Source: Tistrella mobilis (GTDB lineage Bacteria > Pseudomonadota > Alphaproteobacteria > Tistrellales > Tistrellaceae). From it: DNA of 64,000 nucleotides. Shown piece by piece: positions 1-64,000 of the stretch. The notes beneath the pieces were generated by a model. The model saw nothing but the letters and a program-made list of their open reading frames with translations. It ran no database searches and had not been told where the DNA came from. The stretch's first letter is position 1, and the number at the start of each line of letters is the position of its first letter. The DNA lies in assembly GCF_041468085.1 (NCBI RefSeq), contig NZ_CP121017.1:1529501-1593500 (forward strand). Reading direction: 5' to 3'. The position numbers and the translations under genes are program-made.

Positions 1-497
1 TGCAGGATGTCGACCTGATTGCCGCGCGAACTGGTCCGGGTGGCGAAGACCCGCTCCTGGCCATGGACCAGCTGATCGACCTCCTCGCCTTTGCCCAGCC
101 GTGCGGTGATGTCGGCTGGAAAGACGATGGCATCCAGTCCGTCGCGCTCGGCGACCAGCCGGGCTTCCAGGATCTTCAGCGCGTCGGTCTGCTTGGAGAG
201 GATCGAGGCCTGGGCGGCCAGTTCGGTATCGTCCAGGCGGACCAGCAACTGCCCCGCCTCCACCCGGTCGCCTTCGCGCACTGGCAGGTCGGCGACGATG
301 CCGCCGTCGCGGTGCTGCACGGCCTGGCGGTTGTTTTCCACCACCACGACACCGGGGGCAACCGCGGCGCTGTCGAGGGGGGCGAAACCGGCCCAGCCGC
401 CAAGCACGCCGAAGAACAGCACTGAGACGATCAGCCCGGTGCGAAGCGGCCTGCCGGCGCCGTCGTCGATGCGGGGAGCAGTCGTCGTCGCGGTCAT
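1..497 (-). CDS. Type I secretion periplasmic adaptor (HlyD/PrtE family), partial
   Basis: Membrane-fusion subunit that links an inner-membrane ABC exporter to a TolC-like outer-membrane channel. Only about 165 N-terminal residues lie in the window; the gene continues past the left edge. Visible are a short cytoplasmic start, one membrane helix (about residues 21-38, LIVSVLFFGVLGG), the conserved adaptor stretch VVVENNRQAVQHRDGG, and the beginning of the periplasmic coiled coil rich in Ala, Glu and Arg. The ATG overlaps the stop of the upstream ABC exporter gene as ATGA, so the two are translationally coupled and belong to one exporter. The cargo protein and the outer-membrane partner are not in the window. 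The family is clear; the substrate is unknown. Confidence 0.9.
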   Translation of the reverse strand, partial: MTATTTAPRIDDGAGRPLRTGLIVSVLFFGVLGGWAGFAPLDSAAVAPGVVVVENNRQAVQHRDGGIVADLPVREGDRVEAGQLLVRLDDTELAAQASILSKQTDALKILEARLVAERDGLDAIVFPADITARLGKGEEVDQLVHGQERVFATRTSSRGNQVDIL

Positions 498-2368
498 GCC
501 GGACCTCCGCGCGGGGATGTATCGGGGCCGGAACCCGTCTGATGTCCCGGACCCGTCTGATGTCCCGGACCCGTCTGATGTCCCTGGGCCCCCTGATGCC
601 CCTGATGGGTGGGGGCGGGCGGGCGGCCACCCTGGGATGCATTCAACGCCTTCACAACCTCTGCGGTGGGGCCGTACATCTGCACCCGGCCGTCGCGCAT
701 CACCAGCAGCCGGTCGGCGAGACCCAGAATGCCGGTGCGATGGGCGACGATCAGCACGGTGCGGCCCTCGGCACGCAGGCGCTTCAGCGCAATGACCAGC
801 GCCTGCTCGCCCTCGCTGTCGAGGCTGGAATTGGGCTCGTCCAGTGCCACGATCGCCGGGTCGCCATAGAGCGCGCGGGCCAGGCCGATGCGCTGGCGCT
901 GACCGCCCGACAGGCCGAGCCCGCCATCGCCGACCCGGGTGTCATAGCCCTGGGGCAGGCCCAGGATCATCTCGTGTGCGCCGGCCCGTTCGGCCGCCTG
1001 GATCACCGCCGCATCATCGGCCTCGCCGAAACGGGCGATGTTGTCGCGGACGGTTCCTGCCAGCAGCACGACATCCTGTGGCAGATAGCCGATCGCCGGG
1101 CCCAGCGTTTCGCGCGGCCAGCGCGCCGCATCGGCCCCGTCGAGCCGTACGCTGCCCGACAGCGGAACCCACAACCCGATCATCAGGCGCAGAAGGGTGG
1201 ATTTGCCGGCGGCCGACGGCCCCAGGATCCCCACGGTCTCTCCCGGCCGGACATCCAGGTCGATGCCACCGATCGCGGGCCGTTCGGCGCCGGGCATGCG
1301 GAAGACGACCTTGTCGAGGGTGATCGCACCCTTCGGCCGCGGGAGCTGCGTTTCGCCCGGGCGTGGCGGCGGGGTGGCGGCAAGTGCCTTCGTGACCCGG
1401 CCCCAGGCATCGCGGGCAGAGGTCATCTGCCGCCACATGCCGACGATCTGCTCGATGGGCGCAAGTGCCCGGCCGATCAGGATCGAGCCCGCGAACATGG
1501 CGCCCGGCGTGATCATCCGCTCGATGGCGAGCCAGGCGCCGATCGCCAGCACCAGGATCTGCAGTGACAGGCGCACGCCCTTGGTGGCAGCGGACCAGAA
1601 GGCGCCGCGTTCGGCGGCGCGGGCATGGCCGGCCAGGGCCTCGACCCGCGCCTCGTTCCAACGCGACACCAGGGCCGGGGCAAGGCCCATGGCCTCGATC
1701 GGCTCCGCCTCGCGGATCAGCGCGTCACTGGCGGCATGGGCGCGCAGCTGCGCCTGACCGGCCGTGGTCGTGGCCTTGCGCATGCTGTATTCGCCGGCGA
1801 TCGCCAGCGCCATCAGCAGAAGCGCGCCGCCGAGCGCCAGCATGCCGAGCCAGGGGTGGATCACCCACATGATCGCGACATAGACCGGCATCCATGGCAG
1901 GTCGAACACCGCCCCCGGCCCCGGGCCGGCCAGGAAGACCCGCACCGTTTCCAGATCGCGCAGCGGCTGGGCCGCCGGCGGCTGGCCGGGCAGGGCCGAC
2001 TGGCGGATCAGCCTGGCAAGCAGGGGCCCCGCGAGAGCCCGGTCGACCCTGAGGCCGGCACGGCCCATCAGGATGCCGCGGACCCGGTCGAGCGATGCCA
2101 TGGTGGCGAGTGCGACGAGGGCGATGACGCTGACGAAAACCAGCGTCGCTTCGCTGCCGCTGGACAGCACGCGGTCATAGACCTGCAGCATATAGAGCGA
2201 TGGTGTGAGGTAGAGCAGATTAACCGCGGCGCTGAACACCGCAGTTCCGCCCAGATGCCGGCGGATCGAGGCGCGGGCATCCGCAATCAGGCGGTTGCCG
2301 TCGGCGGCATCGGTTCTGTCGGGCGTGCTTTTGCCGGGCCGGCGGCCGGCGAGCGGGGGCGCAGTCAT
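494..2368 (-). CDS. Type I secretion ABC exporter, permease/ATPase (PrtD/AprD type)
   Basis: Inner-membrane half-transporter that energises one-step export of a protein through adaptor and outer-membrane channel. An N-terminal membrane domain (LLYLTPSLYMLQVYDRVL, then further helices including LGMLALGGALLLMALAIAG) is followed by an ATPase domain with Walker A GPSAAGKST, signature LSGGQRQRI and Walker B IVALDEP. There is no N-terminal C39 peptidase domain, as expected for the PrtD/AprD group that exports RTX-type proteins with C-terminal signals. I take the ATG at 2368, preceded by GGAAG; an upstream TTG in the same frame (2494) would add 42 unconvincing residues. The C-terminus carries a GHQTGP-type repeat coded by three 18-bp units. 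The gene is coupled to the adaptor gene by ATGA. Confidence 0.93.
   Translation of the reverse strand: MTAPPLAGRRPGKSTPDRTDAADGNRLIADARASIRRHLGGTAVFSAAVNLLYLTPSLYMLQVYDRVLSSGSEATLVFVSVIALVALATMASLDRVRGILMGRAGLRVDRALAGPLLARLIRQSALPGQPPAAQPLRDLETVRVFLAGPGPGAVFDLPWMPVYVAIMWVIHPWLGMLALGGALLLMALAIAGEYSMRKATTTAGQAQLRAHAASDALIREAEPIEAMGLAPALVSRWNEARVEALAGHARAAERGAFWSAATKGVRLSLQILVLAIGAWLAIERMITPGAMFAGSILIGRALAPIEQIVGMWRQMTSARDAWGRVTKALAATPPPRPGETQLPRPKGAITLDKVVFRMPGAERPAIGGIDLDVRPGETVGILGPSAAGKSTLLRLMIGLWVPLSGSVRLDGADAARWPRETLGPAIGYLPQDVVLLAGTVRDNIARFGEADDAAVIQAAERAGAHEMILGLPQGYDTRVGDGGLGLSGGQRQRIGLARALYGDPAIVALDEPNSSLDSEGEQALVIALKRLRAEGRTVLIVAHRTGILGLADRLLVMRDGRVQMYGPTAEVVKALNASQGGRPPAPTHQGHQGAQGHQTGPGHQTGPGHQTGSGPDTSPRGGPA
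533..586. repeat. Three tandem 18-bp units within the exporter gene's 3' end
   Basis: The unit acccgtctgatgtcccgg occurs twice exactly (533-550, 551-568) and a third time with a change at its end (569-586). Read on the minus strand it encodes GHQTGP-like repeats in the last ~40 residues of the ABC exporter, after the ATPase fold. It looks like a slippage-prone, low-constraint tail. Confidence 0.85.
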
Positions 2369-2515
2369 CGGGGGGGCGGCTTCCGTGGGGTGCGGCCGTG
2401 GATCATGGCAGGAGGATCTGACAACGAATCGAGCTGGGTCGACAGAGACCGGATACGGAACCTGTGAGCGAGCCCCGGTGGTCTCTCTTATCAATATCGA
2501 TGAAACTGCCGGCTG

Positions 2516-3604
2516 TCATCCGGCTTCGGGCGGCACGTTACCGGTGCGCTGACGCCAGCGAAAGAAGACCGGTGCGAACATGATGACGTAAACCACCCGC
2601 ATCACATGGAAAACCGCCACCACGGCGGCATCCAGCCCCAGCGACAGGGCGATCAGCCCCATCTCGGTGAAGCCGCCCGGCACCAGGCTGAGCAGCATCG
2701 CCAGGCGTGGTGCACCGGTGAGAGACGTGAAGACCGGGGCGAGAAGAACGGCCGTCCCCAGCATGATGGCGGCAGAAACGAGCGCCAGGATCACGACCCG
2801 CGCCAGATGATGCAGCGACAGCCCGGCGAAGCGGGCCCCCATCATCGAGCCCGCGACCAGCTGGGCGAGCGCGATGCCCCAGACCGGGATCTGCACCGTG
2901 ACGGCGCCCGAGAGATGCAGCCCGCCCGACACCAGCAGCCCGCCCACGAAGCTGGCCCCCGGCAGCCGGATCCGTTCGGCCAGGCGCCAGCCGGCAAGGC
3001 CGCCCGTGATCAGCACCAGATATTCCAGAATCCGGCCGGCATCGACGCCGCCGGCCCATGCAGAGACGATCCCGGTATGTGCAGCCATGGCTGGCCGGAT
3101 GGTGGCTGCCACGCCATGGCCTTCGACATAGGCGAGATAGAGCGGCACGGTGAAGACCACCGCATAGATCCTGACGGCATGGGTGAGGGCGACGGTGGCG
3201 ATGTCGGCCCGGTATTCCTCGGCGACCCGCGTCATCTCGTTGATGCCGCCGGGCATGGCGGCAAAGAAGGCGGTGGCCCGGTCGACCCGGCCGAAGGCGA
3301 TCATCAACCCGTAGCCCAGGGCGAAGAGCAGCAGGATATAAAGGGTGAGGGCGGCCAGCCCCAGAGGCCAGCCTGCGGCATGGGCGAAGGTGTCGGGCCG
3401 GAAGCTGCCGCCCAGCACGATGCCGAGCGCCACCACCGTCCAGATCCTGAGCCGGCGGTTGATGCCGAGCGGCGCCCCCAGAATCCCGGCCACGGCGGTC
3501 AGGCTCATCGCCCCCAGCATCCAGGCCAGAGGCAGATGGAACCAGGCGAACAGGGCGCCGCCGAGCGCGCCGGTCACAAGAGTGAGGGCGATCCTGAAGG
3601 GCAT
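2516..3604 (-). CDS. AbrB-family membrane protein (PF05145 type)
   Basis: Polytopic inner-membrane protein of the family misleadingly called AbrB or ammonia monooxygenase-like; it is not the transition-state regulator. The protein is about 362 residues, almost entirely hydrophobic helices, with the family's internal duplication: HLPLAWMLGAM near the N-terminus echoes LPGASFVGGLLVSGGLH in the second half, and AAMPGGINEM echoes SLVPGGFTEMGLIAL. Some members are proposed transporters or permeases; the substrate is unknown. GTG at 3607 directly precedes ATG at 3604, and I use the ATG. The gene stands alone, divergent from the deacetylase gene. Confidence 0.85.
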   Translation of the reverse strand: MPFRIALTLVTGALGGALFAWFHLPLAWMLGAMSLTAVAGILGAPLGINRRLRIWTVVALGIVLGGSFRPDTFAHAAGWPLGLAALTLYILLLFALGYGLMIAFGRVDRATAFFAAMPGGINEMTRVAEEYRADIATVALTHAVRIYAVVFTVPLYLAYVEGHGVAATIRPAMAAHTGIVSAWAGGVDAGRILEYLVLITGGLAGWRLAERIRLPGASFVGGLLVSGGLHLSGAVTVQIPVWGIALAQLVAGSMMGARFAGLSLHHLARVVILALVSAAIMLGTAVLLAPVFTSLTGAPRLAMLLSLVPGGFTEMGLIALSLGLDAAVVAVFHVMRVVYVIMFAPVFFRWRQRTGNVPPEAG

Positions 3605-3922
3605 CACGTCCGGAGGTATCCTGCTCGCCTTTGGGTTGTGGTTCGACCACTATCGCGCCCGATGGTATACCAGTTCGGCCGCGGCTTTCCCATCCCGTCC
3701 CCGTCCTGCCCCGGTGCATGTATCGGCACTTGCCTCCGGCGCGGCTGCGCGGGAGAGTAGGGCGACTGTCGAAGTGTGATGCCGATCCGGCGACGCCGCC
3801 CTGCCGAAAACGCCCAGGTGCTGCCAACGCCGGACAGTTCGTTCCGCCTCAGGCCGTGTCCGGCCAACCTCTTCTCGGGTTGGAGGCCGCCCTGCGGGAC
3901 ATGCGAGGAAACGCTGAACCTG
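3605..3922. other. Intergenic region between divergent AbrB-like and deacetylase genes
   Basis: About 320 bases that should hold both promoters. A GGTATACC palindrome (about 3663-3670) is visible and TATACC in it could act as a -10 element, but no -35/-10 pair at convincing spacing to either gene was found. The in-frame extension upstream of the deacetylase ATG is not homologous in character to the protein and is probably noncoding. Confidence 0.4.
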
Positions 3923-4861
3923 ATGTCGGTGCTGTTGCTGACCCACCCGGCCTGTCTCAACCACGAGACCGGATCCTGGCACCCGGAATCGCCCGATCGC
4001 CTGCGGGCGGTGCTGAAGGCGCTGGACGCCCCCGAATTCGCGGCCCTGGTGCGCGAAGAGGCGCCGCTCGCCTCGGACGAGACGCTGGCCCTTGCCCATG
4101 ATGCCGCCTATGTGAAGAGCGTGCTGGCCGCGATTCCCCAAACCGGTGCGCAGGCGCTGCATCTGGACCCGGATACCGTGGTCTCGCCCGGGTCGGGAGA
4201 GGCGGCGCGCCGTGCGGCGGGCGCCGTGGTGGCGGCGGTGGATGCCGTGATGGCCGGGCGCTTCGACCGCGCCTTCTGCGCCATCCGCCCCCCCGGACAT
4301 CATGCCGAGCCGGCGCGGCCGATGGGCTTCTGCCTGTTCAACAACGTTGCCGTGGGTGCCATGCATGCGCGTGCCGTGCACAAGGTGAACCGGATCGCGG
4401 TGGTGGATTTCGACGTCCATCACGGCAACGGCACCCAGGCGATGTTCGAAAACGACCCCGACCTGTTCTATGGCTCGATCCATCAGGCGCCGTTCTATCC
4501 GGGCACCGGGCGGATCTCGGAGCGGGGCGTTGCCGGCAACATCATGAACATTCCCTTCGGTGCCGGATCGGGGGGGATCATGGTCCGCCGGGCCTTCATC
4601 GAGCGGCTGATCCCGGCGCTGGACGAATTCATGCCCGACCTGCTGCTGGTCTCCGCCGGCTTCGACGCCCATCACCGCGACCCGGTTGGCGGCATGGACC
4701 TTGGCACGGAAGATTTCGCCTGGATGACGAAGGAGCTGATCGAGGTTGCCCGGCGCCATTCCGGCGGCCGCATCATCTCCACGCTTGAAGGCGGCTATGA
4801 CCTGAGAGCGCTGGCCGATGCCGCCGCATCCCACGTCCATGTGCTGATGACGACCCCCTGA
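3923..4861 (+). CDS. Histone deacetylase-family deacetylase (AcuC/acetylpolyamine amidohydrolase-like)
   Basis: Zinc-dependent deacetylase of the arginase/deacetylase fold; bacterial members act on acetylpolyamines, acetoin metabolism enzymes or unknown acetyl-lysine substrates. All key motifs are present: NHETGSWHPESPDRL at the N-terminus, catalytic His pair in RPPGHHAEPARPMGFC (about residues 121-136), zinc ligands in VDFDVHHGNGT (about 161-171) and AGFDAHHRDPVGGM (about 244-257), and the C-terminal LEGGYDL. Length (312 residues) is typical of class II-like bacterial HDACs. ATG at 3923 has GAGGAA about 12 bases upstream; 49 extra codons upstream look noncoding. xseB follows after 135 bases. 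Confidence 0.92.
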   Translation: MSVLLLTHPACLNHETGSWHPESPDRLRAVLKALDAPEFAALVREEAPLASDETLALAHDAAYVKSVLAAIPQTGAQALHLDPDTVVSPGSGEAARRAAGAVVAAVDAVMAGRFDRAFCAIRPPGHHAEPARPMGFCLFNNVAVGAMHARAVHKVNRIAVVDFDVHHGNGTQAMFENDPDLFYGSIHQAPFYPGTGRISERGVAGNIMNIPFGAGSGGIMVRRAFIERLIPALDEFMPDLLLVSAGFDAHHRDPVGGMDLGTEDFAWMTKELIEVARRHSGGRIISTLEGGYDLRALADAAASHVHVLMTTP

Positions 4862-4996
4862 TCCCGACCTCCTGATCCTGCGGTCTGATTCTGGCCGGCC
4901 TTGCCCGTGGGCGCGGGGCCGGCTTACACTCCGCGCTCATCCGATCTGCCCCACCCCCAGACCGCCCCCCAGACAGACCGAGGAGGTTCCGAGGCC

Positions 4997-5254
4997 ATGG
5001 CCGCCGCCGACACCCTGCCGCCGGAGATCGCGGAGCTGAGCTTCGAGGATGCCCTGAAGCAGCTTGAACAGATCGTGCGCAAGCTGGAAAGCGGCGAGGC
5101 GCGGCTGGAAGAGGCGATCGAGGATTACGAGCGCGGTGCCCTGCTGCGCCGGCATTGCGAGCGCAAGCTGGCCGAAGCCAAGGCCAAGGTGGAGCGCATC
5201 GTGCTGGGCGGCGATGGCCGCCCCGCCGGGCTTGAGCCGGTGGATCCCGAATGA
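4997..5254 (+). CDS. xseB: Exodeoxyribonuclease VII small subunit
   Basis: Small subunit of exonuclease VII, which degrades single-stranded DNA to oligonucleotides; several copies bind the large subunit XseA (not in the window). The 85-residue protein is a helical hairpin with the family core FEDALKQLEQIVRKLESGE and LEEAIEDYERG. The ATG at 4997 has a near-perfect Shine-Dalgarno AGGAGG (4981-4986); an upstream in-frame ATG at 4901 lacks support. It overlaps ispA by ATGA, an xseB-ispA-dxs order common in proteobacteria. Confidence 0.95.
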   Translation: MAAADTLPPEIAELSFEDALKQLEQIVRKLESGEARLEEAIEDYERGALLRRHCERKLAEAKAKVERIVLGGDGRPAGLEPVDPE

Positions 5255-6237
5255 GCACCGGCCCCCGGGATCCCGTTGCCGAAGACCCGTTCGCGAGCGA
5301 CGAGACCGTGATGCCGCTGCCCGTCTTCGACGCGGCGGCGCGTGCGGCGCTGAACGCCCGGCTGACCGAGGTGGCGGCGGGCGTCGATGCGGCGATGGAC
5401 CGGCTGCTGCCGCCTGAAGGCGGCGGCGCCTCCCCCCGGCTGACCGAGGCGCTGCGCTATGCGGTCTTTGCCGGCGGCAAGCGGCTGCGGCCCTTCCTGA
5501 TCGCGGCATCGGGGGCGCTGTTCGACGTGCCGGCAGACCGGCTCTATCGCGCCGGGGCGGCGGTCGAATTTCTGCACACCTATTCGCTGGTCCATGACGA
5601 TCTGCCGGCGATGGACGACGACGATCTGCGTCGCGGCCGTCCGACCACCCATCGCCGCTTCGACGAGGCGACCGCGATCCTGGTGGGCGACGCGCTGCTG
5701 ACGCTCGCCTTCCAGGTGCTGGGCGAGCCCGACACCCATCCCGACGGCACGGTCCGCGCCGATCTGGTGGTGGCGCTGGCCGAGGCCGGCGGTGCCGGCG
5801 GCATGGTCGGCGGGCAGATGCTGGACATCGAGGCCGAGACCGGCAGCGAGGCGCAGGATCTGGGCGCCATCGGCCGCATGCAGCGGCTGAAGACCGGCGC
5901 GCTGATCGAATTCTGCTGCCGGGCCGGCGCAATACTGGGCGGCGCCGGCATGGAGGCGCGCACCAGCCTGCGCGATTATGCCCGTGCGGTGGGCCTGGCC
6001 TATCAGATCGCCGACGACCTGATCGATGTGACGGGCGATCCAGCGGCGGCGGGCAAGGCGGTGGGCAAGGATGCGGCCCGCGGCAAGGCCACCTTCGTCG
6101 GGCTCATGGGGGTGGACGGCGCGCGTGCCGAGGCCGCCCGGCTGATGGACATGGCGCTGGCGGCGCTTCAGGGCTTCGACGGACGGGCCGACGACCTGCG
6201 CCGGCTGGCGGTTCATGTCGTGACGCGTGACCGCTGA
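5251..6237 (+). CDS. ispA: Polyprenyl (farnesyl) diphosphate synthase
   Basis: Condenses isopentenyl diphosphate with allylic diphosphates to make farnesyl (or geranylgeranyl) diphosphate for quinones, undecaprenyl carrier and hopanoids. Both aspartate-rich Mg-binding motifs are present: DDLPAMDDDDLRRG (from about residue 116) and DDLIDVTGD (from about residue 255); GGKRLRP binds the diphosphate. An N-terminal extension of about 20 residues precedes the fold. Overlapping ATGA with xseB shows translational coupling. dxs, the first enzyme of the same pathway, follows after a 290-base leader. Confidence 0.94.
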   Translation: MSTGPRDPVAEDPFASDETVMPLPVFDAAARAALNARLTEVAAGVDAAMDRLLPPEGGGASPRLTEALRYAVFAGGKRLRPFLIAASGALFDVPADRLYRAGAAVEFLHTYSLVHDDLPAMDDDDLRRGRPTTHRRFDEATAILVGDALLTLAFQVLGEPDTHPDGTVRADLVVALAEAGGAGGMVGGQMLDIEAETGSEAQDLGAIGRMQRLKTGALIEFCCRAGAILGGAGMEARTSLRDYARAVGLAYQIADDLIDVTGDPAAAGKAVGKDAARGKATFVGLMGVDGARAEAARLMDMALAALQGFDGRADDLRRLAVHVVTRDR

Positions 6238-6352
6238 GTGCAACCTTTTTGCAACGATGATGGTTGATCGGCGCATGGCTGCGGGCTGTGCAAGCCTTGT
6301 GGCGGCCGTTATATTGGCCGGATTTCCGTCGATCCCCTGATCGGCGGGTTTC

Positions 6353-6386
6353 ATTGCCGGTGACGGGCTGCCATATCACCGGTAAT
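6353..6386. promoter_or_regulatory. Inverted repeat in the dxs leader
   Basis: ATTGCCGGTGA (6353-6363) and TCACCGGTAAT (6376-6386) form an 11-bp inverted repeat with one mismatch and a 12-base spacer. It lies in the 290-base gap between ispA and dxs, about 140 bases before the dxs start. It could be a dimeric regulator site or an RNA hairpin; there is no T run after it, so a terminator is unlikely. Function is not known. Confidence 0.4.
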
Positions 6387-6527
6387 GCCTGATCCCCGCG
6401 GCGATATCCGTCGTTGCGGGTTGCAAGGGCAGGCCGAGAGCCCTAAGAAACGGGGCTCCCGATGCGGCGGGGTCGTCTTCTGCCGCATCGGTCAACAAAA
6501 CATCGCGTGCGCGAGGAGAGGTCGCCA

Positions 6528-8465
6528 GTGTCCGATCGCCCGTCCACCCCGCTGCTCGACACCGTTCGGGTGCCGGCCGATATCCGCGGCTTCAACCGCG
6601 ACCAGCTCCGCCAGCTGGCCGATGAGCTGCGGGCTGAAACCGTCTCGGCGGTCTCGGTCACCGGCGGCCATCTGGGCGCAGGGCTCGGCGTGGTTGAGCT
6701 GAGTGTCGCGATCCATCATGTCTTCGACACGCCGCGCGACCGGCTGATCTGGGATGTCGGCCATCAGTGCTACCCGCATAAGATCCTGACCGGCCGGCGC
6801 GATCGCATCCGCACGCTGCGCCAGAAGGACGGGCTGTCGGGCTTCACCAGGCGCGACGAAAGCGAATACGACCCCTTCGGTGCCGCGCACAGCTCTACCT
6901 CGATCTCCGCCGGCCTTGGCATGGCGGTCGCGAGCCGGCTGAAGGGCGAAGCGGAGCGGCGGGTGATCGCCGTGATCGGCGACGGCGCAATGAGCGCCGG
7001 CATGGCGTACGAGGCCATGAACAATGCCGGCGCTATGCCCGACCGGCTGATCGTGATCCTGAACGACAACGACATGTCGATCGCGCCGCCGACGGGGGCG
7101 ATGAGCGCCTATCTCTCGCGGCTGATCTCGTCGCGCTCCTACCGTTCGCTTCGCGACATCGCCAAGCAGATGGCCCGGGTCTTCCCCAAGCCGCTGGAGC
7201 AGGCGGCGCGGCGGGCCGAGGAATTCGCCCGCGGCCTGGTCACCGGCGGCACGCTGTTCGAGGAACTGGGCTTCTATTATGTCGGCCCGATCGACGGCCA
7301 CAATCTGGATCACCTGCTGCCGGTGCTGCTGAACGTGCGCGACGCCGACCAGGATGGGCCGGTGCTGATCCACATCGTCACCCAGAAGGGCAAGGGCTAT
7401 CCGCCGGCCGAAAAGGCGGCGGACAAGTATCACGGCGTGGCGAAGTTCGACGTGGTGACCGGCGCCCAGGTCAAGCCGGCGGCGGGCGCCCCCAGCTATA
7501 CCAATGTCTTCGCCGATGCACTGATCGCAGAGGCCGAGCATGATCCGCGGGTGCTGGCGGTGACCGCCGCCATGCCGACCGGCACGGGGCTCGACCGCTT
7601 CGGCCGGCGCTTCCCCGACCGGGTGTTCGATGTCGGTATCGCCGAGCAGCATGCCGTGACCTTCGCGGCCGGCCTTGCCGCCGAGGGCATGAAGCCCTTC
7701 GCCACCATCTATTCGACCTTCCTGCAGCGCGCCTACGACCAGGTGGTGCACGACGTCGCCATCCAGCGCCTGCCGGTGCGCTTCGCCATCGACCGCGCCG
7801 GCCTGGTCGGTGCCGACGGCGCCACGCATATGGGCTCGTTCGACCTGACCTATCTGTGCTGTCTGCCCGATTTCGTGGTGATGGCGCCGGCCGACGAGGC
7901 CGAGTTGATGCATATGGTGGCGACCGCCGCCCTGATCGACGACCGGCCGAGCGCCGTGCGCTACCCGCGCGGTGAGGGGCTGGGTGTGCCCCTGCCGGCG
8001 CGCGGCACCCCGCTTGAGATCGGCCGCGGCCGTATCCTGCGCGAGGGCACCAAGGTCGCCATCCTGGCGCTGGGCAGCCGGGTCGCCGACGCGCTGAAGG
8101 CGGGGGAGGAACTCACCGCCCGCGGCTATTCGACCACTGTCGCCGATGCCCGCTTCGCCAAGCCGGTCGACGCCGATCTGGTCCGCCGCCTGGCATCCGA
8201 ACACGAGGTGCTGATCACCATCGAGGAGAACGCCATCGGCGGCTTCGCGAGCCAGGTGACCCAGCTGCTGTGTGACGGCGCACTGATCGAGCGCGGGCTG
8301 AAGCTGCGCCCGATGATGCTGCCGGATCTGTTCATCGACCATGCCAGCCCGCGCGATCAGGTGGAGATGGCGGGCCTCGGCGTGCAGGCGATCGTGGCCA
8401 AGGCGCTGGAAGCGCTGGGCCATAACGACGTCGATGTGGTGCTGACCACCAACAGCCGCGCCTGA
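6528..8465 (+). CDS. dxs: 1-deoxy-D-xylulose-5-phosphate synthase
   Basis: Thiamine-diphosphate enzyme joining pyruvate and glyceraldehyde-3-phosphate, the entry step of the MEP isoprenoid pathway. 645 residues, standard length. Visible: substrate/ThDP region [21 protein letters not shown], ThDP motif [18 protein letters not shown] (from about residue 151), [15 protein letters not shown] in the pyrimidine-binding domain, and a transketolase C-terminal domain. I choose GTG at 6528 because GAGGAGAGG lies 7 bases upstream and the protein then begins in the typical style ([13 protein letters not shown]); an ATG at 6462 would add 22 unlikely residues. tlyA follows after 16 bases. Confidence 0.94.
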
Positions 8466-8481
8466 TCCGGACCGCTGCCCC

Positions 8482-9291
8482 ATGGCCACCGCAACCACCC
8501 GCCTGGACCAGGCCCTTGTCGACCGCGGGCTTGTGGAGACGCGCAGCCGTGCCCAGGCACTGATCATGGCAGGCCACGTCTTCGTCGACGACCGCAAGGA
8601 AACCAAGCCCGGCACGAAGGTGAAGCCGGAGGCGGCTTTGCTGGTCAAGGGGGCCGATCATCCCTGGGTCTCCCGCGGGGGGCTGAAGCTGCAGGGGGCC
8701 ATCGACCAGTTCGGCCTGGACCCGACTGGGGCGGTTGCGATCGATGTCGGTGCCTCGACCGGCGGCTTCACCGATGTGCTGCTGACCCGCGGCGCCGCCC
8801 GGGTCTATGCGGTCGATGTGGGGCATGGCCAACTGGCCTGGAAGCTGCGGCAGGACGAGCGGGTGGTGGTGCTTGAGAAACTGAACGCCCGCTATCTGAC
8901 CGCAGAGCATGTGCCCGAGCCGGTCGACTGGGTGGTCTGCGATGCCAGTTTCATCGGCCTGCGCACGGTTCTGCCCGCCGCCCTGTCGCGGCTGAAGCCG
9001 GGCGGGCTGGCGGTCGCGCTGATCAAGCCGCAATTCGAGGTCGGCAAGGGCCGGGTCGGCAAGGGCGGCATCGTGCGCGAGCCCGAACTGCATGCCGAAG
9101 TGGTGGAGACGATTTCCGGCTGGTTCGCGGGCCTTCCCGGCGTCGAGGTGGCCGGGGTGACGCCAAGCCCGATCAAGGGCCCTGACGGCAATGTCGAATT
9201 CCTGATCGTGGCACGCTTCACCACCGGCGGCGCGGGGCTTTTCATGCCGCGCGATCCGGGCGAAGCTGACGGGGATGCCGCCGGGGACTGA
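8482..9291 (+). CDS. tlyA: TlyA-family rRNA 2'-O-methyltransferase
   Basis: Methylates ribose 2'-OH of cytidines in 16S/23S rRNA in characterised members (older name: hemolysin A). An S4 RNA-binding domain occupies about residues 1-62 (LDQALVDRGLVETRSRAQAL), followed by an FtsJ-type SAM methyltransferase domain with AIDVGASTGGFTDVLL as SAM motif I and DWVVCDASFI as the later acidic motif. 269 residues is the family length. It sits 16 bases after dxs and is probably co-transcribed; dxs-tlyA pairing is frequent. Confidence 0.92.
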   Translation: MATATTRLDQALVDRGLVETRSRAQALIMAGHVFVDDRKETKPGTKVKPEAALLVKGADHPWVSRGGLKLQGAIDQFGLDPTGAVAIDVGASTGGFTDVLLTRGAARVYAVDVGHGQLAWKLRQDERVVVLEKLNARYLTAEHVPEPVDWVVCDASFIGLRTVLPAALSRLKPGGLAVALIKPQFEVGKGRVGKGGIVREPELHAEVVETISGWFAGLPGVEVAGVTPSPIKGPDGNVEFLIVARFTTGGAGLFMPRDPGEADGDAAGD

Positions 9292-9343
9292 CCGGCGGCC
9301 CGTGCATCCCGAGAGGTCCCGCCCCTCACGAGAGGTCAAGCCC

Positions 9344-10045
9344 GTGCAGCCAACCCGGATTGCCGCCGCCTGGAAGGGGCTTGCCGCGTGCCAGAGCTGC
9401 GGCATCCGCCGCCTTGCGCTTTTCGCCGATCTGGAGGCGGAGGATTTCGCCCATATCCACCTGCCGATCGAAGAACGCAGCATCCCGGCGGGCGCCGGGC
9501 TCTACGGGCTGGATGATCCGGCAGGGGCGGTGTTCACCATCCGCAGCGGGCTGGTGAAACTGGTCCATATCCAGCCCGATGGCGGCCAGCGCATCGTGCG
9601 GCTGGTGCGGGCGGGCGGTGTCGCCGGGATCGAGGCGCTGGTCCGGCCGACCTATCCCCATGCCGCGATGGCCTTGCAGCCGGTGGAATTCTGCCGGATC
9701 CCGACATCGGTGGTGACCCGCCTGCAGACCGAGACGCCGCGGCTGCATCAGCGGCTGATGGAGAAATGGTACGAGGCGTTGAGCGTGGCCGACGACTTTC
9801 TGACCGAGCTTGCCACCGGCCATGCCCGCCAGCGCCTTGCCCGGCTGCTGCTGTGGCTGAGCGAGGACGCCCCCGATCAGCCGGTGCGGCTGTTCAGCCG
9901 CGAGGATCTGGGGGCGATCCTGGGGGTGACGCTGGAGACCACCAGCCGGACGATTTCCGAGTTCCGCCGCAGCGGCGCGCTGACCACGCTGTCGCACAAT
10001 CTGGTGCGCTGCGACCGGGCGGCGCTCGCAGAAATCGCCGGCTGA
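9344..10045 (+). CDS. Crp/Fnr-family transcriptional regulator
   Basis: Cyclic-nucleotide-binding fold plus a C-terminal winged helix. The N-terminus has a CQSCGIRRL motif, as in many alphaproteobacterial Fnr-like regulators, but only that Cys pair is evident, so an FNR-type iron-sulfur cluster is not assured. The DNA-binding helix region is REDLGAILGVTLETTSRTISEF. GTG at 9344 is preceded by AGAGG at about 8 bases; the longer frame from 9275 would overlap tlyA. It is convergent with the PhaC-like gene, which ends 9 bases away. The effector (redox, nucleotide) cannot be told from sequence. Confidence 0.85.
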   Translation: MQPTRIAAAWKGLAACQSCGIRRLALFADLEAEDFAHIHLPIEERSIPAGAGLYGLDDPAGAVFTIRSGLVKLVHIQPDGGQRIVRLVRAGGVAGIEALVRPTYPHAAMALQPVEFCRIPTSVVTRLQTETPRLHQRLMEKWYEALSVADDFLTELATGHARQRLARLLLWLSEDAPDQPVRLFSREDLGAILGVTLETTSRTISEFRRSGALTTLSHNLVRCDRAALAEIAG

Positions 10046-10054
10046 TCCTGGCCC

Positions 10055-11176
10055 TCAACCCTGGCTGGCGATCCAGCGGGCAATCCCCGGCCAGTCGTCC
10101 CTCAGCGTGCGCGCCCCCATGAACAGGCCGATATGCCCGCCAGGCACGGTCTGCTGCACGATGTCGGCTGCGGGCGTGCCGATGTATTTCGCCGCGTCCA
10201 GCACCTGTTCCGGCGTGGTGATGTCGTCGCCGGCGCCGGCCAGAAGATAGGTCGGGCAGGTGATCGTCTTCAGGTCCAGCCGGCGGCCGAGTGCGGTGAA
10301 ATCGCCCTTTGCCAGCCGGTTCTCCTTGAACAGCAGACGGATCGCCTGAAGATACCAGCGCCCGGGCAGATCGAGCGGATTCTCGTACCAGCTTTCGAAT
10401 ACCTCTTCCTTGGCCAGATAGGCCGGGTCGTCGATATGCTCGTAGAGATCGATATGAGACTGGATGTAATGCTGCTCGGGATGCATGTTCTTCCAGCCCT
10501 GCAGCATGAACTTGCCGCGCATCAGACCGCCGCCCAGCTTCACCAGATCCTCGTAAAAGGCCATCGGCGAGGCATGGGCCATGCGCTTGATCGGCCCGTC
10601 GCCGGCATCGGTATCGATCGGCGCGCCGGCCAGTACCAGTGAATTCACCTTGTCGGGGAAGCGGGCGGCGATCATGGCCGAGGTCCAGCCGCCCTGACAG
10701 AGACCGACCAGATTGACCCGCCCGCCCAGATCGTCGATCGCAACCACCAGCTGGGCCAGATAGTCGTCGATCTCCAGGTCTTTCATGTCGGCCGTGGCGC
10801 TTTTCCAATCGGTCAGCGCGACATGGCCGATGCCGTTGGCGAGCAGGGTTTCGACCAGGCTCTGGCCCTGGTGGTAATCCGCGATCATTGCGGTATGGCC
10901 GGCATAGGGGGCATTTACCAGCGTCGGAATGCCCCGGCTCTCCTGGCCGTAATCGCGCAACGCCATGGTCCTGAGATCCAGGCGCAGCCGGTTGGGTGTG
11001 GCGAGCTTCGGCCGGAGATCATCATGGATGCGGATCTCTTCCTCGACGAATTTCGCGTTGCGGGCATACAGCTCCAGCCCCTGCTGCAGCATGTCGCTGG
11101 CCATGGCCAGCGGCCAGAAGGCGGGAACGGCGCTGGGGGTGGCTGCGCCGGGGGATGCGACGGATTTCGACGACAT
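10055..11176 (-). CDS. PhaC-like alpha/beta hydrolase (poly-hydroxyalkanoate synthase-related)
   Basis: Alpha/beta-hydrolase related to class III PHA synthases. The nucleophile elbow reads GLCQGGW, with Cys in place of Ser as in PHA synthases; the other triad candidates are the Asp in GAGDDITTPEQ and the His in PGGHIGLFMG. 373 residues, close to class III PhaC. No phaE, phaA, phaB or phasin gene is adjacent, and the tail GLFMGARTLRDDWPGIARWI also occurs in related proteins of unknown role, so polymer synthesis is not certain. ATG at 11176 has AAGGAAG about 6 bases upstream; the earlier GTG (11194) lies over that site and is rejected. Monocistronic. Confidence 0.75.
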   Translation of the reverse strand: MSSKSVASPGAATPSAVPAFWPLAMASDMLQQGLELYARNAKFVEEEIRIHDDLRPKLATPNRLRLDLRTMALRDYGQESRGIPTLVNAPYAGHTAMIADYHQGQSLVETLLANGIGHVALTDWKSATADMKDLEIDDYLAQLVVAIDDLGGRVNLVGLCQGGWTSAMIAARFPDKVNSLVLAGAPIDTDAGDGPIKRMAHASPMAFYEDLVKLGGGLMRGKFMLQGWKNMHPEQHYIQSHIDLYEHIDDPAYLAKEEVFESWYENPLDLPGRWYLQAIRLLFKENRLAKGDFTALGRRLDLKTITCPTYLLAGAGDDITTPEQVLDAAKYIGTPAADIVQQTVPGGHIGLFMGARTLRDDWPGIARWIASQG

Positions 11177-11316
11177 GAGCGACTTCCTTTGCACGGCGTC
11201 GCCGGGTCTCCGGCTGCGCGTCCGGGCGGGGTCAGCCGTCCGGGGCGGAGGCTCGACGATCTCATCGACGGGCCGAGTCTATGCCGCAACGCAGCATGGC
11301 AAAAATGAATTCCCTG

Positions 11317-11748
11317 TCAGGATGCCGCAGCCGGGGCAGGGCAGCCATGCATCTCCGCCCAGTGGAGCAGGGTCGGCAGCTGAACATGGCGCAGCGCGTC
11401 ATGCAGGCGCATCAGCACGGCTTCGGCATCGGGATCGCCGCGGACAGCCGGCAGCAGCCGGCCTTCATAGCATCCGATCGCCGCCACGGCGCCGTCGGCC
11501 GCCATCCGGCAGGCAGCGGACAGATCCTCCGGCAGGGCCGGCGGGGCGGCGACCGGGCGCTCGGGCGCAGAGAAGCCGCGGGCCGCAAGCAGGCGGATCA
11601 GGGTCGCCGCGTGCAGGTAATCCGACATCAGCAGGTTGCGGAAGGGCATGACCGGCCCGAAGCGCGCGATCACCGCTTCGGCGATCGCCGCTGCCCGCCA
11701 GGCTTCGTCCAGCGCCGCCCGGATTGCGGCATCGGTTGTGACGGGCAT
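11317..11748 (-). CDS. Ferritin-like domain protein (DUF2202-like), tentative
   Basis: A 143-residue, Ala-rich helical protein that I cannot name with certainty. The pattern ALDEAWRAAAIAEAVIARFG ... FRNLLMSDYLHAATLIRLL (about residues 11-65) resembles the helix pair of ferritin-like DUF2202 proteins, with candidate metal-binding Glu and His. A second helical half follows (DAEAVLMRLHDALRHVQL). ATG at 11748 has GGGAGG 7 bases upstream; the 59 upstream in-frame codons are probably noncoding. It is divergent from the rhodanese gene 148 bases away. Confidence 0.55.
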   Translation of the reverse strand: MPVTTDAAIRAALDEAWRAAAIAEAVIARFGPVMPFRNLLMSDYLHAATLIRLLAARGFSAPERPVAAPPALPEDLSAACRMAADGAVAAIGCYEGRLLPAVRGDPDAEAVLMRLHDALRHVQLPTLLHWAEMHGCPAPAAAS

Positions 11749-11896
11749 GACGGACCTCCCTTGGGCTGCACGGGGTCGGGGCACAGCCGATCCTGGCGGC
11801 GAAGGCTGGGGCGCGCTTTGAGATTCCGCAAGGACAGGACGGGCGATCTGAAGATGATCAGGGGCAGCCATCCGCAGCAAGGAAAGGTCCGGCCCC

Positions 11897-12271
11897 ATGC
11901 CGACCCGCGAGATTCTGGGCATCACCGAATTCGACGCCTATACCCCCGAAGAGACCCGTGCCGCCCTGGCGGCGGGGGAAATCGTGCTGATCGATGTCCG
12001 CACCCCGCAGGAATATGCGGTGGAACATATCGAGGGCGCCCTGCTGATGCCGATGGCCTTCTTCGATCCGCGCTTCCTGCCACCCCAGGACAGCCGTCGC
12101 ATCGTGCTGCATTGCGGATCGGGCATGCGCTCCACCCGCATGGCCGAACGCTGCGCCGCTGCCGGCTTCGACCGCATCGCCCATATGGCCGGCGGCATGA
12201 GCGCCTGGAAGGAGCAGGGCCTGCCCTATATCGCCACCGACCCTGCGACGGGCGGGCCGGTCAGGAAGTGA
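11897..12271 (+). CDS. Rhodanese-like sulfurtransferase domain protein
   Basis: Single-domain rhodanese, 124 residues, no signal peptide. The active-site loop is HCGSGMRS with the sulfur-accepting Cys (about residue 74); LIDVRTPQEYAVEHIEGA and MAGGMSAWKEQGLP are the usual flanking motifs. Single-domain members carry persulfide sulfur to varied acceptors; the partner is unknown. AAGGAAAGG lies just upstream of the ATG. Convergent with the vapBC pair. Confidence 0.9.
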   Translation: MPTREILGITEFDAYTPEETRAALAAGEIVLIDVRTPQEYAVEHIEGALLMPMAFFDPRFLPPQDSRRIVLHCGSGMRSTRMAERCAAAGFDRIAHMAGGMSAWKEQGLPYIATDPATGGPVRK

Positions 12272-12691
12272 AGGATGTCTGCCATGGATTGAGCAGTTCC
12301 ACCCCAGTGTCAGCGACATCCTTGACGTTTCGTGTGACCAGGGTGAGACCATGGACGAGGGCCGTGGCGGCTATGAGTGTATCGATGATGGGCCGGCTGC
12401 GCTGTACGGCCAAATCGCCCCATTGCCGCGCGACGGCCTGGTCCACCACCAGCAGACGGGACGCATAGTGTTCTTCGAGGTTGGTCACCGGCTCGCGAGT
12501 TCCTGTGCGTATACGACATCCCGGCGAGCCACGGACGATATGCCTTTCCGAAGCTCGCCGATTGTCAGCACGCTCAAATACAGCTGCTCAGCTCTGGTCG
12601 ACGTCAGAAACGACCACACTGACGCATCCATGTGGCGCCGGCGTGTTTCTGAGATGACATTGGTGTCGAAAAGATATCCTGCTTCCCTCAT
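12261..12691 (-). pseudogene. vapC: VapC-type PIN-domain toxin, disrupted by a frameshift
   Basis: The 5' half (12691 to about 12485) encodes YLFDTNVISETRRR and LSVLTIGELRKGI, the first catalytic part of a PIN-domain ribonuclease; it then meets a stop. The next frame (from 12488) continues the same fold: LLVVDQAVARQWGDL, PIIDTLIAATALVHGLTLVTRN and GVELLNPW. The two halves together equal a normal VapC of about 140 residues, so one base appears lost (or two gained) near 12485-12495, around the codons for ELASR. The acidic residues of the active site are split between the frames. Either a decayed toxin, a sequencing error, or a frameshifted product. It follows vapB with a TGATG overlap. Confidence 0.8.
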
Positions 12692-12936
12692 CACAGGGCG
12701 ATATCCCGGCCCGTATCTTTGTCGCGCGGGATATCGAAATCGTCGATCTTCGGACCGCCTAGAAGATATTCACGAAAATCGGGCTTACGATTAACGAGCG
12801 CACGATAATCTTCAAGGGAAAGCACCACGACCCCGGCATCCCCGTCATCCGCGATGGTCTGGGGACCTTCGCGGCGAGCGCGATCAATCACATCTTCAAG
12901 TTGTGCCTGGGCCTGAGCAACTTTCCAGGTTGTCAT
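12691..12936 (-). CDS. vapB: Phd/YefM-type antitoxin of the VapBC pair
   Basis: 81-residue antitoxin with the Phd/YefM-like N-terminal DNA-binding core WKVAQAQAQLEDVIDRARREGPQTI and VVVLSLEDYRAL, then a C-terminal tail (about residues 55-81) that would wrap the toxin. ATG at 12936 has GGGAGGA about 7 bases upstream. Its stop overlaps the vapC start (TGATG). It still looks intact although the toxin frame is broken. Likely autoregulated through the inverted repeat just upstream. Confidence 0.88.
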   Translation of the reverse strand: MTTWKVAQAQAQLEDVIDRARREGPQTIADDGDAGVVVLSLEDYRALVNRKPDFREYLLGGPKIDDFDIPRDKDTGRDIAL

Positions 12937-12944
12937 TGGCTTGT

Positions 12945-12991
12945 CCTCCCGCCGCTGGCTGACCAAGTATATGATCTCCGGCGGCGGGAGG
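12945..12991 (-). promoter_or_regulatory. Inverted repeat and putative -10 upstream of vapB
   Basis: CCTCCCGCCGC (12945-12955) and GCGGCGGGAGG (12981-12991) are a perfect 11-bp inverted repeat flanking TATACT (minus strand, 12971-12966), a good -10 element. The left arm includes the vapB ribosome-binding site. A -35 (TTGTGC) lies 19 bases from the -10. The layout suits autorepression by the antitoxin-toxin complex. Confidence 0.5.
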
Positions 12992-13011
12992 CACAAGTGA
13001 TGTGATCGACC

Positions 13012-14571
13012 TCAGTTCACCCGCCGGTCCCGCCCTTCCCAATAGGGCTTGCGCAGATCCCGCTTCAGGATCTTGCCGGCGCCGGACATGGGCAGCGGTT
13101 CGTCGCGGATTTCGACGCTGCGCGGGCATTTGTAGCCGGCGATGTGCTGCTTGCAGAAGGCGATGATCTCTTCGGCCGTGGGGCGGGCATCGGATTTCGG
13201 CACCACCACGGCATGGACGATTTCGCCCCAATGCTCGTCGGGGATGCCGATCACCGCGCATTGGGCGACGTCCGGATGGCGGGCGACGACGTTTTCGACC
13301 TCCAGCGAATAGACGTTCTCGCCGCCGGAGATGATCATGTCCTTCACCCGGTCGACGATATAGATGAAGCCGTCCTCGTCCATGCGCGCGCCGTCGCCGG
13401 TGTGCATCCAGCCGTCGACGATCGCCTTCGCGGTCTCTTCCGGGCGTTCCCAATAGCCCATCATGACATTGCGGCCGCGCACGACCACCTCGCCCACCTC
13501 GCCCACCGGCACCGGCCGGTCATCGGCATCGACGATGCGCACCTCGCAGCCGATCACTGCCCGGCCGGCCGAGCGGTGGCGGCCTTTGGCCCGGCTTTCG
13601 CCCACATGTTCTTCCGGGTGAAGCAGGGTGGCGACGGGGGAAAGCTCGGTCATGCCATAGGCCTGCATGAACTCCACCCCCGGCAGCCTTGTCGAGGCAC
13701 GATCGAGCACGGCCTCGGTGATCGGCGCGGCGCCGTAGATGATCCGCTTCAGCGAGGAGAGGTCGTAATTGCCGATCGCCGGATGGTCGACCAGCATCTG
13801 GATCATGGTCGGCACCAGCAGGGCCGAGGTCACCTTGTGCTCCTGGATCGCCTTCATCACGCCTTCGGGCGTGAAAGAGGGGATGATCACATGCGGCTCG
13901 CCCTTCATCAGCAGGGAGAAGGTCGCTGCGCCGTCGGCCAGGTGAAACATCGGTGCGCTGTGCAGATAGATCGTGCCGTCGGGGAACATGCCTTCGGCAA
14001 GCGCGTGCAGGCTGTTGGTGATGATGTTCTCGTGCGACAGCATCACGCCCTTCGACCGGCCGGTGGTCCCGCCGGTGTAGAAGATCCCGAACAGATCGTC
14101 TCCGCCGCGTTCGGCATCGGGGACCGGATCATGGCTCCGGATCAGATCTTCGATATGGGGCATGTCTTCGGGGGCCGGCCCGTCGCCGGCATAGATGAGC
14201 GCGAATTGCGAGCCCGAGGCCGCCGCAATCGCCCGGCCCATTTCGGCGAAGGCATCGTCGACGATCAGCAGGCTGGCGCCGCAATCCTCGATCGCATCGG
14301 CATTTTCGGCGCGGCTCCAGCGGATGTTCAGAGGCACGATCACGCCGCCCGCCCAGGGGGTGGCGAGGTAGAATTCGATGTAGCGGTCGGAATTCAGCGT
14401 CAGCAGCGCGACGCGGTCGCCATCCTCCAGCCCCAATGCCCGGAAGGCGCCGGCGATGCGGGCGACGCGGTCGGCGGTTTCTCCCCAGTTGCGGGTGCGG
14501 CCCGCGCAGATCGTCGAGGTCCGATCGCGGGCGATCGCGATCGTCCGTCGGAGCCCTGATGTGATGCCCAT
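13012..14571 (-). CDS. AMP-forming acyl-CoA synthetase
   Basis: ANL-superfamily ligase activating a carboxylic (probably fatty) acid to acyl-AMP and then acyl-CoA. Motifs: YTGGTTGRSKGVMLSHEN (AMP/P-loop), YGMTELSPVATLL, GEVVVRGRNVMMGYWERPEE, the hinge region VDRVKDMIISGGENVYSLEVE, and the C-terminal lysine region GAGKILKRDLR. 519 residues, full length. ATG at 14571 is directly preceded by GGGAGG. The gene lies downstream of tetR in the same direction and next to a beta-oxidation-like operon, so it probably supplies the substrate for that operon. The acid is not identifiable. Confidence 0.92.
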   Translation of the reverse strand: MGITSGLRRTIAIARDRTSTICAGRTRNWGETADRVARIAGAFRALGLEDGDRVALLTLNSDRYIEFYLATPWAGGVIVPLNIRWSRAENADAIEDCGASLLIVDDAFAEMGRAIAAASGSQFALIYAGDGPAPEDMPHIEDLIRSHDPVPDAERGGDDLFGIFYTGGTTGRSKGVMLSHENIITNSLHALAEGMFPDGTIYLHSAPMFHLADGAATFSLLMKGEPHVIIPSFTPEGVMKAIQEHKVTSALLVPTMIQMLVDHPAIGNYDLSSLKRIIYGAAPITEAVLDRASTRLPGVEFMQAYGMTELSPVATLLHPEEHVGESRAKGRHRSAGRAVIGCEVRIVDADDRPVPVGEVGEVVVRGRNVMMGYWERPEETAKAIVDGWMHTGDGARMDEDGFIYIVDRVKDMIISGGENVYSLEVENVVARHPDVAQCAVIGIPDEHWGEIVHAVVVPKSDARPTAEEIIAFCKQHIAGYKCPRSVEIRDEPLPMSGAGKILKRDLRKPYWEGRDRRVN

Positions 14572-14691
14572 ATATCCTCCCAGTGAGTTTGAGCGTTGCC
14601 TCCGGTATGCCGTCCGCACTTCTTTTCCGGGCGGATCGGGCAGGAACGCCGGCACGGGGGGAGGGCAGGGCGGCGGGCCGCCGCCGGGGCC

Positions 14692-15312
14692 CTAACGTGC
14701 CAGCGCGTGCCGCGCCATGTCTGCCATGACGTCGGCGATTTCTTCGGCCGTGCGCGGCCCGTCTTCGCGGAACCACTGGCCGACCCAGTTGACCGCACCT
14801 GCCAGCAGAAAGGCGGCGATGCGGGTGTCGACCTCGCGGATCGACCCGTCGGCGACGCCCTGGGCGATATAGCCGCGCAGCCTGGTGTCGATCGACCGCT
14901 TCCAGTCACGCACCTTCCGCCGGCTTTCGGGCGCCAGATCGCGATCATCCACGCTGACCAGGCACATGCCGAAATCGGCGGTCATGTTGAGCGTATAGGC
15001 CCTGAGGAAGGCCACCGCCCGGTCCAGCCCGCGCTTGCCTGCATCGTCGACATCGGCAAGCTCGGATTCGATCAGCTCTCCGCCCAGCTGATAGCAGGCG
15101 TAGAGGATGTCTTCCTTGTTGCGGAAATAGTGGTAGAGCGCGGGCTTGGTGATGTGCAGCCGCTCGGCCACGTCCGCCATCTTGGTCCGGTGGAAGCCGT
15201 TCTCGACGAACAGCCGCGCTGCCGTACGCAGCACCGCATCACGCTTGGCGTCGCGGTCGCGCTGGCGTTCGGCGGCGGGCTTCCAGGGGGAGGCGGGAAT
15301 CTCGATCTGCAC
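14692..15312 (-). CDS. TetR-family regulator of the acyl-CoA locus
   Basis: 206 residues; N-terminal TetR helix-turn-helix (RDAVLRTAARLFVENGF, then MADVAERLHITKPALYHYF) and a C-terminal ligand domain of the fatty-acid regulator type. It sits between the acyl-CoA ligase (same strand) and the divergent thiolase operon, so it most likely represses both and responds to an acyl-CoA. GTG at 15312 is the start that keeps a 23-residue basic extension; the Shine-Dalgarno (AGAGAGA) is distant, so the exact start is uncertain. A perfect palindrome in the divergent promoter region is its probable operator. Confidence 0.9.
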   Translation of the reverse strand: MQIEIPASPWKPAAERQRDRDAKRDAVLRTAARLFVENGFHRTKMADVAERLHITKPALYHYFRNKEDILYACYQLGGELIESELADVDDAGKRGLDRAVAFLRAYTLNMTADFGMCLVSVDDRDLAPESRRKVRDWKRSIDTRLRGYIAQGVADGSIREVDTRIAAFLLAGAVNWVGQWFREDGPRTAEEIADVMADMARHALAR

Positions 15313-15450
15313 GGGGGGTCTGATCTCTCTGCTGCACGGGCCTCGGATCGCCGCCCCCCGGAACCGCCGGAGCGGGCCGGTGGGCAGATCCGCGTGATGA
15401 TCGCACGACCGGCCCGGGATCGGAACGGCCGCGCATCACAATCCGGACGA

Positions 15451-15492
15451 TTGACGGCCCGACTTCGTATTCGCTATCTTACCCATGGGTAA
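15451..15492 (+). promoter_or_regulatory. Promoter of the thiolase operon with overlapping palindromic operator
   Basis: TTGACG (15451-15456), 18-base spacer, TATCTT (15475-15480). The perfect 14-bp palindrome TTACCCATGGGTAA (15479-15492) overlaps the end of the -10 and the expected start of transcription, the classical place for a TetR-type repressor to block RNA polymerase. The tetR gene lies immediately to the left. Confidence 0.7.
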
Positions 15493-15543
15493 AAGAAAAT
15501 GTCCATGCCCGTCGCGGCGACCGGCCGCCGGGCCCGTCCATAA

Positions 15544-15577
15544 GCCCAGTCATCCCAAGGGCCCAGTCATCCCAAGG
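15544..15577. repeat. Perfect tandem duplication of 17 bp in the thiolase leader
   Basis: gcccagtcatcccaagg occurs twice head to tail (15544-15560, 15561-15577) in the untranslated leader, 53 bases before the thiolase ATG. Probably a slippage duplication; no function assigned. Confidence 0.8.
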
Positions 15578-15629
15578 ACGGCGAGCCTTGAGGGCAGTCG
15601 TCCCCCCCAACAGGCGAGGAAAGCTCATT

Positions 15630-16811
15630 ATGGTCGAGAGCGTGAGGATCGCGGGCGTCGGCATGATCCCGTTCGTGAAGCCGGGCACCAGCGCGCCCTA
15701 TAGCGATATGGGGGCCGAGGCTGCCCGTCAGGCCCTGGCCGATGCCGGCATCGGCTACGACCAGATCCAGCAGGCCTATGTCGGTTATGTCTATGGCGAC
15801 AGCACCTGCGGTCAGGCGGCGCTCTACGAAGTCGGCATGTCCGGCATCCCGGTGGTGAACGTCAACAACAACTGCTCGACCGGCTCGTCGGCGCTGTTCC
15901 TGGCGCGGCAGGCGGTGGCCTCGGGTGCGGCGGACTGCGTGCTGGCGCTGGGCTTCGAGCAGATGGTCCCGGGCGCGCTCGCCGATGTCTATCAGGACCG
16001 GCCGAGCCCGATGGCGAAGTTCATCGAGGTCGCCAAGGAATTCGATCCCGCCGCCGAGGCGCCGATGGCCATCCGCCTGTTCGGCGGCGCCGGCAAGGAA
16101 TACCAGCAGAAATACGGGGCGAGCGACGCCGCTTTCGCGATGATCTCGGTGAAGGCACGCCGCCATGCCGAGCATAACGAGCGGGCGATCTTCCGCACGC
16201 CGACCTCGGTGGAAGAGGTGCTGGCCTCCAAGCACATGTACGGGCCGCTCACCCGCCTGCAGTGCTGCCCGCCGACCTGCGGCGCCGCGGCGGCGGTGGT
16301 GGTGTCGGAAGCCTTCGCCCGCAAGCACGGCCTGACCGACGCCATCCGCCTGCGCGCCCAGGTGATGACCACCGACTTCCCGTCCAGCTTCGGCGAGAAG
16401 AGCATGATGAAGGCGGTGGGCTACGACATGGCCCGCGCCGCGGCCGATGCGGTCTATGAGCAGACCGGCGTCGACCCGATGGATGTGAGCGTGGTGGAGA
16501 TGCATGACTGCTTCACCGCCAACGAGCTGATCTCGTACGAAGCGCTCCGGCTGACGCCCGAGGGCACGGCCGAGAAGTTCATCATGGACGGCGACAACAC
16601 CTATGGCGGCCGCGTCGTCACCAACCCCTCGGGCGGGCTGATCTCCAAGGGCCATCCGCTGGGTGCGACCGGCCTTGCCCAGTGCGCCGAACTGGTCTGG
16701 CAGCTGCGCGGCCAGGCCGGTCCGCGCCAGGTGGAGGGTGCGAAGATCGCGCTTCAGCACAATCTGGGTCTGGGCGGTGCCTGCGTCATCTCGCTCTACG
16801 ACCGCGCCTGA
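15630..16811 (+). CDS. Thiolase-family protein (SCP-x/lipid-transfer thiolase type)
   Basis: Thiolase fold, 393 residues, similar to the thiolase part of sterol carrier protein x and 'lipid-transfer' thiolases that cleave 3-ketoacyl-CoAs. Nucleophilic Cys in VNNNCSTGSSAL (about residue 84), HDCFTANELI in the place of the usual active-site His loop, and NPSGGLISKGHPLGATG near the C-terminus with the catalytic His. ATG at 15630 has GAGGA 10 bases upstream; the longer frame from 15588 lacks support. First gene of an operon with two MaoC hydratases, an SDR and an acyl-CoA dehydrogenase: a complete beta-oxidation-type cycle. Confidence 0.9.
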   Translation: MVESVRIAGVGMIPFVKPGTSAPYSDMGAEAARQALADAGIGYDQIQQAYVGYVYGDSTCGQAALYEVGMSGIPVVNVNNNCSTGSSALFLARQAVASGAADCVLALGFEQMVPGALADVYQDRPSPMAKFIEVAKEFDPAAEAPMAIRLFGGAGKEYQQKYGASDAAFAMISVKARRHAEHNERAIFRTPTSVEEVLASKHMYGPLTRLQCCPPTCGAAAAVVVSEAFARKHGLTDAIRLRAQVMTTDFPSSFGEKSMMKAVGYDMARAAADAVYEQTGVDPMDVSVVEMHDCFTANELISYEALRLTPEGTAEKFIMDGDNTYGGRVVTNPSGGLISKGHPLGATGLAQCAELVWQLRGQAGPRQVEGAKIALQHNLGLGGACVISLYDRA

Positions 16812-16841
16812 CCGGCATCGAGCAGGAGAGGATGATCATCC

Positions 16842-17309
16842 ATGCTCGATAGAGCGGCGATCGGGCGGGTTCTCCCGCCCGTCACCGCGACGGTCGAACG
16901 CGGCCGTCTGCGGTTTTTCCTGAATGCGATCGGCGAGACCAGCCCGATCCACCACGATACGGCCGCGGCGCAGGCCGCCGGCTATCGCGACTGCCCCATC
17001 CCGCCCACCTATCTGTTCTGCCTGCGCATGCTGGATGCGCCCGAGCCCTATGCCCTGCTCGACGAGTTGGGGGTGGATCTGGGAACCGTGCTGCATGGCG
17101 AGCAGAGCTTCACCTATCACGAGCCGGTGGTGGCGGGTGACGAGATCCGCTTCATCGGCCGGATCGCCGACATCTTCGACCGCAAGGGCGGCGCGCTCGA
17201 ATTCCTGGTCGAGGAGATCCGGGTCGAGCGGGTGTCGGACGGTGCCCATGTCGCCGATGTGCGGCAGGTGACCGTGATCCGCAATCCCGTGGCCGGAGGT
17301 GCGGCATGA
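16842..17309 (+). CDS. MaoC-like (FAS1-type) hydratase, N-terminal-type half
   Basis: 155-residue hot-dog-fold protein of the type often annotated as N-terminal MaoC or FAS1-like dehydratase domain. Visible motif NAIGETSPIHHDTAAAQAAG and the strand VVAGDEIRFIGRIADIFDR. Such halves usually pair with a second hot-dog protein to form one enoyl-CoA hydratase active site; the next gene, overlapping by ATGA, is that partner. Likely hydrates or dehydrates an acyl-CoA intermediate in the operon's pathway. Confidence 0.85.
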   Translation: MLDRAAIGRVLPPVTATVERGRLRFFLNAIGETSPIHHDTAAAQAAGYRDCPIPPTYLFCLRMLDAPEPYALLDELGVDLGTVLHGEQSFTYHEPVVAGDEIRFIGRIADIFDRKGGALEFLVEEIRVERVSDGAHVADVRQVTVIRNPVAGGAA

Positions 17310-17692
17310 GCGGCGAACCGATCCGGGTGGTGGCGGAGATGCCGCCGATCACCCGTACCCAGCTGGCGCTCTATGGCGGCGCCTCGGGCGACCACAACCC
17401 GATCCATATCGACATCGACTTCGCGAAGGCCGCCGGTTTCCCCGATGTCTTCGCCCACGGCATGCTGGTCATGGGGCTCGCCGCGCGGGCCGTGACCGGG
17501 GCGGTGCCGCTCTCGCGTCTTAAGTCCTATGGCGTGCGCTTCACCGCCATCACCCAGGTCCATGACCGGCTGACCGTGGAGGCCGTGGAGACCGGTGTCA
17601 CCGAGGCGGGCGACCGTCGGCTGGACGTCACCGTCCGCGACCAGAACGGCCAGGTGAAGGTGCAGGGCGAAGCGCTGATCGCCGCCGGCTGA
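17306..17692 (+). CDS. MaoC-family (R)-hydratase, catalytic half
   Basis: 128-residue single hot-dog domain with the hydratase-2 motif GDHNPIHIDIDFAKAAGF, in which Asp and His are the catalytic pair, followed by FAHGMLVMGLAAR. It overlaps the preceding gene by ATGA, consistent with equimolar production of a heterodimer. Within the operon it would perform the 2-enoyl-CoA hydration step. Confidence 0.88.
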   Translation: MSGEPIRVVAEMPPITRTQLALYGGASGDHNPIHIDIDFAKAAGFPDVFAHGMLVMGLAARAVTGAVPLSRLKSYGVRFTAITQVHDRLTVEAVETGVTEAGDRRLDVTVRDQNGQVKVQGEALIAAG

Positions 17693-17754
17693 TCCGGCCC
17701 GGGCCTGTCTGCCCTTTTCAAAAAACCTCAGAAAATATCGGGAGTGACGTCAAG

Positions 17755-18582
17755 ATGGGCAAGCTCGACGGCAAGGTCGCGCTGGTTTCCGGATCCGGCC
17801 GCGGCATCGGCCGCTCCATCGCCCTCAAGCTGGCGAGCGAGGGGGCGAAGGTCGTGATCAACGACCTCGACGAGGCGCCGGCCGAGGCTGTGGCCGCCGA
17901 AATCCGCGCGATGGGTGGCGAAGCCCTGATCTGCGCCGGCAATGTGGCGGCCGAGGATTTCGGCACCCGCTTCGTGAACACCGCGGTCGAGGGCTTCGGC
18001 GGGCTCGACATCATCGTCAACAATGCGGGCTACACCTGGGACTCGACCATCCAGAAGATGACCGACGAGCAGTTCCAGGCGATGATCGACGTTCATCTGA
18101 CGGCGCCGTTCCGCATCCTGCGGGCCGCGGCCGAGCCGATCCGCATCTTCTCGAAGCGCGAGGCGCAGGAGGGGCGCGAGGTCTTCCGCAAGGTGGTCAA
18201 CATCTCGTCGATCGCCGGCCTCTACGGCAATGCCGGCCAGGTCAGCTATTCCTCGGCCAAGGCGGCGCTGGTCGGCATGACCCGCACGCTGTGCAAGGAA
18301 TGGGGCCGCTACAAGGTGAATGTGAACTGCGTCGCCTTTGGCCTGATCGCCACCCGTCTGACCCAGGCGATCGAGAAGGAACAGGCGACCATCGATGTCG
18401 AAGGCCGGGAGATCAAGGTCGGTGTGCAGCATCAGCTGCTCGACACCATGGCCCAGCTGATCCCGCTCGGCCGCGCCGGCACGCCGGACGAGGCCGCGGA
18501 CGCGGTCTATCTGTTCTGCGCGCCCGAAAGCAACTACGTCAGCGGCCAGGTTCTGGTCTGCGGCGGCGGCATCCTGCTCTGA
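17755..18582 (+). CDS. Short-chain dehydrogenase/reductase (3-hydroxyacyl-CoA dehydrogenase type)
   Basis: Classical SDR, 275 residues. Cofactor motif GSGRGIGRS, NNAG (in IIVNNAGYTW), catalytic Ser in NISSIAG and Tyr-Lys in SYSSAKAAL. An insertion around residues 125-142 (AEPIRIFSKREAQEGREV) is characteristic of an SDR group linked to fatty acid or steroid degradation. Good Shine-Dalgarno GGGAG 10 bases before the ATG. It would oxidise the 3-hydroxyacyl-CoA produced by the MaoC pair to the thiolase substrate. Confidence 0.9.
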   Translation: MGKLDGKVALVSGSGRGIGRSIALKLASEGAKVVINDLDEAPAEAVAAEIRAMGGEALICAGNVAAEDFGTRFVNTAVEGFGGLDIIVNNAGYTWDSTIQKMTDEQFQAMIDVHLTAPFRILRAAAEPIRIFSKREAQEGREVFRKVVNISSIAGLYGNAGQVSYSSAKAALVGMTRTLCKEWGRYKVNVNCVAFGLIATRLTQAIEKEQATIDVEGREIKVGVQHQLLDTMAQLIPLGRAGTPDEAADAVYLFCAPESNYVSGQVLVCGGGILL

Positions 18583-18591
18583 TATCTGCTG

Positions 18592-18635
18592 GCGGCGGCG
18601 GGCCCGGGGCCTGATGTCCAGGCCCCGCCCGCCGC
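18592..18635 (+). other. GC-rich hairpin between the SDR and acyl-CoA dehydrogenase genes
   Basis: A long GC-only stem (CGGGGCCTG ... CCAGGCCCC with GCGGGC / GCCCGC flanks) without a T run. It may stabilise upstream mRNA or lower read-through into the dehydrogenase gene. Confidence 0.4.
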
Positions 18636-18659
18636 GCCCGATCCGACGGAGACATCCCC

Positions 18660-19820
18660 ATGATCGCTTCTGCTCCCCGGACGACCTCTTCGTGGATGAC
18701 GCCGGAGCTTGAAAGCCTCCGCGACCAGTTCGGTCGCTTTCTGGAGGCGGAACTGAAGCCCCATGCCGCGCGCTGGCGCCGGCAGCGCATGATCGACCGC
18801 TCGGCCTGGACGGCGCTGGGGGGCATGGGTGCGCTGGGTGCGGCGATCCCCGAGGAATGGGGCGGCAGCGGCGGCGACGTCTATCAGGAGATGGTGCTGC
18901 TCGACACCATCAACCGGCGCTGCTCGGATCTCGCCAACGGCTACAGCGTGCATTCGGGCATCGTGACCCATTACGTGCTGACCTATGGCACCGAGGATCA
19001 GAAGCGGCGCTGGCTGCCCAAACTCTGCTCGGGCGAATGGATCGGTGCGATCGCGATGACCGAGCCGGGCGGCGGGTCCGACCTGCAGGCGCTGACCACC
19101 CGCGGCCGGCGCGACGGCGACGACTATGTCATCGACGGCCAGAAGACCTTCATCACCAACGGCATCGCCGCCGATCTGGTGCTGGTGGCGGTGCGCATCG
19201 ACGGCACGCCGGGGGCCAAGGGCATTTCGCTGATCGGTGTGGAGAAGGGCGCGCCCGGTTTCCAGCCCGGCCGGCCGCTTGAGAAGATCGGCCTGCATGC
19301 GGCCGATACCGCGGAGCTCTTCTTCGACGGCGCCCGCGCGCCCGTCGACAACCTGCTGGGCGGCATCGAGGGGCGCGGCTTCTATCAGATGATGGAGCAG
19401 CTGCCGCGCGAACGCCTGATCCTGGCGGTGGGGGCGGTTGCGGCGATGGAGCACGCGGTCGAGATTACCCGTGCCTATGTCCACGAGCGCAAGGCCTTCG
19501 GCAAGACCCTGTTCGACTTCCAGACCATTTCCTTCCGCCTGGCCGAGCTTGCGACCGAGGCCCATATCGCGCGCGTCTTCGTCGACGACTGCCTGGTCAA
19601 ACTGGCCGAGAACCGGCTCGACAACGTCACCGCTTCGATGGCCAAGTGGTGGTGCAGCGAACGCCAGGTTCAGACCGTCGATGCCTGCCTGCAGATGTTC
19701 GGCGGCTATGGCTATATCGAAGAAACCGAAATCGCCCGCATGTATACCGACGCCCGGATCCAGAAGATTTATGGCGGCGCCAACGAGATCATGAAGATGC
19801 TGATCGCACGCTCGCTCTGA
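18660..19820 (+). CDS. Acyl-CoA dehydrogenase
   Basis: FAD enzyme introducing the 2,3 double bond in an acyl-CoA. 386 residues with MTEPGGGSDLQAL (FAD/substrate loop), ITNGIAADLVLVAVR, the helical C-terminal domain (ERKAFGKTLFDFQ) and GGYGYIEETEIARMYTDARI. The catalytic Glu is expected in GGANEIMKMLIARSL at the C-terminus. Last gene of the thiolase operon, followed by a terminator. Together the operon codes dehydrogenation, hydration, oxidation and thiolysis. Confidence 0.93.
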   Translation: MIASAPRTTSSWMTPELESLRDQFGRFLEAELKPHAARWRRQRMIDRSAWTALGGMGALGAAIPEEWGGSGGDVYQEMVLLDTINRRCSDLANGYSVHSGIVTHYVLTYGTEDQKRRWLPKLCSGEWIGAIAMTEPGGGSDLQALTTRGRRDGDDYVIDGQKTFITNGIAADLVLVAVRIDGTPGAKGISLIGVEKGAPGFQPGRPLEKIGLHAADTAELFFDGARAPVDNLLGGIEGRGFYQMMEQLPRERLILAVGAVAAMEHAVEITRAYVHERKAFGKTLFDFQTISFRLAELATEAHIARVFVDDCLVKLAENRLDNVTASMAKWWCSERQVQTVDACLQMFGGYGYIEETEIARMYTDARIQKIYGGANEIMKMLIARSL

Positions 19821-19849
19821 CGGCGCGGTTGCCGGCGATATGAGGATGG

Positions 19850-19880
19850 GGCCTGCCCGGTGATCGGGCGGGCCTTCTTT
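19850..19880 (+). terminator. Rho-independent terminator after the acyl-CoA dehydrogenase
   Basis: GGCCTGCCCG / CGGGCGGGCC stem (one mismatch pair) with loop GTGAT, followed by TTCTTT. Ends the acyl-CoA operon; the opposing yhaV gene ends just downstream. Confidence 0.75.
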
Positions 19881-19898
19881 CCAGGAGGGATATGGCTT

Positions 19899-20393
19899 TC
19901 AGTCGGAGGAGTGGCTCGTCTGCATGGCCTTCTGCAGGTCGTCGGGCAGTTCCTCCGCCGATTCCAGGAGGTCATTCCAATCGTCGGGAGGGTCGTCCCG
20001 ATCAAGCTTGGCTTTGAAGACCTCGTAAGGATCGGTTTTCGCGCCCGCGGCGCGCTTTGTCTTTTCGTCATTCACCCAGGCAAAGATGATGATTCGTGAC
20101 CGGCTGTCATAGCGAAAGAAGAGTCGAAATCTCTGGTTGAATTTTGCGCGCGACCAGTGTTGGTAGTCATCACCCATCGTATTGCCGAGCCGGTACCGCG
20201 TGTCGCCTGGATCCTGAGGAATGGTCGACAGCACCAGTTTGGCAATTGCAGCCAGCGTACGGACGTTTGCATTGCTCCGATACCCGGCAGGATCACGGCT
20301 TCGGGCCTTGTGGAACGCGTCGGCCAGGGCGCGGATCTGGCGGATCATCCCCTCGTGGAACAGCAGCGTCCAGCCATTCACCGTCAGAGGCAA
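19899..20393 (-). CDS. yhaV: YhaV-family toxin (RelE-like ribonuclease)
   Basis: 164-residue toxin of the PrlF-YhaV type II system, a RelE-superfamily ribonuclease acting at the ribosome. It begins VNGWTLLFHEG like YhaV and contains HWSRAKFNQRFRLFFRYD and IIIFAWVNDEKTKRAAGAKTD, closely matching the family's basic core. I use TTG at 20393 because AAGGTGACG sits just upstream and it overlaps the antitoxin stop by 10 bases; a GTG at 20381 is the alternative. Apparently intact. Confidence 0.88.
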   Translation of the reverse strand: MPLTVNGWTLLFHEGMIRQIRALADAFHKARSRDPAGYRSNANVRTLAAIAKLVLSTIPQDPGDTRYRLGNTMGDDYQHWSRAKFNQRFRLFFRYDSRSRIIIFAWVNDEKTKRAAGAKTDPYEVFKAKLDRDDPPDDWNDLLESAEELPDDLQKAMQTSHSSD

Positions 20394-20713
20394 ACGTCAC
20401 CTTCAATCGGCTCGTCCAGATCGACATCAACCTCCTTCAATGCCTGCCTGAGCGTCTGGAGCAGGTCGTCGGGGAGAGCCGCAATATTACGCGCGGCGGC
20501 GATGTCGTCGGAGATCAGCTTCAGGAAGGCGCCGATAGCCGGATCCTGGTGTTCCGTCTCCGCGGGTTCGATGATGATGCGGTTGCCGTCGGCGCGCACC
20601 ACGATTTTCCCCCCGTCCCGAACCCCGAGAATCTGCCGGACGGCCAGAGGCAGCGTGGTCTGCCCCTTGGAACTGACCTTGCAGGTGCGTTCGATGATCG
20701 TGCTGTCATTCAT
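20384..20713 (-). CDS. prlF: PrlF-family antitoxin (AbrB/SpoVT-type)
   Basis: 109 residues. The N-terminal half is a swapped-hairpin AbrB/MazE-type DNA-binding domain (CKVSSKGQTTLPLAVRQIL, GGKIVVRADGNRIII); the C-terminal half (about 55-109) is acidic and should neutralise YhaV. ATG at 20713 with GGAG 7 bases upstream. Overlaps yhaV. Autoregulation is implied by the operator-like palindrome in its promoter. Confidence 0.9.
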   Translation of the reverse strand: MNDSTIIERTCKVSSKGQTTLPLAVRQILGVRDGGKIVVRADGNRIIIEPAETEHQDPAIGAFLKLISDDIAAARNIAALPDDLLQTLRQALKEVDVDLDEPIEGDVCL

Positions 20714-20736
20714 GGCCTGTCTCCGGTGCACCTGAA

Positions 20737-20765
20737 AAAGTAAAGAAATTTCCTTACCTCGTCAA
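20737..20765 (-). promoter_or_regulatory. prlF-yhaV promoter with operator palindrome in the spacer
   Basis: On the minus strand: -35 TTGACG (20765-20760), 17-base spacer, -10 TACTTT (20742-20737). Between them lies an 18-bp palindrome with one mismatch (plus strand gtaaagaaatttccttac, 20740-20757). Binding by the AbrB-like antitoxin there would exclude polymerase. Confidence 0.7.
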
Positions 20766-20813
20766 GGCAGGGCCCGATGGGAGGGGGAGGCCAAGTGCCG
20801 CAGTGCCGTGCCG

Positions 20814-21773
20814 CTACCCCCGCGCCCGCAGCCCCGCGCCGGCGGCCAGGGTGAGGGGCAGGCGGCCGACGGCCAGCGCGGCGGCGGTGGTGCGCTCCAC
20901 GTCCAGGCGGTTGAGGACGAGCCGGCCTTCGGAGTATTCGACCACCCGGCCGGTCAGCATCACATGATCCGGTCGGGGCATCACCGTCACCCGGCCGCGG
21001 CGGGGAGAGAGTTGCAGGCCGTCCAGCCGGTCGCGGGCCAGCATGTCGGCGAAAAGCGGCGCCAGACCGGCATGGACGATGCCGGTGACCGGATCCTCGG
21101 GCACGCCGAGCTTGGGAGCGAAGAAGCGGCAGACATAGTCGGCGCCATCGGCCAGCGCGGCGCCGTCGGCGAGGCTGGCGACCGCCACGGCCCGGGGCGG
21201 CAGGGCGGCAATGGCGTCGTCGTCGGGGCGGACCGCCTCGACCTCTGCCGGATCTTCCATCAGCACATACCAGTCGTGGCGGCCTTCCAGCACCGCGGCG
21301 GGGGCGACATCGCCCAGCGCTGCGGTGATCGCGCGCAGCAGCGCCGGGCGCGGTTCGATCCCGGTCAGCCGTTCGCGCGGCAGCGACAGGCACAGCCGGT
21401 CGTCCGCCTCCGGATCCCGGGCGACATGAAGCAGCCCGCCACGGGTGCGGAATACCACCGCCGGCGCCTCGGGGGCCAGCCTGCTCAACACCACATGAGC
21501 GGCCGCCAGCGTGGCGTGGCCGCACATCGGCATCTCGGTGGTGGGGGTGAACCAGCGCAGGTGGAAGGGGCCGGCCGCGGTGCCATCGCCGGTGCCGAAC
21601 CCGGCCGGATCCTCGGGCACCAGGAAGGCGGTCTCGGACAGCCGGTTTTCGGCCGCGATCGCCTGCATCACCGGCACCGGCAGCCAGGCATCCATCAGGC
21701 AGACCGCCGCCGGATTGCCGGCGAACAGTCGCTCGGCGAAGGCATCGAGGTGAAAGATCCTGACGTTTCGCAT
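20814..21773 (-). CDS. PhzF-family isomerase/epimerase-like protein
   Basis: Member of the PhzF/YddE diaminopimelate-epimerase-like fold, 319 residues in two similar halves. Typical motifs are FAGNPAAVCL near the start, the glutamate base region AENRLSETAFLV, and MCGHATLAAAHVVL, with FFAPKLGVPEDPVTG in the second half. PhzF itself isomerises a dihydro-hydroxyanthranilate in phenazine synthesis, but no phenazine genes are near, so the substrate is unknown. ATG at 21773, with AAGGAA upstream. Single gene. Confidence 0.87.
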   Translation of the reverse strand: MRNVRIFHLDAFAERLFAGNPAAVCLMDAWLPVPVMQAIAAENRLSETAFLVPEDPAGFGTGDGTAAGPFHLRWFTPTTEMPMCGHATLAAAHVVLSRLAPEAPAVVFRTRGGLLHVARDPEADDRLCLSLPRERLTGIEPRPALLRAITAALGDVAPAAVLEGRHDWYVLMEDPAEVEAVRPDDDAIAALPPRAVAVASLADGAALADGADYVCRFFAPKLGVPEDPVTGIVHAGLAPLFADMLARDRLDGLQLSPRRGRVTVMPRPDHVMLTGRVVEYSEGRLVLNRLDVERTTAAALAVGRLPLTLAAGAGLRARG

Positions 21774-21878
21774 GGCGGGACCATTCCTTCGCAAACTATG
21801 GGTTGCGTTTAAAAGGAATGATCACGCCAATTAAGATCATGAGGCAAGCGGCATTTGCGCGCTGCGGTAAATCTGTGG

Positions 21879-22469
21879 TCAGCGGTTCATATCGTGATAT
21901 TCGTCGTTGGGCAGCATGTCGACCGCGCTCGCGATGCGGTTGGTCATGTTGTAGAAGCCGATGACATTGGCGAGATCGAAAATGTCTTCGACAGAAAAGC
22001 CTGCATCGCGCAACCGGGCCCGGTCGGCCTCGTCGACCAGCGTCGGGGTTTCGGTCACTTTGGCGGCGAAATCGAGCATCGCCCGGTGACGGTGCGACAG
22101 CGGCGCCACCCGGTAGTTCATCACCAGCATCTCGCCAAGCTTCGGGTCACCCGACAGTGCCCTGACCGCCTGGCCATGGGCGACCAGGCAGTAATAGCAG
22201 CGGTTGATCGACGAGACCACCACCGCGACCATCTCGCGCTCCAGTTTGTCGAGCCCGCTGTCGCCCAGCATCAGTTCGTTGTAGAAGCGGCTGAAGGTGC
22301 GGAATTTCTCCGGACGCAGCGTATAGGCCTGCAATACATGCGGGACCATGCCGAGCTTTTCGCGGCACTTCGCGTAATAGGCGCGGATATCATCGTCATT
22401 GCCGGCTTCGTCGGGGATGGGCAGGGCCATCACCTCGGGCTTCAGCTGCAGCGGCTTGTCGGCGGACAT
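21879..22469 (-). CDS. AhpD-like peroxidase-related protein (carboxymuconolactone decarboxylase family)
   Basis: 196-residue all-helical protein of the 'uncharacterised peroxidase-related' branch of the CMD/AhpD family. The redox pair is CYYC in NRCYYCLVAHGQAVR (about residues 90-104), with the His three residues beyond the second Cys as in AhpD. FYNMTNRIASAVDM is the usual C-terminal helix. Likely a thiol-dependent hydroperoxide reductase; the reductant is not apparent. Not linked to other antioxidant genes here. Confidence 0.88.
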   Translation of the reverse strand: MSADKPLQLKPEVMALPIPDEAGNDDDIRAYYAKCREKLGMVPHVLQAYTLRPEKFRTFSRFYNELMLGDSGLDKLEREMVAVVVSSINRCYYCLVAHGQAVRALSGDPKLGEMLVMNYRVAPLSHRHRAMLDFAAKVTETPTLVDEADRARLRDAGFSVEDIFDLANVIGFYNMTNRIASAVDMLPNDEYHDMNR

Positions 22470-22547
22470 GGATGGGCGTCTCCCCGGTTCTTGTGTGATC
22501 CGGGGAGTATGCCTGCCGGGGCCGGGGCTGTCTTCAGAAGCCGGGCA

Positions 22548-23621
22548 TCACCCGCCACATTGGCCGCGATGGCGCAGCAGGTGATCGGCCAGCACCACCG
22601 CCATCATCGCCTCGCCCACCGGCACCGCGCGGATGCCGACGCAGGGGTCGTGGCGGCCCTTGGTCACCACCTCGGTATCCGCGCCGTCGCGGGTGACGCT
22701 GAGCCGGGGGGTGAGGATGGAGCTGGTCGGCTTGACCGCAAAGCGCACCACCACCGGTTCGCCATTGGCGATGCCGCCCAGGATGCCGCCGGCGCGGTTG
22801 CCCAGGAAAGCGGGCTTGCCCTCGCGCATCCGCATCTCGTCGGCATTCTGCGAGCCGGTAAGACGTGCGGCCGCGAAGCCGTCGCCGATCTCGACCGCCT
22901 TGACCGCGTTGATGCCCATCATCGCCTTGGCGAGATCGGCATCCAGCTTGTCGTAGAGCGGATCGCCCAGCCCGACCGGCACGCCCTCTGCCACGACCTC
23001 GATCACGGCCCCACAGCTGTCGCCGGATTTGCGCAGCCCGTCCAGATATTCGGCCCAGCGCGCGGCGGTTTCGGCATCGGGGCAGAAGAAGTCGTTGCGG
23101 CCGGTCTCGTCCCAGTCCCAGCGGCTGCGATCGACGGCGATGCCGCCCATCTCGACCAGGGCACCGCGAATGGTGACGCCGTCACCCAGAACCTTGCGGG
23201 CAACGGCACCGGCGGCCACGCGCACCGCGGTTTCGCGCGCGCTGGACCGGCCGCCGCCGCGATGGTCGCGAATGCCGTATTTGGCCTGATAGGTGAAGTC
23301 GGCATGACCCGGACGGAACTTGTCCTTGATCTCGCCGTAATCCTTCGAGCGCTGATCGGTGTTGCGGATCAGCAGGCTGACCGGGGTGCCGGTAGTGAGG
23401 CCTTCGAAAGTGCCCGACAGGATCTCGACCTCGTCGGGCTCGCGCCGCTGGGTGGTGAAGCGCGACTGGCCCGGGCGGCGCTTGTCGAGGAAGGGCTGGA
23501 TGTCGGCCTCGGTCAGCGCCAGGCGCGGCGGCACGCCGTCGACCACGCAGCCGATCGCCGGGCCATGGCTTTCACCCCAGCTCGTGAAGCGGAAAAGCTC
23601 GCCGAAACTGTTGCCTGCCAT
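22548..23621 (-). CDS. aroC: Chorismate synthase
   Basis: Final enzyme of the shikimate pathway: converts 5-enolpyruvylshikimate-3-phosphate to chorismate using reduced FMN. 357 residues with the three signature regions [31 protein letters not shown] (substrate and flavin binding) and the C-terminal [18 protein letters not shown]. Lies 46 bases downstream of fabI on the same strand, so a two-gene transcript is likely. Confidence 0.96.
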
Positions 23622-23666
23622 GGTCGGTCCGATCCTTCAAGATGTTGGTGTGAGAGAGATCTGTGG

Positions 23667-24479
23667 TCAGCTCAGATTGATGTCGGGCGCATCCTCGGCC
23701 TTCATGCCGACGATGTGATAGCCCGCATCGACATGCATCACCTCGCCGGTGATGCCGCTGCCCAGGTCCGAGAGCATCAGCAGCGAGGCGTTGCCGACCT
23801 CTTCGATGGTGACCGTGCGGCGCAGCGGCGAGTTCATCTCGTTCCAGCGCATGATGTAGCGGAAGTCGCCGATGCCCGAGGCGGCCAGCGTCTTGATCGG
23901 CCCGGCCGAGATGGCATTGACCCGGATGTTCTCAGGGCCCAGATCCGCCGCCAGATACTGCACGCTGGATTCGAGAGCCGCCTTGGCCACGCCCATCACG
24001 TTGTAATGCGGGATCACCCGCTCCGCGCCCAGATAGGAGAGCGTCAGGATGCTGCCGCCGTGCTGCATCAGCGGCCGGGCATACTGCGCCATCTGCACCA
24101 GAGAGAAGGCAGAGATCTGCATGGTGCGCAGGAAGTTGTCGAGCGTGGTGTCGACATACTTGCCCTTCAGCTGGTTCTTGTCGGAATAGGCGACGGCGTG
24201 CACCAGGAAGTCGAGCCGGCCCCAGGTCTCGCCGATCGCGTCGAACAGGGCCTTCATGCTGTCGTCGTCCGTGACGTCGCAAGGGGCGACCAGGGTTGCG
24301 CCAACCTCGGCGGCAAGCGGGCGGACCCGCCTTTCCAGCGCCTCGCCCTGATAGGTCAGTGCCACCTCGGCGCCGTTCGACGTCACCGCCCTGGTGATCC
24401 CCCAGGCGATCGAACGGTCATTGGCGACGCCGACGATCAGGCCGCGCTTGCCGGCCATCACGTTCGATTGAACGATCAT
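23667..24479 (-). CDS. fabI: Enoyl-[acyl-carrier-protein] reductase (NADH), FabI
   Basis: Reduces trans-2-enoyl-ACP in the last step of each fatty acid elongation cycle; the target of triclosan. 270 residues. FabI-specific cofactor motif GLIVGVANDRSIAWGI, catalytic Tyr-x6-Lys in YNVMGVAKAALE, and the loop ISAGPIKTLAASGI. ATG at 24479 has GAGGGG 6 bases upstream; a much longer in-frame extension upstream is rejected as noncoding. Probably co-transcribed with aroC. Confidence 0.96.
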   Translation of the reverse strand: MIVQSNVMAGKRGLIVGVANDRSIAWGITRAVTSNGAEVALTYQGEALERRVRPLAAEVGATLVAPCDVTDDDSMKALFDAIGETWGRLDFLVHAVAYSDKNQLKGKYVDTTLDNFLRTMQISAFSLVQMAQYARPLMQHGGSILTLSYLGAERVIPHYNVMGVAKAALESSVQYLAADLGPENIRVNAISAGPIKTLAASGIGDFRYIMRWNEMNSPLRRTVTIEEVGNASLLMLSDLGSGITGEVMHVDAGYHIVGMKAEDAPDINLS

Positions 24480-24681
24480 GCGGTCCCCTCGCTGTATCCA
24501 GGCGGCCGGTCCAGGGAGGGGCCGGGGGCGCGGCCGGCCCTGGCGGACCATGATTTTGACAGGGTGCATCCTGCGGGTTGCGGACGTGCCTCGCAGCCGG
24601 CGGCCGGGCACAGGTGCGGCGCATCCTACACGAAACCACGGTCCGGTCAAATCGCCACCCGAAGGGCAGAAAAGGCGGATT

Positions 24682-25635
24682 TCAGCGCCATCCGGGCCGG
24701 TGCATGTGCCGTCGTGCGAGCCTGCGGGCTGCCGCATGTCGGTGCCGGTGACGGTCGATCCGCGACCGCACCGCGGCCCAATAGCCCCCCAGCAGGAAGA
24801 CATAGGCCGCCAGGTACAGAAGCAGCAGGGTGGCGATCATGCTGCCCAGGCTACCATAGACCGCATTCATGCCGCCGGTCTGGCGCAGATAGACGGAAAA
24901 GCCGGTCAGCAGCGCCATCCAGCCCAGAACGATCGCCGCGGCCGGCGGCAGAAGCACCCGCCGGCGCGGCGGCAGCGCATCGGGCAGCAGGCGCAGCAGG
25001 CCCCAGACCACGGTGACCGTACCGATCAGCAGCAGCGGCGGGCGCAGGGTGTGGACCAGCCAGATCCAGGCATCCGACAGGCCGAAGAAATCGACCGCCG
25101 GCCCGATCACGATCGGCAGAAAGACCAGCAGCGCCAGCGCCACCGGCAGGGCCAGCGCACCGCCCGCCACCAGCATCAGGCTTTGCAGCCGCCGCTTCCA
25201 GAGCGGCCGGACCATCTTTACCCGGAAGGCGCGGTTCAGCGCATTGCGCAGGCTTTCGAGCGCATTGGAGGCGGACCAGAGGGCCGTCAGGATGCCGAAG
25301 GTCAGCAGCCCGCCCTTGGGGCCGAAGATGATCGTGTCGATCGGCCCGCGCAGCGCCTGGGCGACATCGGGCGGGAGGTAGTCGAGCAGGGTGAGGACGA
25401 AGGTATGAACCTGAACACCCTGGCCGACCGCGCCGGCCAGTACCACCAGCACGATCAGGAAGGGGAACATGGAAAACAGGCTGGCGAAGGCGATATGGCC
25501 GGCAATCTGGTCGGCGCCGTCGCGGCTGAAGCGGCCGTAGGTGACCGTCAGTTCGCGGACCCGCCGGTTGCTGCGCAACCGGCGGAGCAGGGGGCGGTAG
25601 AACGGGGTCTTTTCCGTCGGTGTCGTTGCCGTCAT
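24682..25635 (-). CDS. YihY/BrkB-family inner-membrane protein
   Basis: 317 residues with about six hydrophobic segments, including FASLFSMFPFLIVLVVLAGAV, FGILTALWSASNALESL and LLLLYLAAYVFLLGGYW. The family was once misnamed RNase BN; its function is not settled (membrane integrity or lipid transport has been suggested for relatives). The C-terminal tail is very basic (SRIDRHRHRHAAARRLARR). ATG at 25635 overlaps the stop of the DnaJ-like gene (ATGA), so the two are translationally coupled. Confidence 0.87.
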   Translation of the reverse strand: MTATTPTEKTPFYRPLLRRLRSNRRVRELTVTYGRFSRDGADQIAGHIAFASLFSMFPFLIVLVVLAGAVGQGVQVHTFVLTLLDYLPPDVAQALRGPIDTIIFGPKGGLLTFGILTALWSASNALESLRNALNRAFRVKMVRPLWKRRLQSLMLVAGGALALPVALALLVFLPIVIGPAVDFFGLSDAWIWLVHTLRPPLLLIGTVTVVWGLLRLLPDALPPRRRVLLPPAAAIVLGWMALLTGFSVYLRQTGGMNAVYGSLGSMIATLLLLYLAAYVFLLGGYWAAVRSRIDRHRHRHAAARRLARRHMHRPGWR

Positions 25636-26570
25636 TCGATCCCGGCTCGCCGCCGGACCTGATCGTAATCCGCAGGCGGCTTCCACCGCTTCACGAATTC
25701 CGTCAGCGCGGGGTCGTCGCGATCGGGCAGGACCAGTTTCAGCACCACGAACAGGTCGCCGCGATCGCCCTTTTCCGCACCCATGCCGCGGCCCTTGAGC
25801 CGCAGCCGGCGTCCGCCCGAGGATCCGGGCGGCACGGCGACCCTGACCGGGCCATCCAGGGTGGGGACGACGATGCCGGCGCCGAGCACCGCTTCAGGCA
25901 GCGTGATGGGCACATCGATCAGGATGTCGCGGCCCTCGGCGCGGAACAGGGGGTGGGGGCGGACATTCACCTCAACCAGCGCATCACCGGCCTCGGCATT
26001 GCCGAAGCCGGGCATGCCCTGGCCGTTCAGCCGCAGCTTCTGGCCGTCACGGATACCGGCGGGCACCGCGACTTCCAGTTCACGGCCCTCGGGCAGGCGG
26101 ATGCGCTTGCGGGTGCCGCGGGCGGCCTCGATGAATTCGACCGTCACGGTATAGGTGACATCGACCCCGCGGCGATGGATGCCGGTGCGGCCGCCACTGC
26201 CGCCGGCACTGGACGCGGTACCGGTGCCGGCTTCACCACGCCCGGCCTGGGCGCGGCGGCTGCGTGCGGGGTCGGTGAAGATGTCCGAGAAGAAATCGGC
26301 GAAACCGCCGCTGTCGCCGCCCTTGGGGCGCGGGCGGGCGCGGCCGTTGCCGGCGCTGTCGATCTCGCCGCGGTCGAAGGCGGCACGCCGGGACGGATCG
26401 GAGAGGATCGCATAGGCGGCAGACACGTCCTTGAACCGGCGCTCCACCTCGACATCACCCGGATGCAGATCCGGGTGATAGGCCTTGGCCAGGCGCCGAT
26501 AGGCGGTCTTGATGGTGTCGGGCGTGGCATCGCGGCCCACACCCAATGTCTGATAAGGATCGGCGTTCAC
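25632..26570 (-). CDS. DnaJ-domain co-chaperone (CbpA-like)
   Basis: J-domain protein of the CbpA/curved-DNA-binding type. J domain at the N-terminus (DPYQTLGVGRDATPDTIK) with HPD in AKAYHPDLHPGD, a Gly/Arg-rich linker (about residues 70-125), then the C-terminal client-binding region (VTYTVTVEFIEAARGTRK, VPAGIRDGQKLRLNGQGMPGFG). There is no zinc-finger region, unlike DnaJ proper. I prefer GTG at 26570 because GGGGGA lies just upstream; ATG at 26588 adds six residues but is only five bases from a strong hairpin. Coupled to the YihY gene by ATGA. Confidence 0.88.
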   Translation of the reverse strand: MNADPYQTLGVGRDATPDTIKTAYRRLAKAYHPDLHPGDVEVERRFKDVSAAYAILSDPSRRAAFDRGEIDSAGNGRARPRPKGGDSGGFADFFSDIFTDPARSRRAQAGRGEAGTGTASSAGGSGGRTGIHRRGVDVTYTVTVEFIEAARGTRKRIRLPEGRELEVAVPAGIRDGQKLRLNGQGMPGFGNAEAGDALVEVNVRPHPLFRAEGRDILIDVPITLPEAVLGAGIVVPTLDGPVRVAVPPGSSGGRRLRLKGRGMGAEKGDRGDLFVVLKLVLPDRDDPALTEFVKRWKPPADYDQVRRRAGIE

Positions 26571-26593
26571 GCGGTCCCCCGTGGACATAAGCA

Positions 26594-26619
26594 GGCCGCC
26601 GCCGGATCAGGCGGCGGCC
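26594..26619 (-). terminator. Hairpin after the glycine-zipper lipoprotein gene
   Basis: Perfect 10-bp stem GGCCGCCGCC / GGCGGCGGCC with a 6-base loop, no T run. It lies between the lipoprotein stop and the DnaJ-like start and may end or slow transcription. Confidence 0.45.
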
Positions 26620-26668
26620 CGTGCCCAAGGGTCGTTGCGGCCGGCCCCTGCGTCAAGTGCGGAGACGT

Positions 26669-27145
26669 TCAGGAGTTGACGATCTTCCAGCTGCCATCCG
26701 GCTGACGGCAGGCGGTGCCGTAGGCCTCTTCGGTCTTGCCGCCCACATTCACGCGCTGGGTGAATTCGCGGCAATATTCGCCACTGGAGCGCTGATAGGT
26801 CTTGACCGGGGTGATCGTGCCGGAATTGCCGCTGTCCGGATTGCTCCAACTGGTGCTCTGCCCGGTGGGATTGCTTTCGAGCGCGCGCTGGCTGGCGCGC
26901 TCGGCTTCAAGCCGATCGGCGGTGTCGAGCGACTTGCCGAGTTCGTTGCCAAGGAAGGCGCCGAGCAGCGCGCCCGCGGCGGTCGCGGCCAGCTGGCCGG
27001 TACCCTTGCCGAACTGGGCACCGGCGACGGCGCCGCCGACGCCGCCCAGCACCGCACCGACACCCTGCTTGGTGCCCATATCGGACTGGGCGCAGGCGCC
27101 GAGGGCAAGGCCGGCTGCGACGATCAGGGGGATGAACGGCTTCAT
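26669..27145 (-). CDS. Glycine-zipper outer-membrane lipoprotein (17-kDa surface antigen family)
   Basis: 158 residues. Lipoprotein signal peptide with lipobox LGAC (Cys about residue 18), then a glycine-zipper hairpin rich in GxxxG (VGAVLGGVGGAVAGAQFG, AATAAGALLGAFLGNELG) and a C-terminal beta-type domain with a Cys pair (EYCREFTQ, TACRQPDGSWK). This is the rickettsial 17-kDa antigen/SlyB-like architecture, thought to help outer-membrane integrity. ATG at 27145, GGAA upstream. Single gene. Confidence 0.9.
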   Translation of the reverse strand: MKPFIPLIVAAGLALGACAQSDMGTKQGVGAVLGGVGGAVAGAQFGKGTGQLAATAAGALLGAFLGNELGKSLDTADRLEAERASQRALESNPTGQSTSWSNPDSGNSGTITPVKTYQRSSGEYCREFTQRVNVGGKTEEAYGTACRQPDGSWKIVNS

Positions 27146-27499
27146 GGGAGTTTCCGGTAGATGATGTGTTGGGTGCGGGGATGTGTCGGGTGCGGGCGCC
27201 GCATCCGGGGCGCCGTTTCGTATCGGTGCGCATGGTAGCACGCGACCAGCCATGGCCAAGCGGCCTCGGCGTGTCAAATTTCGGTCGCACGGCGCCGCGA
27301 GGGCGACCCTGGCAAGATATCGGCTGCCCGCTCCCGTCTGCCAAGGGGTGCGACAGATGCGACCATGGAAGGGGGCAGGGGGGCCCGGCAGCGCTTGCCG
27401 CCCTGCCGGGTGTGGTGCATCTATTGAGCGGAGGGCCGGTTCGCGCCACCAGACCGCCTCCCGACTCCCCCGCCCATCATTCGCGGAGCCTTTGAAGCC
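27146..27499. other. Intergenic region between the lipoprotein gene and pdxH
   Basis: About 350 bases between divergent genes. It should carry both promoters, but I found no -35/-10 pair I would defend, no strong hairpin and no convincing small gene. Confidence 0.4.
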
Positions 27500-28093
27500 A
27501 TGTCCCTTCCCGAACTTGAAGATCCGTTCGAGCAGTTCGGCAAATGGTATGCCGAGGTGCGGGACGAACCCGCGATCACCGAGCCGACGGCGATGTGCGT
27601 CGCCACCGCCGGGACCGACGGTCTGCCGGCGGCCCGCATGGTGCTGCTGAAGGCCTGGGACCGCGACGGTTTCGTGTTTTACACGAATTACGAGAGCGAC
27701 AAGGGCCGCGACCTGCTGGCCAATCCGCAGGCGGCGCTGCTGTTCTACTGGATGCCGCTGGGCCGGCAGGTGCGGGTGCAGGGCCGGGTGGAACAGGTGA
27801 CCGCCGAAGAGGCCGATGCCTATTTCGGCAGCCGGGCCCGCGACAGCCAGATCGGTGCCTGGGCCTCGCGCCAGTCGCGGCCGATGACCGGGCGTTATGA
27901 TCTTGAGAAGCGGGTGGCCGAATTCGCGATCAGGTTCAATGTCGGCCGGGTGCCGCGCCCCGATTACTGGTCGGGCTTCCGGGTGGTCCCGCAGCGCATG
28001 GAATTCTGGCAGGAAGGCCGCTTCCGTCTGCATCAGCGCCTGGTCTACCTGAAGGACGGGGACGGCTGGACCCGTCAGTGGCTGTTCCCGTGA
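27500..28093 (+). CDS. pdxH: Pyridoxine/pyridoxamine 5'-phosphate oxidase
   Basis: FMN-dependent oxidase forming pyridoxal 5'-phosphate, the last step of vitamin B6 synthesis and salvage. 197 residues with ARMVLLKAWDRDGFVFYTNY (FMN site), the C-terminal signature RVPRPDYWSGFRVVPQRMEF and WQEGRFRLHQRLVY. The very end (RQWLFP) differs from the usual RLAP but keeps the Pro. The stop overlaps the start of the cation transporter gene (GTGA), indicating coupling. Confidence 0.95.
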   Translation: MSLPELEDPFEQFGKWYAEVRDEPAITEPTAMCVATAGTDGLPAARMVLLKAWDRDGFVFYTNYESDKGRDLLANPQAALLFYWMPLGRQVRVQGRVEQVTAEEADAYFGSRARDSQIGAWASRQSRPMTGRYDLEKRVAEFAIRFNVGRVPRPDYWSGFRVVPQRMEFWQEGRFRLHQRLVYLKDGDGWTRQWLFP

Positions 28094-29016
28094 TCAGACC
28101 GCTGGGCGTTCTGGCGCCGCCCGATCCCGAGGTGGCGCGGCTGAAGCGGCGGGTGACGCTTGCCTCGCTTGCGGTCGCGCTCACCCTGGTGGCGCTGAAG
28201 CTCGCCGCTTCGATCACGACCGGATCGGTCAGCATCCTGTCCAGCCTGGTCGACAGCATATCGGATACGGGCGCAAGCCTGGTGACGCTGATCGCCGTGC
28301 GCCAGGCCATGCGCCCCGCCGATGCCCATCACCGCTTCGGCCATGGCAAGGCCGAACCGCTGGCGGCGCTGGGCCAGGCGCTTTTTGTCGCCGGCTCCGC
28401 CCTGCTGCTGTCCGTCGAGGCGGTGCGCCGGCTGATCGAGCCCGAACCGGTGGGGGAGGGGCCGATCGGCATCGCGGTGATGGTTTTCGCCATCGTGGCG
28501 ACGCTGCTGCTGGTCCGCTATCAGGACCAGGTGATTGCGCGCACCGGATCACTCGCGGTCGGTGCCGACCGGCTGCATTATGTCGGCGACCTGCTGATCA
28601 ATCTGGGCGTCATCCTGTCGATCCTGCTCAGCCAGTATGCGGGTGTGACCGAGGCCGATCCGGTGATCGCCGCGCTGATCGCGCTGCACCTGATCCGCGG
28701 TGCCTGGAAGATCGCGCGCGGGGCGCTGGATGCCCTGATGGACCGGGAGCTGCCCGAAGCCGAGCGGGCGGAGATCCGCCGGATCGTCCTGGCGGTGCCG
28801 GGGGTGCGCGGCATGCATGATCTGCGCACGCGGTCGTCCAGCGTGCACACCTTCATCCAGCTGCATCTGGAGCTGGACCCCGAAGCACCTCTTGCCGACG
28901 CGCATGGAATTGCCGATCGGGTTGAAACGCTGCTGCATGCGCGCTATCCCGATGCCGAAATCATCACCCATCTCGATCCGAAGGGCGTGAAGGAATTCGT
29001 TCCCACCTTCCGCTGA
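28090..29016 (+). CDS. Cation diffusion facilitator (FieF-like metal exporter)
   Basis: CDF-family antiporter exporting Fe2+/Zn2+ or related ions. Six membrane segments, with metal-site motifs [11 protein letters not shown] in helix 2 and [12 protein letters not shown] in helix 5 (HxxxD), the loop [17 protein letters not shown], and a cytoplasmic C-terminal domain with [22 protein letters not shown] take GTG at 28090, which overlaps the pdxH stop by 4 bases; a GTG 12 bases earlier is possible. The metal cannot be told from sequence alone. Confidence 0.9.
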
Positions 29017-29158
29017 TCGTATCGACGGTGGTGATATCGAAACATCTCCACTACAGGTTGTCGGTTTGCTAGGCTCGCATGGTGGATCGCAGAGCCGACC
29101 ACCATGCGCCCCATGCCGTGCGCCCTGCCTGTCGACGTCCAGAAGGAAGACTGCCGCG

Positions 29159-29683
29159 ATGGATCTTGCCAGCCATATCCGCCGGGTGCCCGATTTCCCG
29201 AAGCCGGGCATCCTGTTCTACGACATCTCGACCCTGCTGGCCCATTCAGGGGCCTGGCGCGAGACCATCGACCGGATGGCCGAGGCGATCCGTCCGATGC
29301 AGCCGGATCTTCTGGCCGGGATCGAAAGCCGCGGCTTCCTGGCCGCCGCCCCCCTGGCGCTGGCGCTGGGCAAGGGGTTCGTGATGGTCCGCAAGCGCGG
29401 CAAGCTGCCGGGGCGCACCGTCTCCCATGCCTATGCGCTGGAATATGGCGAGGATGTCGTCGAGGTGCAGGATGGCATGATCGAGCGCGGCCAGCGGGTG
29501 GTGCTGGTCGATGACCTGCTCGCCACCGGCGGTACCGCCGCCGCCTCGATCGAACTGCTGCGCAAGGTCGGTGCCGATGTGCCGGGTGCAGCCTTCATCA
29601 TCGAACTCATGGGGCTGGGCGGCCGTGAGCGGCTGGACGTGCAGGATGTGCGGACCGAAACGGTGCTGCAGTTCCCGGCATAA
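29159..29683 (+). CDS. apt: Adenine phosphoribosyltransferase
   Basis: Purine salvage enzyme making AMP from adenine and PRPP. 174 residues, family length. PRPP-binding motif [16 protein letters not shown], adenine-site stretch [18 protein letters not shown], and KRGKLPG loop. ATG at 29159 has AAGGAAG 9 bases upstream; 31 in-frame codons before it are not part of the fold. Convergent with tag, 12 bases apart. Confidence 0.94.
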
Positions 29684-29695
29684 CACCCCGGACGG

Positions 29696-30289
29696 TCAGG
29701 CGCCGGCGCTGATCTCCGTATGACGCGGACAGGTGGTGAGGTGGTCGTTGACCAGCCCTGCCGCCTGCATGAAGGCATAGACCGTGGTCGAGCCCAGATG
29801 CCGGAAGCCCGCCTGTTTCAGCCGGCGGGCAAGCGCATCCGAAACGGCGGTCTTGCCCGGCACCTCGGCGCCGGTCGTGAAATGATTGGTCAGCGGCTGC
29901 CCGTCCACCGCCGCCCACAGAAAGGCGGCGAGGCCGGGCCCGCTGTCGCGCAGCGCCAGAACCGCCCGGGCATTGATGATGGTGGCCTCGATCTTGCCGC
30001 GATGGCGGATGATGCCGGGGTCGGCGAGCAGCCGGTCGATATCGGCGGGGCCGAACCGGGCCACGCGCTCCGGATCGAAGCCGGCAAAGGCCCGGCGAAA
30101 GCCCTCGCGCCGGCGCAGGATCGTGATCCACGACAGCCCCGACTGGAAGCTTTCGAGCGCCAGCATTTCGAACAGCGGCCGTTCTTCGCGCACCGGCACG
30201 CCCCATTCGGTATCATGATAGGCCCGATAGAGCGGGTCGGTGCCGCACCAGGGGCAGGGGCCGTGCACGGCTTCCTCCTGCTCAGCCAT
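29696..30289 (-). CDS. tag: DNA-3-methyladenine glycosylase I
   Basis: Removes 3-methyladenine from alkylated DNA. 197 residues; PCPWCGTDPLYRAYHDTEWG at the N-terminus holds zinc ligands (Cys, His), LESFQSGLSWITILRRRE is the family helix, and C-terminal NDHLTTCPRH supplies the remaining zinc ligands. Its start overlaps the ygfZ stop by 8 bases, so both are on one transcript. Confidence 0.95.
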   Translation of the reverse strand: MAEQEEAVHGPCPWCGTDPLYRAYHDTEWGVPVREERPLFEMLALESFQSGLSWITILRRREGFRRAFAGFDPERVARFGPADIDRLLADPGIIRHRGKIEATIINARAVLALRDSGPGLAAFLWAAVDGQPLTNHFTTGAEVPGKTAVSDALARRLKQAGFRHLGSTTVYAFMQAAGLVNDHLTTCPRHTEISAGA

Positions 30290-31211
30290 CGGTTCGCGGC
30301 CGGGCCGTGATGGTCAGCCCCTGGGCGGTGAGGGCGGGGCCGCTGCCGTCGGTGGCCTCGGTCGTGCGGTCGATGCGCAGCAAGGCGAGGCCGACAGGGC
30401 CGATCGCGCTGCGCAGCTGGCCGGCCTCGCGCTCCCCCGCCATCACCGGCGTGCCGGGGGCGGGAAGGGGCGTCCCGTCGGCGGCATCGACCACGAACAG
30501 CCGCTTGCGGACCTGGCCGCGGAACTTGCTGCGGGTGGTGACCTCCTGGCCGACATAACAGCCCTTGTCGAAGGCGACGCCGTTCAGCCGGTCCAGATCA
30601 TGTTCAAGTGCCAGCCCCTGTTCGGGCGGCAGATCCTCGGGGCCTTCCGGCACGCCCGCCTCGATCCGGTGCAGATGCCAGGCGGCTTCCGGCACAGGGG
30701 CGAGACCGGTATCGGCCGCGAAGACCTCAAGCGCCGCCTCGGGCCCCCAGAGCCGCAGACCCAGGCCAGCCTTGCGCGGATCGGGCACCTGCAGCACGTC
30801 GTTGCCGTCACCCTGTACGACCGGCCCGGCACCCTGCACCCCCGGCCCGAAGGCGACGGCGACCGCAAGCCCGGTGGCGGGCGCGATCTTCACCTTTGCC
30901 CGCAGCTTGTAGAGCGTCAGCCGCCGGATCAGATCGGCGGCAAGGCCGGTTGCACATTCGACCAGCAGCCGATCGTTGCCGGCACGGGCGACGATCAGAT
31001 CATGCAGGATCTTGCCCTGGGGTGTGAGCAGGGCGCCGTAACAGGCCCGCCCCTCGGCCACCGGGTCGAGATCGCCCGAGACCAGACCGTCGAGGAATTT
31101 GAGCGCGTCTTCCCCTTCCACCGCGACCAGGCTGCGGGCAGGCAGGCGGGTGAAGGCGGGGACCGTCGGCCGGAGGGGCAGGGTCGCGGTCGTCGTCGCG
31201 GGCTCGGTCAT
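30282..31211 (-). CDS. ygfZ: YgfZ/IBA57-type folate-binding protein
   Basis: Tetrahydrofolate-binding GcvT-like protein that supports assembly or repair of certain iron-sulfur enzymes. 309 residues; the diagnostic motif KGCYVGQEVTTR (about residues 225-236) contains the conserved Cys. Two folate-fold halves and a C-terminal barrel (RKRLFVVDAADG) are visible. ATG at 31211; 50 upstream in-frame codons are judged noncoding. Co-transcribed with tag. Confidence 0.92.
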   Translation of the reverse strand: MTEPATTTATLPLRPTVPAFTRLPARSLVAVEGEDALKFLDGLVSGDLDPVAEGRACYGALLTPQGKILHDLIVARAGNDRLLVECATGLAADLIRRLTLYKLRAKVKIAPATGLAVAVAFGPGVQGAGPVVQGDGNDVLQVPDPRKAGLGLRLWGPEAALEVFAADTGLAPVPEAAWHLHRIEAGVPEGPEDLPPEQGLALEHDLDRLNGVAFDKGCYVGQEVTTRSKFRGQVRKRLFVVDAADGTPLPAPGTPVMAGEREAGQLRSAIGPVGLALLRIDRTTEATDGSGPALTAQGLTITARPRTDG

Positions 31212-31375
31212 GGCGATGGATCCGGATCCTTGATGGGCGGCTGGGCAAGGTCGCTCAACAGTGGCGTCGCCGGGCCGATGGTTCAAGAGGCGACGACCGG
31301 CCGTGACCGGCCATGGTTGCGCCCGAACCCCCGCGCGCCCTATAACCGGCGGGATGCCCATCTTCGGGACCGCGC

Positions 31376-32368
31376 ATGGACCTGCTGTTCATCACCTCCA
31401 CCCGCATCGGTGACGCCGTCCTGTCGACGGGGCTGCTCGATCACCTGATCGCAACTGAAACCGCTGCCGGCCGCCCGGTACCGCGGGTGACGGTGGCCGT
31501 GGGTGCGCCCGCAGCGCCGCTCTTCGCCGGGGTGCCGGGGCTGGTCCGGGTGCTGCCGATCGTCAAGCGGCCCCGCGCCGGCCACTGGCGCGATCTCTGG
31601 CGGGCGACGATCGGCACGCGCTGGGATCTGGTGGTCGATCTGCGCGGATCCGCCATCGCCTGGCTGCTCCGTGCCCGGCAGCGTCGGGTGCTGTCGCGCC
31701 ATGAAGACGGCCGGCACAAGCTCTATGAACTGGCCCGCACGCTCGATCTGGACCCGCCGCCGGCGCCGCGGATCTGGACCCGGCCGCAGGATCACGCCGC
31801 GGCTCTGGCGGCCTTTCCGGAAGGTTCGCAGCCGATCCTGGCGCTGGCACCGGCGGCAAACTGGGTGGGCAAGCAATGGCCGGCGGGGCGTTTCGCCGAA
31901 CTGGTCGGCCGGCTGGCCGGGCCGGGCGGGGTGATGGCCGGGGCACGGGTGGCGGTGATCGCAGCCCCCCATGAACGCCCGCAGGCCGAACCGGCGCTGG
32001 CCGCCGCGCGCGCGGCAGGGCTGGAGGCGCCCGATATCATCGGTACCCTGCCGCTGCTGGGCGTGCAGGCGCTGCTGGAACGTAGCGCCCTGTTCATCGG
32101 CAATGACAGCGGGCTGATGCACATGGCGGCTGCGGCCGGCGCGCCGACCCTGGGCCTGTTCGGACCTACACCCGATGCCCTCTACGGCCCATGGGGCAGG
32201 CATGCCGTGGCGGTGCGCACGCCGGAGACCTATGACAGGCTGGCCGCTGAACGGCCGACCTCACCTGCCGATCGCTGCTATATGACCGGGCTGGCCACGG
32301 ATACGGTGGAACGGGCGGCGGTGGCGCTGCTGGACCGTGTGGCGCGGCCGGGGCTGGTGTCGGCATGA
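31376..32368 (+). CDS. Glycosyltransferase family 9 (heptosyltransferase-like)
   Basis: GT-B fold enzyme of the ADP-heptose:LPS heptosyltransferase family, 330 residues, cytoplasmic face of the inner membrane. Hallmarks: ITSTRIGDAVLSTGLLDHL at the N-terminus, WDLVVDLRGSAIAW, and the nucleotide-sugar motif GNDSGLMHMAAAAGAPTLGLFGPT. First of four overlapping or tightly spaced genes (31.4-36.5 kb) that likely build part of LPS core or another surface glycan. Overlaps the next gene by ATGA. Confidence 0.9.
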   Translation: MDLLFITSTRIGDAVLSTGLLDHLIATETAAGRPVPRVTVAVGAPAAPLFAGVPGLVRVLPIVKRPRAGHWRDLWRATIGTRWDLVVDLRGSAIAWLLRARQRRVLSRHEDGRHKLYELARTLDLDPPPAPRIWTRPQDHAAALAAFPEGSQPILALAPAANWVGKQWPAGRFAELVGRLAGPGGVMAGARVAVIAAPHERPQAEPALAAARAAGLEAPDIIGTLPLLGVQALLERSALFIGNDSGLMHMAAAAGAPTLGLFGPTPDALYGPWGRHAVAVRTPETYDRLAAERPTSPADRCYMTGLATDTVERAAVALLDRVARPGLVSA

Positions 32369-33603
32369 CGGCGCGGCCGGCCGGTCTCGCCATCCTGCTG
32401 CCACCGAGCGAGAGCTTCCAGGCGGCAAATGCCGGCGCCATCTCGCTCTCCGTGCGCGATTTCGTCCGCTTCAGCGACTATGCCCATCAGACCACGGTCT
32501 TCGGCGCCCGGGTCGACGACCCCTTCGCGGGCATCCGTTTCCACGGGCTTGCCACCCGCGGGCTGGCGGGCTCCCGCCGGGTCGCCTATCTGCTCTCGGC
32601 GACGCGGGCCCTGCTGGCATCACGCCCGAAGCTGATCGAGGTTCACAACCGGCCCGAATTCCTGCCCTGGCTGATGCGGGTGGCGCCCGGTGCGGGTTTT
32701 GCGCTGTTCCTGCACAACGACCCCCAGGCGATGCGCCGCTTCCGCAGCCCGGCCGAACGCCGGGCACTGCTTGCCCGGCTCGACACGGTGTTCTGCGTCA
32801 GCGGCCATATCCGCACCCGGCTGCTGGAGGGTGTCGACGATCCGGCGTCGGCCCGCAAGGCGGTTGTTTGCCCGATCGGCTTCGACCTGCCGGTCTTCGA
32901 CGCCAGGCGGGCGGCGATTGCGCCGCCGCGGGACCCGGTGGTGCTGTTCGTCGGCCGGATCGTGAAGGACAAGGGGGCCGATCTGTTCGTCGAGGCCGCG
33001 GCCGCGGCGCTGGCCGGCCGGCCGGGCTGGCAGGCGGTCATGGTGGGGGCCGACCGGCCGCCGGAAGGGGCGACTGCCCGTGCGGCGGCGCTGTCGCCTT
33101 TCGAAGCGGCGGTGCGGGCGCGGGTGGCGGCGATCAATGCCGGCCGTGACCGCCCGCTGATCGAGATGACCGGTTTTCGCACCTATGATCAGGTGCTCGA
33201 CCTCTATGGTCGGGCGGCGATGGCGGTGGTCCCCTCGGTCTGGGACGAACCTTTCGGCCGCACGGCGGTGGAGGCGATGGCCATGGGCTGCCCGCTGATC
33301 GCGACCGAACGCGGCGGCCTGCGGGACATCGTCCATGGCGCCGGGCTGACGCTGGACCCGGCCACGCCCGATGCGCTGGCAGCCGCGATCGGCATGCTGG
33401 CCGATGATCCCGCGCGCCGCGAGACCCTGGCGCGGAACGGCCGTGCGCATCTGGACCGGCAGGGCTACGATATCCGCGATGTCGCGGCCGGGATGGACCG
33501 GACCCGCCGCGACCGGCTGGGGCCGCCCGTGCCCGCCCCGCCGGTTTCGACTTCCGGGAACCCGCCTCGCCCCCCGCTAACCCGACGGACGGATGATGCC
33601 TGA
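32365..33603 (+). CDS. Glycosyltransferase family 4 protein
   Basis: GT-B retaining glycosyltransferase, 412 residues. C-terminal GT1 domain with LFVGRIVKDKGADLFVEA and VPSVWDEPFGRTAVEAMAMG (acidic EX7E nucleotide-sugar motif region). N-terminal acceptor domain includes EVHNRPEFLPWL. The last ~50 residues are Pro/Arg-rich and look unstructured. ATGA overlap with the GT9 gene, and its end overlaps the next glycosyltransferase start. Confidence 0.9.
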   Translation: MTARPAGLAILLPPSESFQAANAGAISLSVRDFVRFSDYAHQTTVFGARVDDPFAGIRFHGLATRGLAGSRRVAYLLSATRALLASRPKLIEVHNRPEFLPWLMRVAPGAGFALFLHNDPQAMRRFRSPAERRALLARLDTVFCVSGHIRTRLLEGVDDPASARKAVVCPIGFDLPVFDARRAAIAPPRDPVVLFVGRIVKDKGADLFVEAAAAALAGRPGWQAVMVGADRPPEGATARAAALSPFEAAVRARVAAINAGRDRPLIEMTGFRTYDQVLDLYGRAAMAVVPSVWDEPFGRTAVEAMAMGCPLIATERGGLRDIVHGAGLTLDPATPDALAAAIGMLADDPARRETLARNGRAHLDRQGYDIRDVAAGMDRTRRDRLGPPVPAPPVSTSGNPPRPPLTRRTDDA

Positions 33604-34696
33604 TACCGAACAGCCGCGACCTGCAACCGCCCCGGACCGCCCCATCCTGCAGAGGGACGGCCGGCCGCTCCGGGTGATGCAGCTCATGGCGGGTGCCGCC
33701 CATGGCGGTGCCGAAGCCTTTTTCGACCGCCTGGCCATCGCCTTTCATCGCGCCGGCGTCGAGCAGGTGATTGCGGTCAGGCCGCATGAAGAGCGGATGA
33801 CGAAGCTGAGGGCCGCGGGGCTTGACCCCAAGGGGCTGCGCTTCGGCCGCCATTTCGATCTGAAGACCTGGTGGACGCTGCGGCGGATGGTGAAGCGCTT
33901 CCGCCCGGACATCGTTCTGACCTGGATGAACCGGGCAACGGCCGCCTGTCCGGCGGGTGATTTCGTCCATGTCGCCCGGCTGGGCGGCTATTACGACCTG
34001 CGCCATTATCGTGGCGCCGATCATCTCGTCGGCAATACCCGCGACATCGTCGCCTATCTGCGCCGCAAGGGCGTGCCGGCCGATCGCAGCCATTACGTGC
34101 CGAATTTCGTGGATGCAACGCCGCTGCCGGCCGAGCCGCGCGCCCGCTGGGGCACGCCCGAGGATGCGCCGCTGATCCTGGGTCTTGGCCGGCTGCATCC
34201 GAACAAGGGCTTCGACGTGCTGATCCGGGCGGTGGCGCAGGTGCCGCGCGCCCATCTGTGGATCGCGGGTGTGGGGTCGCTGGAAGACGATCTGCGGGAA
34301 CTGGCGCGGTCGCTGGGCGTCACCGACCGGGTGTCGTTCCTGGGCTGGCGGGCCGATGTCGCCGCCCTTTATGCCGCGGCCGATGTCTTCGTCTGCTCCT
34401 CGCGCCATGAGCCGTTGGGTAATATCGTGCTGGAGGCCTGGGCGCATCGCGTGCCGGTGGTCGCGGCCGCATCCCAGGGGCCGTCGGAGCTGATCGCCCA
34501 TGGCGTGAACGGCCTGCTGGTGCCGGTCGACAATGATACGGCCATGGCCGCGAGCATCGAGACGGTGCTGCGCGAGACCAGGCTTCGCGAGACCATGGTC
34601 GCCGGCGGCCGGGCAACTTATGAGGGGCATTTCACCGAGGCGGCGGTGGTCCGGGCCTATGCCGATCTTTTCGCCCGCATCCTGCCCGCCCGCTGA
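33593..34696 (+). CDS. Glycosyltransferase family 4 protein
   Basis: Second GT-B enzyme of the locus, 367 residues, distinct from its neighbour. Acceptor-domain glycine motif MAGAAHGGAEAFFDRL; donor domain with ILGLGRLHPNKGFDVLIRAV and SSRHEPLGNIVLEAWAHRVP (EX7E region) followed by GPSELIAHGVNGLLVP. It starts inside the end of the preceding gene (ATGATG, 33593 or 33596). Probably adds a different sugar to the same glycan. Confidence 0.9.
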   Translation: MMPDTEQPRPATAPDRPILQRDGRPLRVMQLMAGAAHGGAEAFFDRLAIAFHRAGVEQVIAVRPHEERMTKLRAAGLDPKGLRFGRHFDLKTWWTLRRMVKRFRPDIVLTWMNRATAACPAGDFVHVARLGGYYDLRHYRGADHLVGNTRDIVAYLRRKGVPADRSHYVPNFVDATPLPAEPRARWGTPEDAPLILGLGRLHPNKGFDVLIRAVAQVPRAHLWIAGVGSLEDDLRELARSLGVTDRVSFLGWRADVAALYAAADVFVCSSRHEPLGNIVLEAWAHRVPVVAAASQGPSELIAHGVNGLLVPVDNDTAMAASIETVLRETRLRETMVAGGRATYEGHFTEAAVVRAYADLFARILPAR

Positions 34697-34728
34697 CCGG
34701 GACCCGCTGATCGAGAGGACCGCCCCCC

Positions 34729-36543
34729 ATGTGTGGCATCGCCGGCATCATGACCCGCGACGGCAGCCCGCCTGCGGCAGAGCTGCTCGACCGTCTGGCC
34801 CGGGGACTGGCTCATCGCGGGCCCGATGGTCATGGGGTGACGGTGCGGGGCTGCGTGGGGCTGGTCCATACCAGGCTTGCCATCATCGACCTCGTCACCG
34901 GCGATCAACCGCTGCTCTGGCCGCTGGATCCCGATGCCGGCGATGCGGGTGATACACTCGCACTGGTAGGTAACGGCGAAATATACAACTATCGCGAGCT
35001 AAAGGCGGACCTGGCCGGCCGGGCCTTCCGCACCGGATCGGATTGCGAGCCGCCGTTGCCGCTCTATCTGGAGCAGGGGCTGGACGGGCTCGACCGGCTG
35101 CGCGGCATGTATGCGCTGGCCATTCACGATCCGCGGCAGGGCGGGCGGCTGGTGCTGGCCAGGGACCCCTTCGGCATCAAGCCGCTCTATTATGTCGAAG
35201 GCCCGTTCGGTCTTGCCTTCGCCTCTGAGCCGGGGGCGCTGATCCGGGCCGGGCTGGCGGGGGCGGCGCTGGACGATGCCCGCATCCTGGAACTGCTGCA
35301 GCTGCATTTCACCACCGGCGCCGATACCGTGTTGCCGGCGATCCGGCGGGTGCTGCCCGGTGAGCGGCTGGTGGTGGAGGCGGGGCGGGTGGCGGCCCGC
35401 CGGCAGAGCCCGGCCCTGCCGCCGGCCGATGCCCGGCCTGATCCCGACCCCGGCCGCGACATGGCGGCGGCGGTGGAGGCTTTCGATCGGGTGTTCGAGC
35501 AGGCGATCGACCTGCACCAGCGCAGCGACGTGCCCTATGGCCTGTTCCTGTCGGGCGGCATCGACAGTGCCGCGGTGCTGGCGATGATGGCCCGGCTGAA
35601 CCCGCGGCCCGTGACGGCCTTCACGGCGGGCTTTGCCGATGGCGGCGTCCATGACGAGCGCGCCCAGGCCCGCATCGTCGCCGGGGCTGTGGGGGCCGAA
35701 TTGATCGAAACCCTGGTCACGCGCGCGGATTTCGAGAGGATCGCCCCGCTTGCGGCGCAGGCGCTCGACGACCCGACGCTCGACTATGCCGTGTTGCCCA
35801 GCTTCAGACTGGCCGAGATCGCCCGCCCGCAGGTCAAGGTGGTGCTGTCGGGCGAGGGTGGCGATGAACTTTTCGCCGGCTATGGCCGCTATCGCCGGGC
35901 CGCGCGCTGGCGGCTGCTGGGGGGGCGGCCGATGCGGCGCAAGGGCGATCTGGACGGGACGGGGCTGCTGCGTCCTGAATACGAGGCGGCGGCCGCGCGC
36001 TGGCGCGACGGCCTGGCTGCGGCAGAGGCCGCGGCGGCGCGGGCCGGTGGCAGCCGGCTGCGCCGGCTTCAGGCGGTGGACTGCACCGACTGGCTGCCCA
36101 ACGACCTGCTGCTGAAGCTGGACCGGATGCTGATGTTCAACGGCATCGAAGGGCGCACGCCCTTTCTCGACCGCGGGGTTGCAGGGTTTGCACTGCCCTT
36201 GCCCGACCGGCTGAAAATGGATGGCCGGCGCGGCAAGCTGGTGCTGCGTCATTGGCTGGCCCGCCATCTGCCGGCCGCTACCCCCTTCGCGCCCAAGCGC
36301 GGCTTTACCGTGCCGGTCGGCGCCTGGATCGCGGCCGATGCCGACCGTCTGGGCCATCTGGTGGCGGACGAGCCTCTGATTGCCCGGCTGGCGCGGCGCG
36401 AGGCGGTGATCGATCTGTTCCGCGATGCCGGCCGCCAGGGCCAGCGCGCCTGGGGGCTGCTGATGCTGGCGCTATGGCATCGCATCCATGTGACCGGCGG
36501 CGCGCCCTGCGAGAGCATCGCCGCCACACTCGCCGAGACCTGA
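34729..36543 (+). CDS. asnB: Glutamine-hydrolysing asparagine synthase (AsnB)
   Basis: Class-II amidotransferase plus ATP-pyrophosphatase. Cys2 of MCGIAGIM is the catalytic glutaminase residue, with LAHRGPDGHGV and the NGEIYNYRELK loop; the synthetase domain has FLSGGIDSAAVLAM (PP loop) and LSGEGGDELFAGYGRYRRA. 604 residues, standard length. SD GAGAGGA upstream. Its place after three glycosyltransferases is typical of surface-polysaccharide loci, where an AsnB-like enzyme may amidate a sugar acid; plain asparagine synthesis is equally possible. Confidence 0.93.
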   Translation: MCGIAGIMTRDGSPPAAELLDRLARGLAHRGPDGHGVTVRGCVGLVHTRLAIIDLVTGDQPLLWPLDPDAGDAGDTLALVGNGEIYNYRELKADLAGRAFRTGSDCEPPLPLYLEQGLDGLDRLRGMYALAIHDPRQGGRLVLARDPFGIKPLYYVEGPFGLAFASEPGALIRAGLAGAALDDARILELLQLHFTTGADTVLPAIRRVLPGERLVVEAGRVAARRQSPALPPADARPDPDPGRDMAAAVEAFDRVFEQAIDLHQRSDVPYGLFLSGGIDSAAVLAMMARLNPRPVTAFTAGFADGGVHDERAQARIVAGAVGAELIETLVTRADFERIAPLAAQALDDPTLDYAVLPSFRLAEIARPQVKVVLSGEGGDELFAGYGRYRRAARWRLLGGRPMRRKGDLDGTGLLRPEYEAAAARWRDGLAAAEAAAARAGGSRLRRLQAVDCTDWLPNDLLLKLDRMLMFNGIEGRTPFLDRGVAGFALPLPDRLKMDGRRGKLVLRHWLARHLPAATPFAPKRGFTVPVGAWIAADADRLGHLVADEPLIARLARREAVIDLFRDAGRQGQRAWGLLMLALWHRIHVTGGAPCESIAATLAET

Positions 36544-36558
36544 ACCGCCTTTTGCCGG

Positions 36559-37656
36559 TCAATCGATCCCTTCCACCTTCGCCCGATACACGACCGGCCA
36601 GTCGTCCCAGACGATGCCCTGGCAGATGCCCATCATCTCCATGCCGGCCAGGCTGAAACGCGCGCCGTCCCACACCCAGCGGGTGCCGACACCGCAATCG
36701 CCGATACCACGCCCCTTGGCGAAGCTGGTGAGCGTGCGGGTGGCCGGATCATAGGCGGGATTGACCGGCTGGAAGGCTTCGCCATCCAGACCATCGGGCG
36801 CATCGTATGCCGCCGGCAGCGGATCACTGCCATCGGCGGCGACGAAGAGGTCATAGGCAATATTGTAGGCGCCTGAGAAGCAGGCCCGGCCGTAGAGGAT
36901 ATGGGTGTCGTCCAGGCGCTCGACGATCGGCTCGAACTGATCCGCGGCGGCGGCCTCGCAGATTTCATCGTCCTGGGACGGGTTCAGGATGGCCGGGCGC
37001 GCGGCCGGGATCGGCCGTGCGGACGCCGGTGCCGCGCGCACGACCGGCAGGTCGGGGACCGGCGGCACGGTCTCGGCCGGCTTCTGGCCGGGTTTCCAGG
37101 CGGCTGTGACCGTGCCGACCCGGCCCTGGGTGTCGTCGACGAACAGCATCGCGGCTGCCGATCCCGAGAGCGAGATCCGGGCCGTGACCGGCGTGGCGAC
37201 GGCCCCGCCCGACAGGGTGACCGGCAGGATGTCGGCATGACGCAGCCGGTCGAGCAGGCCCGGCAGGGCCTCCGCCGGCAGGTCGGCCAGCACGACGCCA
37301 CCCTCGATCCGCGCCGGTACCGTTACAACCGGCGCCTTGCCGTCACCCTGCACCACGAGCGTCGCCGACCCGTCGATCGCCTGATCGGTCAGGGTCATGC
37401 CGATCCGGGCGGTAAGGGGGGCTGCTGCTGCGCCGTCCCGGCTGAGCCTCAGCCAGGCGCCGTAGTGGTCATCGGCGGACTCCATCTCCGGCCCATAGGC
37501 TGAACACGACCTGAGGTTGTCACATGCAACCCACCAGTCTTTAAAGCTGCGGTCGTTGATGGCGGCGGCCGGAGAGGCAGCAGACAGCAGAAGCGGGCCG
37601 GCGAGGGCGAGCCCGGCAAGCAGGGGGGCCGCGGTCAGCGAGGGGCGACGGATCAT
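36559..37656 (-). CDS. Exported DUF1176-like protein
   Basis: 365 residues with a Sec signal peptide (PLLAGLALAGPLLLSAASPAAA, cleavage after about residue 32). The mature start DRSFKDWWVACDNLRSCSA, with FxDWxVxCDN and a second Cys, is the DUF1176 pattern; other Cys pairs (DEICEAAAAD ... GRACFSGA, GIGDCGVGTRWVWDG ... GICQG) suggest periplasmic disulfides. Function unknown for the family. ATG at 37656 has CGGAAC about 7 bases upstream. Convergent with asnB (15-base gap). Confidence 0.8.
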   Translation of the reverse strand: MIRRPSLTAAPLLAGLALAGPLLLSAASPAAAINDRSFKDWWVACDNLRSCSAYGPEMESADDHYGAWLRLSRDGAAAAPLTARIGMTLTDQAIDGSATLVVQGDGKAPVVTVPARIEGGVVLADLPAEALPGLLDRLRHADILPVTLSGGAVATPVTARISLSGSAAAMLFVDDTQGRVGTVTAAWKPGQKPAETVPPVPDLPVVRAAPASARPIPAARPAILNPSQDDEICEAAAADQFEPIVERLDDTHILYGRACFSGAYNIAYDLFVAADGSDPLPAAYDAPDGLDGEAFQPVNPAYDPATRTLTSFAKGRGIGDCGVGTRWVWDGARFSLAGMEMMGICQGIVWDDWPVVYRAKVEGID

Positions 37657-37865
37657 GACATGTTCCGGACAGGCGGGTTGGAGGGGCCGCCATTCTGAAA
37701 GCTTCTGCGGGCTGCGGCCAGTGTCCGCGCTGTGGCGACCGCCGGTGTCCCATCGCGTATCAGCTTCGCGTGTTGCGGGTGGTGCGCGTGATAAGCGTAA
37801 AATATGATGAAACGCCACAGGTTCTGCCGCTACACTCGACCATCCCTGTGACGGGCCGGAGACGG

Positions 37866-40262
37866 ATGAGCGAACAGCACTCCACACGCACGGGTCCTCA
37901 GCCGGAAGGAGAGGCCGGACATGTCCTGCCGCGCCGCGGCTGGCGCGGTCTGCCGCGCTGGTCGCCCGGACGCTGGCGGCTGATCCACGCGCTGATCGTG
38001 GCGGCAGTGGCCGTGTTCCTGCTGTTTGCGGGCGTGGGAGCGGTGCAGCTGGTCTCTGCCTATGATCAGCCGCTCAAGGATGCGGCGGTTCGCGCCGAGG
38101 GGACGGCACGTCTGCTGGCGGAACATGCTGCCCGGACGCTTGAAGGGGTGGAGCTCACGCTTGGCCGCGCGGTCGACATCGTGGCGGCCGGCACGCCCCC
38201 GGTGGCGGATGGCGGCACCGGCGATGAGGCGCGACAGCTTCAGGCCCGGCTCGGGACGATCATCCGCAACGGCACCACATTGAGTGCGATCTGGGTGATC
38301 GATCGCGAGGGGCGGATCTATTTGCATACGGGGGTCTTTCCCGCCCCGCCCGTCGACCTTTCGGGCATGGCCGCCGTACAGCGGCTGATGCTGAGTCCGT
38401 CGGCAGGGCCGGTGGCGGGGGCGCTGGGGGATGCGGGCACCCGCAAGGAAGTGTTCCTGGCCCGGGCCCTGACGGACGAAGCCGGCGGTTTCACGGGGGC
38501 CGTGGTGGCGGTGATGGATGCCGACCAGTTCGCGGCGCTCTATCGCAGCGCCTCAATCGGGCCGCACGGTCGGGTGATGCTGCTGTCGACCACAGCCGGC
38601 GGCGTGATGGCCGTTGCCCCGGAACTGCCGGATGAGACGCATCAGCGGATGGCAGACCTTGCGGGCATGGTGCAGCCGATGCCGGCCGGCGCTGACAGGT
38701 CCGGTGCCGGCCGGCCGGTGCTGGTGGGGGATGGCGATCCCGAGGGCCCCTGGGTCGCGGCCGTGGCACCGGTCCACGGCCGGGACATGGAGGTGGCCGT
38801 CCTGCTTGCCACTGCCGATGCCCTGGGCGGATGGCGGGCTTCCGTGTGGCGCACGGCGGGGCTGACGCTGATCGTGGCGGCGGGGCTGGCCTGCACGGTG
38901 CTGATCGCACGCAGCACCGTGTCGCGGCCGCTCGACCGGCTGTGTGCCGCGGTGCGGCGGGTGGAACAGGGCAGTTTCGACCGCCCCGTCGGCGGCAGCG
39001 GCGGCATCCGCGAAATCGAGGACGCCATGGCCGGCATCGAGCATCTGCGCCTGTCGCTGGCCCATCTGACCGACCATCTGAACGCCGAAGTGGAGGCCCG
39101 TACCCGCGAACTGGAAGAACGCAGCCAGCAGTTCAATGCGGCGCTGGAGAATGTCTTCCTGGGCCTTGCCATGTTCGACGGCGAACGCCGGCTGGTGGTA
39201 TGCAATCAGCGCTATCGCGAGCTGTTCGGGCTGAGCGAGGATCTGGCCTGCCGGGGGACCACGCTGCATGCGATTCTGGAACATGCGGCACGAGCCGAGG
39301 GGTATGTCGTAACCGAACTGGGCGACATCCTGTCGCGGCGGTTGGCGCGACTGGCGACGCGCGAGATCCGCACCTGGTCAGAGGAACTGCGTGACGGCCG
39401 GATGCTGGATCAGTTCGTCCGGCCGCTGGCGTCGGGCGGCGCGCTGGTGGCGGTTCAGGATGTGACCGAGCAGCGCCGCTTCGAACAGGCGCTGATGGAA
39501 GCCAAGATGGTCGCCGAGCGGGCCAACCGCGCCAAATCGGAATTCCTGGCCAATATGAGCCATGAACTGCGCACGCCGCTGAATGCCATCATCGGCTTCT
39601 CCGAGATCATCGGCGCCGAGATGTTCGGCCCCGTGGGCAACCCGCGCTATGCCTCTTACGGGCGCGACATCGCGACCTCCGGCCGGCATCTGCTGACGTT
39701 GATCAACGACATCCTGGACCTGTCCAAGGCGGAATCCGGACGGATGAGCGTGGCCGTGACGGATGTGTCACCAGCCCGCCTGGCAGAAACCTGCCTCAGG
39801 ATGATAGAGACCCAGGCGCAGGAAAACGGTGTCCGGCTGGTGACCGAGGTGCCCGAGGACCTGCCGCGGCTGCGCACCGACGAACGCCGCCTGGTTCAGG
39901 TGTTGATCAATCTTCTGTCCAATGCCGTGAAGTTCACACCGCGCGACGGCATGGTGTCCATGCGCGCCAGCATCGCCGGCGACCGGCTGATCCTGGTGGT
40001 GGAAGACACCGGTATAGGCATGACGCCCGACGAGATCGAGGTCGCGCTGAGCGTCTTTGGCCAGATCGAAAGCGCCATGCATCGCCACCATCACGGCACC
40101 GGCCTCGGCCTGCCGCTTGCCGCCCGTCTGGTGGAGCTGCTGGGCGGCCGTTTCGACCTGACCAGCACACCCGGCGTCGGCACGCGGGCGGTGGTGGTGC
40201 TGCCGCTTGACGGCAGTACCCCGGCATCGGTGCGGGATGTAGAGATGAGCGGGGTGTCCTGA
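37866..40262 (+). CDS. Membrane sensor histidine kinase (Cache-HAMP-PAS-HisKA-HATPase)
   Basis: 798 residues. Membrane helix at about 40-62 (LIHALIVAAVAVFLLFAGVG), a periplasmic sensing domain of about 270 residues that looks like a PDC/Cache type (GTTLSAIWVIDREGRIYLHT), a second helix near 335-355, HAMP (RSTVSRPLDRLCAAVRRVEQG), a coiled stretch, PAS (ENVFLGLAMFDGERRLVVCN), HisKA with the phosphorylated His in SHELRTPLNAIIGFSEII, and an ATPase with N, G1 and G2 boxes (LLSNAVKF, VEDTGIGM, HGTGLGLPLAARL). No response regulator is adjacent and there is no receiver domain. ATG at 37866 with GGAG 5 bases upstream. Confidence 0.92.
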   Translation: MSEQHSTRTGPQPEGEAGHVLPRRGWRGLPRWSPGRWRLIHALIVAAVAVFLLFAGVGAVQLVSAYDQPLKDAAVRAEGTARLLAEHAARTLEGVELTLGRAVDIVAAGTPPVADGGTGDEARQLQARLGTIIRNGTTLSAIWVIDREGRIYLHTGVFPAPPVDLSGMAAVQRLMLSPSAGPVAGALGDAGTRKEVFLARALTDEAGGFTGAVVAVMDADQFAALYRSASIGPHGRVMLLSTTAGGVMAVAPELPDETHQRMADLAGMVQPMPAGADRSGAGRPVLVGDGDPEGPWVAAVAPVHGRDMEVAVLLATADALGGWRASVWRTAGLTLIVAAGLACTVLIARSTVSRPLDRLCAAVRRVEQGSFDRPVGGSGGIREIEDAMAGIEHLRLSLAHLTDHLNAEVEARTRELEERSQQFNAALENVFLGLAMFDGERRLVVCNQRYRELFGLSEDLACRGTTLHAILEHAARAEGYVVTELGDILSRRLARLATREIRTWSEELRDGRMLDQFVRPLASGGALVAVQDVTEQRRFEQALMEAKMVAERANRAKSEFLANMSHELRTPLNAIIGFSEIIGAEMFGPVGNPRYASYGRDIATSGRHLLTLINDILDLSKAESGRMSVAVTDVSPARLAETCLRMIETQAQENGVRLVTEVPEDLPRLRTDERRLVQVLINLLSNAVKFTPRDGMVSMRASIAGDRLILVVEDTGIGMTPDEIEVALSVFGQIESAMHRHHHGTGLGLPLAARLVELLGGRFDLTSTPGVGTRAVVVLPLDGSTPASVRDVEMSGVS

Positions 40263-40295
40263 CCCTGCCGACCGCTTCGCCGCAGGTTCGGACGC

Positions 40296-40332
40296 AAAAA
40301 AACCGCCTGGAGAACAGATCTCCGGCGGGTTA
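40296..40332 (-). terminator. Rho-independent terminator of the tRNA-Thr transcript
   Basis: On the minus strand AACCCGCCGGAGA pairs with TCTCCAGGCGGTT (small bulge), followed by a run of seven T. It lies 28 bases beyond the 3' end of the downstream tRNA-Thr copy. Confidence 0.85.
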
Positions 40333-40360
40333 CGGATAGCAGATCTGCGCCAGTTGGAAA

Positions 40361-40435
<75 letters not shown>

Positions 40436-40544
40436 GCCTCTGGCGAAGCGGGGCGGAACCTGCCATGAAATCGGAAGAGCCGCAACCGGATTTTTCCGGA
40501 AGATCATCCTGTTTTCGGACGGGTCCGTGGTCATTCGCGGAAGC

Positions 40545-40619
<75 letters not shown>

Positions 40620-40716
40620 GACGCTCGCGAATGTGGGCGGGGTGTGCCATGTTTCCGGGCGTCATGCAACCCTGTTCTTCATCGAACCCTTATCCGACCG
40701 CAAGGCCAGACGCCCG

Positions 40717-40917
40717 ATGACCGACCGCGAGCCGATCGAAACCACTGATACGACATCGAAAACCACCCGCGAACCCAGGCCGCGCCCGAACGAGACCGAA
40801 GCGGCCCGCCAGGCCGCCGCCGAACGTCGGGCACGGCAGGCGGCGCAGCTGCGGGCCAATCTGGCCCGGCGCAAGGCCCAGTCCCGCGACCGCGCGGCCG
40901 AGGAGGAAGGGCTCTGA
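40717..40917 (+). CDS. Small basic/acidic charged protein, function unknown
   Basis: 66 residues: an N-terminal Thr/Pro/Arg-rich stretch, then a helix rich in Ala, Arg and Gln (AARQAAAERRARQAAQLRAN) ending LARRKAQSRDRAAEEEGL. Similar short proteins with a C-terminal LxRRKxQxR motif occur before murA in many alphaproteobacteria, as far as I recall. ATG at 40717, weak Shine-Dalgarno. Predicted helical; no known domain. Confidence 0.65.
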   Translation: MTDREPIETTDTTSKTTREPRPRPNETEAARQAAAERRARQAAQLRANLARRKAQSRDRAAEEEGL

Positions 40918-41171
40918 CGCCCCTGCCGCCGACGCAATGGAGGGTTCCGCCAACGCGGCGTTGAGCCGTGCTGCGGCGTCGTCTATAAGTGGCCGGCTGC
41001 CCCCGGGGCAGCTTCGGGCCTGCACCGCCCGCCCGTTCGTGCCCGGCCCGCACCGTCTTGCGCGGACCAGATGCCGCGGGCGGCGGAATGCGGCCCATCG
41101 CCTGTTGCCAGACTTCGCCTGTTGCCAGATGCGGGCCCGCGCCCGTCGCCAAACGTCCGGGAGACGCCCCG

Positions 41172-41726
41172 ATGTCGATCATGTCCGATCTGTGGATCCG
41201 CGAAACAGCCTTGAACGAGGGGATGATCGAGCCCTTCGTCGAGAAGCAGGTCCGCGAGGGCATGATCTCTTATGGTCTGTCGTCTTACGGCTATGACGCT
41301 CGCGTCGCCGACGAGTTCAAGATCTTCACCAATGTCGACAGCGCGGTGATCGATCCGAAGCAGTTCTCGGATCAGAGCTTCGTGGACCGCAAGCTGGATG
41401 TCTGCGTGATCCCGCCGAACAGTTTCGCCCTGGCCCGGACGGTGGAGTATTTCCGCATTCCCCGCGACGTGATGGTGATCTGCGTCGGCAAGTCGACCTA
41501 TGCCCGCTGCGGCATCATCGTCAACGTGACGCCGCTTGAGCCGGAATGGGAAGGTCATGTGACGCTGGAATTCAGCAACACGACGCCGCTGCCGGCCAGG
41601 ATCTATGCGGGGGAGGGCGCCTGCCAGTTCCTGTTCCTGAAGGGTGACCGCCCCTGCGAGACCTCGTACAAGGACCGGCTGGGCAAGTATATGGGGCAGC
41701 GGGGCGTGACCCTGCCGCGCCTTTAA
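41172..41726 (+). CDS. dcd: dCTP deaminase
   Basis: Deaminates dCTP to dUTP in pyrimidine deoxynucleotide supply. 184 residues; catalytic Glu in [36 protein letters not shown], and the C-terminal [12 protein letters not shown] that closes over the nucleotide. ATG at 41172 (a second ATG three codons later is possible); the 61-codon upstream extension is rejected. murA follows closely. Confidence 0.94.
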
Positions 41727-41815
41727 GCGTGGCGCCGCCGGTGACCGTACTGAATTCGGCTGCACTGCAGCAGGCATCGTCCCTCGATCCCACTCTCAGG
41801 CAGAACGGGGCAGGC

Positions 41816-43105
41816 ATGGACAGCATCCGCATCCGCGGCGGGCGGCCGCTCGAAGGGGTGATCCCGATCGGGGGCGCCAAGAATGCGGCGCTGCCGCTGC
41901 TGGCTGCCGCCCTGCTCACCGAGGACCGGCTGGTTCTCTCCAACCTGCCGAGCCTCGCCGACATCACCACCATGGTGAAGCTGCTGGCCCAGCACGGGGT
42001 GATCTGCGCGATCGACGAGACCCGCGATGCCGCCAATGGCGGCCGGGTGATCACGCTCGACGCCGGCCGGATCGGCAACACCACCGCCCCTTACGATCTG
42101 GTGCGCAAGATGCGCGCCTCGATCCTGGTGCTGGGGCCGCTGCTGGCGCGGGTGGGGGAGGCGCAGGTCTCGCTGCCCGGCGGCTGCGCCATCGGTACCC
42201 GTCCGGTCGACCTGCACCTCAAGGGCCTTGAGGAACTTGGCGCGGTCATCGAACTGGAAGGCGGCTATATCCATGCCACGGCGCCCAGGGGGCTGAAGGG
42301 CGCGCATATCCGCTTCCCCTTCGTCTCGGTGGGGGCGACGGAAAACCTGCTGATGGCGGCGGCGCTGGCCGAGGGCACCACCGTGCTCGACAATGCCGCG
42401 CGTGAGCCCGAGATCGGCGATCTGGCCCGCTGCCTGATGGCGATGGGCGCCCGCATCGAGGGCATCGACACCGAGACGCTGACCATCCACGGCGTCGCCC
42501 GGCTGCACGGTGCCAGCCATGCGGTGCTGCCCGACCGCATCGAGGCGGGCACCTATGCCATCGCCGGTGCGATCACCGGCGGCGATGTTGAGCTGACGGG
42601 GCTGGATGCCGGGCTGATCCGGTCGGTGCTCGACAAGCTGGAAGAGGCCGGCGTACGGGTAACGCAGACGGCGCGCGGCGTGCGCATCGCCCGCACCGAC
42701 GGACCGCTGCGTGGCACCGACGTGATGACCCAGGTCTATCCCGGCTTCCCCACCGACATGCAGGCGCAGTTCATGGCGCTGATGACGGTGGCCGAGGGCG
42801 CGGCCATGGTCACCGAGACGATTTTCGAGAACCGCTTCATGCATGTGCCGGAACTGCACCGCATGGGCGCCAACATCGTGCTGCACGGCGCCTCGGCGCT
42901 GGTGCGCGGCGTGCCGCGGCTGAACGGGGCGCCGGTGATGGCGACCGATCTGCGCGCCTCGTCGTCGCTGGTGCTGGCCGGTCTTGCCGCGCGCGGTGAA
43001 ACCCTGGTCAACCGCGTCTATCACCTGGATCGCGGCTACGAGAACATCGAAGCCAAGCTCGCCGCCTGTGGCGCCGATATCGTCCGGATCGCCGGCGGCG
43101 CCTGA
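41816..43105 (+). CDS. murA: UDP-N-acetylglucosamine 1-carboxyvinyltransferase
   Basis: First committed step of peptidoglycan synthesis: transfers enolpyruvate from PEP to UDP-GlcNAc. 429 residues. Active-site Cys in [16 protein letters not shown] (the fosfomycin target is retained), [16 protein letters not shown] at the N-terminus, and [22 protein letters not shown] at 41816 with GGGGCAGG upstream; a GTG at 41729 would add 29 residues before the conserved start. Confidence 0.95.
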
Positions 43106-43164
43106 TCGTTGCCCGCCCCCGCCCGCCACGCCCGCGGACAGCCAAACCCGAGGACAGGTCAGAG

Positions 43165-43848
43165 ATGAGCCCCGCCACCACCGCCCGCCGCGGCCTGACG
43201 ATCGCCCTGCCCAAGGGGCGCATCCTGAAGGAAGTGCTGCCGATGATGGCGCGCGTCGGGATCGAGCCGGAGCCCGACTTCTTCGATGATGCCTCGCGCA
43301 AGCTGGAATTCGAAACCAGTGTGCCGGACATCCGGCTGGTGCGCGTGCGCAGCTTCGACGTCGCAACCTTCGTCGCCTTCGGTGCCGCCGAGATCGGCGT
43401 CTGCGGCCGCGACGTGATCATGGAGTTCGACTATCCGGAACTCTATGCGCCGCTGGACCTGAATATCGGCCGCTGCCATATCGCCGTGGCGGAACCCGCC
43501 GATCTGGCCCATGGCGACGACCCCCGCCGCTGGAGCCATGTCCGCGTCGCGACCAAATACCCCCATGTCACCCGCGCCCATTTCGCGGCGCGCGGCGTGC
43601 AGGCGGAGTGCATCAAGTTGAACGGGGCGATCGAGCTTGCGCCCAAGCTTGGCCTCTGCCGGCGCATCGTCGACCTGGTTTCGACCGGATCGACGCTGAA
43701 GGCCAATGGTCTGGTCGAGATCGAGACCATTGCCGAGGTGACCTCGTATCTGGTGGTCAACCGCGCGGCGCTGAAGACGCGGCCGCAGCTGGTCGGTACC
43801 TGGATCGACCGTTTCCGTGAGGTGGTGAACGATGCCGTTCCGGCTTGA
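43165..43848 (+). CDS. hisG: ATP phosphoribosyltransferase, short form
   Basis: First step of histidine synthesis. At 227 residues it is the short HisG form, which lacks the C-terminal regulatory domain and needs HisZ as partner; hisZ is not in the window. Motifs: [32 protein letters not shown], and [15 protein letters not shown] (PRPP loop). The end overlaps hisD by 17 bases. Confidence 0.94.
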
Positions 43849-45133
43849 CGTCAACGACCCGTCCTTTCCCCAGGATTTTCAGGCCCTGCTGGGCATGAAG
43901 CGCGAGACCACGGCCGAGGTGAACGATGCCGTGCATGCGATCCTGGAGGATGTGCGCCTGCGCGGCGATGCGGCGGTGCTTGCCTACACCGCCCGCTTCG
44001 ACCGGATGACGATCGATGCCGAGCGGCTGGCGATCACTTCCGAAGAGGTCGATGCGGCGCTCGCCGCCTGCCCGCATCATCTGATCGACAGCCTGGAAAC
44101 CGCCGCCGAGCGGATCCGTGCCTATCACGCGAAGCTGGTGCCGGAAGACCTGGACTATGTCGACGAGACCGGTGTGCGGCTGGGGGCACGCTGGCGGCCG
44201 GTCGCCGCTGCCGGCATCTATGTGCCGGGCGGGCTTGCCGCCTATCCGTCCTCGGTGCTGATGAACGCGATCCCGGCGCGGGTTGCGGGCGTCAAGCGCA
44301 TCGCCATGGTGGTGCCCACCCCCGGCGGTGAGATCAACCCGCTGGTGCTGGCCGCCGCGCGGATCTGCGGCGTCGACGAGATCTACCGCATCGGCGGCGC
44401 CCAGGCCGTGGCGGCGCTGGCCTATGGCACCGAGACGGTGGCGCCGGTCGACAAGATCGTGGGCCCGGGCAATGCCTATGTCGCGGCGGCCAAGCGCCAG
44501 GTCTTCGGCACGGTCGGTATCGATATGATCGCAGGCCCGTCCGAGATTCTGGTGGTGGCGGATGCCGCCAATGATCCGCGCTGGATCGCCGCCGATCTTC
44601 TGTCCCAGGCCGAGCACGACACTGCCGCCCAGTCGATCCTGATCACCGATGATGCGGGCTTCGCCGACCGGGTGGCGCAGGCGGTGGACGATCTTCTGGC
44701 GAAGCTGCCGCGCGGCACTATCGCCGCCGAGAGCTGGAACACCAATGGCGCGATCATCGTGACCGGTGATCTGGCCCAGGCCGCGCCGCTGATCGACAGC
44801 ATCGCGCCCGAACATCTGGAACTGGCGGTGGACGATCCGGATGCGCTGGCCGCCCGGGTCAACAATGCCGGCGCGATCTTCCTGGGACGCCATACCCCGG
44901 AGGCGATCGGCGACTATGTCGCCGGGCCGAACCATGTGCTTCCCACCGCACGCAGCGCGCGTTACTCTTCGGGCCTGTCGGTGCTCGACTTCATGAAGCG
45001 CAGCTCGCTGATCGCCTGCGACGAGAACTCGCTGCGCGTGATCGGCGGCCATGCGATCAGCCTGGCCGAAGCGGAAGGGCTTGGTGCCCATGCGCTTTCG
45101 GTGGCGATTCGCCTGGATGTGGCGGACGACTGA
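43832..45133 (+). CDS. hisD: Histidinol dehydrogenase
   Basis: Zinc-dependent NAD enzyme carrying out the last two oxidations from histidinol to histidine. 433 residues. Motifs: [37 protein letters not shown], zinc ligands in [13 protein letters not shown] and near the end, and [20 protein letters not shown]. Starts inside hisG, so translation is coupled. Confidence 0.95.
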
Positions 45134-45241
45134 TCCGCGGCGCAGAGGGGGCGGGCATCCGGTAGAGTTAAGGGGCCCGCCGCCGTTCCGGGGCGGACCT
45201 CTCCGACCCACCGCCGACCGCCGTCAGGAGTCAGCGCCCCC

Positions 45242-45763
45242 ATGACCGACAGTCCCGAGCCAGAGCCCACCGATCCGGAACCCCGCCGGCCCGCCGATCC
45301 GCGGATCGCCAATCTGACCCTCGATCAGGGCAGCGTGCTTGCGTGGAGCCCGCAGGTTGAGCACGAGCGCAAGGTGGCGATCTTCGACCTGCTGGAGCAG
45401 AACCATTTCGTGCCGCTGGGGGTCGAGTCGGACGGTCCCTTCGATCTGCTGCTCAGCATCCAGGACAACCGGCTCTATTTCGACATTTCCGAGACCGGTG
45501 GCCGTCAGCTGACCCGGATCACCCTGCCGATCACGCCGTTCCGCGGGATCGTGAAGGATTATTTCATGATCTGCGAAAGCTATTTCTCCGCGATCAAGAC
45601 CCAGAGCCCGTCACAGATCGAGGCGATCGATATGGGCCGGCGCGGTATTCATAACGAGGGCTCGGAACTGCTGCGTGACCGGCTGGAGGGCAAGGTGGAG
45701 CTTGACCTCGATACGGCACGGCGCCTGTTTACCCTGCTTTGCGTGCTTCATATCCGTCAATGA
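45242..45763 (+). CDS. UPF0262 family protein
   Basis: 173 residues with an N-terminal Pro/Asp-rich tail and the family core RIANLTLDQGSVLAWSPQVE, FDLLLSIQDNRLYFDI and IVKDYFMICESYFSAIK. The family is restricted to alphaproteobacteria and has no known function; its constant place between hisD and a low-molecular-weight phosphatase gene suggests a conserved role. The stop overlaps the next start (ATGA). Confidence 0.92.
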   Translation: MTDSPEPEPTDPEPRRPADPRIANLTLDQGSVLAWSPQVEHERKVAIFDLLEQNHFVPLGVESDGPFDLLLSIQDNRLYFDISETGGRQLTRITLPITPFRGIVKDYFMICESYFSAIKTQSPSQIEAIDMGRRGIHNEGSELLRDRLEGKVELDLDTARRLFTLLCVLHIRQ

Positions 45764-46245
45764 GGGGCGGGGCTGGGCTGCAGGTACCGGCCGGAACGGG
45801 AAGGCTGCGGATGCCGTCCAGCGTGCTGTTCTGCTGCACGTTGAACTCCATCCGCTCGCCTCTTGCCGAGGGCATGCTGAAACTGTTCCACGGCAGGCGG
45901 ATCTTCGTCGACAGCGTCGGCGTGCGCACCGCCCCCATCGATCCCTTCGCGGTGGCGGTGGCTGAAGAGCTGGGCGTCGACATCTCCCGCCACCGCCCCA
46001 AGACGTTCGACGACCTTGAAGACGGATCCTACGACCTGATCGTCTCGCTGTCGCCCGAAGCTCAGCACAAGGCCGTGGACCTGACCCGCGACATGGCCTG
46101 CGAGGTGGAATACTGGCCAACCTTCGACCCCTCGGTCGCGGAAGGCAGCCGCGAACAGCGCCTGGATGCCTATCGCAGCGTCCGCGACCAGCTGATGCGC
46201 CGCATCCGCGAGCGCTTTCCGCCGGCGGGGTCGGTGGCGGTCTAG
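45760..46245 (+). CDS. Low-molecular-weight protein tyrosine phosphatase/arsenate reductase-like
   Basis: About 161 residues. P-loop CTLNSIRSPLAEG fits CX5RS of low-molecular-weight phosphatases, and the general acid Asp is in WPTFDPSVAEGS. Could act as arsenate reductase or protein phosphatase; no ars genes are near, which favours the latter. I use ATG at 45760 because it overlaps the UPF0262 stop as ATGA; ATG at 45811 would begin right at the fold. Confidence 0.85.
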   Translation: MRGGAGLQVPAGTGRLRMPSSVLFCCTLNSIRSPLAEGMLKLFHGRRIFVDSVGVRTAPIDPFAVAVAEELGVDISRHRPKTFDDLEDGSYDLIVSLSPEAQHKAVDLTRDMACEVEYWPTFDPSVAEGSREQRLDAYRSVRDQLMRRIRERFPPAGSVAV

Positions 46246-47135
46246 GGTGATACTTCGGCGCCGGCTGATTTCGTCATCTCATCGTCCAGCCAGGCGGTGA
46301 AGGCGGCGAGGCGCGGATCTTCGTCTTCCGCCATCCGCCAGACCAGGTGATAGGCGAACTGGTCGGGGCAATCGATGTCGAACAGGCGCACCAGCCGGCC
46401 GCCGGCCAGGTCGCCCTCCACCAGGGCGGCACGGGCCAGCGCGATGCCCTGGCCGGCGGCCGCGGCTTCCAGCAGCAGCGACATCTCGGAGAAGAGCGGG
46501 CCGCGGGTCGGTTCGGGCAGATGCAGCCCCGCGGCCTGGAACCAGGGCGACCAGGGCTGGCGCTGATGGCGCAGCAGCGGCAGCGTCGCCAGATCCGCCG
46601 GCCGTTCCGGCAGTCTGCCATTCCGGAAACCGGGGGCGCAAACCGGGAACAGCTGCTCGCCGAACAGGCGCCGGGCGGTCAGCCCCGGCCAGGGGCCGCG
46701 ACCATAGCGGATGGCGGCCACGATGCCGTCGCGCCCGGGCGGCTCCAGCTCCTGCGTGGCGCGGACCGCGACGTCTATGTCGGGATATCGGCTGGTGAAA
46801 CCGGGCAGGCGGGGGATCAGCCAGCGGGTCGCGAAGGCCGGCAGGGTGCTGATGGTGAGCGTGCCGGCCGACGGCCGCCCCCCGGCCTGGCGCAGGGCGG
46901 CATCCAGCGTCGCCAGGATCTGACGGATGGCGGTGGCGAGTTCGGCGCATGCATTGGTCGGAACCATCTCATGGCCCTGCCGCTCGAACAGCCGCCGGCC
47001 GAGATCGGCTTCCAGCCCCCGGACCTGCTGGGCCACCGCGCCATGGGTGAGGCCCAGTTCGGTGGCGGCGCCGGTGAAGCTGCGATGGCGCGCGGCGGCT
47101 TCCACCGCACGAAGCGCCCTCATCGACGGGAACAT
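46242..47135 (-). CDS. LysR-family regulator (GcvA-like)
   Basis: About 297 residues: N-terminal winged helix (MRALRAVEAAARHRSFTGAA, LGLTHGAVAQQVRGLEADLG) and a periplasmic-binding-type effector domain with the GcvA-like start LTISTLPAFATRWLIPRLPG. Start is ATG at 47135 or an upstream TTG at 47153. Divergent from the MFS transporter gene, the usual arrangement for a LysR protein and its target. The pair is inserted between arsC-like and infA, genes normally adjacent, so it may be a later addition. Confidence 0.88.
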   Translation of the reverse strand: MFPSMRALRAVEAAARHRSFTGAATELGLTHGAVAQQVRGLEADLGRRLFERQGHEMVPTNACAELATAIRQILATLDAALRQAGGRPSAGTLTISTLPAFATRWLIPRLPGFTSRYPDIDVAVRATQELEPPGRDGIVAAIRYGRGPWPGLTARRLFGEQLFPVCAPGFRNGRLPERPADLATLPLLRHQRQPWSPWFQAAGLHLPEPTRGPLFSEMSLLLEAAAAGQGIALARAALVEGDLAGGRLVRLFDIDCPDQFAYHLVWRMAEDEDPRLAAFTAWLDDEMTKSAGAEVSP

Positions 47136-47309
47136 CCGGGTCTTGGTCCTCAAGGACTGCCTTCATGGATTTCTGTCATTCAATCGTAGATTAAATGAAT
47201 GGCCGCCGCCAGCCGTGGATGTGACCCTGTGCCGGGAAGGGCATGGGTATGACTGGTTGGATCGGTCAAAAATTCATGCCCTCCGGACTCGATGTTCCGG
47301 AGGCGGATT

Positions 47310-48521
47310 GTGGATAATCAGCATGTATTGCGACGCGAATACCTGGTGGCGCTGGGCCTGTCACTTGGCCCGGCGGCGTCCAACGGGCTTGCCCGCTTCG
47401 CTTTCGCCCTGATCCTGCCGGCGATGCGCAACGACCTTGGCTGGACCTATACCCAGGCGGGCCAGGTCAACACCGCCAATGCCCTCGGCTACCTGGCCGG
47501 CGCGGTGGCGACACTCGCCCTGATCGATCGGGTCGGCGCCCGGCGGCTGTTCAATCTGGGCATGGTCATGACGGCGGTGGCGCTGATCGCGTCGGGCCTG
47601 GTGGTCGACTATCTGTTTCTGCTGGTCCTGCGGGCGGTTGCCGGCATCGGCGGGGCCTTCGTCTTCATCTCGGGTGGTGTGCTCGCAGCCGGCATCGGTG
47701 ACGGCGATCCCCGGCGTGCCGCGCAGGCGATCGCGGTCTATTTCTCGGGTGGGGGGCTTGGTATTGCGCTGTCGGGTGGCGCCTTGCCCTGGCTTTTCAC
47801 GATCTATGGCGATGGTGGATGGCATGCGGCATGGCTGGTTCTGGGCCTGCTGTCGGCCGCCTGCTGTCTCGGAACCTGGGCGGCGGCCCGGGCCGTGCCT
47901 GTCCGGCCCCGTTCGGACGCGCCGTCCTCATTGTCGTCGGCCCCATTGTCGTCGACCCGATGGTCGCTGGCCCGTTTCCGCTGGCTTGCCACCGGCTATC
48001 TGCTCTTCGCCTTCGGCTATATCGGGTACATGACCTTCGTCATGGCCTGGATGGCCGAAGCCGGCGCATCCGCGACCCGGATGGCCCTCGTCTGGGTGGT
48101 GCTGGGCGTCTTCACCGCCTGTTCTCACCGCTTCTGGCGGCGCCCGCTTGCCCAATGGTCCGGCGGCCGGCCAATGGCCGCCACCATCCTGGTGGTCGCC
48201 ATCGGTGCGGCCCTGCCGCTTCTGGGGGCGTCGCTGCCGTTGATGCTGGTGTCGGCCGTGCTGTTCGGCGGCGCCTTCTTCATCACGCCTGCCGCAGCGA
48301 CCGCCTTCCTGCGCAAATCCCTGCCGCGGGAAGCCTGGGGGCGGGCGGTCGCCGTCTTCACCCTGCTGTTTGCAGCCGGCCAGACGGCCGGCCCGGTCGT
48401 CGCCGGCTGGTTCGCCGATCTGGGCGGGCTGCAGGCGGGGCTGGCGGTCTCGGCCGTGGCGCTGCTTCTCGGGGCGGGCTTTGCGCTGATGCAAAGGGAC
48501 GTCCGGGCGCATCACCGATAA
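47310..48521 (+). CDS. MFS transporter (YbfB/YjiJ type)
   Basis: About 403 residues and 12 membrane segments, with SNGLARFAFALILPAMRND (family hallmark of the YbfB-like MFS group), LIDRVGARRLFNLGM loop, and FGYIGYMTFVMAWM. GTG at 47310 is chosen because GGAGG lies 6 bases upstream; an ATG 18 bases earlier covers that site. Probably an efflux or uptake permease controlled by the divergent LysR gene. Substrate unknown. Confidence 0.88.
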   Translation: MDNQHVLRREYLVALGLSLGPAASNGLARFAFALILPAMRNDLGWTYTQAGQVNTANALGYLAGAVATLALIDRVGARRLFNLGMVMTAVALIASGLVVDYLFLLVLRAVAGIGGAFVFISGGVLAAGIGDGDPRRAAQAIAVYFSGGGLGIALSGGALPWLFTIYGDGGWHAAWLVLGLLSAACCLGTWAAARAVPVRPRSDAPSSLSSAPLSSTRWSLARFRWLATGYLLFAFGYIGYMTFVMAWMAEAGASATRMALVWVVLGVFTACSHRFWRRPLAQWSGGRPMAATILVVAIGAALPLLGASLPLMLVSAVLFGGAFFITPAAATAFLRKSLPREAWGRAVAVFTLLFAAGQTAGPVVAGWFADLGGLQAGLAVSAVALLLGAGFALMQRDVRAHHR

Positions 48522-48687
48522 AGGTTGCGTCCCGGGCGCCTCCGGTCGATAATTCGCCGCTCGTTTCCGGCGGGCGCTTATCCCGTCGCCGGATCCCGCA
48601 AAAGTTTCCCGCGCCGCCGCGGCGACCGCCGCGTGCGGCGCGTGCGTTCGGTTTTCCCCCAGATTACATACGGAAGCAGAAGGTTAC

Positions 48688-48906
48688 ATGGCGAAGGAAG
48701 ACGTTATCGAATTCCAGGGCACCGTTACGGAGCTCCTGCCCAACGCGATGTTTCGCGTAAAGCTCGACAACGAGCACGAGATCCTGGCCCATACCTCGGG
48801 CAAGATGCGCAAGAACCGCATCCGGGTCCTGGCGGGCGACCGGGTGACGGTCGAGATGACCCCCTACGACCTGACCAAGGGACGCATCACCTACCGCTTC
48901 AAGTGA
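48688..48906 (+). CDS. infA: Translation initiation factor IF-1
   Basis: 72-residue OB-fold protein binding the ribosomal A site during initiation. Matches the family along its length: [49 protein letters not shown]. Its stop overlaps the maf GTG start (GTGA). Confidence 0.98.
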
Positions 48907-49640
48907 GGCGCGGCGTGTCCGCGCCCGACGAAGCGGCCGCTGCCGGCGGTTGCACCGGCGGAGCGGGGGACGGCGGACCGGCGGGCGATCATGGCCCGGC
49001 CGGCCATTTCGCGCGTCCGCGTCTGGTGCTCGCCTCGGCATCGCCGCGCCGGCTGGATCTGCTGAAACAGATCGGCCTTGTGCCCGATCTGGTCCAGGCC
49101 GCCGATATCGACGAGACCCCACTCAGGGACGAAGCCCCCCGCGCGCTGGCCCTGCGCCTGGCGATCGCCAAGGCCATGGCGGCCCGTGCGGCACTGGGGG
49201 CCCTGGCCGACGGGGCCGTGGTGCTGGCGGCCGATACGGTGGTGGCGGCCGGGCGCCGGGCGCTGGGCAAGCCGCGTGATGCGGCCGAAGCGCGGCGCTT
49301 TCTGGAACTGCTGTCGGGGCGCCGGCATCGGGTTCACGGCGGGCTCTGCGTGATCGACGCCAACGGCCGGGCGCGCTCGCGGCTGGTGACCACCCAGGTC
49401 GGTTTCAAGCGCCTGTCCGAGGCCGAGTTCCGCGCCTATCTCGCCTCTGGCGAATGGGAGGGCAAGGCCGGCGGTTATGCCATCCAGGGCCGGGCGGCGG
49501 CCTTCATTCCGTTCGTGAGCGGGTCGTACCCCAATGTCGTCGGGCTGCCGCTGGTCGAGACCGCGGTGCTGCTGGCGGCATCGGGCATCGACATCACCGC
49601 TGCCGACGCCAGCCTGATGATCGGAGAGGCCACCATATGA
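48903..49640 (+). CDS. maf: Maf-family nucleotide pyrophosphatase
   Basis: House-cleaning pyrophosphatase hydrolysing non-canonical nucleotides (dTTP/UTP or m7GTP class). Core begins [56 protein letters not shown] and [17 protein letters not shown] are the family motifs. An unusual Gly/Ala-rich leader of about 40 residues precedes the core if the GTG at 48903 (overlapping the infA stop) is used; a later GTG (48915) is possible. Overlaps rng by ATGA. Confidence 0.9.
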
Positions 49641-51268
49641 CCAACCGGCTGCTGATCGACCAGGCGGAACACGAGACCCGGGTCGCGCTCATCGAGGGCG
49701 ACCGCGTTGTCGATATCGTGATCGAACGCCAGGCCCATCGCAGCGCGGTCGGGAATATCTATCTGGGCAAGGTGTCGCGCGTGCTGCCGGGCATGCAGGC
49801 GGCCTTCGTCGGTGTGGGGCTGGGGCGCAACGCCTTCCTGCACGCCGATGATGCCCGCGTGCTGCCGCGGGCCCGGGCGGCCGCCGACCGCCTGTCGCGA
49901 GAGGCGGCCGAAGCCGCCGCCGCCTCGGCGGCCGCGGCAGCCGCTGCCGCAGCTGCGGTGACCGCGGCGCTGGAGCCGGACGATGAGACGGAAGAACCGG
50001 GTGTCGCCGCCAGCGCGGCTCCGGTGCCCCATACCCGCCCGCGCCGGCTGACCATCGGCGACTGCGTGGCCGATGGCGACCAGATCATGGTCCAGGTGAC
50101 CAAGGATGCGGTGAAGGGCAAGGGCGCGCGGCTGACCGCCAATATCAGCCTGCCCGGCCGGCATCTGGTCTTCACCCCCTTTCAGGGTGGGGTGGGGGTG
50201 TCGCGCCGGATCGAGAGCGAGGCCGAGCGCCAGCGTCTGCATGACATCGTGCAGCCTCTGGCCGAGGCGGGCGAGGGCGGCTTCATCGTCCGCACCGCCG
50301 CCGAAGGGGCGACGTCCGAGGAACTTCAGGCCGACGCCCAGTATCTGCGCACGCTCTGGGCGGATCTGGAAGCCTCTGCCGCCCGCGGCGGCGCGCCCCG
50401 GCCGCTGCATCTGGACCTGGACCCGCTGCTGCGGGCGCTGCGCGACCAGGCGCAGGAAGGCGTGGCCGAGATCCTGGTCGACGAGCCGGTCGCCTATGAA
50501 CGTGCGCTGGCATTTGCCCGCCGTTTCATGCCGCATCTGGAAGATCGCATCCGGCTCTGGGACCGGCCCGAGGCACTTTTCGAGGTCTTCGACGTCGAAG
50601 AGGTGATCGCCGAGGCCCTGCAGCCGCGGGTGCGCCTGCCGTCCGGCGGTTTTGTCGTTATCGATCAGACCGAGGCGCTGACCTCGATCGACGTGAACAC
50701 CGGTCGTTTCGTCGGCGAGGCCGACCAGGAAGCGACGGTGCTGCACACCAATCTGGAAGCCGCCGAGGTCATCGCCCATCAGTTGCGTCTGCGCAATCTG
50801 GGCGGGCTGATCGTCATCGATTTCATCGATATGGAGCGGGCGGAGAACCGCCAGAAGCTTTATGACGCCTTCCGCGCGGCGATGGTCGCCGACCGCGCGG
50901 CTACGACCGTGCTGCCGATGTCGGAGCTGGGCCTGGTCCAGATGACCCGCAAGCGCGGCCGCGAGAGCCTGGCCCAGGTGCTGACCGAGGACTGCCAGGC
51001 CTGCGGCGGCACCGGCCGGGTGAAATCCGCCGAGACGGTCGCATATGAGGTGATGCGCGCCGCGCGCCGCCTGCTGCTCCGCCCCCGCCCGGGCAAGGTG
51101 GCCGCCCGGGCGTTGACGGTGATGGCGGCGCCGGAAGTGGCGGCGCTGCTGACTGATCCCCGTCTCGGCATGGTCGAGGCGGTGGCCGAACTGACCGACG
51201 CCGTGCTGGAGGTCCGTGCCGACCCGGCGCTCGCCCGCGACGCCTTCGATCTGGTGGAGCGGGATTGA
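49637..51268 (+). CDS. rng: Ribonuclease G/E family endoribonuclease
   Basis: 543 residues. An S1 domain (VGNIYLGKVSRVLPGMQAAFV) is split by an Ala-rich, acidic insertion (about residues 77-135) before it resumes at RRLTIGDCVADGDQIMVQV. Catalytic Asp in LTSIDVNTGRFVG and in LIVIDFIDM; zinc-link CQACGGTGRVKSAETV. It handles rRNA maturation and mRNA decay. At this length it lacks the long RNase E degradosome tail, so RNase G is the better name. Coupled to maf by ATGA. Confidence 0.93.
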   Translation: MTNRLLIDQAEHETRVALIEGDRVVDIVIERQAHRSAVGNIYLGKVSRVLPGMQAAFVGVGLGRNAFLHADDARVLPRARAAADRLSREAAEAAAASAAAAAAAAAAVTAALEPDDETEEPGVAASAAPVPHTRPRRLTIGDCVADGDQIMVQVTKDAVKGKGARLTANISLPGRHLVFTPFQGGVGVSRRIESEAERQRLHDIVQPLAEAGEGGFIVRTAAEGATSEELQADAQYLRTLWADLEASAARGGAPRPLHLDLDPLLRALRDQAQEGVAEILVDEPVAYERALAFARRFMPHLEDRIRLWDRPEALFEVFDVEEVIAEALQPRVRLPSGGFVVIDQTEALTSIDVNTGRFVGEADQEATVLHTNLEAAEVIAHQLRLRNLGGLIVIDFIDMERAENRQKLYDAFRAAMVADRAATTVLPMSELGLVQMTRKRGRESLAQVLTEDCQACGGTGRVKSAETVAYEVMRAARRLLLRPRPGKVAARALTVMAAPEVAALLTDPRLGMVEAVAELTDAVLEVRADPALARDAFDLVERD

Positions 51269-51328
51269 GCGGCCCTGCACCCGGCCTGCCTTCCGGACGC
51301 CGGCGTCCCGGAAGAGGGGACCGATCCC

Positions 51329-51556
51329 ATGAGCCATGACCACACCCATGACGCCACCGCCGGCCAGGGCAGCTGCCCGGTCTGCGGCCGCCCGCGCAAG
51401 CCCGATCCGGAGCTGGCCCGCTACCGGCCGTTCTGCTGCAAGCGCTGCGCCGATATCGATCTGAACCGCTGGCTGAGCGGCAATTACGTCGTGGCCGGCG
51501 GCCCGGCCGACGAGGCCGACAGCGAGCTGTGGTCGGCCGACAGCCTGAAGCATTAA
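51329..51556 (+). CDS. yacG: DNA gyrase inhibitor YacG
   Basis: 75-residue zinc protein binding GyrB. Four zinc-ligand Cys lie in CPVCGRP and FCCKRCADIDLNRWLSG. An N-terminal His-rich tag-like stretch (MSHDHTHDA) is extra to the domain. Follows rng by 60 bases, the usual alphaproteobacterial order. Confidence 0.94.
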   Translation: MSHDHTHDATAGQGSCPVCGRPRKPDPELARYRPFCCKRCADIDLNRWLSGNYVVAGGPADEADSELWSADSLKH

Positions 51557-51651
51557 GGCGCGGACATGCCCTCTGGCGGGGGTGGTTCCGGGCCAAGCCC
51601 TTGACGGATCAACCATCGTCATCGGATGTTCATTTTCGCTGAAAACGGCGC

Positions 51652-51680
51652 TTTACAGCCGTCCGGCTTTGCCCTATAAC
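51652..51680 (+). promoter_or_regulatory. Sigma-70-type promoter for tRNA-Phe
   Basis: TTTACA (51652-51657), exactly 17 bases, TATAAC (51675-51680). The expected start is about 30 bases before the tRNA 5' end. Confidence 0.8.
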
Positions 51681-51716
51681 CCCACCCACGCCGCGGCGGA
51701 CGCCGCAGCGGGACAC

Positions 51717-51792
51717 GCCCAGGTAGCTCAGTTGGTAGAGCAGCGGATTGAAAATCCGCGTGTCGGTGGTTCAAATCCGCCCCTGGGCACCA
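51717..51792 (+). tRNA. tRNA-Phe (anticodon GAA)
   Basis: 76 nt including CCA. Acceptor GCCCAGG/CCTGGGC, anticodon stem CGGAT/ATCCG with loop TGAAA, T-arm GGTTCAAATCC. Confidence 0.98.
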
Positions 51793-52013
51793 TATTCTCC
51801 GAAGCCGTCGCTGCCGGCCCGATCAGGGTCATTCGCAGCGGCGGCTTCGTCGTTTCTCCCCCTCGCTCTTCGGGTTCCATGTCCATTCGGGGGCAGAGGG
51901 TGCCGCCCCGTGACGGCACGGCGCCAAGGCGGTGACAAGACCGTGCAGCGCTTGAGGGCGGGGGCCGGATGGCCCAGTTCCGGTTCATGAGCCAACCGGA
52001 ATGGAGCCCGATC

Positions 52014-52274
52014 ATGTATCGCGAAGCCGAAACCACCGAGGTCACCGCCGCCGACACCGCCGCCGCCCGCCACCCCTTGCGCATGCTGGCGGCGGCCGTG
52101 GTCGCCATGGGTCTGGCCACCGGGCTTGCCGCCTGCGGTGGGGGCGACGACTCGGTCGCGGTCGACGGCCGCACCAAGGGCGAGGCGCTGACCGACATGA
52201 AGGGCGCCTATGACAAGGGCGCGATCACGCCTGACGAGTATGAGGAACAGCGCGAGGAGATTCTGGACGAGTGA
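52014..52274 (+). CDS. Small lipoprotein with SHOCT-like C-terminus
   Basis: 86 residues. Hydrophobic signal (RMLAAAVVAMGLATG) with lipobox LAAC, so a membrane-anchored lipoprotein. The C-terminal ~30 residues KGEALTDMKGAYDKGAITPDEYEEQREEIL resemble SHOCT-type short oligomerisation helices (read as separate pieces, GAYDKGAITPDEYEEQREEIL is the core). ATG at 52014 with GGAG 9 bases upstream; an earlier ATG (51987) is possible. Convergent with the pqqD-like gene. Function unknown. Confidence 0.65.
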   Translation: MYREAETTEVTAADTAAARHPLRMLAAAVVAMGLATGLAACGGGDDSVAVDGRTKGEALTDMKGAYDKGAITPDEYEEQREEILDE

Positions 52275-52302
52275 TCGGAACCATGCACAAGTCCGGCAAC
52301 GA

Positions 52303-52575
52303 TCAGGCCTCGGCCGCCACGACAAGACCGGCGGCCTGAAGCTCGGCCAGGATGCGTGCAAGATCGACGCGGGCGTCTACCTCGGTGACGTCGTAGTAAT
52401 CGGTCACATGAGCCACCATCTCGTCCAGGGATGCCCCGTCCCGCAGTGGCGCCGTCAGCCGGCTGACGGCGCCGGTCAGGCCGAAATATTTCCCTGACGC
52501 ATAGTCGAGCAGCATGACGTCGGATTCGACTTCGACCTCAAGCACGTCCGGCGTAAAGCGATAGATCGACGGCAT
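52303..52575 (-). CDS. PqqD-family peptide-binding protein (RiPP recognition element)
   Basis: 90 residues, matching stand-alone PqqD proteins: VEVESDVMLLDYASGKYFGL, then LRDGASLDEMVAHVTDYYDV and a C-terminal LARILAELQAAGLV helix. In known systems PqqD-like domains bind the leader of a ribosomal precursor peptide and present it to modifying enzymes (PqqD itself; B1 of lasso-peptide systems). It is divergent from a 47-codon gene with a lasso-like leader 167 bases away, its probable client. Confidence 0.88.
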   Translation of the reverse strand: MPSIYRFTPDVLEVEVESDVMLLDYASGKYFGLTGAVSRLTAPLRDGASLDEMVAHVTDYYDVTEVDARVDLARILAELQAAGLVVAAEA

Positions 52576-52631
52576 TCAGGAGTTTTCCTGTCATCGGGTA
52601 TGTGATGGTCTTTGGCGGAAAGTTTCGTAAT

Positions 52632-52671
52632 ACTTGGCCAAGTTGCCTGAGGGTGGAGGCTTGATTAAGCC
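52632..52671. promoter_or_regulatory. Two palindromes between the pqqD-like and precursor genes
   Basis: ACTTGGCCAAGT (52632-52643) is a perfect 12-bp palindrome and GGCTTGATTAAGCC (52658-52671) a 5-bp arm repeat around GATT. Both lie in the AT-richer gap between divergent genes and could bind a regulator of both. Confidence 0.4.
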
Positions 52672-52683
52672 CCACATGTGCAC

Positions 52684-52713
52684 TTTACCCCGCGGCTGCG
52701 TCGAGTTTATACT
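52684..52713 (+). promoter_or_regulatory. Putative promoter of the precursor peptide gene
   Basis: TTTACC (52684-52689), 18-base spacer, TATACT (52708-52713), about 30 bases before the precursor ATG. The surrounding sequence is unusually AT-rich for this genome. Confidence 0.55.
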
Positions 52714-52742
52714 AAATATAGTTTTTAAGAGAGGGTATCTGA

Positions 52743-52886
52743 ATGTCTCATGAACGCTCTGATCTCGTGAGCCCGGAGAAGAGCCGGGCTGTGTTCGAAC
52801 CTTCTGCGCTGAAAGAGCATGGGACGGTCGAGGCGCTGACGCAGAGCAGCGGTAGCACCATCGCGGACGCAGCCTATCAGTCCTGA
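52743..52886 (+). CDS. Putative RiPP precursor peptide with lasso-type leader
   Basis: 47 residues, too short for routine gene calling. ATG has GAGAGGG upstream at good spacing. The leader contains FEPSALKEHGTVEALTQ, which matches the lasso-peptide leader pattern (aromatic, Pro, Leu, Gly, and a Thr six residues after Gly: F18, P20, L23, G27, T33). If cleavage follows the rule that Thr is second from the end of the leader, the core is S35-S47, SSGSTIADAAYQS. Asp is then core residue 8, where lasso rings close, and the last residue is Ser. Neighbours are a PqqD-like recognition protein and an HprK-like kinase; no lasso cyclase or leader peptidase is near. The modification is unknown. Confidence 0.7.
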   Translation: MSHERSDLVSPEKSRAVFEPSALKEHGTVEALTQSSGSTIADAAYQS

Positions 52887-52928
52887 ACAGGTATCGCGGA
52901 AGCGTGACCGCCTCTTAGCGGCCTGATC

Positions 52929-52962
52929 ATCGATGCGGCAGGCCGGTTGGCCTGTCGTCGAT
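52929..52962 (+). other. Imperfect hairpin between precursor and kinase genes
   Basis: ATCGA...TCGAT and CAGGCC/GGCCTG arms around a GGTT loop, no T run. Could attenuate read-through so that precursor mRNA exceeds enzyme mRNA, as in many peptide operons. Confidence 0.35.
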
Positions 52963-53036
52963 GGCAAGGCGTTATGCGCCGCATGGTGCCATTGATCTCG
53001 TCACGACGCAGGCCCACATCGGCATGGAGTTTTTGA

Positions 53037-54002
53037 ATGCGCGCCACGATCTGTGGTCTGTCTGTCGCCATCTGCGGAAGGGCAGATGAGGACGCAGCCG
53101 GCAGCGCAGTCGAAGGCGGTGCGGACATCGTCTGGCGGGACAGAGCTGTCAGCGACGCCCTGGTGGTTCCCGATCTGCCCTATGGCACGGCGGCAGTCAT
53201 CCGGCACGAAGAGACGGTCTGGATTGAGCAGAGTTATGGCGACTCCGAGGGCATGCCGATCTGCCGCTTCCGGATTTCCGGTGACGGGCGCGTCCTGCTG
53301 TCCGAAAGCCTGGTCAGGCTGGCCTGGTCAGATCTGTATGGCCTGTTCACGGAACCCGTGATGCGCACCATTCTGTCGCGGATGGGCTTGGTGTCGTTTC
53401 ATGCGGCGGCCCTGGTGAAGCAGGATGCGGCGATCCTGATCATGGGGCAGAAGGGGGCCGGCAAGTCCAGCCTGTCGGCGGCGCTGAGCCGGGTCGGCTG
53501 GCAGCTGATTGCCGATGATCTGGTGCGGATCGTCGAACGCAACGGACATTGCTTTGCGACGGCGGGCGGCACGGTGCCGCGGGTCAATGCCGATACCGCA
53601 CGGGCGCTGGGCTTCGATCCGGCCACGCTCGCAACCCGCTGGACCAATCCGAGGGCTGCCGGCAACAAATTCGTGCTGCCGGCCCCGACCGCCGGCACCC
53701 CGCCATCCGAGGTCCCCATTCGGGCGGTATTGCTGCTCGACCCGCGTGGCTCCGATCTTGAGACGCCGGATTGGTGCCGCCTGGGCGGCGTCCAGGCCCT
53801 GCCCGGGCTGGTCGCCAATCTGACCCCCGATCCTTTGAACCCGTCTGCCCGTCCGACACGGGAGGCGATGCGCGTGACTGGCGGGCTGCTGCGGCAGGCG
53901 GCAATCTGTCGGGTGCGCCTGCCCGATCGGCTGGACGCGCTCATCACCGCCGCGGCTGCCGTCGATGCCAGGCTCGCCGAAGGCGGCTGCGTTGCGGCCT
54001 GA
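53037..54002 (+). CDS. HprK-like serine kinase, RiPP-associated
   Basis: 321 residues. The P-loop is GQKGAGKSS (residues 137-145) within FHAAALVKQDAAILIMGQKG, followed by LSAALSRVGWQLIADDLVRI, the HPr kinase C-domain layout. The N-terminal ~125 residues (PDLPYGTAAVIRHEETVW ...) are the degenerate domain found in RiPP-linked HprK homologues. In known cases (paeninodin PadeK, ThcoK) such kinases phosphorylate the C-terminal Ser of a lasso precursor; the precursor next door ends in Ser. ATG at 53037 has GGAG 7 bases upstream. The end overlaps the next gene. Confidence 0.8.
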   Translation: MRATICGLSVAICGRADEDAAGSAVEGGADIVWRDRAVSDALVVPDLPYGTAAVIRHEETVWIEQSYGDSEGMPICRFRISGDGRVLLSESLVRLAWSDLYGLFTEPVMRTILSRMGLVSFHAAALVKQDAAILIMGQKGAGKSSLSAALSRVGWQLIADDLVRIVERNGHCFATAGGTVPRVNADTARALGFDPATLATRWTNPRAAGNKFVLPAPTAGTPPSEVPIRAVLLLDPRGSDLETPDWCRLGGVQALPGLVANLTPDPLNPSARPTREAMRVTGGLLRQAAICRVRLPDRLDALITAAAAVDARLAEGGCVAA

Positions 54003-56040
54003 TCCTGCCATCCCCGGCCTGTCACCGGCCGGCTGCTTCGATGTTCTGTCGCACCGGCTGGCCGATGTACTGGTCGCGCCGGCCAGACGCCGGGCGATCA
54101 GGGATGCCGCCCGGCAGCTGCCGCCTGTGCCGCGACTGGCGCTGGAAATCCGGCTGGGCGGCGGGGTGGCGGCCGTCGACGGGGCGGTGGACCTGCACCA
54201 GATGATCACCCGCCGCGAGGATGATCCGCTGATCCTGCGGCACCATCTGGATCAGGGGGGTGGCGCCTGGGCCGGGGCCGGGCTGACCGGTTTCCTGCGC
54301 GACTGGGCGGCGGATGAGGACGGGCTCCAGGACCGGTTCGATCAGCTCTATCTGGAATGGGATGCGCCGACCGATGGCGCAGGGCCGCATCTGCCGGCGC
54401 TGTTTCTGGCCAGTGATCTGCGGTTCGAAGCCGCGGACAGCCGGGCCGCCCGACGCGATACCCTGCGCCGGGTGGTGGCCGGGCTTCGCAACGCGCAGGA
54501 CGGGCGCCTGTCCGATGCCTTGTTCGCGGTCGTGGACGGCCCGGTCTCGATCGGCCATGTCGGCGTGATGTCCGGCCGCAGCAACGCGATTCGGGTGAAT
54601 TATCGGGGCATCGGACCGGCGGACCTGCCGGGGCTGCTGGGCCGGCTCGGCTGGCCGGGGAATGTCGCGGCCGTCTCGGGCCATTTCGCGGCGCTGGTCG
54701 AGGCGGCGGATCGGGTGACGGTGGGGGTCGATCTCGTCGACGGCGCGCTGCAACCCTCGATCGGTTTGGAAATCTTCTGCGACCATCCGCTGCCCTCGGC
54801 GCGCTGGGACCGGATCCTGGATCACCTGTGCCGACACGACCTTTGCGCGGCTGAAAAACGTGTGGCCCTGGGGGAAGTCGAGGCGACCATCGCCGTCGAC
54901 GATGCTGACCGGCCCTGGCCGGCGGCGTGGATCCTGCCCACGATCCGGGGGCCCCGAGACGCCTGGCCCATGGTCCGCTGTCATGTCTCGCACCTGAAGC
55001 TTGCGATTGCGGCCGATGGCGTTGCGCAGGCCAAGGCCTATATCGCGGCCGAGCATCACTGGCAGATCGGCCATGGCCGGCCGGCCGAGGTGACGTTGCC
55101 CGCGGGGCTCGCCTTCCACCCGCGGCCATCCATCCCTGAGGCCGTGGCCGATGCGGTGGGCTTTCTGCTGCGCGCCCGCCAGCAGAACGGTCTCTGGGGC
55201 GATTTCAACCGGATCAATGGCGGCTGCAACAACTGGGTCACGGGCGTTGCGGCCCTGGCGCTGGCTGCAACCGGCGGCGAGGATGCGCGCGCCGGTGCGG
55301 CGGCGGCCCTGCAGGTGCTGTGCGGTCGTGTGCGGCCCGGCGGCGGCTGGGGACATAACGAGATCGCGCCGGTCGATACCGACACCACCGCCTCGATCAT
55401 CAAGGCGCTGATGGCGGTGGCGGCGCCTGAAAGCCTGCCGGTCGTCGCTGCGGCCCGGGATTTCCTGCGCGGCCATCTGACCGATGGCGGCTTTCAGACC
55501 TATGGAGCCGGGACCGCGATCCGGTTTGCCGAGGACGGGGTCGTGGATACCGGCTGGCGGGCCAGCCATGCCTGCGTCATGGCCAATTGTGCGCTGCTTC
55601 TGCCCGACCGGCTGATCCCGCTGTTGCAGCGGAACCAGGCGGCGGATGGCAGCTGGCGGCCCTATTGGTGGCGCAGCCCCGCCTATCCGACCGCGCTCGC
55701 CGCCGAGGCGCTGGCGGCACATGGCGACCGGGCGGTCGTCGATCGGGCGGTTGCCTGGGCCCGGCGGCAGGATCCGGCGGCGCAGAGCCCGTTCCGTGCC
55801 GCGGCGATCGCCCGCGTGCTGATCGCCGGTGGTGATCGGGCGGGCGCCGGGGATGTTCTGGCGGGGCTGTTGTCTCGGCAATTGAGCGACGGCAGCTGGA
55901 TGACCGGCGCGGACATGATCTGGCCGCGGCCCGACCAGATGGATGGCCATATGGACTTCCTGGACGTGCCCGATGACCGGCGCATTTTCACCACGGCCGG
56001 CGTGCTGCTTGCCTTCGCTGCGGCAACTGCCTGCACATGA
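53965..56040 (+). CDS. Unknown N-terminal domain fused to squalene-cyclase-like alpha/alpha toroid
   Basis: 691 residues. From about residue 395 to the end it shows terpenoid-cyclase/prenyltransferase repeats: QQNGLWGDF, NNWVTGVAALALA, GGGWGHNEIAPVDTDTTAS (D471-T-D473, in the place of the acid motif of class II cyclases), GWRASHACVMANCALLL, QAADGSWRPYW and QLSDGSWMTGAD. The first ~370 residues form a domain I do not recognise, with HLPALFLASDL, RLGWPGNVAAVSGHF, PSIGLEIFCDHPLPSARWD and VSHLKLAIAADGVAQAKAYI. I recall similar proteins in peptide clusters of other bacteria but cannot name them. ATG at 53965 overlaps the kinase gene by 38 bases without a ribosome site; TTG at 53992, preceded by GAAGG, is a good alternative. 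Likely the main modifying enzyme. Confidence 0.7.
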   Translation: MPGSPKAAALRPDPAIPGLSPAGCFDVLSHRLADVLVAPARRRAIRDAARQLPPVPRLALEIRLGGGVAAVDGAVDLHQMITRREDDPLILRHHLDQGGGAWAGAGLTGFLRDWAADEDGLQDRFDQLYLEWDAPTDGAGPHLPALFLASDLRFEAADSRAARRDTLRRVVAGLRNAQDGRLSDALFAVVDGPVSIGHVGVMSGRSNAIRVNYRGIGPADLPGLLGRLGWPGNVAAVSGHFAALVEAADRVTVGVDLVDGALQPSIGLEIFCDHPLPSARWDRILDHLCRHDLCAAEKRVALGEVEATIAVDDADRPWPAAWILPTIRGPRDAWPMVRCHVSHLKLAIAADGVAQAKAYIAAEHHWQIGHGRPAEVTLPAGLAFHPRPSIPEAVADAVGFLLRARQQNGLWGDFNRINGGCNNWVTGVAALALAATGGEDARAGAAAALQVLCGRVRPGGGWGHNEIAPVDTDTTASIIKALMAVAAPESLPVVAAARDFLRGHLTDGGFQTYGAGTAIRFAEDGVVDTGWRASHACVMANCALLLPDRLIPLLQRNQAADGSWRPYWWRSPAYPTALAAEALAAHGDRAVVDRAVAWARRQDPAAQSPFRAAAIARVLIAGGDRAGAGDVLAGLLSRQLSDGSWMTGADMIWPRPDQMDGHMDFLDVPDDRRIFTTAGVLLAFAAATACT

Positions 56041-56054
56041 GGGGGAGGGCTGAC

Positions 56055-56258
56055 ATGTCGATAACCGGTATCAGGGCGGCGCTCGCCTTTCTGGGGACAG
56101 AGCGTCGGCGACCAGAGGCGGCGGCGGCCGAGGACTATGATGGCCTGATGGCCCTGGCCGGTGCGGCCGGATATCGCTTCACCGTTGCGGAGCTGCAGGA
56201 CGCCTTTCGCATCCATATGCGGGCCCGGCTGCTGGCCATGACGGGAGGCGGAGGATGA
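56055..56258 (+). CDS. Nif11-like domain microprotein ending in GGGG
   Basis: 67 residues. MSITGIRAALAFLG at the start and YDGLMALAGAAGYRFTVAEL in the middle fit the Nif11 domain pattern, used as the leader of Nif11-derived natural product precursors. Unlike such precursors it stops right after MTGGGG, with no core. It may be a stand-alone carrier or binding domain, or a precursor whose product is tiny. GGAGGG 5 bases before ATG 56055; an ATG at 56037 overlaps the previous stop. Its stop overlaps the amidohydrolase start (ATGA), so the two are co-translated. Confidence 0.65.
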   Translation: MSITGIRAALAFLGTERRRPEAAAAEDYDGLMALAGAAGYRFTVAELQDAFRIHMRARLLAMTGGGG

Positions 56259-57400
56259 CTGATGGCCTGCCACGGCTGATCTGCGATGCCGACAGCCATA
56301 TCATGGAGCTGCCGGATTTTCTGCGTCAGCATGCCGATCCGGATCTTCGCGATGCCCTGCCGCGGATCGGCATGGATACCGGGCGACGGCGGGAGACGGT
56401 GGGGGAGGCGATCACCCGGGGCCATCATTCCGCCGAGACCGTCGCGGCGCTGATGGCCCATGGCGGCGATCTTCTGGCGGGCCCAAAGGACTATCACGCG
56501 CTGGGTGCCTTCAGCGGAGAGGAGCGTCGTCTGGCACTCGATCTGCTGGGGCTGCGCAGGCAGGTCGTGTTTCCGTCCTTTGCCGTGGTGCCGGTCTTCT
56601 ATGGAATGCAGGGGCCGGCGCTGGCCTATGGGGCTGCGCGGGCGCTCAATCGCGCGATCGCTGCCTTCTGTGCCGGTGATGCCCGGCTGGCGGGGGTGGG
56701 GTTGCTGCCGATCGACGACCCGGCCCTGGCGCGGGACGAGATCGAGCATATCATCCGCCTGGGGCTGCGCGCGGTGTGGCTGCCGCATCAGGGCCTGCCC
56801 GACTATGCCTTCCACCCGCGAAGCCTGGAGCCGGTCTGGGCCCGCATGGCCGAGGCGGGGTTGGTGCTGGCCTGCCATATCATGCCGCCGCCCGACGTGG
56901 CACGGCAGATGGCCGCCACGGGCGAGATCGTGCCGTTCGAGATGCTGGAAGGCGATGATGCGCCGCGGTCGGATCAGGTCGTCTTCGTCTCCGAGCGCGT
57001 GGAGATTTTTCTGAGCCGGTTGATCTTCGACGGCGTGCTGCAGCGCTATCCGGGCCTGCAGTGCCTGATCGCGGAATTCGGCGGCGGCTGGGTGCCCGGG
57101 ATGATGCGCCGCCTGGATGGCGCGGCCGCGCAGATCTTCCGCGGCGCGGGCCGGGCGCCGGCCCGCCGGCCCTCGGAACAGATTCTGGACCAGTGTCTGT
57201 TCACGCCCTATCACCACGAGGATGTGGGGGCGTTGATCCGGGCGTCCGACAGCCGGCTCTATGCGTTTTCTACCGATTATCCGCATATCGAAGGCGGCCG
57301 GGACCCTGTCGCATCCTTCGATGCCACGCTCGGCGGTTGCACAGAGGCAGAGCGCGCCGCCTTCTATGCCGGAAATTTCCTGCGCGTCTTCGGCGAGTGA
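56255..57400 (+). CDS. Amidohydrolase family 2 (ACMSD-like) metal-dependent hydrolase/decarboxylase
   Basis: TIM-barrel enzyme, 381 residues. Metal-site candidates: CDADSHIMELPDFL at the N-terminus (DxDxH), His in VLACHIMPP, and Asp in FSTDYPHIEGG. LIAEFGGGWVPGMMRRLD is a common ACMSD-type strand. Members hydrolyse amides/lactones or decarboxylate aromatic acids without redox cofactors. Translationally coupled to the Nif11-like microprotein and last in the putative peptide operon, so it may cleave or decarboxylate a peptide-derived product. Independent catabolic use is also possible. Confidence 0.82.
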   Translation: MTDGLPRLICDADSHIMELPDFLRQHADPDLRDALPRIGMDTGRRRETVGEAITRGHHSAETVAALMAHGGDLLAGPKDYHALGAFSGEERRLALDLLGLRRQVVFPSFAVVPVFYGMQGPALAYGAARALNRAIAAFCAGDARLAGVGLLPIDDPALARDEIEHIIRLGLRAVWLPHQGLPDYAFHPRSLEPVWARMAEAGLVLACHIMPPPDVARQMAATGEIVPFEMLEGDDAPRSDQVVFVSERVEIFLSRLIFDGVLQRYPGLQCLIAEFGGGWVPGMMRRLDGAAAQIFRGAGRAPARRPSEQILDQCLFTPYHHEDVGALIRASDSRLYAFSTDYPHIEGGRDPVASFDATLGGCTEAERAAFYAGNFLRVFGE

Positions 57401-57588
57401 TCAAGCCCTGCGGCCGAACATCGCCGGTCGACGCCCGGCTGCGATATCTGCATCACGTGTGGTTGCGTTGACGCATTCTTTACCGCCCGTCCTGCATTCT
57501 GAGCGGCGACGCGGCACATGTCTCTGCCGCACTGCGAAAAAGCCGGTCAGGGATGCTTTCCCGCCCGGGGTGAATGCCTTAAACTTTG

Positions 57589-57617
57589 CCCTCGGGCGCC
57601 TGGACGGCGCCCGAGGG
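57589..57617 (+). other. Perfect 12-bp hairpin in the cheZ-like leader
   Basis: CCCTCGGGCGCC (57589-57600), loop TGGAC, GGCGCCCGAGGG (57606-57617). It lies 51 bases before the next ATG and has no T run. It may end the upstream operon or control the phosphatase mRNA. Confidence 0.5.
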
Positions 57618-57667
57618 AAGTGGTCCGGCCCCGGCCGGACGACGTGACGGCCAGGAGACGGGCACGG

Positions 57668-58219
57668 ATGGCGATGGACGAGACCGAGCCTGCAGACGAT
57701 GATATCGACTGGGGCGATGTCGGCATGGAAATGCCGCAGGCCGCGCCCATCGATCGGATCAGGCGTGCGGTCGCGGTGCTGAGGCATCCGGCCGCGAGCG
57801 AAGACCCGCTGGCATCCGCCACCCAGGCGCTGGAAGGGGTGGTCGAAGGCACCGAGGCCGCGACCGAGGCGATCCTGTCGCAGATCGAAGCGATCGAAAC
57901 CGCGCTGGATGCGGTGAGTGCCGAGCTGTCGCCTGACAGCCAGGCCCGTGCGGCGCTGGACAATGCCGGCATGGCGATCACCGCACTCTACGAGGCTTGC
58001 GGCTTCCAGGATCTGACCGGTCAGCGCATCGCCAAGGTGCGCAAGGTGCTTCAGCAGGTCGATGCCCATCTGGAAGAGCTGCTGGAAATCGTGGGCCATG
58101 ATCAGGTGGCGGCCCTGCCGCCGCCGGCCGAGCGCGAGGGCGATGCCCGGCTGCTCAATGGCCCGGTCGACGACGCCAGCCGGGTGTCGCAGAGCGATAT
58201 CGACAGCCTGTTCGACTGA
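57668..58219 (+). CDS. CheZ-like protein phosphatase
   Basis: 183 residues. The long helices (TEAILSQIEAIETALDAVSAEL) and the active-site motif YEACGFQDLTGQRI, whose Gln activates water for CheY-P hydrolysis in CheZ, mark it as a CheZ-family phosphatase. The C-terminal SQSDIDSLFD resembles the peptide by which CheZ and FliM bind CheY. The N-terminus is acidic (DETEPADDDIDWGDVG). No che, mcp or flagellar gene is in the window, so it is an orphan here. ATG at 57668 with AGGAG 10 bases upstream. Confidence 0.85.
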   Translation: MAMDETEPADDDIDWGDVGMEMPQAAPIDRIRRAVAVLRHPAASEDPLASATQALEGVVEGTEAATEAILSQIEAIETALDAVSAELSPDSQARAALDNAGMAITALYEACGFQDLTGQRIAKVRKVLQQVDAHLEELLEIVGHDQVAALPPPAEREGDARLLNGPVDDASRVSQSDIDSLFD

Positions 58220-58321
58220 CGCAACAGCTTGTTCGGCTGACGCAGGGACACTTTGGGTATGCGAACGGCGGCGCTGCGAAGCGGCCGCCGTTTTTCGTGT
58301 CAGGCTGGTGTGTCCGCCCGG

Positions 58322-59434
58322 TCAGGCGGCGACCGATCCGCTTTCCAGGGCAACCAGATCCGCCTCGTCGACCGTTTCGAACCCGGGGGCCGCGCCGCGT
58401 ACGAAACGGGCGCTGCAGGACGGAATCTCGCCGCCGACCCGGGCCCAGGCCTCGCCCCAGCCGGTGCCGAGGCCCAGGAAGCCTGCGACCGCATCGGCGG
58501 TGGCGGGCATCACCGGGCGCGCAAACAGCTGGAACAGGCCGGCGAGCCGCGGGATCCGCTCCGGCGTGCCGTAGAGCCGCGCCTGCTTCATCTGCCCGTT
58601 CAGCCCCAGAACCACGCCGGCCAGTGCCGCCAGAGAGAAGCTGCGGCCATCGAGTGCCGCATGCAGCCGGGCGCGGAAATCGGCGATCAGATCGTCTTCG
58701 GCGCGATCCTGGGGCAGGGCGGTGCCGGCCACCGGGTCCAGATTGGCAATGGCGCCGAGCGAGGTGCCGAGGTCGCGGACAAGGAACAGATTATGGGTGC
58801 GGGCCAGATCGGCCAGCGACAGTTCGCGGGCATCGTGGGGTTCCGACATCAGCGCCAGATAGAAGCGCAGCGCCTCGGCCGGCACCCGGTCGAGCAGATC
58901 GTTCAGGAAGATCGCCCGGCCGGTGGAGGGATCGAAACTGCGCCCGGACAGATCGGTCAGCGCCGGCGGCGCCACGATCCTGGTATCGGTGATCGGCCCC
59001 AGATCCTGGATCTCGGCCACCGCCTCGATCAGGCTGCGGGCGGTGAGGGCGTCGCGGCCGGCAAAGACCGTCAGGCGCACCGGCATCGGCTTGTCGCCCA
59101 GCTGGCGACCCTGCTGGCGGCGCAGCGGCAGCACCCCCGGCCCGTCGCCCTGGAAGGTGAGCACGCCGTCGATCCTGATGCCGGCGCGGCGCAGCGTGGC
59201 GGCCGCGCGGCCGCCCTCTTCGATGCCGTCCCGCGGGCTGCCATCCTGTCCGCTGCGCGGCCGCGGCGCATCACCCGCCGCCACCAGCACCCGGGCCGAC
59301 CGCCCCAGCAGCCGCTGGCCGCGGGCATAGACATCGGCCGCCAGCCAGATCGAGGCGAAGCCGGCCGCATCGATATCCCGATCGCCGGGCGGTGCGGCGC
59401 ACAGAATCAGTTCATCGGTCAGCACCGTGGTCAT
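58322..59434 (-). CDS. Methionyl-tRNA synthetase-like protein lacking the catalytic motifs
   Basis: 370 residues. SIWLAADVYARGQRLLGRSA resembles the helix after the HIGH motif of MetRS, but that motif is replaced by residues around DIDAAGF. Where KMSKS should be, the stretch is LTDLSGRSFDPSTG, followed by LLDRVPAEALRFYLALM as in MetRS (DxxGADALRYYL). The last third, LNGQMKQARLYGTPERIPRL and FARPVMPATADAV, looks like the anticodon-binding domain. True MetRS is longer (over 500 residues) with both motifs, so this is probably a non-charging paralogue. Its reaction, if any, is unknown. ATG at 59434; single gene. Confidence 0.65.
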   Translation of the reverse strand: MTTVLTDELILCAAPPGDRDIDAAGFASIWLAADVYARGQRLLGRSARVLVAAGDAPRPRSGQDGSPRDGIEEGGRAAATLRRAGIRIDGVLTFQGDGPGVLPLRRQQGRQLGDKPMPVRLTVFAGRDALTARSLIEAVAEIQDLGPITDTRIVAPPALTDLSGRSFDPSTGRAIFLNDLLDRVPAEALRFYLALMSEPHDARELSLADLARTHNLFLVRDLGTSLGAIANLDPVAGTALPQDRAEDDLIADFRARLHAALDGRSFSLAALAGVVLGLNGQMKQARLYGTPERIPRLAGLFQLFARPVMPATADAVAGFLGLGTGWGEAWARVGGEIPSCSARFVRGAAPGFETVDEADLVALESGSVAA

Positions 59435-59654
59435 TGCCCCGGCTCTCCCCTTGTGCCCTGTCGCGGTTGATGCCCTCTCGCGCGGTCGATGCCCGCGATC
59501 CGTCAAGGTTAGGAGGGGGTGCGACAGCCGTCAACATCAAGGGTTGTTTAATTGAAAACCAATGCGCGTCAAGAGATTCATGCCTCAGACAAACCGGCAC
59601 TGGTCGCAAGTCTTCCACGCGGCCGTACCGGGCCGCTGCAAATGCCGCAAAAGG

Positions 59655-59692
59655 AAAACGCCCGGCTCATCCAGAGATGAACCGGGCGTTTT
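59655..59692 (-). terminator. Bidirectional terminator downstream of tRNA-Asp
   Basis: AAAACGCCCGG ... CCGGGCGTTTT with inner CTCATC/GATGA arms; T-rich on both strands. It lies 16 bases past the tRNA-Asp 3' end. Confidence 0.8.
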
Positions 59693-59707
59693 CAAAACCC
59701 GAGCGAG

Positions 59708-59784
<77 letters not shown>

Positions 59785-59826
59785 GTAGCCTCTCGCGTGC
59801 CCCACCGTGTCTCAGTGGGTGCGCGG

Positions 59827-59855
59827 TTTATAGCCAGTCGGCGTGCGCTTGAAAA
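59827..59855 (-). promoter_or_regulatory. Putative promoter of tRNA-Asp
   Basis: Minus strand: TTTTCA (59855-59850), 17-base spacer, TATAAA (59832-59827). Expected start is about 35 bases before the tRNA 5' end. Confidence 0.6.
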
Positions 59856-59959
59856 GCCCTTTTTTTCGACCTTGTGACGATTGCGCGTCGCTGCCACATG
59901 TTGAACCAAGAGGGCCGGTATCGGCGCCGGTCCGAGCACCAAAGTCGAGGACGCCACAT

Positions 59960-60556
59960 ATGCCCTTCCAAACCGAGGTCCGCCCGCCGAGTTCGACGAT
60001 CATGCTCACCGCGCTCCGGATGCTGACCATGCAGCCGGCCGACAAGCACGTGGTGGGGCAGCGTCTGCTGCAGGATCTGGCGCGCATCGCCCCCAAGGCA
60101 GCGGAGCTTTGCGATCCGGCGGCGCGGGCCGAATTCGATCGCCGGGTGGTGATCGATCTCCGGCGCCTGCTGGTCGCGGGATTGATCCGACGGGTGGGCG
60201 ACGGCCTGCTCGGCATCACCGATCGCGGCCGCGAGGCCTTGAAGGAGAATCCGGAAGGCCTCGATGATACCGTCCTCATGCGCTACCCGGAATTTCGCGC
60301 CCATCTGGCCCGCCGCAGCGGCATGGTGATCGATCCGGCCGCCGGGCTCGACGGGGCGATCGAGCCGCCGACCGAGAGTGGCGAGGCGCCGACGCGCAGG
60401 ATGCCGGTGGTTCGCGAGTTGCAGGAAGGTTTCATTGCCTTCCTGGACGGTCAGACCGTCTCCGACAACCCCTATGAAACCGATACCCAGGGCTTCATCA
60501 CCTGGGAGGAGGGCTATTGGGAGGCGGCGGGCATCGCCCGCAACGAGATGGCCTGA
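59960..60556 (+). CDS. Winged-helix protein with Rmf/CrpP-like C-terminal motif
   Basis: 198 residues. Residues about 10-95 look like a winged helix (MLTALRMLTMQPADKHVVGQ, DLRRLLVAGLIRRVGDGLLG, TDRGREAL). The last ~45 residues, LQEGFIAFLDGQTVSDNPYE ... WEEGYWEA, follow the pattern EGxxAFxxG....NPY....WxxGW of ribosome modulation factor and CrpP-like peptides. I do not know this combination as a named family. ATG at 59960 with GAGG 10 bases upstream. It could be a DNA- or ribosome-binding stress regulator; that is inference. Confidence 0.65.
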   Translation: MPFQTEVRPPSSTIMLTALRMLTMQPADKHVVGQRLLQDLARIAPKAAELCDPAARAEFDRRVVIDLRRLLVAGLIRRVGDGLLGITDRGREALKENPEGLDDTVLMRYPEFRAHLARRSGMVIDPAAGLDGAIEPPTESGEAPTRRMPVVRELQEGFIAFLDGQTVSDNPYETDTQGFITWEEGYWEAAGIARNEMA

Positions 60557-60582
60557 GCCTGACCGCCCCAGCCCAACATGCA

Positions 60583-60618
60583 AACGGGCCGGCCGGGGAT
60601 ATCCCCGGCCGGCCCGTT
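60583..60618. terminator. Perfect 36-bp palindrome between convergent genes
   Basis: Two 18-base arms meet without a loop (AACGGGCC...GGGGAT / ATCCCC...GGCCCGTT), flanked by TT(C)TT on the plus strand and TTT on the minus. Serves as a bidirectional terminator for the winged-helix gene and metQ. Confidence 0.7.
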
Positions 60619-60639
60619 CTTCAAGATCTGCGGGACGGA

Positions 60640-61428
60640 TCACCAGGCGACGACGAGCGCGCCCTTGTAGTGGTCGTTGATCCAGTCCTTGATCTTCTGA
60701 TCGTGATAGGCCTCGACCAGGGTCTTGGCCCAGGCGGCGTCGGCATCGACCTTGCGGACCGCGATCACATTGGCATAGGGCGATTCCGCCGCTTCCCGCG
60801 CGATCGGATCCTTCACCGGGTCGAGCCCGGCCTCGACGGCATAGTTGGTGTTGACGGCAGAGGCCGCGGTGTCGTCGAGCGAGCGCGGCAGCTGGGCGGC
60901 ATCGAGTTCGATGATGCGCAGGTTCTTCGGGTTCTCTGCGATGTCGAGCGGCGTGGCCTTGAGGCCCGCGCCCTCGCGCAGCTTCAGAACGCCCTGGGCC
61001 TGCAGCAGCAGCAGTGCACGACCGCCATTGGTCGGATCGTTCGGAATGCCGACCGAATCGCCATCCTTCAGATCGGCCAGGCTCTTGATCTTCTTCGAAT
61101 AGATGCCGAGCGGGAAGACCACCGTCTTGGCGATCGACACCAGATCATAGCCGCGATCGGCATTCTGGTTGTCGAGATAGGGCTGGTGCTGGAACGAGTT
61201 CGCCTGGATGTCGCCCGCGGCGAGCGCCTGGTTCGGCACCACATAATCGCTGAACTCGATGATCTCGATATCGAGGCCCCGGGCAGCGGCGATCGGCTTC
61301 ACCTTCTCCAGGATCTGGGCATGGGGGCCGGGGGTCACGCCGATCTTGATCTCTTCGGCCTGGGCTGCGCCTGCGGCGAGGAGGCCGAGGATGGCGGCCG
61401 CGCCGCCCAACGTCTTCAGAATCCGCAT
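60640..61428 (-). CDS. metQ: Methionine ABC transporter substrate-binding protein (MetQ/NlpA family)
   Basis: Periplasmic receptor for D/L-methionine uptake, 262 residues. A Sec signal peptide with cleavage after AAQA (about residue 24) replaces the usual lipobox, so it should be soluble rather than lipid-anchored. Family motifs: IKIGVTPGPHAQILEKVKPI, NQALAAGDIQANSFQHQPYL, and VGIPNDPTNGGRALLLL. The transporter genes metN and metI are not adjacent in the window. Expression is almost certainly controlled by the SAM-II riboswitch and terminator upstream. Confidence 0.93.
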   Translation of the reverse strand: MRILKTLGGAAAILGLLAAGAAQAEEIKIGVTPGPHAQILEKVKPIAAARGLDIEIIEFSDYVVPNQALAAGDIQANSFQHQPYLDNQNADRGYDLVSIAKTVVFPLGIYSKKIKSLADLKDGDSVGIPNDPTNGGRALLLLQAQGVLKLREGAGLKATPLDIAENPKNLRIIELDAAQLPRSLDDTAASAVNTNYAVEAGLDPVKDPIAREAAESPYANVIAVRKVDADAAWAKTLVEAYHDQKIKDWINDHYKGALVVAW

Positions 61429-61539
61429 CTGGACTGGTGTCCCTGCATCTTGTCGGTCGGATCGGGCCACGGGGGCGGCTGCAACCCTGATCCCGTCCGG
61501 CCGTCTCACCCTTGCGGGAGACCTGCCGGACCAAACACG

Positions 61540-61572
61540 AAAAAACCCGCGTGACAGCGTCGCGCGGGTTTC
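61540..61572 (-). terminator. Intrinsic terminator in the metQ leader
   Basis: Minus strand AAACCCGCG ... CGCGGGTTT stem followed by TTTT, directly downstream of the SAM-II element. It supplies the off-switch for transcription into metQ. Confidence 0.85.
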
Positions 61573-61574
61573 CG

Positions 61575-61634
61575 ACCCCTCCGCTTTAGCTGCATTTGTA
61601 ACGCGCCCGCAAGCTGTGGCTCAAATCGGCGCGA
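61575..61634 (-). ncRNA. SAM-II riboswitch
   Basis: Read on the minus strand the element starts TCGCGCCGATTTGAGCC, continues CTTGCGGGCGCGTTACAAA, and ends ATGCAGCTAAAGCGGAGGGG. These are the conserved parts of the SAM-II pseudoknot: the P1 arm with GATTT, the partner arm GCGCG, and the strand AATG(C/T)AGCTAAA. SAM-II is typical of alphaproteobacterial methionine genes. A terminator follows at once and then metQ, so high SAM should reduce metQ expression. Confidence 0.88.
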
Positions 61635-61753
61635 CGGCGTTACCCTAAAACACCGTGAAGCTCGCGTCAATTGCCATTCCACAACACGGCAGCCATGTGA
61701 AAAGTGCAGACAGCCTGGTCGGTCGCGGGACGACGGGGTGGGGTGCGAAAGAA

Positions 61754-61787
61754 CGACGGGCGCATGGTGGCAACCATGCGCCCGTCG
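61754..61787 (-). terminator. Terminator after the sulfhydrylase gene
   Basis: Perfect 15-bp stem CGACGGGCGCATGGT / ACCATGCGCCCGTCG with a 4-base loop, then TTCTTT on the minus strand. Confidence 0.8.
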
Positions 61788-61811
61788 CCGGCATTGACCC
61801 GGAGCAGATGA

Positions 61812-63110
61812 TCAGGCCGCCGTCGCCACCGCCAGAGCCTGTTCGATGTCGGCGATGATGTCGTCGACATGCTCGATGCCGATCGAGAGGCGGACATAAC
61901 CCGGGGTGACGCCCGAGGCCTTCTGTTCCTCTTCCGACAGCTGGCTGTGGGTGGTGGTGGCGGGGTGGATCGCCAGGCTGCGGGCGTCGCCGATATTGGC
62001 GACATGGTAGAGCAGCTTCAGCGCCTCGATGAAGGCGCGGCCGGCTTCGGCACCGCCCTTGATCTCGAAGCCGATCAGCGCGCCATAGCCGCCCTTCAGA
62101 TACTTGTCGGCACGGGCGCGCGCCTCACCCTCGGCCAGGCTCGGATGGGTGACGGTCAGCACCGCCGGATGCTCGGACAGGAACTTGGCGACCAGGGTCG
62201 CGTTCTTGTTGTGCTCGCGCATGCGCAGCGGCAGCGTCTCCAGGCCCTGGATGGTCTGGAAGGCGTTGAAGGGCGAAGCGGCGCAGCCCAGGTCGCGCAG
62301 CAGGGTGACGCGGGCCTTGATGATATAGGCGATGGGGCCGAGCGGCTTCACCGCCTGGGTCCAGACCGCGCCGTGATAGCTGGCATCGGGGGTGTTCAGC
62401 AGCGGCTGACGCTCGGGGAAGGCCTCCCAGTCGAAAGTGCCGCCGTCGATGATGATGCCGCCGATCGAGGTGCCGTGGCCGCCGATATATTTGGTGGTGG
62501 AATAGACCACCACGGCCGCACCATGCTCCAGCGGCCGGGCGATGATCGGGGCGGCGGTGTTGTCGATGATCAGCGGGATGCCGAAGGACTTGCCGATCTC
62601 GGCAACCTCGGCGATCGGGAACACCCGGAGCTTCGGGTTGGGCAGGGTCTCGCCGTAATAGGCGCGGGTGCGGTCGTCGGTGGCGCGGCGGAAATTCTCG
62701 GGGTCCGACGGATCGACGAAGCGGACCTCGATGCCCTGCTGGCGCAGCGTGTTGGCAAACAGATTCCAGGTGCCGCCGTAAAGATCGGTCGACGAGACGA
62801 CATTGTCGCCCGCCTGGGCGAGATTCTGGATCGCCAGCGCCGAGGCCGCCTGACCCGAGGAGACGGCGAGCGCCGCCACACCGCCCTCAAGGGCGGCCAG
62901 GCGCTGCTCCAGCACGTCGGTGGTCGGGTTCATGATCCGGGTATAGATGTTGCCCAGTTCCGACAGTGCGAACAGGTTGGCAGCCTTCGCGGTGCTCTCG
63001 AACTGATACGAGGTCGTCTGGTAGATCGGCACCGCCACCGCGCCGGTGGTGGGGTCCGCACGATAGCCCGCATGCAGAACGGCCGTCTCGGGGTGACGGT
63101 ACTGGGTCAT
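61812..63110 (-). CDS. metY: O-acetylhomoserine sulfhydrylase
   Basis: PLP enzyme of the Cys/Met metabolism family making homocysteine from O-acetylhomoserine and sulfide. 432 residues. PLP lysine in VVYSTTKYIGGHGTSIGG; phosphate/PLP motifs SSGQAASALAIQNLAQAGDN and NIYTRIMNPTTDVLEQRLA; C-terminal ATTTHSQLSEEEQ. This length and the start AVLHAGYRADPTTGAVAVPI are typical of OAH sulfhydrylase rather than cystathionine gamma-synthase. ATG at 63110 with GGAG 10 bases upstream. Works with metQ in methionine supply. Confidence 0.94.
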   Translation of the reverse strand: MTQYRHPETAVLHAGYRADPTTGAVAVPIYQTTSYQFESTAKAANLFALSELGNIYTRIMNPTTDVLEQRLAALEGGVAALAVSSGQAASALAIQNLAQAGDNVVSSTDLYGGTWNLFANTLRQQGIEVRFVDPSDPENFRRATDDRTRAYYGETLPNPKLRVFPIAEVAEIGKSFGIPLIIDNTAAPIIARPLEHGAAVVVYSTTKYIGGHGTSIGGIIIDGGTFDWEAFPERQPLLNTPDASYHGAVWTQAVKPLGPIAYIIKARVTLLRDLGCAASPFNAFQTIQGLETLPLRMREHNKNATLVAKFLSEHPAVLTVTHPSLAEGEARARADKYLKGGYGALIGFEIKGGAEAGRAFIEALKLLYHVANIGDARSLAIHPATTTHSQLSEEEQKASGVTPGYVRLSIGIEHVDDIIADIEQALAVATAA

Positions 63111-63248
63111 CTGGTCTCGCTCCCTGGATGGTGCCGGGCCCGGATCATGTCTTGAGGGGGATATCGCCGGCCCGTTGCCGCACTGTATATAAACGATGCG
63201 CATTGTGGAACCGGCTTCAAACACAAAAAAATCTTGTCAATTCGGCGG

Positions 63249-63282
63249 AAAAAAGCTCCCGACGATGATGATCGCCGGGAGC
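63249..63282 (-). terminator. Terminator after the LeuA/NifV-like gene
   Basis: Minus strand GCTCCCGGCGATCAT ... ATCGTCGGGAGC stem followed by six T. Confidence 0.85.
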
Positions 63283-63361
63283 AGAAGGGGCCGGGAGGCC
63301 CTGCGGGACAGAGAACCGGGCGGAAAGCGAGCCGGCCCTGCGCGGGCAGGCGAATACGGGA

Positions 63362-64000
63362 TCAGCCGGGAAGCCCGGTCCCGCTGTCGGCGACCTCGCG
63401 ATACAGCGCCACCAGCGCACCATGATCATTGAAGCGATCGGGCGTCGGATCGGCCGCGAGCCGGTCGCAGACCGCATCGATCTTGTCGATGTCGATCACC
63501 ACCCCGGCCTCGGCCAGACGGCGGGTGATGGCATTGCGCGGCGTGCCGCCGACCATCACCGCATTGGGGCGGGCCGCCGTCACCGGCCGCACGGGCCAGG
63601 CCTCGGCGGTGCGTGTCCAGCCGAGATGGGTGGGGGCGGTGACGGTACGGGCCTCGGCGCCCAGCAGCGGCTTCGTCGGCATCAGCGGCAGGTGGATCAT
63701 CTTGCGCAGGGCATGGGCGGCCTCGATCACCGGCTCCAGCGCCACATCGGTCGCAAGCCCCATGCGCGGGCCGTTGAGGCGCAGCTGGGCGATCGCCTCT
63801 TCGAGCGCGGTATTGCCGGCCCGCTCGCCGATGCCGCAGAGCGTCGCCTGGAAGCTGTCGGCGCCTGCCTCCAGCGCCGCCAGCGTGTTGGCGAGTGCCA
63901 GCCCCATATCGTCGTGGCAATGGGCCGAGAGGATGACATCCGGCCCGACCCAGGACCGCATGGCGCGGACCAGGGCGGCGAATTCATGCGGCAGCGCGCA
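63362..64000 (-). CDS. Isopropylmalate/homocitrate synthase-like protein (DRE-TIM family), partial
   Basis: The C-terminal ~212 residues of an acetyl-CoA-dependent aldol synthase; the gene runs off the right edge. Metal-binding motif LSAHCHDDMGLALANTLAAL and SFQATLCGIGERAGNTALEE are shared by LeuA, NifV/homocitrate synthase and CimA. The part after the barrel is short (about 100 residues) and lacks the LeuA leucine-regulatory domain, so homocitrate synthase-like or an unregulated isopropylmalate synthase are both possible. The catalytic N-terminus is not visible. Confidence 0.85.
   Translation of the reverse strand, partial: CALPHEFAALVRAMRSWVGPDVILSAHCHDDMGLALANTLAALEAGADSFQATLCGIGERAGNTALEEAIAQLRLNGPRMGLATDVALEPVIEAAHALRKMIHLPLMPTKPLLGAEARTVTAPTHLGWTRTAEAWPVRPVTAARPNAVMVGGTPRNAITRRLAEAGVVIDIDKIDAVCDRLAADPTPDRFNDHGALVALYREVADSGTGLPG

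Follow-up and report, generated by a model that had tools for sequence, protein, structure and literature searches.

Does a locus that carries a lasso-type precursor and a PqqD-like protein, but neither of the enzymes needed to cut and close a lasso peptide, still make a peptide, and what would its 691-residue fusion protein do to it? The stretch of Tistrella mobilis DNA analysed here (64,000 nucleotides in all, hereafter the window) holds such a locus. Our analysis suggests that its genes probably direct the synthesis of a small ribosomal peptide and its decoration with a ring-forming terpene group. In the fuller version of this reading, which we favor with moderate confidence, the product is a phosphorylated lasso-type RiPP bearing a cyclised terpene group, with the lasso cyclase and B2 peptidase either supplied in trans or in the course of being lost. 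The features of the locus are as follows.

52303-52575, minus strand: PqqD-like gene, divergent from the remaining genes
52684-52713, plus strand: putative promoter for the run of precursor, kinase, and fusion genes (by consensus match only)
52743-52886, plus strand: putative precursor ORF, 47 residues (profile match and low gene-caller score)
53037-54002, plus strand: HprK-like kinase gene (Hpr_kinase_C, NCBIfam HprK_rel_A and a local profile)
53965-56040, plus strand: gene for the 691-residue fusion protein (two domains by predicted structure and sequence)
53965-55080, plus strand: predicted ABBA-type prenyltransferase domain of the 691-residue protein, residues 1-372 (AF2 and Foldseek)
55120-56040, plus strand: predicted MstE-like cyclase domain of the 691-residue protein, residues 386-691 (phmmer and structure alignment)
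56037-56258, plus strand: Nif11-like gene, 73 residues (profile from nine other Nif11-like proteins)
56255-57400, plus strand: amidohydrolase gene (Pfam Amidohydro_2)

All six ORFs are present where the first-pass annotation had placed them, and an independent gene caller accepted every one, although the score of the 47-residue ORF was low (6.5, against a threshold of 4). Reading frames overlap across the kinase, fusion, Nif11-like, and amidohydrolase genes. Two starts are uncertain, that of the 691-residue protein, whose residues 1-17 are of low confidence in the predicted model, and that of the Nif11-like ORF (67 or 73 residues). The promoter candidate matches the consensus at 9 of 12 positions, and the region holds 2 such sites against 0.8 expected from shuffles.

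The most distinctive enzyme of the locus is the 691-residue protein, and the earlier view that this toroid fusion is central was sound in that respect; however, its prenyltransferase half had been left unnamed, and its domain plan had already been published for NctPC (discussed below). In the C-terminal half, the Pfam family SQHop_cyclase_C matched at 1.7e-5, below the model cut-off, phmmer aligned MstE (6sbf) at 2.2e-25, and structural alignment with 6sbd gave a Z score of 39.0 (304 aligned residues, 2.5 Å). This half carries a DTDTT motif (D471-T475) in which D471, D473, and T475 are invariant in a 14-row alignment, and D473 aligns with MstE D109, as shown by the D109N and D109A entries; a DxDTT motif is also found in Rv3377c. 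The half thus combines the alpha-alpha toroid with the DxDD/DxDTT acid, the two features by which class II terpene cyclases are recognized, and fold and motif together mark it as a predicted MstE-like monodomain class II terpene cyclase.

Because Foldseek and VIA searches with the whole 691-residue protein mostly probed the cyclase half, the N-terminal half was modelled alone (AF2; pLDDT 84.3, pTM 0.86). The model, read with DSSP, is a ten-stranded barrel built from five beta-beta-alpha-alpha repeats, which is the ABBA fold. All 41 Foldseek matches at E<=0.001 were prenyltransferases (best 4.4e-7, TM about 0.5), as were all 50 rows among the matches listed by VIA, and alignment with MpnD (4yl7) gave a Z score of 17.3 over 299 residues at 4.1 Å. 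In the family members scanned, no Pfam family scored above cut-off on this domain. H343, K345, K357, and Y359, candidates for the basic and Tyr residues that hold the diphosphate in ABBA enzymes, are invariant in a 13-row alignment, and R205 and R210 nearly so. By fold and motif, we regard the N-terminal half as a predicted ABBA prenyltransferase. The bacterial indole/DMATS-type ABBA enzymes (MpnD, SCO 5-DMATS, PriB, and IptA) and PatF share the same five-repeat barrel, at 5-16% identity in structural alignments. Two points weigh against our preferred reading: the ABBA match reaches a TM of about 0.5 with identity no higher than 16%, and both activities are predicted from fold and motif.

Is this fusion peculiar to the window, or does it travel with the genes around it? 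A single-protein search of genome contigs with the 691-residue protein returned no relative, and an alignment of four family members matched 27 loci. The fusion was present in 15 lasso-type loci, the window's included; a further locus from the same genome (L060), in which the prenyltransferase domain is fused to a methyltransferase rather than to a cyclase, was counted as the 16th. The conservation check that the first-pass annotation had proposed came out in its favor, with an HprK-like gene in 16 of the 16 loci, PqqD in 15, and a Nif11-like gene in 15, accompanied by a lasso-type cyclase (AsnB) in 12, a P450 in 11, a methyltransferase in 6, and B2 in 3; these counts are presence calls, since the profiles were built partly from proteins of the same loci. 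None of these seven gene types was found in the 14 loci that matched in the cyclase part only, in L080, or in the 5 loci whose prenyltransferase domain stands alone. The stand-alone domains, which belong to the fusion's family, sit in loci with NHLP-like peptides. The P450 and methyltransferase genes adjoining the fusion fit terpene tailoring; the window's locus has no P450, common as it is among the relatives. Fusion-bearing loci span several phyla, those outside Pseudomonadota being known solely from metagenome-assembled genomes.

Several details define these counts. Each of two pairs of entries (L006 with L084, and L066 with L077) is one locus and was counted once, and a broken copy from the sister genome G001 (L005) was left out. 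The HprK-like gene was found without its own protein in the profile in L060, L065, L082, L083, L086, L087, and L088, and the Nif11-like gene likewise in the window, L065, L077, L082, L085, and L087. L086 stops within the fusion gene, L088 begins within AsnB, and in L087 the kinase and fusion genes were not called as single full ORFs; genes missing from these three may therefore have been cut off. The kinase-like gene of L060 gave P-loop matches only, with no Hpr_kinase_C, and scored 9e-51 with the local HprK profile. Three candidates elsewhere were rejected: L062 5264-6298 and L073 6476-7606, tried as HprK-like, have weak sulfotransferase matches in Pfam instead (neither was used in the HprK profile), and for L062 6576-7562, tried as a nucleotidyltransferase, Pfam identifies a 2OG-Fe(II) oxygenase. 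L099 (Kordia), which has P450 and methyltransferase genes and no lasso genes, was rejected as a fusion of the same family, its N-terminal part being hardly alike (19% overall) and the motifs missing; its search match covered the cyclase part only, and it still served as a structure-alignment row.

No trace of a lasso cyclase (C) or of B2, both expected of a lasso cluster, was found within the locus. Across the whole window, Asn synthetase found a single strong match, to an asnB at 34729-36543, which groups with another general genomic asnB. The earlier statement that the locus lacks both enzymes therefore stands for the locus, but the genome holds five lasso-type cyclases elsewhere and, on another contig, one lone B2 (72.1 bits, against an NCBIfam cut-off of 33). 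The phrase "without lasso enzymes" describes the immediate neighborhood, since 12 of the 16 loci, the nearest relative (L078), and the genome elsewhere all have such enzymes. L078 has the same divergent layout, with a cyclase adjoining PqqD and a P450 kept, and in a poorly resolved PqqD tree the window's protein pairs with that of this locus (Sphingomonas sp. R647; support 95/90). In the cyclase tree, the L078 cyclase groups with that of L083 and with three cyclases of the window's own genome (support 97/95), two of which (L073 and L104) have no adjacent PqqD. The genome's own cyclases may supply the window's precursor in trans, a step for which such a grouping is no proof.

The same observations allow for a second explanation, which we consider somewhat unlikely: that this was once a complete lasso-type terpenoid cluster like L078, has lost its cyclase and P450 in this lineage, and makes no peptide now. 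Such decay would account for the lack of any C or P450 trace here, where L078, with the same layout, kept both. It would also fit the same site in sister genome G001, where PqqD, kinase, fusion, and amidohydrolase are cut by several deletions, and the dN/dS of the pieces shared with G001, which ranges from 0.25 to 0.36 in five segments, compared with 0.03-0.22 in the five flanking genes. However, all six ORFs of the window are open, the 691-residue protein is full over both domains with its invariant residues kept, and the four downstream genes still overlap; the dN/dS values lie far under 1 although one of the compared copies is broken. Three fusion loci of a different genome, G096, likewise have no adjacent AsnB, with AsnB and B2 encoded at other sites of that genome. 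Because G001 keeps remnants only, the cluster is dispensable.

What peptide might be made depends on the 47-residue ORF, which scored 4.4e-6 with a profile of 10 precursors (9 from fusion-bearing loci and 1 from a further lasso-type locus in the window's genome, all of them outside the locus itself), the next of 487 small ORFs in the window scoring 1.8. The earlier claim of a RiPP-type locus is upheld, and most of the gene set is conserved in other genomes. Lasso precursors carry an aromatic-x(1,2)-Pro motif in the leader and Thr at position -2. Both are present here, in a leader with FEPSALKEHGTVEALT followed by the predicted core SSGSTIADAAYQS; the Thr is not independent support, because it itself sets the predicted core boundary. 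The leader resembles that of the L078 precursor, FEPSELVEHGDVNTLT. Within the core of 13 residues, which has no Trp, Asp8 is a possible ring acceptor, Tyr11 a candidate prenyl site, and Ser13 the predicted kinase site.

Precursors were found for 15 of the 16 loci (none for L088), and 14 of these end in Tyr-x(0-2)-Ser. A Tyr among the last four residues is seen in 14 of the 15; of 6 precursors from other lasso-type loci of the same genome, chosen by eye from gene tables, 1 has it (Fisher p 0.0017). A leader-motif scan supplied nine of the 15 and also matched six other ORFs discarded by eye, and that of L063 came from gene calling; those of L065, L077, L083, and L085 were chosen by eye among Ser-ending small ORFs, and that of L060 by eye among small ORFs. 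Because these last five were chosen after the tail pattern was known, counts over the first ten, from motif or gene calling, are safer: Tyr in the last four residues in 9 of 10 against 1 of 6 (p 0.0076), and a terminal Ser in 10 of 10. The Tyr-bearing precursors of L081, L082, L086, and L087 are near relatives. Trp is absent from the last 25 residues in 14 of 15 precursors, the window's included, the L060 precursor having one; the precursor of L064 has neither Tyr nor Trp in its C-terminal part.

With 13 residues, the predicted core has very little length for threading into a lasso, and adjacent AsnB is missing in 4 of the 16 loci. Both would suit a cyclase-free variant, in which the product is a linear, phosphorylated, terpenylated peptide and the lone B2 or some other protease removes the leader. 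We think this unlikely, given that the window's precursor retains a lasso-type leader and Asp at predicted core position 8 and that the other 12 loci keep AsnB.

It is highly improbable that the fusion acts on a small aromatic, in meroterpenoid synthesis as MstE does, with the peptide genes as a separate neighbor. MstE (6sbb-6sbg), the closest solved cyclase, shares the fold and the DxDTT motif, its substrate according to the structure-entry titles is a geranylgeranyl dihydroxybenzoate, and small aromatics are the substrates of many ABBA enzymes among the matches. MstE differs in being a single-domain protein, solved with a prenylated benzoate. Against this explanation, kinase, PqqD, precursor, and Nif11-like gene accompany the fusion at nearly all 15 loci, and the family's stand-alone prenyltransferase domains occur beside NHLP-like peptides.

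The PqqD-like protein (Pfam PqqD 1.4e-8, above cut-off; NCBIfam lasso_PqqD_Strm 6e-12, below the model cut-off) is, from its sequence, a putative leader-binding protein of the lasso B1 type. The kinase matched Hpr_kinase_C at 1.2e-6 (28.6 bits, cut-off 33.3) and NCBIfam HprK_rel_A at 4e-9, below cut-off. PadeK phosphorylates the C-terminal Ser of its precursor (PMC9266682). An HprK-like kinase and a C-terminal Ser co-occur here in the PadeK manner, with profile scores below the curated cut-offs, and by analogy the kinase is expected to phosphorylate that Ser.

The 73-residue ORF scored 2e-10 with a profile built on 9 Nif11-like proteins encoded at other loci (next best 0.62), and we regard its product as a conserved stand-alone partner of the fusion. 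The earlier proposal that this gene encodes a precursor was rejected. That a Nif11-leader peptide from it is the substrate of a new RiPP enzyme class is barely credible, the weak matches (Pfam Nif11 0.032, below cut-off; NCBIfam leader_Nif11 0.014) being outweighed by 10 aligned homologues that stop shortly past the helical domain and show no visible core and by a separate precursor in 15 of the 16 loci. Nor did the amidohydrolase (Amidohydro_2, 1.6e-19) hold its place in the set, as it occurs in 1 of the 16 loci, the window's own; a tailoring hydrolase and a decarboxylase are candidate roles.

Computation establishes the folds of both domains, the conserved acid, the conserved gene set, the precursor motif, and the lack of a cyclase at the locus. 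For the preferred reading, a terpene-bearing, phosphorylated lasso-type peptide, we infer the acceptor residue, prenyl length, step order, supply in trans, and role of the Nif11-like protein as follows. PqqD would bind the leader of the 47-residue precursor, and the HprK-like kinase would phosphorylate the C-terminal Ser. The ABBA domain would put a long prenyl chain on the precursor, most likely on the Tyr near the C terminus, after which the MstE-like domain would cyclise the chain, with protonation from D473. The Nif11-like protein may help or adapt the 691-residue enzyme in trans. Macrolactam closure and leader removal would fall to enzymes encoded elsewhere in the genome, namely its cyclases and its single B2, or these steps are being lost. 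Against this reading stand the lack of a local C and B2, the reduction of the cluster to remnants in G001, the missing P450, the shortness of the core, the Tyr-less precursor of L064, the near kinship of four Tyr-bearing precursors, and an amidohydrolase shared with no related locus.

How much of this is new? NctPC (Hubrich et al. 2024, Chem 10:3224) is a RiPP prenyltransferase-terpene cyclase maturase that, according to a review (PMC13290415), carries out C20 prenylation of Trp and then cyclisation. The two enzymes share an ABBA domain fused to an MstE-like cyclase and, by prediction for the window's protein, a ribosomal peptide substrate, and the window's protein, with a prenyltransferase domain followed by a cyclase domain at a RiPP locus, has the NctPC-type domain plan. 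NctPC differs in using Trp, whereas the window's core has no Trp and has a Tyr near its C terminus, a difference that speaks against our reading. The Trp acceptor is a property of one characterized NctPC-type member and is not known to define the family. The window's fusion also differs in sitting in a lasso-type cluster with PqqD, a kinase, and a free Nif11-like protein. Clusters of the paeninodin/pseudomycoidin type (PadeK and PsmK) share the lasso-type precursor, B1, HprK-like kinase, and C-terminal Ser, whereas the window has no local C or B2 and adds the prenyltransferase-cyclase and the Nif11-like gene. Prenylated lasso peptides have been reported (Harris et al. 2024; PMC12715784), which lowers the novelty of a prenyl group on a lasso peptide; the passage on them in PMC12715784 names neither a fused terpene cyclase nor a Nif11-like partner. 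In open-licence PMC full text, we found no description of a prenyltransferase-terpene cyclase fusion within a lasso-type cluster, although such clusters may already be described by Hubrich et al. 2024 or by Harris et al. 2024. Enzyme type and prenylated lasso peptides are thus known, and their combination is new as far as that literature goes.

Among natural products, lasso-type peptides and terpenes each make up a large world. Tentatively, we suggest that the fusion-bearing loci form a separate hybrid family of lasso-type peptides in which a C-terminal Tyr carries a polycyclic terpene, a stand-alone Nif11-like adaptor acting in trans replaces the fused leader, and one B2 together with a pool of cyclases serves many scattered precursors in one genome. 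Two questions become testable: can a Nif11-like domain that is not fused serve in trans as a leader or adaptor, and do the scattered loci of one genome share lasso parts? If the reading is true, an enzyme that puts a cyclised terpene on a lasso-type peptide, with its conserved C-terminal Tyr-x-Ser motif and conserved Nif11-like helper, would offer a compact route to new lipidated peptides.

The six ORFs that the first-pass annotation proposed at positions 52303 to 57400 exist at those coordinates, and encode a PqqD-like protein, a 47-residue precursor, an HprK-like kinase, a 691-residue protein, a 73-residue Nif11-like protein and an amidohydrolase. In this locus of a 6.3-Mb genome, Pfam detected a PqqD domain (1.4e-8) and Amidohydro_2 (1.6e-19), along with a weak HPr kinase domain (1.2e-6) and a weak squalene-hopene cyclase end in the 691-residue protein (1.7e-5), both under their cut-offs, and a very weak Nif11 match (0.032); the first half of the 691-residue protein had no Pfam match. 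Among the 41 genomes searched, two besides the window's own belong to its genus, one of which (G002) has the same locus.

The 691-residue protein was modelled with AlphaFold2 from a 14-row alignment (pLDDT 82.8, pTM 0.86). Modelled by itself, its N-terminal half (pLDDT 84.3) comprises five beta-beta-alpha-alpha repeats, and a Foldseek search with it gave 41 matches at E<=0.001, every one an aromatic, indole or peptide prenyltransferase (best 4.4e-7; PatF 5.6e-4; TM-scores at best about 0.5). By VIA, prenyltransferases account for 50/50 of the matches listed (Z 17.3 to 13.5, identity 5-16%). In the C-terminal half, D473 of the motif DTDTT, which is invariant across the 14-row alignment, aligns with D109 of the terpene cyclase MstE, a residue located via the PDB entries for MstE D109N and D109A. 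Because of these structural matches and the Asp alignment, the modelled protein is read as an ABBA prenyltransferase joined to a terpene cyclase. The same domain plan has already been published for NctPC, which, according to a 2026 review (PMC13290415), combines an ABBA prenyltransferase domain with an MstE-like cyclase domain and moves a C20 geranylgeranyl group to Trp, with cyclisation following.

Fusions of this family are rare, since only 4 of 385 genomes of the class (G000, which is the window's own, G002, G096 and G276) match over most of both domains (E below 1e-60); any match at E<=0.001 was found in 24. Among 398 genomes drawn from the phylum, the window's own alone matched to that extent, and two others matched over a single domain (E<=1e-20). 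A pattern search across named genomes returned 27 loci: 11 in which the fusion sits in a lasso-type context, 14 matching over the cyclase part only, a cyanobacterial fusion with lasso genes absent (L080) and a Kordia locus that is doubtful as a fusion (L099). The 11 are brought to 16 lasso-type loci by the locus in the window, by L060 of the same genome and by three from G096. Their alphaproteobacterial sources are Sphingomonas and kin, Tistrella, Rhizobiales and Rhodospirillales; the remaining loci are L081, from an uncultured bacterium, and two from MAGs, L088 (labelled Acidobacteriaceae) and L085 (labelled Schekmanbacteria). Gene presence was scored with local profiles within 9 kb of the fusion where the contig permitted. 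The HprK-like kinase is present in 16/16 loci, PqqD and the Nif11-like gene each in 15, the AsnB-type (Asn synthetase-like) cyclase in 12, P450 in 11, methyltransferase in six, the B2 leader peptidase in three and the amidohydrolase in the window alone. By these profiles, the 14 cyclase-only loci, five loci with stand-alone prenyltransferase domains and L080 have none of these partner genes, and L099 carries one gene each for a P450 and a methyltransferase. For all six fusion-type cluster cyclases scanned, lasso cyclase was the top NCBIfam model, with a score under its cut-off.

The window's Nif11-like ORF matches a profile of nine homologues at 2e-10 (runner-up, 0.62), and this profile also matches loci outside its building set. 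The gene lies close to the fusion, on either strand, in 15 of the 16 lasso-type loci, and the homologous proteins stop shortly past the helical domain, with no core seen. Judged by sequence, it is a conserved partner rather than a precursor; at a guess, its product is a putative trans-acting adaptor.

A profile built from 10 other precursors picks out the 47-residue ORF at 4.4e-6 (runner-up among 487 small window ORFs, 1.8), and the leader of this ORF, FEPSALKEHGTVEALT, resembles that of Sphingomonas sp. R647, FEPSELVEHGDVNTLT. The 16 lasso-type loci yielded 15 precursors, all of which end in Ser, and 14 of which (all but that of L064) have Tyr among the last four residues. In six comparison precursors, taken from further lasso-type loci in the window's own genome, C-terminal Ser is likewise universal, the Tyr occurs in 1/6 versus 14/15 (Fisher p 0.0017; 9/10 versus 1/6, p 0.0076, without five precursors picked by eye), and Trp occupies the leader-motif position of Tyr/Phe in 5/6; both p-values are optimistic, as some precursor rows are near relatives. 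According to a review (PMC9266682), the kinase PadeK phosphorylates the C-terminal Ser of its precursor, a site described there as extremely conserved wherever such a kinase occurs. Given the conserved Tyr/Ser tail and the PadeK precedent, we take Ser13 of the window precursor to be the residue that the kinase would phosphorylate, with Tyr11 the probable site of prenylation.

The nearest relative of the locus, L078 of Sphingomonas sp. R647, has AsnB and PqqD on one strand and precursor, P450, kinase, fusion and Nif11-like gene on the other. The divergent layout is alike in the window; the place directly behind PqqD, occupied by the cyclase in L078, is empty there, and a search of the window locus for AsnB, P450, methyltransferase and B2 found not even remnants. 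The genome's single lasso B2 (L061:6838-7410, contig C1) exceeds its NCBIfam cut-off and lies far from any cyclase; the stretch read around it holds neither cyclase nor PqqD. All three genomes of the genus have one B2 each. The window's own genome also holds mini-loci with AsnB and precursor lacking PqqD (L073, L104) or precursor and PqqD lacking AsnB (L074, L076), besides fuller lasso-type loci (L060, L062, L072). In the cyclase tree, L078 clusters with the cyclases of L083, L062, L073 and L104 (support 97/95). Since the genome holds a B2 and lasso-type mini-loci, and the L078 cyclase groups with cyclases of this genome, it is plausible from sequence that the missing lasso enzymes are supplied in trans. 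G096 has three fusion loci lacking AsnB, one of them with a B2 (L065), and elsewhere AsnB-type genes and two B2.

The window cluster might instead be a dying one. In the sister genome G001, at the same site and between the same flanking genes (flank DNA 92-96% identical), several deletions have reduced the cluster, so that PqqD, kinase, fusion and amidohydrolase survive as fragments (L005:6542-8409, against window 52303-57400), with a precursor-like stretch kept at 75% identity. Compared with the window copy, these fragments show a dN/dS of 0.25-0.36 (five segments), versus 0.03-0.22 in flanking genes (n=5). All six ORFs of the window copy, however, are open with their motifs retained, and we consider decay of the window copy unlikely.

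Related loci were seen alongside:
L060:6847-13508 (G000:C4, about 3.367-3.374 Mb), second family cluster of the window's own genome: prenyltransferase domain joined to a SAM methyltransferase in place of the terpene cyclase, beside P450, Nif11-like gene, kinase-like gene, PqqD, precursor and lasso-type cyclase
L072:3322-7652, same genome: lasso-type locus with sulfotransferase, kinase-like gene, PqqD and cyclase
L081:1531-4493: carbamoyltransferase and JmjC-type oxygenase (Pfam) adjoining a terpene-lasso cluster; look-alikes, by look, in L086 and L087
L067:4382-9893: stand-alone prenyltransferase domain amid 11 NHLP-like peptides (by eye), 11/11 ending in Trp
L069:5166-6467, L070:7722-9026 and L071:4506-5807: NHLP leader apparently joined to a cyclase-like toroid (L069, leader_NHLP 1.7e-12 and SQHop 3.3e-5, each under cut-off; L070 and L071 by look), adjoining a prenyltransferase domain and a peptide with a CCCW end
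L094:9636-9890, L102:9849-10001 and L103:9723-9965: small Cys-containing proteins with C-terminal PSDW or PDDW, immediately preceding MstE-like cyclases

The stand-alone prenyltransferase domains adjoin NHLP-like peptides, in L069 by profile (leader 1.7e-12, 47 bits against a cut-off of 50.9) and in the other four loci by eye; L068, by eye, has NHLM-like transporters and no peptide seen. The L067 peptides are likely candidates for a Trp-prenylating RiPP family, and the small proteins of L094, L102 and L103 are possible candidates for further terpene-modified peptides.

The enzyme type is already known through NctPC (primary paper, Hubrich 2024), and prenylated lasso peptides as such have been reported before (PMC12715784). 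Our searches of the open-licence literature found no description of the setting seen here, in which a prenyltransferase-terpene cyclase occurs inside lasso-type clusters together with a kinase, PqqD, a free Nif11-like protein and a Tyr-x-Ser precursor tail.
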